Positions 1-29,511 of a stretch of 29,511 nucleotides of DNA are shown here, in pieces; position 1 is the first letter of the stretch, and each line of letters starts with the position of its first letter. Below the pieces are notes generated by a model. It saw only the letters and a program-made list of their open reading frames with translations, had not been told where the DNA came from and searched no databases. The translations under genes and the position numbers were made by a program. The stretch comes from a virus, in the IMG/VR virus record IMGVR_UViG_3300032245_000994, positions 1 to 29,511 of that record. One strand, 5' to 3'.

Positions 1-186
1 AAGAGTTTTGTGCGTGTCATTCAGTCAATCGGTCGTGGCATACGCAAAGCAGAAGACAAAGACCATGTTCAAATCTGGGACATAACTAGTACCTGCAAGT
101 TTGCCAAGCGTCATTTGACCAAGCGCAAACAGTTCTACCGAGAAGCCAACTATCCTTTTACACAAGAAAAGCTGGAATGGAAATGA
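1..186 (+). CDS. uvsW: UvsW-like DNA/RNA helicase, C-terminal end (partial)
   Basis: The open frame enters from the left edge in frame 1 and stops with TGA at 184-186, leaving the last 61 residues. It contains QSIGRGIRK (codons 8-16), which fits motif VI of superfamily 2 helicases (QxxGRxxR, the arginine finger), followed by a segment resembling the UvsW C-terminus (VQIWDIT, then a basic helix ending ...YREANYPFTQEKLEWK). UvsW in T4 is an ATP-dependent helicase that unwinds R-loops and branched DNA, and it helps switch replication from origin-driven to recombination-driven. The motif and overall style are seen; the assignment to UvsW rather than another phage SF2 helicase is inference. The next gene overlaps its stop by ATGA. 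Confidence 0.75.
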   Translation, partial: KSFVRVIQSIGRGIRKAEDKDHVQIWDITSTCKFAKRHLTKRKQFYREANYPFTQEKLEWK

Positions 187-830
187 ATAGTTTTTTATCT
201 AAAATTTTTAGTGCGTGGTATACAGAAGATCCAACAGTATGGACTAGTCCTGCCCACTATTTTGATCGCCCTGATAAATTATTGGCATTATTTAAAAAAT
301 GGAATATTACCAGTGTGTTTGATGCCGGATGCAGCCATAGACACTGGATACAAGACAATCGATTTGCAGAAAATGGCATTACGTATTCAGGTGGGGATGT
401 GTCAACCCCTGCAGTATTATATTGCAATCAAGTATGGCCAGAATTATCGATTACCCACCATGATCTAACTAGTGATCCGTTTCCGGATGTAGATTTAGTT
501 TTTTCCAATGATGTATTAATACATCTTAACAATCAAGATAAACTTAATTTCTTTAGAAATTTTTTAAACAGTAACGTTAAATACCTTATGATATCACATA
601 GTGGAAACTATCCACATGTTATATCAAACACAGATGTTAGTTATGATTATGAAATTGCATTTCCGTGGGCACCAGTTGACTGGCACGTAGACCCTTGGAA
701 TTTTCCAGAAGAGCTTGATTTTATTGTTGATGCTGGCCAAGAAATAATGTGGAAACCAAGAAGATTGTGTTTATGGGCGCATTCTCAAATACAATTGGCT
801 GTGGATCAAATTGATAAAAATATCAAATAA
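183..830 (+). CDS. SAM-dependent methyltransferase-like protein
   Basis: About 215 residues. A class I methyltransferase motif I is visible as VFDAGCSHRHW near residue 47 (usual form D-x-G-x-G; the second glycine is not conserved). A motif II/IV-like stretch, DLVFSNDVLIHL, follows. The substrate cannot be told. I chose ATG 183 because it overlaps the uvsW stop (ATGA) and has GGA at 174-176 at normal spacing; ATG 177, two codons upstream, is also possible. The gene is rich in A/T runs compared with its neighbours, like the radical SAM genes and the FkbM gene in this window, which suggests recent acquisition. An alternative is a catalytically degenerate family member, given the atypical motif I. 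Confidence 0.6.
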   Translation: MNSFLSKIFSAWYTEDPTVWTSPAHYFDRPDKLLALFKKWNITSVFDAGCSHRHWIQDNRFAENGITYSGGDVSTPAVLYCNQVWPELSITHHDLTSDPFPDVDLVFSNDVLIHLNNQDKLNFFRNFLNSNVKYLMISHSGNYPHVISNTDVSYDYEIAFPWAPVDWHVDPWNFPEELDFIVDAGQEIMWKPRRLCLWAHSQIQLAVDQIDKNIK

Positions 831-833
831 CCG

Positions 834-847
834 GTTGCATTTGCAAC
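834..847. repeat. Inverted repeat over a promoter -35 region
   Basis: GTTGCA-TT-TGCAAC forms a perfect 6-base-arm inverted repeat that covers the -35 hexamer of the promoter for the 869 gene. It could be an operator or a short hairpin; no regulator is identified. Confidence 0.4.
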
Positions 848-862
848 AAAATATGTTATAAT
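835..862 (+). promoter_or_regulatory. Sigma70-like promoter with extended -10
   Basis: TTGCAT (835-840), 16-base spacer, TATAAT (857-862) preceded by TGT (extended -10). Counting seven bases past the -10 puts +1 at 869, the A of the ATG, so the message would be leaderless. Confidence 0.65.
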
Positions 863-868
863 AAATTC

Positions 869-1369
869 ATGCGAATACTAACCCTTGACAACCAACCATT
901 TGACCTTGATCATTTGCCCGAAGAAGTAGATGACATGCGCTTTGCTATATTTGACAACAGTGACCCCAAAGACCCAGATTATTTTTATATCCCACTGATT
1001 TTTTTAGAAAGTTTTAGTGCTCCAGCCTTGGTACTACGCATCGGAGAGCACAGAATACGAATGCCGGTGGACTGGCAAATATTAATTGGAGAACCAGATC
1101 TAGGTGACCTAGAAGTGTTGCCATTGACATCCATAAATGATCGTGGATTCAAAGTGTTTCAATTCAACCCGCTGTCCAGCTTCCGTCCCAGTTTTTTGGA
1201 CATTGAAATTGTTGACGTATATCAAGAAGTCACTTGGTATGCACCCAAATTAAAAAATGGACAAATGTTATGTGTGCCACTGAATGACGGTGACGAGCCT
1301 GAATGTGTGTATTTTGTCAAGGATGTGAGTCGTAATTGTGAAGTAGTAGACTACAACAAGGCCTGGTAA
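869..1369 (+). CDS. Conserved T4-like phage protein of unknown function
   Basis: 166 residues, acidic, soluble, with no signal peptide or membrane segment. From memory it resembles a protein conserved in marine T4-like phages, with recognisable blocks DPDYFYIPLIFLESF and LTSINDRGF, but I know of no assigned function. It has a strong promoter whose predicted +1 is its own start codon, and no Shine-Dalgarno sequence is present upstream of ATG 869. It is followed by the 1369 gene with a TAATG junction, so it heads a small operon that runs toward the gp62-like and DNA polymerase III-like genes; a replication or early-metabolism role is a guess from context only. Confidence 0.75.
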   Translation: MRILTLDNQPFDLDHLPEEVDDMRFAIFDNSDPKDPDYFYIPLIFLESFSAPALVLRIGEHRIRMPVDWQILIGEPDLGDLEVLPLTSINDRGFKVFQFNPLSSFRPSFLDIEIVDVYQEVTWYAPKLKNGQMLCVPLNDGDEPECVYFVKDVSRNCEVVDYNKAW

Positions 1370-1572
1370 TGTTGGGGCCAGAGTACGATCCTATAAATGG
1401 TCACAGAATCGACTACGACAAGCGTACCGCTGATGGCCGCCCACTAATTGATCATATTCGAGAAGATAAAATGTGGGGAGATATTCGGCGACTGGCCCGG
1501 ACCAATCCTGCTTTACAAGATGCAGTAGAACGTGTTATAATGATATACAAACTGATCAAAGTAGACAAGTGA
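1369..1572 (+). CDS. Small conserved hypothetical protein
   Basis: 67 residues, highly charged, with no recognised domain. It starts at the TAATG junction with the upstream gene and ends at AAGTGA, where the GTG of the next gene overlaps its stop. Its 3' part carries a promoter-like sequence (1513-1541), so the downstream genes may be transcribed independently. Size, charge and position between coupled genes support it as a real gene; I do not recognise the family. Confidence 0.6.
   Translation: MLGPEYDPINGHRIDYDKRTADGRPLIDHIREDKMWGDIRRLARTNPALQDAVERVIMIYKLIKVDK
1513..1541 (+). promoter_or_regulatory. Promoter inside the 1369 gene
   Basis: TTACAA (1513-1518), 17-base spacer, TATAAT (1536-1541) with extended -10 TGT. 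Predicted +1 is near 1548, about 20 bases before the GTG start at 1569. It lies within coding sequence, so chance is possible, but it matches the other extended -10 promoters in the window. Confidence 0.45.
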
Positions 1573-2012
1573 GCGACAAACTAAACATTGCCAATGAGAT
1601 GCGACAACTGGATCGCAAGAACAGAAACTTTTATCGTGATCTCACAGATGAAGAACGCAAGAAGTTTTCAAACTATCTAATGATACGTTGGGCCAGCTGT
1701 GTAGAAGGCTCCAAAGACCTGCAAGAGTTTTATTTGATCTCTACCAATGAACGATTGAACAAACACTTTTTCAACATCGGTCGACACCCCGGACTTCAAT
1801 GGTTGTGTGCTACCACTGTGAGTCCGGACATGGGCACACCCAGACACAACTGGATTGCACCCAAGAAAAAAGAAGCCGGCGCATCAAGTCTGAAGAAACA
1901 ACTGGCTGAAATATATCCGCACATGAAGGACGACGAATTGGATGTCATGGCTAAAATTACAACCAAAAAAGAAATAGATGCTTATTTTAAAGCATTGGGA
2001 AACGAAAAATGA
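1569..2012 (+). CDS. Conserved phage protein, possibly clamp-loader small subunit (gp62-like)
   Basis: 147 residues from GTG 1569, which overlaps the previous stop (GTGA). The middle part reads N-YLMIRW...STNERLNKHFF...LQWL...RHNWIAPKKK. Its layout recalls the short gp62-like clamp loader proteins of marine T4-like phages, where a helix, a conserved N and a basic W-containing end occur in the same order. The C-terminus is a helical region ending in KALGNEK. gp62 joins gp44 to load the sliding clamp. The match is by pattern only and gp44 is not in this window, so this name is tentative; a conserved protein of unknown function is the safe reading. Confidence 0.4.
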   Translation: MSDKLNIANEMRQLDRKNRNFYRDLTDEERKKFSNYLMIRWASCVEGSKDLQEFYLISTNERLNKHFFNIGRHPGLQWLCATTVSPDMGTPRHNWIAPKKKEAGASSLKKQLAEIYPHMKDDELDVMAKITTKKEIDAYFKALGNEK

Positions 2013-2731
2013 TCACACGATTGGTGGTAAATGGCGACAGCTACATGGAAGTGTACGCACAAGGTGCCGGACATGTTGATCTAGCACAACGTCTAAACAT
2101 ACCCAACTCCGCAAGCCTGGCCATTGGTGGCAGTGCTGACAGTCGAGTGATACGAACAGTGCTCAAAGACAGCTATACCACTGCAGAATCCACCTTGTAT
2201 GTGGTAGGTGTTGGGTTTCTCAGCCGCTGGGAAGTGCCAGTGTTAAACAACGATCATGATGGTACATTTGAAGGGCGCTGGACCAATCCGCAAAATCAAT
2301 TTTATATTGACCGCTGGGAACACAATTGGTCGCAGGCTGAAACCAAAAAGTTAATGGATTTGAAATTGATTTCAGATTTTTACAGTGTGCCCGATCGCCT
2401 TGAAGATCTCATGTACCGTTTATTGGCCATGGTCGACAGCTTGCACTCAAGAGGTCATCGGGTATTGATATTCCAACAGGCCGATGACATCTATCAACGC
2501 TATCTTGACCGATACACTTTTGATTTATTAAAAAATAATCCTGTTTTTGTAGATGGATTAAAATGGAGAGCTGTACCTTGGCAAGTTGAGCAAGGTGTAC
2601 AGACTGTAAACTATGGATCTAATGCAGCATATCAAGTGCCACCAGAAATTCGACATCCAGAATCGGGACATCATGATTTACTCAACAGCTTCTTGCAAAA
2701 ATACATCGTTGAGCATAAAATACTACAATGA
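2009..2731 (+). CDS. SGNH/GDSL hydrolase-like protein
   Basis: 240 residues. NGDSYMEV at residues 8-15 fits block I of SGNH hydrolases with S11 as the nucleophile candidate. SLAIGGSADSR around 36-46 fits the glycine block, and HPESGHHD at 216-223 fits the C-terminal block that supplies the catalytic histidine. The family removes acyl or acetyl groups from sugars and lipids; a role in trimming host polysaccharide or modifying a glycan is a reasonable inference, but nothing shows the substrate. There is no signal peptide. It overlaps its neighbours on both sides by ATGA (2009 and 2728), so it is translated as part of the operon. Confidence 0.55.
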   Translation: MITRLVVNGDSYMEVYAQGAGHVDLAQRLNIPNSASLAIGGSADSRVIRTVLKDSYTTAESTLYVVGVGFLSRWEVPVLNNDHDGTFEGRWTNPQNQFYIDRWEHNWSQAETKKLMDLKLISDFYSVPDRLEDLMYRLLAMVDSLHSRGHRVLIFQQADDIYQRYLDRYTFDLLKNNPVFVDGLKWRAVPWQVEQGVQTVNYGSNAAYQVPPEIRHPESGHHDLLNSFLQKYIVEHKILQ

Positions 2732-3402
2732 CATACACTTGCCAGTATTGTAAAAAACAATTTGTCAAAGAATCCAGTTTGGCGGTACATAGTTGTGAAC
2801 CAAGGCGGCGGCGACAAGAAAAAGATGAAGCCGGGGTAAGACTGGGATTCAATGCTTATCTTAAATTTTACGAACTCACACAAGGAAGTGCCAAGCTAAA
2901 AACTTACGATGACTTTTGTGAAAGCCCGTATTATCGAGCATTCGTAAAATTTGGTAGATACTGTGTGAGTACCCGGGTTATCAATCCCAGCCAGTTTACT
3001 GCGTGGTTGCTGAAGCACAACAAGAAAATTGATAACTGGGGCAGTGACAAAACTTATACTGAGTACTTGTTAGATTATTTGAAAGTTGAAGCAGTGTCAG
3101 ATGCACTAGCACGAGCAGTGGAGTTTGGTATAGACTGGAGTGAAAAACATTCGGCACCAGCCAATGATTGTTTGCGCTATGGCAGCACTCATGCTATGTG
3201 CTATGCTGTGACAACTGGACGTATCAGTCCCTGGGTGATATACAACTCAGAGTCAGGACAAAAGTTCCTGGGCGAACTCACTGCCGACCAAGTGGCTATG
3301 ATATGGCCTTACATTGATAGTGACGTGTGGCAGAAAAAGTTCTCAGACTATACAGCAGACACTGAGTATGCTAGAGAAATTTTACGACAAGCAGGATGGT
3401 AA
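2728..3402 (+). CDS. Conserved T4-like phage protein with N-terminal zinc finger
   Basis: 224 residues. The N-terminus has C5-x2-C8...H21-x-C23, a C2HC zinc-finger pattern, followed by a basic linker (EPRRRRQEK). The rest is a well-conserved domain that I recall from aquatic T4-like phages, with blocks such as LTQGSAKLKTYDDF, YYRAFVKFGRYC and a C-terminal REILRQAGW. No function is known to me. The finger and basic stretch suggest binding to DNA or RNA, and the position next to replication-related genes fits that. Start ATG 2728 overlaps the upstream stop. Confidence 0.75.
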   Translation: MTYTCQYCKKQFVKESSLAVHSCEPRRRRQEKDEAGVRLGFNAYLKFYELTQGSAKLKTYDDFCESPYYRAFVKFGRYCVSTRVINPSQFTAWLLKHNKKIDNWGSDKTYTEYLLDYLKVEAVSDALARAVEFGIDWSEKHSAPANDCLRYGSTHAMCYAVTTGRISPWVIYNSESGQKFLGELTADQVAMIWPYIDSDVWQKKFSDYTADTEYAREILRQAGW

Positions 3403-3403
3403 C

Positions 3404-3757
3404 ATGATAGGAAACATTAATCAAATTGGCAAATATATTGCAGTCACCGGCGGTCCTGCTAGTAACTATATCAACAACAGTAATTACATGAGTGTTGGAC
3501 AATTACAATACAACACCAACAATCAACGATTAGAACTGTATAACGGCACCAGTTGGCAACCACTTAATCTGGGTCAATACTATGTTGGATTGAATCCCGA
3601 TGCTGAAGATTTACTTGACTGGGTAAAGAAAAAGCGTGACGAAGAAAGAGAAGCCCGACGCCTGGCCGAAGATTATCCTGCTGTGGCCGATGCCTTGGGT
3701 GTTGTTCATGAAGCCGAACAACAATTAAAAACCATTGTGGCGCTGTGTAGAACATGA
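3404..3757 (+). CDS. Small conserved phage protein, possible virion-related
   Basis: 117 residues from ATG 3404; an in-frame ATG at 3314 would run far into the preceding gene and is less likely. AGGA at 3393-3396 is suitably placed. The first half contains QLQYNTNNQRLELYNGTSWQPLN, shown here only as a motif type: the 'N-T-x-x-x-x-LE-x-Y-N-G-T-x-W' pattern is common in phage tail and fibre proteins. The second half is a charged helix (DWVKKKRDEEREARRLAEDY) likely to form a coiled coil. It ends by overlapping the polymerase III-like gene (ATGA at 3754). Function unknown. Confidence 0.65.
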   Translation: MIGNINQIGKYIAVTGGPASNYINNSNYMSVGQLQYNTNNQRLELYNGTSWQPLNLGQYYVGLNPDAEDLLDWVKKKRDEEREARRLAEDYPAVADALGVVHEAEQQLKTIVALCRT

Positions 3758-4323
3758 GCGCAGACATTGATATTGACGTTCCAGATCGTGCAAAAATACT
3801 GGAACTGATCCGTCACACACCTGCTAGGCAAGTTGTAGATGGCCGGCCACGCCGGCACAACTCAGGCATTTACATCACAGACATTCCGCAAGATCCGGAA
3901 CACGGTTGTGCAGCCATAGACTATGAGACTGCGGAACAGCGTGGTTATTTCAAAATTGACTTGTTGAACATGAGTGTGTATCAGTTGATTCGTGATCCTG
4001 CACACTACGAAGCCATGTTGTCAGCAACACCTCCATGGCAGCGATTGTGGACAGACAGACCCTGGGCCTCTCAGTTGGTTCACGTAGGTAACTATGCGGA
4101 CTTGATGGCTGCAATGCAACCTGATTCGATACCCAGGATGGCTGCTTTTATATCAATTATTAGACCAGGCAAAGCACATTTACAACGCAAGCCCTGGTCA
4201 GAAGTGTTTGCATCAGTGTGGGATGGGGATGAATCGCGTGGATATACTTTTAAAAAGTCACACGCTGTAAGCTATGCAGCCTTGGTAGCCCTGCATATGA
4301 ACTTACTCAATACGACGAACTAA
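3754..4323 (+). CDS. Miniature DNA polymerase III alpha-subunit-like protein
   Basis: 189 residues, against about 1,160 for bacterial DnaE. It carries, in the right order, several signature pieces of the DnaE palm and fingers: ADIDIDVPDR (residues 3-12, compare PDxDxDF with two catalytic aspartates, here D6 and D8), RRHNSGIYI (33-41, compare KHAGGVVIA), GYFKIDLLNM (64-73, compare VKFDFLGL with the third catalytic aspartate, here D69), MQPDSIPRMAAFISIIRPG (121-139, compare LQPDxxxDMxALxAxxRPG) and GYTFKKSHAVSYAAL (163-177, compare GYGFNKSHSAAYAL). PHP, thumb, beta-binding and OB domains are absent, and the spacing between motifs is cut by about 90 residues in two places. Whether it polymerises, primes, or only mimics the host subunit is unknown. 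Overlaps the upstream gene by ATGA. Confidence 0.7.
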   Translation: MSADIDIDVPDRAKILELIRHTPARQVVDGRPRRHNSGIYITDIPQDPEHGCAAIDYETAEQRGYFKIDLLNMSVYQLIRDPAHYEAMLSATPPWQRLWTDRPWASQLVHVGNYADLMAAMQPDSIPRMAAFISIIRPGKAHLQRKPWSEVFASVWDGDESRGYTFKKSHAVSYAALVALHMNLLNTTN

Positions 4324-4680
4324 TGTAATTGATTTGCGTTTGCTTTTTTTGCGAGCAATATCGATCAAACTGCACACAGGACCGTGTATGATTTCAAGGT
4401 CTTTGCTATTGAGTGTACGCAAATAAGGGCGGAATTCTTCCCATTCGCCTTTGAGAAATATGTTGATGGGTATGCTACGATTGCTTTCCCACCACCATAT
4501 GTTGGCCAATTCTAAAAAACGTTTTTTAGTTTCAACATCCTGTATACTGCCAAAATCATAGATGGTGGTGATACTGGCATCCTGATTTTGTATGATACCC
4601 ACATATTCTGTTGCGGCGTACACACACAAGGTAATAAACGGATATTTTTCAGTGAGTTTATCAAAAAAGTCGTTTTGCAT
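4303..4680 (-). CDS. Conserved T4-like phage protein on the minus strand
   Basis: 125 residues, starting at ATG 4680 and ending inside the 3' end of the converging polymerase III-like gene (21-base overlap). It is the only minus-strand gene seen. Blocks such as FDKLTEKYPFITL, WWWESNRSIPINIFL and the basic C-terminus KKSKRKSITLVRR look like a strongly conserved protein I recall from aquatic T4-like phages; no function is known to me. The WWWESNR and lysine/arginine-rich tail could bind nucleic acid. A T4-late-like box (GTAAATA on the minus strand, + strand 4690-4696) lies just upstream, suggesting late expression. Confidence 0.75.
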   Translation of the reverse strand: MQNDFFDKLTEKYPFITLCVYAATEYVGIIQNQDASITTIYDFGSIQDVETKKRFLELANIWWWESNRSIPINIFLKGEWEEFRPYLRTLNSKDLEIIHGPVCSLIDIARKKSKRKSITLVRRIE

Positions 4681-4689
4681 GGTCAGATC

Positions 4690-4696
4690 TATTTAC
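4690..4696 (-). promoter_or_regulatory. T4-late-like promoter box for the minus-strand gene
   Basis: GTAAATA read on the minus strand, ten bases before the start codon at 4680. It faces away from the CTAAATA at 4728, forming a divergent pair in a 60-base gap. Confidence 0.45.
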
Positions 4697-4727
4697 CTAT
4701 GGGGTTTGGTCACAAAATCTTAACCGG

Positions 4728-4734
4728 CTAAATA
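4728..4734 (+). promoter_or_regulatory. T4-late-like promoter box
   Basis: CTAAATA six bases before ATG 4741. In T4 the TATAAATA box is bound by the phage sigma factor gp55. Predicted +1 would be about 4740, leaving almost no leader. Confidence 0.5.
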
Positions 4735-4740
4735 CTAGAT

Positions 4741-5886
4741 ATGTATTCCACCCAAGTTTATATCTATCAGCAAATAACACGAGTGTTGTTAATAGATACA
4801 GGTGCGGGAGAAACTTTCACTTATAGGTATGACCCTGTGTACGCAAAACAACTGACCATAAACAAAGGAGTTGACAACGTGCTCTTGTTTGAGTTTATCA
4901 ATCAAGAGGAAAAACCTGTCAACATCACCGGCAGCACGTTCCTGTTTCGGGTGATTAACACTGCAAGTGATCAAATTTTGATTGAAAAATCCATGGTCAC
5001 GCTGAATGCAGCCACTGGCAGAGCCAAAGTAACGCTGACCGGTGCTGAACTGTTGGAAGTGCTGGCACAACCAGCTAGTTATAGTATACAACGCAGTTCA
5101 GGCAATTTGACTGAAGCAGTGTTTACCAATGCACAAGCTGGTGCCAGAGCCCCTGTGAACATTGTTGATTCCATACTGCCACAGCATGTGCCCAGCGCAC
5201 CTCTTACCATACCCACAAATAGACTGTCGGCACAATTCAGTTATGATGGTGCTTCTTGGGGACAATACCCAGCCAATCCTTATTGGGCAGGCAATCCCAA
5301 TGGTGGCAATTACTGGAACAGTTTTATCAACACAGAGTTTTACAGCAGTTTCATTGAGCCGGTCAACTCGGTTACCACCGTACAAATGACCCTGGTTGGC
5401 TATACTGGAACCATCAAAGCTCAGGCCGCAGAGAATTATGAAAGTGTGTTTTACAACGTAACCGAAAGCACCACGTACTACAATGAAACTCGCACCATAC
5501 ACATGAACATTGTGGGTTGGTATCCGCTGTTGAGAATCTGTTTCAATAACAGTATTTTTGCAACACCAGATCAACCAGGCCAACCTGCCTTGGCCTATGC
5601 CACAGTAGAAAACGGTCAGGTCACTTCCATTACTGTGACCAATGGTGGCTCAGGATACTTGGCACCTCCCAAGATTGACATTATTGGTGATGGCGCCGGC
5701 GCCACTGCTGAAGCCACTGTTTCCCAAGGTGTGGTCACTGGAATCACAGTGACCAACCCAGGATCAGGATACTGGTATCTACCCAATGCAGGATTCAATG
5801 CTGGTACTTATCCGGTTAACCCCAACCAAATTGGTGCTGTTGTAGCCATCAGCACTGGCTTTGTGGTTGACATGTTGTATAGATAA
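4741..5886 (+). CDS. Virion structural protein with BppU-like N-terminus and GSGY repeats
   Basis: 381 residues. The N-terminal part (YAKQLTINKGVDNVLLFEF, PVNITGSTFLFRV, TGRAKVTLTGAELLEV) has the beta-sandwich style of BppU-like baseplate/fibre N-termini. The protein resembles one found in T4-like cyanophage particles. Near the C-terminus two repeats appear, VENGQVTSITVTNGGSGY (about residues 289-306) and VSQGVVTGITVTNPGSGY (about 327-344), typical of phage fibre and adhesin-like proteins. A late box directly upstream fits a virion role. No clear Shine-Dalgarno precedes ATG 4741. Exact location in the particle (neck, baseplate or fibre) cannot be told. Confidence 0.75.
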   Translation: MYSTQVYIYQQITRVLLIDTGAGETFTYRYDPVYAKQLTINKGVDNVLLFEFINQEEKPVNITGSTFLFRVINTASDQILIEKSMVTLNAATGRAKVTLTGAELLEVLAQPASYSIQRSSGNLTEAVFTNAQAGARAPVNIVDSILPQHVPSAPLTIPTNRLSAQFSYDGASWGQYPANPYWAGNPNGGNYWNSFINTEFYSSFIEPVNSVTTVQMTLVGYTGTIKAQAAENYESVFYNVTESTTYYNETRTIHMNIVGWYPLLRICFNNSIFATPDQPGQPALAYATVENGQVTSITVTNGGSGYLAPPKIDIIGDGAGATAEATVSQGVVTGITVTNPGSGYWYLPNAGFNAGTYPVNPNQIGAVVAISTGFVVDMLYR

Positions 5887-5897
5887 CTCAAAACTAC

Positions 5898-5926
5898 TTG
5901 TGACCTTGTAATAATTCTGTTATACT
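5898..5926 (+). promoter_or_regulatory. Sigma70-like promoter for primase-helicase genes
   Basis: TTGTGA (5898-5903), 17-base spacer, TATACT (5921-5926) with extended -10 TGT. Predicted +1 is 5933, the A of the primase ATG: a leaderless start. Confidence 0.6.
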
Positions 5927-5932
5927 GTACAG

Positions 5933-6922
5933 ATGCTTGACATCCTTGCTTATCTACCTGCGAAAAAGAAACAGACACCTAGTGGTTGGTTAAGTTTCAA
6001 TGCAGTATGTTGTCAGCACAATGGCAGCACTAAAGACACTAGAGGACGTGGCGGGCTCAAAGCAACAGAGCAAGGCTGGAGCTATCACTGTTTCAATTGC
6101 AGTTACACAGCCAGTTTTATTTTGGGGCGCAGTGTAATGTTCAAAGCACGGCGACTGTTGACTTGGATGGGTGTGCCTGAAGTAGAAATAGAGATGTTGA
6201 ATCTTGAAAGTCTACGTCATCGAAGTATACACGGTATACTGAGCGAAAGACAGCAGGTTTGGAATGCCATTAGTGATATTCAATTTGGCGAGTTTGATGA
6301 GTTACCACCATTTGCAGAATTGGTCACACCTGAACTACAATCTCAATGGGACTACTTGCGTTCAAGACGGGTACCCGAAGACTTTCCTGTACTCACAGCC
6401 ATACAAAACGACGGAGTCCACTGGACTCGTCCACAGGTCATAATACCGTTTACCTACAACAATGTCATGGTGGGATGGACTGCCAGGATGTTGGATGGAA
6501 AACAGCCCAAGTTTATCAGTCACAGTCAACCTGGTTATGTGTTTGGCACAGATTTGCAACATGCGGATTGGCAGCATGTAATTGTCACAGAAGGCATATT
6601 TGATGCACTCAGCATTGGTGGACTGGCAGTGATGCACAATACCATAAGTGATCTACAAGCAAGACTGATACGCAGTTTAGGCAAGGAAATAACTGTGGTG
6701 CCAGATCAAGATCAAGCAGGTATTGAATTGATTGATCGTGCGCTGGAACTGGGCTGGGCAGTGAGCATACCTGACTGGCCCGAGAGATGCAAAGACGTCA
6801 ATGATGCTGTGATAAAGCTGGGCCGACTTGGAGCTTTGCTAACTATAATGCAGTCAAGAGAGACCAGTAAGATTAAAATAGAACTAAGGAAGAAAGCACT
6901 TGTTAAAAGAATACGGACTTGA
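5933..6922 (+). CDS. 61: DNA primase, T4 gp61-like
   Basis: 329 residues, close to T4 gp61 (342). The N-terminus has zinc-ribbon cysteines: C26/C27 with H29, then C53 and C56 (YHCFNC). The TOPRIM fold follows: VIVTEGIFDALSI (E220 as the catalytic glutamate) and VVPDQDQAG (D258 and D260 for metal). In T4, gp61 makes short RNA primers on the lagging strand and works in the primosome with gp41. The gene for the helicase follows directly and overlaps its end by 23 bases, as expected for partners. No Shine-Dalgarno is present; the promoter's predicted start is the ATG itself. Confidence 0.9.
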   Translation: MLDILAYLPAKKKQTPSGWLSFNAVCCQHNGSTKDTRGRGGLKATEQGWSYHCFNCSYTASFILGRSVMFKARRLLTWMGVPEVEIEMLNLESLRHRSIHGILSERQQVWNAISDIQFGEFDELPPFAELVTPELQSQWDYLRSRRVPEDFPVLTAIQNDGVHWTRPQVIIPFTYNNVMVGWTARMLDGKQPKFISHSQPGYVFGTDLQHADWQHVIVTEGIFDALSIGGLAVMHNTISDLQARLIRSLGKEITVVPDQDQAGIELIDRALELGWAVSIPDWPERCKDVNDAVIKLGRLGALLTIMQSRETSKIKIELRKKALVKRIRT

Positions 6923-8321
6923 CGTTCAACGATTATTTTTAGAAATGATGTTGGAAGATGCACAAAGTTATGTGCGTGTTCAGAACATCTACAACCCACA
7001 AAACTTTGACAAAAGTTTGCGACCTGCGGCTGAGTTCATTAAAGAACATTCAGACAAGCACAAGACCTTGCCTGAGCGCACACAGATTGCAGCCACCACA
7101 GGTATTAAGTTACAGGCTGTGCCAGACTTGAATGAAGGTCACTTTGACTGGTTCATGGGCGAGTTTGAACAGTTTACCAAGCGTCAAGAATTGGAACGTG
7201 CTATTTTAAAAGCGGCAGATATGCTGGAAAAAGGCGACTTCGAGCCAGTGGAAAAACTGATCAAAGACGCTGTACAAATATCTTTGACCAAAGACATGGG
7301 CACAGACTACTTCAGTGACCCCAAAAGCCGTATTGAAAAGTATTTCAATTCAGGTGGGCAAGTAAGCACAGGTTGGCCACAACTGGACAGATTGCTGTAT
7401 GGTGGATTCAGTCGTGGTGAACTTAATATCTTTGCAGGTGGATCAGGATCTGGCAAATCTTTGGTCATGATGAACATTGCACTAAACTGGTTGCAACAAG
7501 GACTCAGTGGTGTGTACATCACACTAGAACTTTCAGAAGAACTAACGTCATTGCGAACAGATGCCATGCTCACAAACATGAGCACCAAGGATATTCGCAA
7601 AGACATTGACACCACAGAACTCAAAGTCAAACTGGTGGCCAAGAAGTCCGGCAACTATCAAGTCAAAGGCTTGCCGGCACAAAGCAACATCAACGACATA
7701 CGTGCATATCTAAAAGAGTATCAAATACAAACAGGCAAAAAAGTAGACTTTGTGATGATTGACTACTTGGACTTGTTGATGCCTGTTAGCGCCAAAGTTT
7801 CACCCAATGACTTGTTTGTCAAAGACAAGTATGTGAGTGAAGAACTGCGCAACTTGGCCAAAGAACTGGGATTCTTAATGGTCACAGCAAGTCAGTTAAA
7901 TCGTAGTGCTGTGGAAGAAATTGAGTTTGATCACAGTCACATCAGCGGTGGTATTTCAAAGATTAACACAGCAGACAATGTGTTTGGTATCTTTACAAGT
8001 CGTGCTATGAAAGAGCGTGGCAAGTATCAGATACAGTGTATGAAGTCTCGAAGCTCGACCGGCGTTGGTCAAAAAATTGATTTGGAGTACAACATTGAAA
8101 CAATGCGCATTACTGATGAAGGCGGAGAAGATGGAGATGCTTATTCAAAGAAACCATCTGCGTCAATCATGGACTCGATCAAAGCCCGCAGTCAAGTTAG
8201 CCAGCCTACTGAAAACACAGAAGCCCCACCATGGGACAACGGCGAACCTGCACCAAAAATCACAGCAGATGTGCAAAGTGCAAAACTAAAACAATTGCTG
8301 GGGAAGATTAAAACATCATGA
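6900..8321 (+). CDS. 41: Replicative DnaB-like helicase, T4 gp41-like
   Basis: 473 residues, the same size as T4 gp41 (475). Helical N-terminal domain to about residue 130, then a RecA-like motor: Walker A GGSGSGKS (180-187), Walker B VDFVMIDYLDLL (about 280-291), TASQLNR (sensor/motif H3 type) and SHISGG, TADNVFGIF near the end of the core. It drives 5'-3' unwinding at the fork as a hexamer and stimulates the gp61 primase encoded upstream. Start is TTG 6900 with AAGGA about nine bases upstream; starting at TTG keeps the conserved LKEYGLDVQRLF N-terminus that ATG choices further in would remove. The last 60 residues are low-complexity. Confidence 0.92.
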   Translation: MLKEYGLDVQRLFLEMMLEDAQSYVRVQNIYNPQNFDKSLRPAAEFIKEHSDKHKTLPERTQIAATTGIKLQAVPDLNEGHFDWFMGEFEQFTKRQELERAILKAADMLEKGDFEPVEKLIKDAVQISLTKDMGTDYFSDPKSRIEKYFNSGGQVSTGWPQLDRLLYGGFSRGELNIFAGGSGSGKSLVMMNIALNWLQQGLSGVYITLELSEELTSLRTDAMLTNMSTKDIRKDIDTTELKVKLVAKKSGNYQVKGLPAQSNINDIRAYLKEYQIQTGKKVDFVMIDYLDLLMPVSAKVSPNDLFVKDKYVSEELRNLAKELGFLMVTASQLNRSAVEEIEFDHSHISGGISKINTADNVFGIFTSRAMKERGKYQIQCMKSRSSTGVGQKIDLEYNIETMRITDEGGEDGDAYSKKPSASIMDSIKARSQVSQPTENTEAPPWDNGEPAPKITADVQSAKLKQLLGKIKTS

Positions 8322-9418
8322 GTAATTTGTATTGTTCAATGATACATAACGGGCTTGAGTTATCTTTTCATAAATCAATACCGACCGCACAGCACTGCTG
8401 TCTCAGATCAACTAGATTCCCAATTGACATAACTCAAAATTTTTGGCGCGATAAAAATTTAATTGATCTTAGACAAATCAATCAAAAAAATATCTGGGCA
8501 CCTGGTTGTGAAAATTGCGAACGATTAGAATCGTCTGGGCTCGAAAGTTTTCGAACTGGAATGAATCAAAATTTTGGAATTGACAAATATCATGTATCGG
8601 GACCGTCTAGGATTGATCTTATGTTTGACATCAGTTGCAATCTGGCCTGCAGAAGCTGTGGCCCACGACTCAGTACCACTTGGCAAAAACATCTCAAAGA
8701 CAATAATTTATGGAACAATACAACATTTTCCCCAAACAACTATCAAGACGTAATCACGGCCCTGCAACAACTAGATTTGTCTAATTTAAAAATGTTGGTA
8801 TTCTGCGGCGGCGAAACACTGCTGGGGCAAACTTATTGGAAAGTAACCGAGTGGTTGGCAAACAATGTACCCAATGCCAAACAACAGCTCACAGTGTGTT
8901 TTCAGACCAATGGCACACAGCCTATTTTGGAAAAAAATTATGATCTAATAGATCGATTTCATTTGGTTAAACTGCATGTGAGTTTAGACGGGGTTGGTGA
9001 CAGATTCAATTATCTTCGTTGGCCTGCAAGTTGGAGTCAAGTGGTTGACAATATCATGCGCATTCGTGAACTTGCACCTAGCAATACTATGTTTTTGATT
9101 GAAGAAACTATTACTATTTTTAATCTGTATTACCGCCACGAATTAGCTACCTGGATAAAAAATAACTTTGTAACCAACAGAGAAGGCGACATAGTTAACC
9201 ATACACAGCATTTGGCACATGGCTGGTTCAACTTGCGTAATTGCAGTCAACCATATGTAGATTACATACGCACAACTGACAGCAACAACTTGATACCCAA
9301 AGATTGGAAAGAAAATTCTTTTGAAATACAAAAAATGTTAGCCCAGATACACAAATTTGATCAGATCAGAGGAGAATCGTTTGCAAAAACTTTTCCTGAG
9401 GTTGCTGACTTTTATTGA
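8318..9418 (+). CDS. Radical SAM protein with N-terminal twitch/SPASM-like cysteines (copy 1)
   Basis: 366 residues. The radical SAM [4Fe-4S] motif is CNLACRSC (C107-x3-C111-x2-C114); FCGGET later gives the GGE motif that binds the SAM amino group. Upstream, C6, C27-C28 and C64-x2-C67 form a second cysteine set like a twitch or SPASM auxiliary cluster. A block SLDGVGDRFNYLRWPASW matches copy 2 at 15824. Such enzymes start reactions with a 5'-deoxyadenosyl radical; substrate unknown, and no peptide precursor gene is seen nearby. ATG 8318 overlaps the helicase stop (ATGA). A/T-rich with many poly-A/T runs, unlike gp41 just before it, so probably acquired separately. Confidence 0.8.
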   Translation: MSNLYCSMIHNGLELSFHKSIPTAQHCCLRSTRFPIDITQNFWRDKNLIDLRQINQKNIWAPGCENCERLESSGLESFRTGMNQNFGIDKYHVSGPSRIDLMFDISCNLACRSCGPRLSTTWQKHLKDNNLWNNTTFSPNNYQDVITALQQLDLSNLKMLVFCGGETLLGQTYWKVTEWLANNVPNAKQQLTVCFQTNGTQPILEKNYDLIDRFHLVKLHVSLDGVGDRFNYLRWPASWSQVVDNIMRIRELAPSNTMFLIEETITIFNLYYRHELATWIKNNFVTNREGDIVNHTQHLAHGWFNLRNCSQPYVDYIRTTDSNNLIPKDWKENSFEIQKMLAQIHKFDQIRGESFAKTFPEVADFY

Positions 9419-9447
9419 GCCGCTGAGATTATTAAACAAAATAAAGG

Positions 9448-9464
9448 TATAATACAGCTAAATA
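9448..9464 (+). promoter_or_regulatory. Possible promoter: TATAAT and late box CTAAATA
   Basis: TATAAT at 9448-9453 lacks a good -35; CTAAATA at 9458-9464 fits the late box used elsewhere. One or both could drive the genes from 9486. Confidence 0.4.
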
Positions 9465-9485
9465 ACAAAAAGGTTTGTGTGTAAA

Positions 9486-9734
9486 ATGCAAAAAAAGACT
9501 CGCAGTTTGTTAGAAGAGCTGGATGCTATGTACATCGAGCGCGATAATCGACATATCATAGAAAATCGTGCCACTAATGTAATTGCATCTGCTATACGCT
9601 TGCTGGAACAGATTGATGCCAGCTACAGCCCTGATGTGGCACAAAATTTACAACGCAAATTGATCAATGCCATCAGTCAACGAGACCCAGGCAAGTTTAC
9701 ACGTACTGTAAGGAAAACTGATGCAAATTCATGA
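9486..9734 (+). CDS. Small conserved phage protein
   Basis: 82 residues from ATG 9486; GTG 9477 in frame would place the AAGG at 9470-9473 too close. The protein is mostly helical and charged (SLLEELDAMYIERDNRHIIENRATNVI...), with LINAISQRDPGKFTR near the end; I recall similar short proteins in aquatic T4-like phages, without a known role. It overlaps the next gene by 14 bases. Helix-rich and without membrane segments or cysteines. Confidence 0.65.
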   Translation: MQKKTRSLLEELDAMYIERDNRHIIENRATNVIASAIRLLEQIDASYSPDVAQNLQRKLINAISQRDPGKFTRTVRKTDANS

Positions 9735-10308
9735 AATAAGCCACCCAGTGCAGATCAAAGAAGGTTTCTTCAGCAACATTGGCAATGCTATCACACAAAA
9801 CAAACAACAGCAACAAATCACATCATTGACCGACAAAGCATTTGGGGTCTGGGACAAGTATGCTCAAAATCTCAAAGCAAACACACCTGATCCTGCAAGA
9901 TATGAACAATTGTATCGTCAAGCACTTGAAGCCTTTGTGCAAAAAAATCTCATGAGAGGTGAGCGCATTGAGTATGCAATCAATCAACAGGAAATTGACC
10001 AGTTGATCAACAACATAACTGCGGCTCGTGACACCCCTGCTCAAGTCCATCAATTGTTTTCACAAATGGTTCAGCAGGCTGCTCTGAGTCAACAACAGGC
10101 CAGCAGTAGATCTAAAGCCACCGCTGGCACCAATAAATCACAAGTCACAGTGATCAACAAAGATCCTGCCTTGGTACAGTTTCAAAATGTAAACTATGTG
10201 ATCAATGATCAAGGCGAGTGGATTGGCCTAAACAATTCAAGAGTGGTACCACAGAGTTTTCAACAGTTCCTTGACGACGAGTTAAACAAGGCTCTGGGCA
10301 CACCATGA
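9721..10308 (+). CDS. Conserved hypothetical protein, possible internal/virion protein
   Basis: 195 residues, glutamine-rich and helical, with a more structured C-terminus (VNYVINDQGEWIGLNNSRVVP). TAAGGA at 9709-9714 supports ATG 9721. The N-terminus MQIHEISH contains I-x-E directly after the start, which fits the (L/I)-x-E site cut by T4 prohead protease gp21 in capsid-targeted internal proteins; this is inference. It is coupled to the double nucleotidyltransferase gene downstream (ATGA at 10305), so the two may act or be packaged together. Family function unknown to me. Confidence 0.65.
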   Translation: MQIHEISHPVQIKEGFFSNIGNAITQNKQQQQITSLTDKAFGVWDKYAQNLKANTPDPARYEQLYRQALEAFVQKNLMRGERIEYAINQQEIDQLINNITAARDTPAQVHQLFSQMVQQAALSQQQASSRSKATAGTNKSQVTVINKDPALVQFQNVNYVINDQGEWIGLNNSRVVPQSFQQFLDDELNKALGTP

Positions 10309-12272
10309 AAACACTGAAGCAATTGTTAGAAGGCGGCAACGTTTTCAAAGACGGCGACGGCAAACCGCTTACTGGTCGCATAAATCAAAGTGATGTTCCT
10401 GAAACTGTGTTGTGGATTGAACAGCTTACCGGTATTGATTTCCCACGTGAACGCTGGTTAGGTAGCACAGGAAAAGCACCTACATCAGGTGACATGGACC
10501 TGGCGGTAGACACCAGTGAAATCAGCAAGGAACAACTGGCCGCTAGATTATCACAGTGGGCTATTAGTCACAAACTCAAACCTGAAGAATGGGTGAAAAA
10601 AGGTGGCGAAGTTCATTTGCGCACTCCCATTGCGGGCCGACCACAAAACGGCTATGTGCAAACAGACTTCATGTTTTTCCCCAACTTGGATTGGGGTACA
10701 TTCTTCTACTCGGGTGGAGAAGACTCTGCATATAAAGGCATGAACCGCAATGTGTTGATGTCTAGCATTGCCAAACAACTGGGTCTTAAAGTAGGTGCCA
10801 ATGGCATGTTCAGCCGCACTACAAATCAACTAGTGGATGGTGGCATGGATCCTGACTATGTAGCCAAAGCATTGTTGGGTCCACGTGCCACTAGAGAAAA
10901 TTTAAAAAATGTAGAAAGCATTTTTGCTGCACTGGCCAAAGACAAAGACAAAGAAGCCAAGGTCAAAGACTTTAGGGATTACTTGAACCGAGAAGGACTG
11001 GCACAACCTGATGCTGTGCAAGAAAACACAGACACTTACTTTCTGGCACGTCTGCGAGATAGAATTGTAAATCAAGGCATGCAGCCCCTGGTAGAGACTC
11101 CAAGAAGTTTGTACAAAATCTATGAAGCAGCAGATGGCAATGTAGGCGGCAAGGCCAAGGGCATTGAACACCTGGAAGATCTGGTGTTCCGCAAAGGCAC
11201 CACTGGTATTAGAGAAGCTTTGGCCATTGTGGCTGCTGTGTCTCAAGACCCCGGCACCACCACAGTCAAGTGGGACGGCAAACCTGCCATTATATTTGGT
11301 CGAGATGACAACGGCACATTTATTTTAACTGATGTGGCCGGCTTTGGTGCCAAAGGCTACAACGGCTTGTTTACCAGTCCCACAGCACTGGCCAATCAAA
11401 TGGCACAACGTGATGCTACGGCACAAGCCAAAGGCAATGCTGCCACTCGTGTGCAAGAGCTGGTGCCTATTTACAGTGGACTGTGGCCCATGCTTGAAGC
11501 CGCAGTGCCCAAGAATTTTCGTGGATACATTCACGGTGACTTGTTGTACACCAGTCAACCCCCCTTGGTAGCTGGCAACTATGTATTTAGACCCAACACC
11601 ATTCCATATCGCATACCTGCCAACAGTGATGTGGGACGGCGCATTGGCGACAGCGAAGTTGGCGTGGCCATACACACGTACTATCCTGAACCAGGTGCAC
11701 CAAAACAAGCACTGACTCAGGCACAAGTGGACAAATTACGCAAGGTGCCTGGTTTGTTGTTAATTGAACCAGTAACTGCCAAGGAACCAGTTAAACCAGA
11801 ATCAGTACAAGTTAAAAATTTAAAAACACTGTTGAGAACACACGGCGCTGCCATTGACGGATTGTTTAATCCTGCAGAACTCAGAGCACTGGAAATTACA
11901 GACTTGCCTAAACTGTGTGTGGACTACATCAACAGCCTGGTGGGTGATGAATCTGTGGTAGGCTTTGATCCAAATACCTTGTTGCCAGGGTTTGGTGCTT
12001 ATTTGCAGAAAAAAGTTTCCGCCAGAAAATACAACAACATCGTGGAATACCTGCAGAGTCCACGCAGTAATTCTGATGGCATAACAGCCGCATTTTCTGC
12101 TTTTATCTTGTTGCACAACATCAAAGAAGATCTGCAACAAAAACTGGATCTTCAACATCCAGGGCAAGAAGGCTGGGTGTTTTCCACACCTGCTGGGGTG
12201 GCCAAAGCAGTCAATAGATTTGGGTTTAGCCGTGCCAATCGTGCTGTAAACAACCCAGAAACCATGAGCTAA
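10305..12272 (+). CDS. Two-domain nucleotidyltransferase: pol-beta-type plus ligase-like
   Basis: 655 residues. N-terminal half: LGSTGKAPTSGDMDLAVD (52-69) fits the G-S...D-x-D signature of pol-beta-fold nucleotidyltransferases, with D63/D65 and a likely third metal ligand D121 in VQTDFMFF. C-terminal half: KWDGKPA (322-328) fits motif I (K-x-D-G) of covalent nucleotidyltransferases such as DNA/RNA ligases, with K322 the candidate for AMP attachment; YIHGDLLY (408-415) fits motif III with D in place of the usual E. This suggests nucleic-acid end healing or tRNA-type repair, but no substrate is shown. The N-terminus MKTLKQLLEGG resembles T4 capsid-targeting peptides (MKTYQEFIAE), so the protein may be packaged and injected. 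Confidence 0.6.
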   Translation: MKTLKQLLEGGNVFKDGDGKPLTGRINQSDVPETVLWIEQLTGIDFPRERWLGSTGKAPTSGDMDLAVDTSEISKEQLAARLSQWAISHKLKPEEWVKKGGEVHLRTPIAGRPQNGYVQTDFMFFPNLDWGTFFYSGGEDSAYKGMNRNVLMSSIAKQLGLKVGANGMFSRTTNQLVDGGMDPDYVAKALLGPRATRENLKNVESIFAALAKDKDKEAKVKDFRDYLNREGLAQPDAVQENTDTYFLARLRDRIVNQGMQPLVETPRSLYKIYEAADGNVGGKAKGIEHLEDLVFRKGTTGIREALAIVAAVSQDPGTTTVKWDGKPAIIFGRDDNGTFILTDVAGFGAKGYNGLFTSPTALANQMAQRDATAQAKGNAATRVQELVPIYSGLWPMLEAAVPKNFRGYIHGDLLYTSQPPLVAGNYVFRPNTIPYRIPANSDVGRRIGDSEVGVAIHTYYPEPGAPKQALTQAQVDKLRKVPGLLLIEPVTAKEPVKPESVQVKNLKTLLRTHGAAIDGLFNPAELRALEITDLPKLCVDYINSLVGDESVVGFDPNTLLPGFGAYLQKKVSARKYNNIVEYLQSPRSNSDGITAAFSAFILLHNIKEDLQQKLDLQHPGQEGWVFSTPAGVAKAVNRFGFSRANRAVNNPETMS

Positions 12273-12294
12273 GTCCAGTTTTTTTGTCTCTTTG

Positions 12295-12301
12295 GTAAAT
12301 A
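12295..12301 (+). promoter_or_regulatory. T4-late-like promoter box
   Basis: GTAAATA, 40 bases before ATG 12342, in a non-coding gap after a T-run (12279-12286). Predicted +1 near 12307 leaves a leader with a strong AAAGGAG site. Confidence 0.55.
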
Positions 12302-12341
12302 AAAGTAGACCCAAAGTGGTCACATATAAAGGAGATTTAAA

Positions 12342-12749
12342 ATGGCTTATATTACCCCCGTATCAGGTGGATCACAACCAGTATTTGCAACAGACGTTCT
12401 CAACGGACCAGTTGCACAAAACGCAAACATTTCTGCTCAAGGCCCAATTAACTTTGCCGGTCCCAAGTTAGACTTTTTCTCTGTTGTTGCCAATACTGCA
12501 TTGACAACTTCAGTTGGTGGCGTTAACCAATACGTTGCAAACGTGTTGCAAGCAATTCAACAAACTTCAACAGTTGCCATGTATCAAATTGGACCCACTG
12601 CTAGTCAAATGAATTTTGCGATTTTCCCAACAGGCGCTTTTGCCAACACTTCTGTGTTCGTAGCCGCTGTTCAAAGTGCTAACGCTGCGATTGGTGTTCC
12701 AACTGCCAACGTCAGCAATGTTGCAACATTCACAAGTCTTGTATCATAA
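12342..12749 (+). CDS. Probable abundant virion protein
   Basis: 135 residues, rich in A, V, T, N and G, no cysteine, no charged clusters: the composition of a capsid or tail surface protein. It stands alone with its own late box (12295), a near-perfect AAAGGAG Shine-Dalgarno (12329-12335) seven bases before the start, and a strong terminator directly after. This isolated, high-output arrangement is typical of the most abundant virion proteins. It is shorter than T4 tail tube gp19 (163) and I do not recognise the family; a head decoration protein or small structural protein is possible. The C-terminal part repeats short A/N/V-rich strands. Confidence 0.7.
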   Translation: MAYITPVSGGSQPVFATDVLNGPVAQNANISAQGPINFAGPKLDFFSVVANTALTTSVGGVNQYVANVLQAIQQTSTVAMYQIGPTASQMNFAIFPTGAFANTSVFVAAVQSANAAIGVPTANVSNVATFTSLVS

Positions 12750-12768
12750 TTGATTTTTGATTTGTATT

Positions 12769-12800
12769 AAAAACCCTGGAATAAACACCCAGGGTTTTTT
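12769..12800 (+). terminator. Rho-independent terminator
   Basis: Stem CCCTGG (12774-12779) with CCAGGG (12789-12794), loop of nine bases, flanked by A-run before and TTTTTT after. It ends the transcript of the 12342 gene. Confidence 0.9.
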
Positions 12801-12807
12801 GTTGACG

Positions 12808-12814
12808 TTAAATA
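12808..12814 (+). promoter_or_regulatory. T4-late-like promoter box
   Basis: TTAAATA just after the terminator and seven bases before ATG 12822. It would restart transcription for the 12822-15396 group. Confidence 0.4.
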
Positions 12815-12821
12815 ACATATC

Positions 12822-13076
12822 ATGACAGTTAACAAAATCACAGAACTCACCATATTTGAAAGCCCCGATGGTGGTCGCACAGTGTATGCTCGCCAACCGG
12901 GCAGTAGTCGACGAGAACTACACATACAAGATCCCAAACTACAACAAGAGCTTCAAGAACTTGCAAGACAAAAACGCTGGACAGAAATATTTGCTGCCAG
13001 ACGAGACAATGCGGAACTCAATGTGATGTGTGAAAAATTGGAAATATTTTACGAACTTAGCAAGGTGCCTGAATGA
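12822..13076 (+). CDS. Small conserved hypothetical protein
   Basis: 84 residues, basic and charged, beginning with beta-type sequence (ITELTIFESPDGGRTVYAR) then a helix (LQQELQELARQKRWTEIF). No recognised domain; the style is common in aquatic T4-like phages. No good Shine-Dalgarno is present, and the late box lies only seven bases upstream, so the leader would be very short. Overlaps the next gene by ATGA (13073). Confidence 0.6.
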   Translation: MTVNKITELTIFESPDGGRTVYARQPGSSRRELHIQDPKLQQELQELARQKRWTEIFAARRDNAELNVMCEKLEIFYELSKVPE

Positions 13077-13501
13077 AATTTGCCTGTCAAACTGTGTTTG
13101 ATTTAACACACACTGGTATAACCGGACATTTTAAAAATACACGAATGCCATTTGTAGATCAAGCTGGCCAATTGATAGACAGTCAAGAATCTTGGAATCG
13201 TGCTAGAAATCAACAACGCAATTTAGAAACTATTGTGCAGATACTGAGCCTGCGCACACAAATATTCAACATCACTGATCCAATAAAAGATTACACAGGC
13301 ACTCGATGGATGTTTGAATTTGAAACAGAAACCGCAGGCGCATTTGGACCTGCGGATGATCCAATTCAGGTACTGCTGATTGATGCAGAGGGTGTGCCCA
13401 TGTTGCGAGATTTTGATCACGACGAAGTAGATCCTTTTTTAATAACTTCAGGCCCAAAACAAAACATTTGGTTTACTCCTATTGTTATAAATACTCAATA
13501 G
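13073..13501 (+). CDS. Conserved T4-like phage protein
   Basis: 142 residues. Starts MKFACQTVFDLTHTGITGHF and includes RNQQRNLETIVQILSLRTQ, the latter a motif I associate with a conserved protein of aquatic T4-like phages of unknown role. No cysteine pair, membrane segment or catalytic motif stands out. Start overlaps the upstream stop. Its last codons contain the perfect late box TATAAATA (13486-13493) that serves the next gene. Confidence 0.65.
   Translation: MKFACQTVFDLTHTGITGHFKNTRMPFVDQAGQLIDSQESWNRARNQQRNLETIVQILSLRTQIFNITDPIKDYTGTRWMFEFETETAGAFGPADDPIQVLLIDAEGVPMLRDFDHDEVDPFLITSGPKQNIWFTPIVINTQ
13486..13493 (+). promoter_or_regulatory. T4 late promoter, perfect TATAAATA
   Basis: Exact match to the T4 late consensus, inside the end of the 13073 gene and 17 bases before ATG 13511. 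Confidence 0.65.
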
Positions 13502-13510
13502 GAAAAAATC

Positions 13511-13774
13511 ATGGTAGACCCAACTGATATCGAAAAGAAAAGCCTCGAAGCACATGTTGAGTTGTGTGCTGAGCGTTATCGCATGTTGGAGCTCAAAGTA
13601 GAGACAGTGGAAAAAGACGTATCAGCAGTCAAAACCATGGTCACAGAAGTGCATGACATGGTGCAGACCATAACCAACAAACGCAATGATCAAATAATTG
13701 CTTGGGGTGTGGGCATAATTGGATTTTTAACAGCCACAGTTGGTTGGTTGATATCCCACTACGTTCTGAAATGA
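13511..13774 (+). CDS. Coiled-coil protein with C-terminal membrane anchor (XhlA-like)
   Basis: 87 residues. Residues 5-60 form a long charged heptad-type helix (EKKSLEAHVELCAERYRMLELKVETV as composition), and residues about 64-84 (IIAWGVGIIGFLTATVGWLIS) are one membrane segment near the C-terminus. This is the layout of the XhlA haemolysin-like family linked to some phage lysis cassettes, and of generic tail-anchored phage proteins. No holin, endolysin or spanin is next to it, so a lysis role is only a possibility. Late expression is supported by the perfect TATAAATA upstream; AGGA at 13500-13503 serves as ribosome site. Overlaps the next gene by ATGA. Confidence 0.65.
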   Translation: MVDPTDIEKKSLEAHVELCAERYRMLELKVETVEKDVSAVKTMVTEVHDMVQTITNKRNDQIIAWGVGIIGFLTATVGWLISHYVLK

Positions 13775-14268
13775 TCGACACTGAAAAAGCAACACGTTTG
13801 TTTCGACGTGAAATTCAGGACATCAGCCCCAATACAATTTGGAAAAATATCAATGGTGTATACCAGGTATTCGGGCACTATCAAATATTCCCCGAAACTG
13901 ATGGATTTAGAGTGTTTTGTCATGCCACAGAAGTGGGAGTATTTGCTACCACAAGAACAGCACTGAGTTGGTGTATTGCTGACAAATATCGAGCTTACAA
14001 CACTGCACGTGAGCTATTGACATTGGACAACAAATTAACCAATTTAAAAAATGACATTGCAGTACGAGCCGCTGTGGGAGACCGCAGTCGAGACGCAAAT
14101 CTACGTGAAACCATATTGGTCAAACTTGAAAACAAAATCATGCAGAAAAAACAGTTAGAAAATGAGTTAACCAAATATGTCAATTGGGCTAAATATTATC
14201 AACAAAGAGGATTCAACAATGAAACTGCAAGAACTGGCTCCGGCCAACACATTAAAACATACCGCTAA
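13771..14268 (+). CDS. Conserved T4-like phage protein
   Basis: 165 residues from ATG 13771, which overlaps the preceding stop; an in-frame ATG at 13702 lies inside the previous gene and is rejected. The N-terminal half is globular (TIWKNINGVYQVFGHYQIFPE), the C-terminal half a coiled coil (TLDNKLTNLKNDIAVRA..., KIMQKKQLENELTKYVNWAKYYQQRGFNNE). I recall this family as conserved in aquatic T4-like phages with no function. Its 3' end overlaps the next gene by 50 bases in another frame, unusually long for this genome, and contains the late box of that gene. Confidence 0.7.
   Translation: MIDTEKATRLFRREIQDISPNTIWKNINGVYQVFGHYQIFPETDGFRVFCHATEVGVFATTRTALSWCIADKYRAYNTARELLTLDNKLTNLKNDIAVRAAVGDRSRDANLRETILVKLENKIMQKKQLENELTKYVNWAKYYQQRGFNNETARTGSGQHIKTYR
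14189..14195 (+). promoter_or_regulatory. T4-late-like promoter box
   Basis: CTAAATA inside the end of the 13771 gene, 23 bases before ATG 14219; AGAGGA at 14206-14211 lies between them. Confidence 0.5.
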
Positions 14269-15061
14269 AGTACTCGAAAGTCACTTTGGCGATCGTTTGA
14301 GATTTGACTCAATAACCAAGGCTCAAGCTCGCGGCATGTTAAAGCGTGTGCGCAGTTTGGTAAATGAACATCGCAACACTCCAGAGTTTCACTACAGTGA
14401 ACAGAATCCCAACTATTTGAAGTTGGTGATGTTGGAAAATGCTCTAGCAGCCAGGGTATCGGAAGTCATGGATCCCAGACAACGAGCTCTGCAAATGACA
14501 CAACAACAGGCTCAAAAGCGTGATCTTCAAGACGCTATCAAAGCCAAGCAAAAAGAAATAGCTGAGTTGCAAAAACAAATGGTATTGACCAGCCGTACAG
14601 TGGCCGCAGAGAATTTCAGAAACCGTCGTCGCGCTTTGAAAGAAAGCGAAATTCAGCAAGCTCAAGTTATCTTGGCTGCTCAAGACATGGTTGATCAAGT
14701 GCAAAAAATGAGCGAACAAGTCAGTGCCATGCAATTCAAAGATTTGCCAGCTCTGGTTGATCAAATCAAGAATGAAGTTGGTGTAGATCAAGCCACTCAG
14801 TTCAACGGTGATGCCAGTGCTGCCTTGAGCGGGCTGTTGCAAAATCTACAAGGTGCTAGACAACAACTAGAAGCCGCACTGGGTGTGGTAACTGGACAAG
14901 CACCCACAGTGCCAGGTATGGATGACCAAACTGATTTAAATGTAGATATCGACGCAGTTGAGCCACCAGCTGAACCAGGTGCAGATCTAGAAGAACCTGA
15001 TCTCAGCGTTGACGCAAATCTTTCCACACCGGCTGCTAGTTTGGGACGTGGTCGCAGATAA
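14219..15061 (+). CDS. Coiled-coil, acidic-tailed protein, possible scaffold or internal head protein
   Basis: 280 residues from ATG 14219, chosen for the AGAGGA site; an upstream in-frame ATG at 14177 lacks one. The N-terminus MKLQELAPANT has L-x-E at residues 3-5, like prohead-protease-cut targeting peptides. Residues about 95-215 are glutamine/alanine-rich coiled coil (QQQAQKRDLQDAIKAKQKE, EIQQAQVILAAQDMVDQVQK). The end is acidic and proline-rich (NVDIDAVEPPAEPG) and finishes SLGRGRR. Coiled coil with acidic tail and possible cleavage site fit a head core or internal protein, but the sequence does not prove it. Confidence 0.6.
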   Translation: MKLQELAPANTLKHTAKVLESHFGDRLRFDSITKAQARGMLKRVRSLVNEHRNTPEFHYSEQNPNYLKLVMLENALAARVSEVMDPRQRALQMTQQQAQKRDLQDAIKAKQKEIAELQKQMVLTSRTVAAENFRNRRRALKESEIQQAQVILAAQDMVDQVQKMSEQVSAMQFKDLPALVDQIKNEVGVDQATQFNGDASAALSGLLQNLQGARQQLEAALGVVTGQAPTVPGMDDQTDLNVDIDAVEPPAEPGADLEEPDLSVDANLSTPAASLGRGRR

Positions 15062-15396
15062 TGTTGATACGTGAAGTAGCTGACGTCGACTCACAGAAAC
15101 TGGCTGCATTAAGCCAGTTTTTGCTTGGGCGTAGCACTGATGAAAATGCCAAAAAACAAATCAGTCAGTCTGCATTTATAAGCCTTGCTCATAGTTTAGG
15201 AGTCAACGTCACATCAAATACTTTGGGTGAATTGATTGCTCAAGAACCTCTGAACAATATTTTGGAACCTCTTGACCCCAACTCAGGTGTGATTCGTTTC
15301 AAAGGCGACACTGAAGCTCAAACTGGTATGAGTGTAGATCAAGCTCGAGCAGTGGTAGACTCCAATGCCAAAGCAGCCTTGAAACGCCGCCAATAA
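15061..15396 (+). CDS. Conserved hypothetical protein, companion of the 14219 gene
   Basis: 111 residues, starting at a TAATG junction. N-terminus MLIREVADVD carries I-x-E at residues 3-5, the same kind of possible cleavage site as the upstream genes. The body has LAALSQFLLGR, a middle domain ISLAHSLGVNVTSNTLGELI with LNNIL, and ends MSVDQARAVVDSNAKAALKRRQ. I recall similar short proteins next to coiled-coil proteins in aquatic T4-like phages; no function is known to me. Last gene before the iscU promoter. Confidence 0.65.
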   Translation: MLIREVADVDSQKLAALSQFLLGRSTDENAKKQISQSAFISLAHSLGVNVTSNTLGELIAQEPLNNILEPLDPNSGVIRFKGDTEAQTGMSVDQARAVVDSNAKAALKRRQ

Positions 15397-15405
15397 CCAA
15401 AACAC

Positions 15406-15434
15406 TTGTAAATACATCTACAAAATGTTATAAT
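15406..15434 (+). promoter_or_regulatory. Overlapping early-type and late-type promoters for the iscU cluster
   Basis: TTGTAA (15406-15411), 17-base spacer, TATAAT (15429-15434) with extended -10 TGT; +1 near 15441, so the leader is about 11 bases and opens with AAGGAG (15440-15445). A late-type GTAAATA (15408-15414) overlaps the -35. Confidence 0.75.
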
Positions 15435-15451
15435 ACACCAAGGAGTGTAAC

Positions 15452-15823
15452 ATGGCCTATTCCCAAAAAGTAATTGATCACTATGAAAATCCACGCAACG
15501 TGGGCAAGTTTGAAGTTGATGACTCAATTGGCACAGGCATGGTAGGAGCACCTGCCTGCGGCGATGTTATGAAATTGCAAATCAAAGTCGAAGATGGGAT
15601 TATTGTAGATGCCAAGTTCAAAACATACGGCTGCGGAAGTGCGATTGCCTCATCCTCTCTTGTTACCGAGTGGGTTAAAGGACGAACGCTTGACGAGGCA
15701 GCAGCTCTTAAAAATTCAGAGATTGCTCAAGAACTCGCACTGCCACCAGTCAAGATTCATTGTTCTATTCTTGCTGAAGATGCTATCCGAGCCGCAGTAG
15801 AAGACTATCGAAGCAAACATTAA
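15452..15823 (+). CDS. iscU: IscU Fe-S cluster scaffold protein
   Basis: 123 residues, near full length for IscU (128 in E. coli). The three cluster ligands are present: C36 (PACGD), C61 (TYGCGSA) and C104 (KIHCSI), with D38 and the LPPVK motif (97-101) recognised by the chaperone HscA. By eye it matches E. coli IscU over nearly its whole length, far more closely than phage proteins usually match host ones. IscU receives sulfur from IscS and builds [2Fe-2S]/[4Fe-4S] clusters. No iscS is seen here, so it would have to use host IscS and HscA/HscB (inference). It has its own promoter and strong AAGGAG, and abuts a radical SAM gene with no gap. Confidence 0.95.
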   Translation: MAYSQKVIDHYENPRNVGKFEVDDSIGTGMVGAPACGDVMKLQIKVEDGIIVDAKFKTYGCGSAIASSSLVTEWVKGRTLDEAAALKNSEIAQELALPPVKIHCSILAEDAIRAAVEDYRSKH

Positions 15824-17113
15824 ATGATTTTTCAAAATCTCACACCATTAGAAAAAGATTCTACTGTAGAGAAAAAAATTCAATGGTTGAAAACACACAA
15901 TCATTTTTGTGCCAAGCCTTTTCACACACTGCAATTGGAAATAAATCCCAATGGTCAGCTGATATCTAGCCCATGTTGCAACTATTCTGGTGACATAGGT
16001 CTTTCTTCTCTGGACCAACAATTCTCCATAATCAAAGCAGACGTAGCCAATGGCATACCACACAAAAAATGCCACCGATGTTGGGACACCGAAAAATCAA
16101 ATGATTACTCAGAACGAATTAGAGACTTAATATATTGGCCAGTAGATTCAGTTAATAAATTTTTAAACACTGCCCAGGTATCTGAATTTAATATAGGCAT
16201 CAAGTTTAGTAATTTTTGTAACTTGGCCTGCAGAAGTTGTGGCCCACTACTCAGCAGCACTTATGCTCAGATCAAAAATCAATCAGTTCCGTTGGCTGTA
16301 TCAACGGATATCAGTGAAGATTCAACAACCTGGCCAGAAATATTAGACTACACAAAAAAACTAACTGAAACATATGAATTGGTCAGAGTAGGATTGATTG
16401 GCGGAGAAACTATGTTACAGAGAGGTGCAGAACAATACATTGATTATCTAGCGTCTTTGCCCAATTCAAATAATGTAGTTATAGCATTGACTTCTAATTT
16501 TACCACACTCAATGACAAATTATTCAAGCAAATTAGTCATTTTAGAAGATTTGATTTGACTGCCAGCATTGACAGCGTTGGCCCTAACTATCATTATGTA
16601 CGTTGGCCAGCACAATTTTCAAAGATACAACAAAACATTGACAATTATATTGAAATACGAAAAAACACTCTCACATTGACCACATTTACTATTGCGTCGG
16701 TGTGGTCATTGAATAATATCTTTTATATCAATGAATATCTTGATTTTTTACTGGATTGCCTGAAAAAACAGCCAGATTTGATAGTGCATATTTTACACCT
16801 TGATAGACCACCTCCTATTGCAATAGAAAATCTTCCGGTGAAATATCGATCAGCATTGTTATCATACATACAGTCAGCTTTGGCTCATCCGGTGATCAAT
16901 TATGCAAATGCATTGCCAATGAAAATATTCCTTGAAGGTGTAGAAAGTTTTTTAAACAGCACTGTTGTAGTGCAAGACTTATTTGATAATTTTTTAAAAT
17001 TCACAGCCGACTTTGACCGCCGTACAAATTGCGAATTTGAAAAATTCAATTCAAGATTTTATCAAATACTGTCAGATGTTGATCAGAATACATACAAAAA
17101 TTATTTGCTATGA
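15824..17113 (+). CDS. Radical SAM protein with N-terminal twitch-like domain (copy 2)
   Basis: 429 residues. Cluster motif CNLACRSC (C132-x3-C136-x2-C139) and GGE in GLIGGETML. The N-terminal domain has C29 (FCAKPF), C51-C52 (SPCC) and C83-x2-C86 (KKCHRCW), a twitch/SPASM-like second cluster site. It shares the motif, LxGGE and SIDSVGPNYHYVRWPAQ block with the 8318 gene, so the two are paralogues. The start codon follows the iscU stop directly, with no Shine-Dalgarno, so translation is probably coupled. It sits between iscU and iscA, suggesting that the cluster-assembly genes serve this cluster-rich enzyme. Substrate unknown. A/T-rich compared with iscU and iscA on either side. Confidence 0.85.
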   Translation: MIFQNLTPLEKDSTVEKKIQWLKTHNHFCAKPFHTLQLEINPNGQLISSPCCNYSGDIGLSSLDQQFSIIKADVANGIPHKKCHRCWDTEKSNDYSERIRDLIYWPVDSVNKFLNTAQVSEFNIGIKFSNFCNLACRSCGPLLSSTYAQIKNQSVPLAVSTDISEDSTTWPEILDYTKKLTETYELVRVGLIGGETMLQRGAEQYIDYLASLPNSNNVVIALTSNFTTLNDKLFKQISHFRRFDLTASIDSVGPNYHYVRWPAQFSKIQQNIDNYIEIRKNTLTLTTFTIASVWSLNNIFYINEYLDFLLDCLKKQPDLIVHILHLDRPPPIAIENLPVKYRSALLSYIQSALAHPVINYANALPMKIFLEGVESFLNSTVVVQDLFDNFLKFTADFDRRTNCEFEKFNSRFYQILSDVDQNTYKNYLL

Positions 17114-17433
17114 TCTCATTAACCGACGCTGCCAAAAATAAAATTCAAAAACTAGTTGAACTCAAAGGCTATGCTGGCATACGACTAGGAGTTAAAACCA
17201 CTGGTTGCTCTGGCTTGGCTTATGTGTTAGAATATGTCAAAGAATACATACCTGACCCTGCCACAATAAACTATGCGCAAGATTCATTTTGTGTGCTAGT
17301 AGATAAAAAACATGACGTATATTTGTCGGGCACACAGATAGACTATGTACGCCAAGGCCTCAACGAAGGCTTTGAATTTACCAACCCCAATGAACGTGAC
17401 CGCTGTGGTTGCGGAGAAAGTTTTAGAGTTTAA
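17110..17433 (+). CDS. iscA: IscA A-type Fe-S carrier protein
   Basis: 107 residues, the same as E. coli IscA. The three conserved cysteines are present: C33 (TTGCSG), C99 and C101 (RCGCGES), along with the typical LNEGFEFTNPN block. IscA proteins take clusters from IscU to target enzymes and help mature [4Fe-4S] proteins; radical SAM enzymes need such clusters. Start ATG 17110 overlaps the radical SAM stop (ATGA) and its own end overlaps the exonuclease start (TAATG), so it is translated as part of one operon. Resemblance is to proteobacterial IscA rather than to the distant cyanobacterial type, by eye. Confidence 0.93.
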   Translation: MISLTDAAKNKIQKLVELKGYAGIRLGVKTTGCSGLAYVLEYVKEYIPDPATINYAQDSFCVLVDKKHDVYLSGTQIDYVRQGLNEGFEFTNPNERDRCGCGESFRV

Positions 17434-18149
17434 TGTTAAATCCTCGTTTTGATTATCAACCTGTACCACGTGTCACAATTGATGGCAAGCGGTACTACGC
17501 TACACCTGATGGCAACAAACTGCCTAGTGTCACAACCATACTTGACAAAACCAAGAGTGAGGAAAGCAAAAAGGCCTTGCAAAACTGGCGTGCTAGAGTA
17601 GGCACCGAACAAGCGCAGGCCATCACAACAGAAGCAGCCAACCGTGGCACACGCATGCACACTTATCTTGAACAGTATGTCAAAGAAGGTGCAATCAAAG
17701 AACGTGGATCTAATCCATTCTCCTGGGCGTCACACGCTATGGCACACAAAGTTGTAGAACACGGTCTTAAAAATGTCAGCGAGTTCTGGGGTATCGAAGT
17801 GCCGTTGTATTTTCCTAAAATTTATGCAGGCACCACAGATGGTGCAGGTATACACTTGAACGAAGAAGCTATCCTGGACTACAAGCAAACCAACAAGCCC
17901 AAAAAGCGCGAGTGGATTGACGATTACTTTGTGCAGTTGTGTGCATACGCAGAAGCCCACAACGAACTGCATGGCACAAAGATTCGAAAAGGCGTAGTTT
18001 TGATGTGTGTCAAACCTGCCTTAGACGAACAAATGAACATGATCACACAGCCTGAATATCAGGAATTTGTGCTGGAAGGCGCAGAATTTGAAAAATATCG
18101 TAGTCTATGGTGGAAAAAGGTTGAACAGTATTACTTGCTAAATATGTGA
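17433..18149 (+). CDS. PD-(D/E)XK (RecB-like) exonuclease
   Basis: 238 residues. The motifs of the RecB-type nuclease family appear in order: RGTRMHTYLE (H76), YAGTTDGAGI (D136), AILDYKQT (D149 and K151) and FVQLCAYAEA (Q168). These bind two metals and cut DNA. Similar proteins are widespread in T4-like cyanophages, and some RecB/Cas4-type members also carry an Fe-S cluster; I do not see the four-cysteine set needed here. It is the fourth gene of the iscU cluster through the TAATG junction. Its last codons contain the late box of the tailspike gene. Likely role is host DNA breakdown or recombination. Confidence 0.85.
   Translation: MLNPRFDYQPVPRVTIDGKRYYATPDGNKLPSVTTILDKTKSEESKKALQNWRARVGTEQAQAITTEAANRGTRMHTYLEQYVKEGAIKERGSNPFSWASHAMAHKVVEHGLKNVSEFWGIEVPLYFPKIYAGTTDGAGIHLNEEAILDYKQTNKPKKREWIDDYFVQLCAYAEAHNELHGTKIRKGVVLMCVKPALDEQMNMITQPEYQEFVLEGAEFEKYRSLWWKKVEQYYLLNM
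18138..18144 (+). promoter_or_regulatory. T4-late-like promoter box
   Basis: CTAAATA at the end of the exonuclease gene, 23 bases before GTG 18168; CAAGGA (18155-18160) follows as the ribosome site. Confidence 0.55.
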
Positions 18150-18167
18150 TATCTCAAGGACTGAAAA

Positions 18168-19745
18168 GTGGCCATTGTACAAATATCACAGATTACGAAC
18201 CGCAAAGGTTTACAAGAAAACTTACCACAATTAGCTGGTGCAGAATTAGGCTGGAGCATTGATGAACGCAGATTGTTCATTGGCAACGGTACATTGGAAG
18301 AAGGTGCACCTGTAATTGGCAACACTGAGATACTAACAGAATTCAGCAACATTTTTGATTTTAGCACGGTGTATACCTATCAAGGCGCAGCCGCAGGATA
18401 CACAGTACAAACTGGACCCACACCTGGCACACCTGTGTCACAAAGTTTGCAGTCCTGGTTGGATCAATTTGCCACTGTCAAAGACTTTGGCGCAGTGGGC
18501 GATGGCATCACTGATGACACAGACGCTATCAATCGTGCTCTGTATCAAATTTATTGCAGAGAAGTCAACCCACAGATTCGACGCAGTTTGTTTTTTCCAG
18601 CTGGTGTGTACCTTGTTCGTGAAAGCATATTGATACCACCATTTGCCACATTGTATGGCGAAGGCATTGACAACACTATTATACGACTAAGCAGTTCAGA
18701 AGGTGACAGCACTTTGGTTGACTATGTGGCTCGTACCTGTGACAGCTTGCAACAGATTGGCGCCAACATTGGCAACAATGGTGCCATTACTCCGCAGTAT
18801 GTGACCATCAGCAACATGTCATTTGACAATCTTGACACTGACAATTCAATATTTTTAGTTCAAGACGCAACAAATTGTCGGTTCCAAAACACAGGATTCT
18901 CGGGACCATTGACCACTGCATCTTTGACCTCCGAAGGCAATGCAACCAAGGCATTGGATTTTGCCAGCACTTCTAGTCTGGTCTGCGAACAAATTGTGTT
19001 TGACGGTTGTAAATTCAGTGGAACAACCTGGGCAATCAATACCGACCAACAAGTCAAAGGTGTGACAATAACCAATTCCATGTTTGACACCCTGTACAAA
19101 GGCATACTGTTGGGCACCGATACAGTGGTCAATGGTGGTGCCACCGGATTTAGAATCACCAACAACTTGTTTGACAACATCTACGCCGAAGGTATTGTGT
19201 TTGGTGATGTCAGTTTAAATGCATCTGGAAAAAATATATTTTATGATGTGGGCAATCACTTTGCTGGAACAACCAATCCGGCTACAGTGGTGATTGACAT
19301 ACAGTCAGCCAACAATCTCAGCATCAGTGATTTGTTTGAACGAGCCGACGATTATGCCACAACTTATGTTAGAGTTAACTTAAATAACACTGCCAGCATT
19401 GCCACCACAAATGGCAAACAATTGGCCCTGGGAAATTACACACGTGAGAGCGGACTGCAAAGTACATTGGTTAATAATGATACTAACACGGTATTCACCA
19501 TTGACACCACCAGTGTACACGCATTTACAGTTAACTATACCATTGTTAGAAATACCACATACCGAACAGGCACTATATTGGTATCTTCAACTTCGTTGAC
19601 ATACTCTGATGATTACGTAGAAAATGCAAACACTGGCATTGGATTATCTTTCAGTCAAGCTGGCAGCAATGTCAGCATGGATTATACTGCTACCAACACC
19701 GGCGTCAACGGCGTTATAACATATTCAATTAACTATCTAGCTTGA
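18168..19745 (+). CDS. Tailspike/fibre protein with pectate-lyase-type beta-helix
   Basis: 525 residues from GTG 18168 with CAAGGA seven bases upstream. The N-terminal part (QLAGAELGWSIDERRLFIGN) resembles the attachment domain seen in cyanophage structural proteins. VKDFGAVGDGITDDTDA (104-120) is the classic entry of the pectate-lyase-3 superfamily, followed by repeating beta-helix rungs (for example VTISNMSFDN, VTITNSMFDT, FRITNNLFDN). The C-terminal part is a beta-rich, T/N-rich domain. Such proteins bind or cut host surface polysaccharide; catalytic residues cannot be named from sequence. Late expression is supported by the box upstream. TTGA overlap with the next gene. Confidence 0.85.
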   Translation: MAIVQISQITNRKGLQENLPQLAGAELGWSIDERRLFIGNGTLEEGAPVIGNTEILTEFSNIFDFSTVYTYQGAAAGYTVQTGPTPGTPVSQSLQSWLDQFATVKDFGAVGDGITDDTDAINRALYQIYCREVNPQIRRSLFFPAGVYLVRESILIPPFATLYGEGIDNTIIRLSSSEGDSTLVDYVARTCDSLQQIGANIGNNGAITPQYVTISNMSFDNLDTDNSIFLVQDATNCRFQNTGFSGPLTTASLTSEGNATKALDFASTSSLVCEQIVFDGCKFSGTTWAINTDQQVKGVTITNSMFDTLYKGILLGTDTVVNGGATGFRITNNLFDNIYAEGIVFGDVSLNASGKNIFYDVGNHFAGTTNPATVVIDIQSANNLSISDLFERADDYATTYVRVNLNNTASIATTNGKQLALGNYTRESGLQSTLVNNDTNTVFTIDTTSVHAFTVNYTIVRNTTYRTGTILVSSTSLTYSDDYVENANTGIGLSFSQAGSNVSMDYTATNTGVNGVITYSINYLA

Positions 19746-20170
19746 CCTGGCCTGCTACATTTAGTGCTCGTCTTGACAGCTGGAATCAACTTCGACAAAG
19801 CTGTCAACTTGTTTCACCTGAACTGGCTGTGGTGACCATTAACCAATGGTGGTTCCGAGCTCCTTGGTCTGCATACCATTTGCACTGGGATGATCAAGCA
19901 AACTGGCCAGATCCTTGGGAATTATTAAGTGATAATATCTACTGCCCGGTTGCTCGCGGCCTGGGAATACTGTATACTATAACACTGTTGGATCGTGCAG
20001 ATTTGCAGGATGCCTCTATGGTCGAGTATTTAGGAGACAATTTAGTCCTTGTGAGCAATGAGAAATATATATTGAATTGGGATCCTGATCAAGTGTTAAA
20101 TATCAGCCTGGGTCAATCAAAACCCAGACGGCGTGTCGGTCAAGAAGAAATAAAACAAAAAATTCGTTAG
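19742..20170 (+). CDS. Conserved phage protein downstream of tailspike
   Basis: 142 residues from TTG 19742, overlapping the tailspike stop (TTGA). Tryptophan-rich blocks INQWWFRAPW, YHLHWDDQANWPDPWELL and DNIYCPVARGLGILYTI mark a family I recall in aquatic T4-like phages; its role is not known to me. Translational coupling to the tailspike suggests a tail-related or assembly role. The C-terminus is basic (KPRRRVGQEEIKQKIR). The TTG start is weak; no other start would keep the conserved N-terminus. Confidence 0.65.
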   Translation: MTWPATFSARLDSWNQLRQSCQLVSPELAVVTINQWWFRAPWSAYHLHWDDQANWPDPWELLSDNIYCPVARGLGILYTITLLDRADLQDASMVEYLGDNLVLVSNEKYILNWDPDQVLNISLGQSKPRRRVGQEEIKQKIR

Positions 20171-20176
20171 GATGAG

Positions 20177-22492
20177 ATGAAAAGCATTACAGTTGTAAAG
20201 CGCAGTGGCCTTCGTGAGCCATTGCAAATCGAAAAATGGCAAGCACAAGTGGCCAAGGTGTGTGCCGGAATAGCTGACGTAAGTCAGAGTATGATAGAAA
20301 TCAAAGCACAGTTGCACTTTTATGACGGTATTACTACCAAGGAAATTGACGGTATTACCCTACGTGCCATTGTGGACCTGATTGACGTGGAGTCTAACCC
20401 AGATGTGGGACACACCAATTATCAGTATGTGGCAGGCAAGCAACGTTTATCAATGTTGCGCAAAGATGTATACGGTTCCTACGATCCTCCCCACTTGTAT
20501 GAGATTGTGAAGACCAATGTGGCCACTGGCCTGTACACTCCTGAACTGCTGGAATGGTATTCAGAGGATGACTGGAATCGCATGAATGACATGATTGATC
20601 ATGCCAAGGATGAAAGTTACAGTTATGCCGCAGTAGAGCAGTTGATTGAGAAATATCTAGTAAAGAACCGTAGCACAGGACAAACATATGAAACTCCGCA
20701 AGTTAGATACATGGTGGCAGCTGCCACAGTTTTCCATAAAGAAGAACCTAACACAGCTCGCATACGGTATATCAAAGAGTATTACACTGCGGCAAGCGAT
20801 GGGTTATTCACTCTTGCTACTCCTGTGCTCGCTGGCCTCGGTACTCCTACTAAACAATTCTCAAGTTGTGTTCTCATCAGATCAGACGATGACCTTGATA
20901 GTATATTTGCCAGTGGTGAGATGATGGCCAAGTATGCCAGCAAACGTGCTGGCATTGGCCTGGAGATAGGACGTCTACGCCCACTGGGTTCGCCCATTCG
21001 CGGTGGCGAAATCATGCACACAGGTATGATTCCATTCTTGAAAAAGTGGTTTGGCGACCTGCGTAGTTGCAGTCAAGGTGGCATTCGTAATGCGTCAGCC
21101 ACAGTGTTCTATCCCATATGGCATCATCAGTTTGATGACCTTATTGTGCTTAAAAATAACCAAGGCACTGAAGAAACACGAGTCCGTCACATGGACTACG
21201 GTGTTGTGCTTTCCGCCTTCTTCTGGAGACGTTTTAAGAACAAGGAGAACATCACATTCTTTGATCCCAACCAAGTGCCTGACTTGTATGAGGCCTTCTA
21301 TCAAAACACTGAACGGTTTGAAGAACTGTATGTTAAGTACGAAAAGGACAGCACACTGCGCAAGAAAACAATGAACGCAGAAGATGTATTCAAGTCAGGC
21401 ATATTAAAAGAGCGTACAGACACTGGCCGCATTTATCTTGTGTTCATTGACAATGTCATGAACCAAGGTCCATTCAATCCTGAATATCATACCATTTACC
21501 AGAGTAACCTTTGCTGTGAAATACTTCTTCCTACTAAGCCCTTTAAACGTTTGGATGACGATACTGGTCGCATCGCTCTTTGCACACTGGGATCAATCAA
21601 CTGGGGTGCGTTCCGTCATCCAGAAGACATGCGTCGTGCTTGTCGCATTCTTCAGCGTAGCCTGTGTAACATACTGGATTATCAAGATTTTCTCTCCATC
21701 CAGTCTCAACTGAGCAATGACGAGATTCAACCACTAGGTATTGGCATTACCAATCTTGCCTACTGGCATGCCAAGCGTGGACTAGAGTACGGAGAGAAGG
21801 ATGCCTTGGCAGAAGTCAAGTCATGGATGGAACATCAAGCCTACTACTTGACCGAAGCCACTGTGGAACTGGCCCGTGAACGTGGACCATGTTTGGATAG
21901 TTCAAAGACACGTTATGGACAAGGCGAGTTTCCCTGGGAACGCAGAGCACCAGGTGTAAATGAACTCGTAGACTTCGCACCTGAACTAGATTGGGAACCT
22001 TTGAGAAAGGAAATGAAACAACATGGAGTTAGAAACGCTACTCTTATGGCTGTTGCTCCTGTGGAGTCAAGCTCTGTTGTTATTAACAGTACTAACGGTA
22101 TTGAAATGCCTATGAGTTTGATCTCTGTTAAGGAAAGCAAAGCAGGTAGTTTGACACAAGTAGTTCCTGAGTATCATAAATTAAAAAATCGATATCAATT
22201 GATGTGGGCACAAAAAGATTGTGTGGGTTACTTGAAAACAGCCGCTGTGTTGGCAGCATATATTGATCAAAGTATCAGTACCAATACATTCTACAACCCT
22301 GCACACTTTGCAGATCGCAAAGTACCTACCACACTGATTGCTAAAAATTTAATGCAAGCACATCACTGGGGGATCAAGACATTTTATTATAGTCTAATCA
22401 ACAAGCAAGGGGCCAAGGCAGCCAAAGAAGAAGCACCACTGGCGGCCATTGACTTTGACGATGTAGAAGACTGCGAGTCATGTAAATTGTAA
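20177..22492 (+). CDS. nrdA: Ribonucleotide reductase class I large subunit NrdA
   Basis: 771 residues (E. coli NrdA 761). An N-terminal ATP-cone (ITVVKRSGLREPLQ... to about residue 90) provides allosteric activity control. Active site: FSSCVL (first redox cysteine), NLCCEI (radical cysteine with N and E), ALCTLGS (second redox cysteine), YY in KTFYYS for radical transfer. The C-terminal tail DCESCKL has the CxxC that shuttles electrons from a glutaredoxin. It reduces ribonucleotides to deoxyribonucleotides with NrdB for phage DNA synthesis. AGGA at 20169-20172 supports ATG 20177. nrdB follows after an inserted FkbM gene. Confidence 0.97.
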   Translation: MKSITVVKRSGLREPLQIEKWQAQVAKVCAGIADVSQSMIEIKAQLHFYDGITTKEIDGITLRAIVDLIDVESNPDVGHTNYQYVAGKQRLSMLRKDVYGSYDPPHLYEIVKTNVATGLYTPELLEWYSEDDWNRMNDMIDHAKDESYSYAAVEQLIEKYLVKNRSTGQTYETPQVRYMVAAATVFHKEEPNTARIRYIKEYYTAASDGLFTLATPVLAGLGTPTKQFSSCVLIRSDDDLDSIFASGEMMAKYASKRAGIGLEIGRLRPLGSPIRGGEIMHTGMIPFLKKWFGDLRSCSQGGIRNASATVFYPIWHHQFDDLIVLKNNQGTEETRVRHMDYGVVLSAFFWRRFKNKENITFFDPNQVPDLYEAFYQNTERFEELYVKYEKDSTLRKKTMNAEDVFKSGILKERTDTGRIYLVFIDNVMNQGPFNPEYHTIYQSNLCCEILLPTKPFKRLDDDTGRIALCTLGSINWGAFRHPEDMRRACRILQRSLCNILDYQDFLSIQSQLSNDEIQPLGIGITNLAYWHAKRGLEYGEKDALAEVKSWMEHQAYYLTEATVELARERGPCLDSSKTRYGQGEFPWERRAPGVNELVDFAPELDWEPLRKEMKQHGVRNATLMAVAPVESSSVVINSTNGIEMPMSLISVKESKAGSLTQVVPEYHKLKNRYQLMWAQKDCVGYLKTAAVLAAYIDQSISTNTFYNPAHFADRKVPTTLIAKNLMQAHHWGIKTFYYSLINKQGAKAAKEEAPLAAIDFDDVEDCESCKL

Positions 22493-22556
22493 AACAAAAT
22501 GAAAACACATCCATACCACCGAGAATTAAGCAGGTCAAAAATTGAATTAAATTAAT

Positions 22557-23282
22557 ATGATACAATTTGTTACTGACCTAGACAACTATGCTGAAGAATC
22601 TTTTGAATTTTTACAAAAATTAATCAAATTATCCAGCGAACAAGTTGTCATGAATCAGACCATGATCGATGTTGGAGCCAATCGAGGTGATACTACCAAA
22701 ATGATGATTGGTCACGCTGATCAGGTCATCGCCATCGATGCTCATCCAGACTGGTTAAACCATTTTGAATTATTGGATCATCCTTCGATAATCACACACA
22801 ATGTTGCCTGTTATTCGAAAAATGTACAAAAAAAATTCATTGCAAAAAATCAATTAAACGGACATGGATTTATAGGACTCAGTCCGGTGGCTGAAAGGTT
22901 AGACATAAAAAATCTTCAAAAGTTTGTGGTGGATTGTGTTACATTAGATGCGTTGATACAAGTAAAAAAAGACAATTGTATTTCCTTTATTAAAATTGAT
23001 GCCGAAAGTTCAGACTTTGAAATTATACTGGGAGCCGAGCAGTTGATTGCGGAGCATCGTCCATGGATGTATTTTGAATTTAGTGGACAAATTTTTGAAA
23101 AAGCACACGGACATACTCGTCGTGATTTTTTTGATTTTTTTACAAGACATAATTACACATTGAGGTCAGTGGGATTAGGTCTAACCGAAGAAGAAATCTT
23201 AAAACGTTGGGACTCTCGAACTGTGGGACTAGCAGATTTGATAGCCATACCAACGGAATGTGTAAATGTTTTATATAATTAA
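22557..23282 (+). CDS. FkbM-family methyltransferase between nrdA and nrdB
   Basis: 241 residues. IDVGANRGDTT (37-47) is the SAM-binding loop of FkbM-type methyltransferases, followed by VIAIDAHP, VDCVTLDAL and SFIKIDAESSDFEIILGA, all family hallmarks. These enzymes usually methylate sugar hydroxyls in glycans. It interrupts the nrdA-nrdB pair, is more A/T-rich than both, and lacks a Shine-Dalgarno (TTAAATTAATATG), which together suggest a recent insertion. Possible roles are modification of host or phage glycans; no target is evident. Confidence 0.8.
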   Translation: MIQFVTDLDNYAEESFEFLQKLIKLSSEQVVMNQTMIDVGANRGDTTKMMIGHADQVIAIDAHPDWLNHFELLDHPSIITHNVACYSKNVQKKFIAKNQLNGHGFIGLSPVAERLDIKNLQKFVVDCVTLDALIQVKKDNCISFIKIDAESSDFEIILGAEQLIAEHRPWMYFEFSGQIFEKAHGHTRRDFFDFFTRHNYTLRSVGLGLTEEEILKRWDSRTVGLADLIAIPTECVNVLYN

Positions 23283-23293
23283 AAAGGATTCAA

Positions 23294-24397
23294 ATGTCAC
23301 AAGCGCAATATAACCTATCAACAAAAACAAATTATTTGAGTCGCAAGATGTTTCTTGACCCAGCAGGTCCTGTAACTATTCAACGCTTTGAAGAAGTCAA
23401 GTACAACAAACTTGTGAAGTTTGAACAAGAGGCACGTGGCTTCTTCTGGATTCCAGAAGAAATTTCATTAACCAAAGATGCCAACGACTTCAAGGACGCC
23501 AGTGATACTGTGAAACATATCTTTACCAGTAACTTACTACGTCAAACAGCATTAGACAGTTTACAAGGACGTGGCCCAGCACAGGTGTTTACTCCTGTTG
23601 TAGGTATTCCTGAACTGGAAGCACTAATGTACAACTGGAGTTTCTTTGAAACCAACATTCACAGTAGAAGTTACAGCCACATCATTCGCAACATCTACAA
23701 CGTGCCCAAGGATGTGTTCAACACCATTCACGACACACAGGAAATTGTTGACATGGCGTCAAGTGTTGGCAAGTACTATGATAAGCTACATGAGTTGAAT
23801 TGCTTTAAAGAGATTAATCCAGAAACTGTGAGTGAAAAAAGCCACATCCGGGCAATCTGGATGGCACTCAACGCCAGTTATGCCCTGGAGGCATTCCGCT
23901 TCATGGTTTCATTTGCCACAAGCCTAGCCATGGTAGAGAACCGTATCTTTATTGGCAACGGCAACATCATCAGTTTGATCCTGCAAGACGAAATCCTGCA
24001 CCGGGATTGGACTGCCTGGATGATCAATCAAGTTGTCAAAGAAGATCCTCGCTTTGCTGTTGCCAAAGCAGAATGTGAAGTTGAAGTATACCAGTTGTAC
24101 CTGGATGTGATCCGTGAAGAAAAAGCCTGGGCTGACTACTTGTTCCAGAAAGGTCCTGTGATTGGACTCAATGCACCAATTCTCAAAGACTTTGTGGACT
24201 ACACAGCAGTGGGCGCACTCAAAGATATTGGCATCAAGTACCTGGAGCCTGCGCCACGTAGCACGCCTATTCCCTGGTTCATGAAACATGTGGACACGTC
24301 AAAGAAACAAACTGCACTGCAGGAGAATGAATCAACTAACTATGTTATCGGCGTGATGAGTGATCAACTTGACTACGACGAATTACCAGATTTATAA
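23294..24397 (+). CDS. nrdB: Ribonucleotide reductase class I small subunit NrdB
   Basis: 367 residues. Ferritin-like diiron site: D88 (ALDSLQGR), E119, H123 (ETNIHSRSY), E199 (LEAFRF), E233 and H236 (DEILH). The radical tyrosine is Y127, four residues after H123 as in E. coli. E119 to H123 is E-x3-H, one residue longer than the E-x2-H in E. coli NrdB. It supplies the tyrosyl radical to NrdA. AAAAAGGA at 23281-23288 is a good ribosome site; a TATAAT at 23274 has no clear -35 and is not called. Confidence 0.95.
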   Translation: MSQAQYNLSTKTNYLSRKMFLDPAGPVTIQRFEEVKYNKLVKFEQEARGFFWIPEEISLTKDANDFKDASDTVKHIFTSNLLRQTALDSLQGRGPAQVFTPVVGIPELEALMYNWSFFETNIHSRSYSHIIRNIYNVPKDVFNTIHDTQEIVDMASSVGKYYDKLHELNCFKEINPETVSEKSHIRAIWMALNASYALEAFRFMVSFATSLAMVENRIFIGNGNIISLILQDEILHRDWTAWMINQVVKEDPRFAVAKAECEVEVYQLYLDVIREEKAWADYLFQKGPVIGLNAPILKDFVDYTAVGALKDIGIKYLEPAPRSTPIPWFMKHVDTSKKQTALQENESTNYVIGVMSDQLDYDELPDL

Positions 24398-24406
24398 GGA
24401 AAACAC

Positions 24407-24718
24407 ATGAACGAAAACGCATGGTATCGGGACGGACAGGCCTGGGTCAAAGATTATAAGAAAATCAAAGACATTGCAGAGCCAGTGTCAGATACCACAA
24501 TTCGAGAGTCAATTCGAAAGTCTGAGGACTTTCGTAACATACGCGATGTGATGCGAAAGTTTGAACGCATTGAAGAAAAAAATCGCTGTCTACGAGTGCA
24601 ATTTTTAGACTGGTTGTCAGTGAAAATGCACGTCTGGGCAGATGGTGTCAAAGCCATGTCGGATCGTATTGATTCACCATGCATTATCAAAATAGAACCC
24701 AAAAGGAAAACAAAATGA
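24407..24718 (+). CDS. Unknown charged protein between nrdB and glutaredoxin
   Basis: 103 residues, very charged and helical (DTTIRESIRKSEDFRNIRDVMRKFERIEEKN), with one FLDWLSVKMHVWADGVKAM segment and a basic end. No motif is recognised. GGAAAA at 24398-24403 precedes ATG 24407, and its end overlaps the glutaredoxin start by ATGA. Sitting within the ribonucleotide reduction operon, it may help RNR or its reductant, but this is only context. Not a membrane protein. Confidence 0.6.
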   Translation: MNENAWYRDGQAWVKDYKKIKDIAEPVSDTTIRESIRKSEDFRNIRDVMRKFERIEEKNRCLRVQFLDWLSVKMHVWADGVKAMSDRIDSPCIIKIEPKRKTK

Positions 24719-24942
24719 AAGCAATAGTATGGTCCAAGGACCAGTGTGCCTTCTGCGAACAAGCCAAAGGCTTGTTGGAGATGAAAGGCATAGAATATGA
24801 AGTGCGCAACATCAGTCAAGATTGGACTCGCGAACAATTATTAGAAGCAGTACCAACTGCCAGATCAGTACCACAGATCTTTTTAGATGAAGAATATGTG
24901 GGTGGATTCAACGAACTTAGAAAGAAACTAAATGACAATTGA
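24715..24942 (+). CDS. Glutaredoxin
   Basis: 75 residues from ATG 24715 (AAAAGGAAAA upstream; overlap ATGA with the previous gene). An in-frame ATG at 24679 lies within the previous gene and is rejected. Redox site CAFC at residues 11-14 (usual CPYC), cis-proline loop SVPQIFLDEEYVGG, and the C-terminal helix make a small glutaredoxin, like T4 NrdC. It most likely reduces the CxxC tail of the NrdA encoded upstream. Confidence 0.92.
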   Translation: MKAIVWSKDQCAFCEQAKGLLEMKGIEYEVRNISQDWTREQLLEAVPTARSVPQIFLDEEYVGGFNELRKKLNDN

Positions 24943-25231
24943 AGCAGGAACAACATACACCTTACGCATGTGCTATGGTGAAGAAATCGTGACCAAAATA
25001 GTGCAAGAAACTGCAGACACGTATATTTTTAGCAGACCTTTGGCAGTAGTGCCGGGCAATCAAGGCATACAATTGATGAACAGTTTGTTCACGGCTGATC
25101 CAGAGAAAAATGTCAAGGTAAATAAAAACAGCGTGTCAATGATTGCTACCGCCAGAGAAGACGTGGCTGACAGCTATATAGAAGCCACAACAGGTATCAA
25201 ACCTGTGCGCAATCAAATAATAATGGGATAA
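24932..25231 (+). CDS. Small conserved T4-like phage protein
   Basis: 99 residues, overlapping the glutaredoxin by 11 bases. Starts MTIEAGTTYTLRMCYGEEIV; the first half looks like a small beta-barrel (SH3/LSm-like), then a helix and a conserved end (REDVADSYIEATTGI...IIMG). I recall this family in many aquatic T4-like phages, commonly beside PAAR proteins, without a function. It precedes the PAAR gene by three bases and may be part of the tail gene group rather than the redox group. Confidence 0.65.
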   Translation: MTIEAGTTYTLRMCYGEEIVTKIVQETADTYIFSRPLAVVPGNQGIQLMNSLFTADPEKNVKVNKNSVSMIATAREDVADSYIEATTGIKPVRNQIIMG

Positions 25232-25234
25232 CAC

Positions 25235-25522
25235 ATGCCAGGAGCTCAACGTCAAGGTGACTTTAACATGAAAGGTGGATTGATCATGGGCGGAGTCAGC
25301 TCAGTGATCATCAATGGTCGTCCGGCTGCCACACCAGGTCTAGGTGTGAGTCCGCATCCTTGCTGTGGTAGTCCAAAATGCAATCCCTTGCATTGCTTTT
25401 GCCTTACCATGGGTGGCAGTAGCAGTGTGCGAGTTGGGGGTAGCCCACTGTTGTTAAACGGTGCCAAAGACATGTGTGGAGATGGTCGCATGTTTGGCAG
25501 TTCGGATGTCATAGCAAGATAA
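25235..25522 (+). CDS. PAAR-domain tail-tip protein
   Basis: 95 residues. Repeated glycine-rich strands (GGVSSVIINGRPAATPG, GGSSSVRVGGSPLLLNG) and a cysteine/histidine core (HPCCGSPKCNPLHC) match PAAR proteins, which form a metal-bound cone sharpening the spike of contractile tails (T4 gp5.4). The large virion protein follows at a TAATG junction. CCAGGAG lies around 25238, inside the gene, so the ribosome site is weak; ATG 25235 keeps the conserved MPGAQRQGD start. Confidence 0.9.
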   Translation: MPGAQRQGDFNMKGGLIMGGVSSVIINGRPAATPGLGVSPHPCCGSPKCNPLHCFCLTMGGSSSVRVGGSPLLLNGAKDMCGDGRMFGSSDVIAR

Positions 25523-27447
25523 TGTCAACAATTGGAATTGTCAGCAGTGTAAACCTCATTGCCGGAGCAGGCATCTTGGGCAATGTGGGCGGAACCGCAC
25601 TGGCAGTCAGCACAGCATTGACCAACAGTATTTCGTCTTACTCCTCAGTGCCTGTGGTCTCACAGTTTGCTGATATTGTCAGTAGCGGTATTGCTGCCAC
25701 CGGCAACGCTGTGGTCACGGTGAACGTCGTGGCCAGCACCTTTCCGGCATTGACTGATGCAATACCCACTGCATATCAAAGCAGTCTTGGCAGTGCTTCG
25801 TTGACATCAACAGTTTCTACTGAAGCCAACAATATTTTTGGCAACGGTGATCTTGGTAAATTTGAACAGGTACTGGGAGCCGCGCAGGCCCTAGTCAGTC
25901 AAACCAACCAATTGATAAATTCATCAGTGAATGCTGCCAAGCCAACCAATACCATTGCATACACCACACAAGACAATCTGATCACTGGTGGTTTCAGCAG
26001 TGTGACCCAGGCATTCTCTGCATTTGGTAAAGATTTAGCACATCTAGGACAGGCCATTGATCTCAAAGATCTCAACAATTTAGGCAGTCCAGTGGCATTG
26101 CTGAGACAAATCAACACATTGTCGGGCAATTGGCCCGAATTGAATAACAAACTCCTGGCAGCCGGTCTGCCGCAATATGCTGTGGAAGATCCTGAAACAG
26201 CAACCTTCACTGACTCACAACAAAGAATTATCTATTTGGCCATGACAGAAATCACTGGGAATACCTTGGCACAAATATTGAAAATTTTAAAAGTGACCAC
26301 AGCAGGAATTCAAAATCTAGCTGAACTGTTGAACCCAGTTAAAATTTTCCCCAACAGTTTCAACACACTGACCATGCCCACTAAAAATGGTCTGCGTGGA
26401 ATCTACATCAACTCTACGGGTGCAATAAACACTGGACTGGCCACACAGTTGCCTGCCAATATTTTATCTTCTTACGCACAATTACGCCAAATCATTCCAG
26501 CTGATCAGGCACTGGCCAACAAAGCTCTGCAAAACGGCCTTGAGCAAATCAAAACTATATTTGATGCTGCTTTGCCAGCATTGGCCTCTGCCAGTGTCAA
26601 TTTAGAAAGCAATGTGGGTCTCAATGCAATCAACGCATTGACTCAGCCCCTACCAGCCAATGTGTTGGCCTACTTCACTGAGACATTGGCCTACGGTACT
26701 GGGCCCAATGGTACACTGTTGTTAACTGACGTAATTGGCAGTGTTGTGGGATGGGATATCAACGATCAACTTGCTAACACAGCAACCATACTGAATACCA
26801 TGACCAGTGAGGGAGATTTTGTAGCTTTGACCAATGGATCCACTGGAGTGTATACCATCATGACCAACACCATCAATGGTGATTACACGTCTTCAGTACC
26901 GTTCCCAGGCTCCGGATTCAATACCACTATACCCTCAGGCAAACCCGGTGCAGGGTCATATTATGGAAACACTGCCAACGCTTCCATTGGCAATGCATTC
27001 AGCAGTGGACTCAACCCTGCCATGGTCAGTATTGTGGGGACCATAGTGGCGGCCAACCCCACACAAGTGGCCAACACCACAGCATATTTCAATACCATTG
27101 GTGCTCAATTGACTCGTGAAAAAAATAATTTGGCAGCAGCCGACACAGTGTTTGCTAACTTACAACCAGGCATCACACCTTGGGGACTGGTGTATGGATT
27201 GAACTCTTATGGCCTGGACACAGTAAAAGGTGGTGCAGCCTATATATTCGACAACATTGCAGTGACTGCCAACATCAGCGGGCAAGCTGTGATCAGTACC
27301 ATGCGTGAGGCAAGAAATCAGGCCAGACTCAATGCCATTGGTATTGGCACAGATATCACCATCAGTCAAGTCACTGCTGAACCACAGGCCAATTTGGGCA
27401 CTACACAATACACAGTGTCGCAGGCTACCAGTCAAAAAATTCTTTAA
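25522..27447 (+). CDS. Large virion (baseplate/tail) structural protein
   Basis: 641 residues from ATG 25522 (TAATG with the PAAR stop); an in-frame ATG at 25474 lies within the PAAR gene. Sequence is A/N/T/S-rich and low in charge, with small-residue N-terminus (GAGILGNVGGTALAV) and no cysteine. Position after PAAR and resemblance to cyanophage structural proteins point to the baseplate hub or tail. No enzymatic motif or lysozyme fold was seen. It ends in TTTAA, overlapping a possible late box, TTAAATA 27444-27450. Confidence 0.75.
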   Translation: MSTIGIVSSVNLIAGAGILGNVGGTALAVSTALTNSISSYSSVPVVSQFADIVSSGIAATGNAVVTVNVVASTFPALTDAIPTAYQSSLGSASLTSTVSTEANNIFGNGDLGKFEQVLGAAQALVSQTNQLINSSVNAAKPTNTIAYTTQDNLITGGFSSVTQAFSAFGKDLAHLGQAIDLKDLNNLGSPVALLRQINTLSGNWPELNNKLLAAGLPQYAVEDPETATFTDSQQRIIYLAMTEITGNTLAQILKILKVTTAGIQNLAELLNPVKIFPNSFNTLTMPTKNGLRGIYINSTGAINTGLATQLPANILSSYAQLRQIIPADQALANKALQNGLEQIKTIFDAALPALASASVNLESNVGLNAINALTQPLPANVLAYFTETLAYGTGPNGTLLLTDVIGSVVGWDINDQLANTATILNTMTSEGDFVALTNGSTGVYTIMTNTINGDYTSSVPFPGSGFNTTIPSGKPGAGSYYGNTANASIGNAFSSGLNPAMVSIVGTIVAANPTQVANTTAYFNTIGAQLTREKNNLAAADTVFANLQPGITPWGLVYGLNSYGLDTVKGGAAYIFDNIAVTANISGQAVISTMREARNQARLNAIGIGTDITISQVTAEPQANLGTTQYTVSQATSQKIL

Positions 27448-27450
27448 ATA

Positions 27451-27470
27451 AGTAGTACTCTAGTAGTACT
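27451..27470 (+). repeat. Direct repeat AGTAGTACT next to a promoter
   Basis: Two copies of AGTAGTACT (27451-27459 and 27462-27470), each containing the palindrome AGTACT; the second touches the -35. This may be an operator. Confidence 0.5.
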
Positions 27471-27498
27471 TGACCAAAAATACCCAGTGTGCTATAAT
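27470..27498 (+). promoter_or_regulatory. Strong promoter P1 (TTGACC / TATAAT)
   Basis: TTGACC (27470-27475), 17-base spacer, TATAAT (27493-27498) with extended -10 TGC. Predicted +1 is 27505, the ATG of a 47-codon frame. Shares TTGACCAAAAAT with P2. Confidence 0.85.
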
Positions 27499-27504
27499 AA
27501 CAGC

Positions 27505-27648
27505 ATGAATCGGGTAAACCAAATTAAACACAAAGTATTACAGGCATACTATCGTACTAAGTTTACGATAGCAGAACTGCTGGTGATTGCAGTGCTCACA
27601 ATTTGGTTGACCAAAAATTCCGTTTTGTATATAATAGAGTTATTGTAG
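27505..27648 (+). CDS. Possible small membrane protein or structured RNA
   Basis: 47 residues: a basic N-terminus (NRVNQIKHKVLQAYYRTK) and one hydrophobic segment (FTIAELLVIAVLTIWL). No Shine-Dalgarno is present; the promoter's predicted +1 is the A of the ATG. The frame contains a stem-loop (arms 27549-27556 and 27564-27571, loop CTAAGTT) and overlaps the next promoter P2, so it may instead be a small RNA. Toxic or membrane-acting early phage peptides have this size and layout, but no family is recognised. Either reading is unproven. Confidence 0.4.
   Translation: MNRVNQIKHKVLQAYYRTKFTIAELLVIAVLTIWLTKNSVLYIIELL
27549..27571 (+). repeat. Stem-loop within the 27505 transcript
   Basis: CTATCGTA (27549-27556) pairs perfectly with TACGATAG (27564-27571) around a seven-base loop; GCAG-AA-CTGC (27571-27580) follows as a small second hairpin. 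Confidence 0.5.
27607..27635 (+). promoter_or_regulatory. Strong promoter P2 (TTGACC / TATAAT)
   Basis: TTGACC (27607-27612), 17-base spacer, TATAAT (27630-27635). Predicted +1 is 27642, with a 22-base leader carrying AAAAGGAGCC. The leader closely matches that of P3. Confidence 0.85.
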
Positions 27649-27663
27649 TAAAAAGGAGCCAAG

Positions 27664-27939
27664 ATGTTTTACATTGTTTCAAGAGGTACTGGACTTATTG
27701 TGTCAGATGGTCCCAACACGACCCGTGCATACAAAACTTTCGGTGCCGCTCGTGCAACACGAACACGCCTGTGCAACAAAGCAGGATGGTCAGCGGATCA
27801 GCTCAGCATTGTGGACACCAAGCACTACAAACCTAAGATGGTTGAACGCACCAACATCATGACTGGTGAGAAGTTTGAGGAAGATGTCAACACACCGTAC
27901 TTCTGCTCGCCCAGTTCAGAATCATTCTGGAGCATGTAA
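27664..27939 (+). CDS. Small early-type phage protein, unknown function
   Basis: 91 residues, basic in the first half (AYKTFGAARATRTRLCNKAGW) and acidic later (GEKFEEDVNTPYF). No recognised domain; the start MFYIVSRGTGLIVSDG looks like a small beta fold. It is preceded by the strong promoter P2 and a very good ribosome site AAAAGGAGCC (27652-27660). Strong early-type signals and short length suggest a host-takeover protein; the function cannot be read. A palindrome overlaps its stop codon region. Confidence 0.75.
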   Translation: MFYIVSRGTGLIVSDGPNTTRAYKTFGAARATRTRLCNKAGWSADQLSIVDTKHYKPKMVERTNIMTGEKFEEDVNTPYFCSPSSESFWSM

Positions 27940-27952
27940 TACTTGAGTATTA
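27937..27952. repeat. Palindrome TAATACT-TG-AGTATTA
   Basis: Perfect seven-base arms covering the stop codon of the 27664 gene, upstream of P3 by 12 bases. Too A/T-rich for a strong terminator; possible operator. Confidence 0.5.
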
Positions 27953-27964
27953 CTGTTTTGGCGG

Positions 27965-27993
27965 TTGACCAATAATTGCCAAAATGCTATAAT
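27965..27993 (+). promoter_or_regulatory. Strong promoter P3 (TTGACC / TATAAT)
   Basis: TTGACC (27965-27970), 17-base spacer, TATAAT (27988-27993) with extended -10 TGC. Predicted +1 is 28000; leader carries AAAGGAGCC (28011-28019). Confidence 0.85.
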
Positions 27994-28023
27994 ATGGACA
28001 TATTGTAACAAAAGGAGCCTGAG

Positions 28024-28305
28024 ATGACATACGCAACAATTCAAGAAGTCAACACTTCTATCATGTTCAGCAATTTTACAAACGAACAGCTCAACAGCAT
28101 TGTCAGTGCTGTGCAGTATGCTCGCACTCAACTTGGAAAAGAAAAAATTCGCTCGTTTAGCAAAGGTGATGCTGTAAAGTTCCACAGCGTCAAACGTGGT
28201 GTCACAATGACTGGTACTGTGAGCAAGGTTGCTATCAAGTATGTCACAGTGGCAACTCAGCAAGGCCTGTGGAAGGTGCCTGCTAACATGTTGGAGGCAG
28301 CATAA
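28024..28305 (+). CDS. Small conserved protein with SH3/KOW-like C-terminal half
   Basis: 93 residues. N-terminal helices (TIQEVNTSIMFSNFTNEQLNSIVSAV) are followed by GDAVKFHSVKRGVTMTGTVSKV and KVPANMLEAA, a pattern of small SH3/KOW-like barrels that bind RNA or protein. I recall similar short proteins in many T4-like and other aquatic phages. It follows promoter P3 and a strong AAAGGAGCC site. Stop overlaps the next start as TAATG. Confidence 0.75.
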   Translation: MTYATIQEVNTSIMFSNFTNEQLNSIVSAVQYARTQLGKEKIRSFSKGDAVKFHSVKRGVTMTGTVSKVAIKYVTVATQQGLWKVPANMLEAA

Positions 28306-28523
28306 TGAACGAATGGGTACTACTCATTGCCATGCTCAGTCCTGGCGGCGACTTCATCAACAAAGTGCCAGTGACCATGCCCACCAAAACTGCTTGTGAG
28401 CGAGCAATCAAAACTTTGCCCAAAAAAGGCGAGCACCCAATGGGAGTGCAGTATCGAGGCCTGTGTGTTACAATGGCACACTGGACAGGTACTGCACCAA
28501 TGAAAAATGTTCCACTTGATTGA
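28305..28523 (+). CDS. Small protein with hydrophobic N-terminus
   Basis: 72 residues, starting at a TAATG junction. N-terminus NEWVLLIAMLSPGG is short and hydrophobic but lacks a positively charged segment before it; then KTACERAIKTLPKKGE and YRGLCVTMAHW, a two-cysteine pattern seen in small exported phage proteins. No named family. Likely a co-expressed early gene with the 28024 gene. Confidence 0.6.
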   Translation: MNEWVLLIAMLSPGGDFINKVPVTMPTKTACERAIKTLPKKGEHPMGVQYRGLCVTMAHWTGTAPMKNVPLD

Positions 28524-28535
28524 CGGAGAGAAACA

Positions 28536-28661
28536 ATGAAACGTTTTAGAGATCCCAAGTTCTTTGAAGCATTTGTGATATTTTTTATCATACAGCCCCT
28601 GCTGTTCTTTGGAGCCATGTTCGTTTTTTTCTACGCAGTGTATAAAAGCATTTGGGGGTAA
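28536..28661 (+). CDS. Small membrane protein
   Basis: 41 residues. After KRFRDPKFFEA come two adjoining very hydrophobic stretches (FVIFFIIQPLLFFGAMFVFFYAVY), one long membrane segment or a tight hairpin, then KSIWG. GGAGAG (28525-28530) lies five bases before the ATG and the next gene starts one base after its stop, so expression is well supported. Role unknown; membrane inserts of this size are common among early phage genes. Confidence 0.65.
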   Translation: MKRFRDPKFFEAFVIFFIIQPLLFFGAMFVFFYAVYKSIWG

Positions 28662-28662
28662 C

Positions 28663-29088
28663 ATGGGACTTGACATGTACGCATACGTGGCCTCCAAGGC
28701 AGGCCAGCAAGACGAATTTTACCAAGGCGCAGAGTGGGATAATGATCTCAAAGAGCATCGCAATCCCAATGTCAATAAACCACGTCAACTGGCTTACTGG
28801 CGCAAACACCCCAACCTGCATGGCTGGATGGCCGAACTGTGGATGGTGCGTGAAACTGGTGGCGAAGGCGATACTGACAAGTTCAACGGCGTTGAACTAG
28901 AGCTCACTGCCAAGGACTTAGATGACTTAGAAGCAGTGATAAAGGCCCGTGAATTGCCATCAACGTCAGGATTCTTTTTTGGTACTGATGCAGATGATTA
29001 TTACTACGACAGTGATTTGAAATTCGTCCAAGAGGCCCGAGCAGAACTGTTCTTTGGCTTGAAAGTATTCTATAACTCTTCATGGTAA
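28663..29088 (+). CDS. MGLDMY-type conserved phage protein
   Basis: 141 residues from ATG 28663, rejecting an in-frame ATG at 28609 inside the small membrane protein gene. The start MGLDMYAYV and the LAYWRKHPNLHGWMAELW block mark a family common in many phages and some bacteria, whose function is not established. Also present: LTAKDLDDLEAVIKAR, TSGFFFGTD and a final FFGLKVFYNSSW. Acidic, soluble, probably globular. GGGGG at 28654-28658 may act as a weak ribosome site. Confidence 0.8.
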   Translation: MGLDMYAYVASKAGQQDEFYQGAEWDNDLKEHRNPNVNKPRQLAYWRKHPNLHGWMAELWMVRETGGEGDTDKFNGVELELTAKDLDDLEAVIKARELPSTSGFFFGTDADDYYYDSDLKFVQEARAELFFGLKVFYNSSW

Positions 29089-29092
29089 ACCT

Positions 29093-29099
29093 GTAAATA
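29093..29099 (+). promoter_or_regulatory. Possible T4-late-like box before the ligase
   Basis: GTAAATA ending two bases before ATG 29101. Too close to give a leader with the assigned start, so this may be chance. Confidence 0.25.
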
Positions 29100-29100
29100 T

Positions 29101-29511
29101 ATGAATGACATCGACTTCTCACACAAACAATTCAACGGTATCACTGTGGCAGCCGATTGGATAAGGGATCTTGAAAGGTCAGACAGTCGCTTGCACAAAG
29201 AACGTGTGATCGAAAAAGCCTTGATGGCGGCAAAACTGGGCAGTGCCAATGCACAGTGTTTTTTGTTCAACTGCTATCAAGCCTACAATCCTTACTACAC
29301 ATTCCATGTCCGGCAGGTGCCCGAGAGTGAAGGCATTGAACATGCGCCTAATCCTTGGCCTGTGTTCTGGGGCTTGTTGGAAGGCCTACGCACACGATCA
29401 ATCACTGGACACCGTGCTAGAGATGCCATTGCAGAAACAATGAAGCAGTTTGATTCTCTTGAGTGGAACAATCTCTGCAGACGTGTGCTGATCAAAGACC
29501 TGCGCTGTGGT
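29101..29511 (+). CDS. ATP-dependent DNA ligase, N-terminal part (partial)
   Basis: Open from ATG 29101 to the right edge (137 codons). The segment with ALMAAKLGSANAQCFLFNCY, AYNPYYTF and LEWNNLCRRVLIKDLRCG matches the helical N-terminal DNA-binding domain of T4-like phage DNA ligases, where RRVLxKDLRCG is the end of that domain. The catalytic KxDG domain lies beyond the window. T4 ligase (gp30) seals Okazaki fragments. The identity comes from these blocks and is likely but not proven without the catalytic lysine. Confidence 0.8.
   Translation, partial: MNDIDFSHKQFNGITVAADWIRDLERSDSRLHKERVIEKALMAAKLGSANAQCFLFNCYQAYNPYYTFHVRQVPESEGIEHAPNPWPVFWGLLEGLRTRSITGHRARDAIAETMKQFDSLEWNNLCRRVLIKDLRCG

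Follow-up and report, generated by a model that had tools for sequence, protein, structure and literature searches.

Jumbo phages carry pairs of RlaP, a Pol-beta nucleotidyltransferase (NTase), and an ATP-dependent RNA ligase, and RlaP has been proposed to restore lost nucleotides ahead of the ligase (PMC7824862). The host nuclease RloC removes the wobble nucleotide of tRNA, a loss that may defeat simple ligation (PMC2610378). A second described system is that of the T4 internal head proteins. The prohead protease gp21 cleaves after L/I-X-E, and ten residues of IPIII are enough for packaging (PMC9026906); six residues are removed from Alt, with the cut at ITE-6 (PMC5694885). T4 ipII and ipIII start MKTYQEFIAE, and T4 gp24, also a gp21 substrate, starts MAKINELLRE. 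Here we describe a phage gene that appears to bring features of both systems together.

The window (the whole stretch analyzed, a 29.5-kb virus record) holds T4-like genes for a DnaB-type helicase, a primase, a class Ia ribonucleotide reductase, an exonuclease, and virion proteins. The fused gene is an intact open reading frame of exactly 10305..12272 on the plus strand, and its ATG start overlaps the stop codon of the preceding gene through the letters ATGA (Table 1). The gene at 9486..9734 was assigned its counterparts by its same position after the DnaB helicase gene, with homology judged by eye. The window also holds some unusual phage cargo: two radical-SAM-like proteins (phrog_14086; 8318-9418 and 15824-17113), a NifU-like Fe-S assembly protein (15452-15823), and a protein resembling an A-type Fe-S carrier (17110-17433).

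At least 591 full-length relatives of the fusion protein were confirmed in IMG/VR, and the 80 that we took for comparison are all fused, with 64-74% identity. Among the sequenced phage records searched, 289 hold relatives, nearly all through the DUF6267 half, as do well over a thousand environmental viral contigs. No relative of the fusion protein was found in cellular genomes by an exact-pattern search, which excludes close relatives only. Neither the single protein nor a profile of either half had a significant match when the sequences in the PDB were searched, and searches of NCBIfam and PADLOC gave nothing meaningful. Our literature search found no paper naming DUF6267 and none that connects tRNA repair and RNA ligase with ejected head proteins.

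Table 1. Features of the fused gene and nearby genes. A slash marks the end of a leader or leader-like start.
Feature	Position	Strand	Details
Upstream gene, leader-like start MQKKTRSLLE/E	9486..9734	+	Counterpart of small PA5oct and Atu_ph07 genes annotated virion structural protein
Upstream gene overlapping fusion start, leader-like MQIHEIS...QIKE/G	9721..10308	+	Counterparts in the same place in Phosso, Atu_ph07, and PA5oct
Whole gene, NTase-ligase fusion protein (predicted), 655 aa	10305..12272	+	DUF6267 / phrog_455 in second half
Leader MKTLKQLLE, residues 1-9, predicted capsid-targeting peptide	10305..10331	+	Predicted prohead-protease site L-L-E/G
Pol-beta-type NTase domain, residues 10-230	10332..10994	+	AlphaFold2 pLDDT >80 over nearly all; Foldseek
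NTase motif G53-S54...D63-x-D65 (metal/nucleotide binding)	10461..10499	+	Invariant in 31 fused relatives and also in stand-alone ones
Third catalytic Asp of NTase, VQTD121FMFF	10656..10679	+	Q119 and D121 invariant; D121 also in nine diverse NTases
Interdomain linker, residues 231-284, partly disordered	10995..11156	+	pLDDT 36-70 over 231-275
Predicted ligase-type covalent nucleotidyltransferase domain, DUF6267, residues 285-655	11157..12269	+	Pfam, model, Foldseek, hhalign
Ligase motif I, T-V-K322-W-D-G-K-P-A	11262..11288	+	K, D, G, and P identical in 50/50
Ligase motif III, YIHGD412LLY (D replaces usual E)	11526..11549	+	GD identical in 50/50
Ligase motif IV, E622-G-W-V-F	12168..12182	+	E, G, and V identical in 50/50
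Ligase motif V, K634-A-V-N-R638 (without second K of usual K-x-K)	12204..12218	+	K and R identical in 50/50
Downstream virion structural protein, leader-like start MKLQE/L	14219..15061	+	phrog_14154, E 2e-13

The two predicted catalytic domains

The original prediction placed a Pol-beta-type and a ligase-type nucleotidyltransferase domain in one polypeptide on the strength of short motifs. All of those motifs are present: GSTGK (53-57), SGDMDLAVD (61-69), VQTDFMFF (118-125), KWDGKPA (322-328), and YIHGDLLY (408-415). Their conservation is not a matter of chance. Across 31/31 full-length relatives, residues G53, S54, G56, D63, D65, D69, Q119, and D121 do not vary. Likewise, the 50 relatives aligned over the second half, which span 21-83% identity, all share K322, D324, G325, G411, D412, E622, G623, V625, K634, and R638, so that K322, whose conservation had been in question, is kept in 50/50. 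Structure prediction gave confident models of both halves, and the reading of two domain types in one protein held. To it we add motif IV (EGWV, 622-625), motif V (K634-AVN-R638), and the leader (1-9), which had not been listed.

The AlphaFold2 model of residues 1-275, built from 28 sequences, has a mean pLDDT of 83.6; in it, disorder is confined to residues 1-10 and the linker. Foldseek matched this half to 106 PDB chains at E <0.001 (best E 1e-4, prob 1.0), and all 50 of the 106 chains listed are DNA polymerase X enzymes: lambda, mu, beta, TdT, and bacterial PolX. Because PolX is over-sampled in the PDB, this result fixes the superfamily and not the substrate of the NTase. A comparison of nine NTases (24-81% identity), which took in stand-alone jumbo-phage copies, left 14 columns invariant, G53, S54, D63, D65, and D121 among them. 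The stand-alone NTases of Atu_ph07, Phosso, PA5oct, and a 462-kb virus (237-299 aa) keep G53, S54, G56, D63, D65, and D121 without exception. With G-S...D-x-D and the third Asp on a palm fold, the NTase half belongs to the Pol-beta nucleotidyltransferase superfamily. Membership of the RlaP family (PF10127) was considered and rejected: Pfam gave no match at E 10, and hhalign against two RlaPs gave prob 0.2. A Pfam search with the stand-alone NTases gave no RlaP match either.

The second half alone is matched by Pfam DUF6267 (PF19782; E 1.5e-29, 103.9 bits against a 27-bit cut-off) and by phrog_455, both families of unassigned function. Its AlphaFold model (380 aa, 50 sequences) has a pLDDT of 88.1. 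The 27 best Foldseek matches in the PDB are all covalent nucleotidyl ligases, none of them significant alone. Fungal tRNA ligase heads them (best E 0.046, TM about 0.2), and DNA ligases III, IV, and I and an archaeal RNA ligase are also among them. In the viral library, Foldseek matched a PA5oct protein of 446 aa (E 4e-5) and, at E 0.014, an Atu_ph07 protein that carries the name RNA ligase. In hhalign, DUF6267 aligned with the split jumbo-phage ligases (prob 94, E 1.4e-7) such that motifs I, IV, and V fall on one another, and the Atu_ph07 split ligase itself matched Pfam RNA_ligase at E 0.002 and 18.7 bits, below the 27-bit cut-off. Motifs I, III, IV, and V, in that order and with the KxDG lysine, predict that the second half is a member of the ligase/capping superfamily. 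The chain of evidence for a ligase is good, and the direct link is weak: the predicted ligase fold of the C-terminal half stood insofar as the best 27 structures are of one kind, but not at the level of any single match.

Three narrower assignments of this half were not borne out. For Rnl1 (PF09511), there was no Pfam match, and the hhalign prob was 0.2 (1.2 for the split relatives). For RNA_ligase (PF09414), Pfam did not match the fusion protein, and the split relative fell under the cut-off. For a DNA ligase or LigD type, the OB-fold after motif V is absent.

The D in place of E in motif III, which the original prediction took as a reason for caution about activity, is no oddity of this protein. 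D412 is invariant in DUF6267, and every member aligned combines it with a motif V without the second K; the split jumbo-phage relatives carry E in motif III. D412 and the lost lysine leave ligase chemistry unproven, and ligase activity could be altered or lost. One or both domains might even be catalytically dead and act in the virion head as structural or nucleic-acid-binding components, a reading that fits these two changes and the naming of the PA5oct copy as a structural protein. We consider it very improbable, as all other catalytic residues of both sites are invariant across highly diverged relatives, which is unexpected for dead enzymes.

Split relatives and the predicted substrate

Split versions, for which a search had been proposed, exist in Atu_ph07, PA5oct, and Phosso. 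The ligase and NTase of Atu_ph07, Phosso, and the 462-kb virus are encoded by separate, overlapping neighbor genes; in PA5oct two genes stand between them. The window and the split phages share a gene order of helicase, small virion-type gene, second virion-type gene, and ligase/NTase. Their fusion in the window and their encoding by neighboring genes elsewhere point to a functional link between the two domains. The DUF6267 proteins of cyanophages, a pelagiphage, Melnitz, and DLP_6 are without an NTase domain, and a search of these DUF6267-only phages, S-PM2 excluded, found no NTase match. In S-PM2, DUF6267 is fused to a cytidylyltransferase-like domain.

Other genes near these loci drew our attention. 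Phosso, a Sinorhizobium phage, has another stand-alone NTase besides the one described; it is diverged (MGGNAF...) and encoded at a distant site (L270:1423-2313, minus strand). Directly downstream of the Atu_ph07 NTase gene are gp061-gp063 (L086:6558-9174), a run of three proteins that begin in the manner of MRLFQLLE, MRWHQLIE, and MKWHQLTE and contain a PLYRG motif recalling Alt-type ADP-ribosyltransferases. An E...D...SxK signature recalling PD-(D/E)xK nucleases is kept at five loci (L087:3641-4660, L088:4028-4945, L084:3932-4990, L089:3887-4972, and L082:4467-5990), which comprise PA5oct gp255, between the PA5oct ligase and NTase, and the genes that immediately precede DUF6267 in marine phages. 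An iterated search showed PA5oct gp255 and the DLP_6 gene to be homologous. Some of these proteins bear T4-type leaders, and the window has no counterpart of the gene. Cytidylyltransferase-like proteins (FGR.NPPT.GH) adjoin DUF6267 or lie near it in marine phages (L083:6210-7307, L089:6598-8550, L088:6673-8841, and L084:7386-9176); those of P-RSM6 and Melnitz have the leader-like starts MITFHVFITE and MKKFSEIIE.

We then asked whether the substrate is RNA or DNA. RNA is favored because the ligase domain is without an OB-fold (the protein ends about 17 residues past motif V, with no strands there in the model), because related phages have a separate DNA-ligase-like gene, and because a 220-kb relative has 12 tRNA genes. 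RNA is thus the more likely substrate, although these points are not decisive. RtcB was not found, and neither Rnl1 nor RlaP was found in the contigs with the fused gene; the related contigs are possibly incomplete, which makes such absences weak.

The competing explanation is an injected DNA end-joining enzyme, PolX plus ligase and LigD-like in concept, that would fill in and join ends or breaks in the phage DNA. By fold, the nearest enzymes to the NTase half are indeed those of PolX, Pol mu, Pol lambda, and TdT among them, DNA ligases are among the matches to the ligase half, and the E...D...SxK neighbor in PA5oct and marine phages would be a plausible trimming partner. However, the stretch after motif V is too short to hold the OB-fold required by DNA ligases, and the related phages already own a DNA-ligase-like gene. 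Moreover, the ligase half has its best single match in a tRNA ligase, and the split relative gives a match to RNA_ligase, if below threshold. We therefore regard DNA end joining as unlikely.

The leader and predicted head packaging

The leader is a finding new relative to the original prediction. MKTLKQLLE ends precisely where the stand-alone NTases begin; these start M-GG-x-A-F (M-SG in PA5oct) and have no leader. In 79/80 fused relatives, 4-9 residues ending in [LI]-x-E precede GGN[VI]F, and the remaining one has no recognizable start. The 73 DUF6267-only relatives yielded 53 distinct Met-containing leaders. Every one of these has [LI]-x-E, most commonly in the form M-x-x-F-x-x-[FY]-[LI]-x-E. 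One of the six search patterns behind this set was the query's own leader, but the leaders recovered are diverse, so that pattern does not explain the result. The DUF6267 proteins of S-CAM4 and P-RSM6 have no leader. By its sequence, the fusion protein has the leader features of T4-type internal head proteins.

The protease that would cut such a leader occurs in related phages. An S77 (gp21-type) prohead protease is encoded by 3/8 contigs with the fused gene, which are partial contigs, and by 9/9 named phages searched, T4 included; the window is too short to hold the gene. Short L/I-x-E motifs are common, with a background of 7%. In the 220-kb relative, an N-terminal [LI]xE is found in 12/215 ordinary ORFs, 4/5 head-assembly ORFs, and 5/10 ORFs in the block that holds the fusion gene. 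The Fisher p values, 9e-5 for the head ORFs and 3e-4 for the fusion-gene block, are descriptive since the blocks were chosen post hoc.

Annotations of virion proteins bear on the split forms. PA5oct NTase gp253 and several of its neighbors are annotated as virion proteins by ESI-MS/MS, the NTase despite having no leader; unlike the NTase, the PA5oct ligase is not annotated as found in the virion. In Atu_ph07, 29 virion proteins lie within CDS 31-76 (PMC6102473). Its ligase and NTase genes are both inside that range, neither product is named as a virion protein, and gp065/gp066 are annotated as hypothetical only.

The protein might instead be made inside the infected cell with both domains active and never be packaged, its leader resembling those of T4 by chance or ancestry. 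Stand-alone NTases and some cyanophage DUF6267 proteins do without a leader, L/I-x-E lies near many protein starts by chance, and no phage carrying the fused gene is known to have had its virion proteome determined. Against this, the motif is kept in all but one fused relative though leader length varies from 4 to 9, it occurs in two separate branches with different leaders, it falls at the boundary between disorder and domain in the model, and neighbor and head genes share [LI]xE starts. We give the unpackaged alternative little credence; the fusion protein, carrying a T4-type leader, is probably packaged and injected.

The 220-kb relative (L279) also encodes candidate internal head proteins with the starts MKPFAKYLAE/S and MRAREFITE/Q (G008:137327-137932 and 140708-141094).

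Proposed action and comparison with known systems

From the computed domain types, conservation, leader pattern, split relatives, and protease in related phages, we propose how cleavage, packaging, injection, catalysis, and substrate may fit together. We lean slightly toward a head-packaged, injected two-domain end-repair enzyme of a T4-like phage, which would fill in and then seal nucleic acid, most likely RNA. MKTLKQLLE would target the precursor into the prohead core, and a gp21-type prohead protease would cut after E9. The mature protein would start GGNVF, the start that stand-alone NTases would reach on loss of Met, and would enter the host together with the phage DNA. There, the Pol-beta-type domain may add one or a few nucleotides at a damaged 3' end, and the ligase-type domain may join the ends through an AMP-K322 intermediate. 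The likeliest target would be tRNA cut by host defense nucleases that also remove a nucleotide (RloC type), and the damage would be countered prior to any phage gene expression. Adding before sealing, and tRNA cut by anticodon nucleases as the target, were parts of the original prediction that we, too, can only infer; the NTase-then-ligase domain order suggests filling, then sealing.

A broader proposal, on which we stay just on the doubtful side, is that T4-like and jumbo phages, as a very widespread group, stock their heads in advance with end-repair enzymes that bear a cleavable leader of T4 type and mend broken tRNA or DNA before first expression. The set would consist of the NTase and the ligase, joined in some phages by a possible nuclease and a cytidylyltransferase-like protein. 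The fusion would be the one-polypeptide form of this set, and DUF6267 would be a so far unrecognized family of packaged ligases. Read as a ligase-type enzyme that fusion and gene neighborhood both link to a Pol-beta NTase, DUF6267 gains a testable role. If the enzyme is packaged, the phage would answer nuclease-based defenses at injection, before T4-type repair genes are expressed, and a short leader rule would allow injected proteins to be predicted in many uncultured T4-like phages.

Among the closest described systems is the RlaP-RNA ligase pair of jumbo phages, with which the locus shares a Pol-beta NTase beside a predicted ligase. By analogy, the fusion protein may work like that pair in one piece. 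However, sequence comparison sets the NTase apart from RlaP, the NTase forms one chain with the ligase, and a packaging-type leader precedes it; Atu_ph07 carries RlaP and the present type of NTase as separate genes. With T4 Rnl1 and RNA_ligase, the second half shares the motif order I (KxDG), III, IV (EGxV), and V and likely AMP-lysine chemistry. It differs from them in the lack of a significant profile match, in the D of motif III, in a motif V of K-x-V-(N/D)-R, and in two insertions, one following motif III and a helical one ahead of motif IV. It is a member of DUF6267/phrog_455, of which most known members are without an NTase. The bacterial enzyme LigD likewise has a polymerase-type and a ligase-type domain in one protein. 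LigD joins an AEP/primase-type polymerase to an OB-fold ligase, whereas the phage protein has a Pol-beta type and no OB-fold. With T4 IPI-III and Alt, it shares a leader of 4-11 residues ending in L/I-x-E and a phage group with an S77 prohead protease, and DUF6267-only relatives have near-identical MKxFxxFLxE leaders. The cargo is what differs: we found no sequence similarity to the internal proteins or Alt, and it is predicted to be a nucleic-acid repair enzyme.
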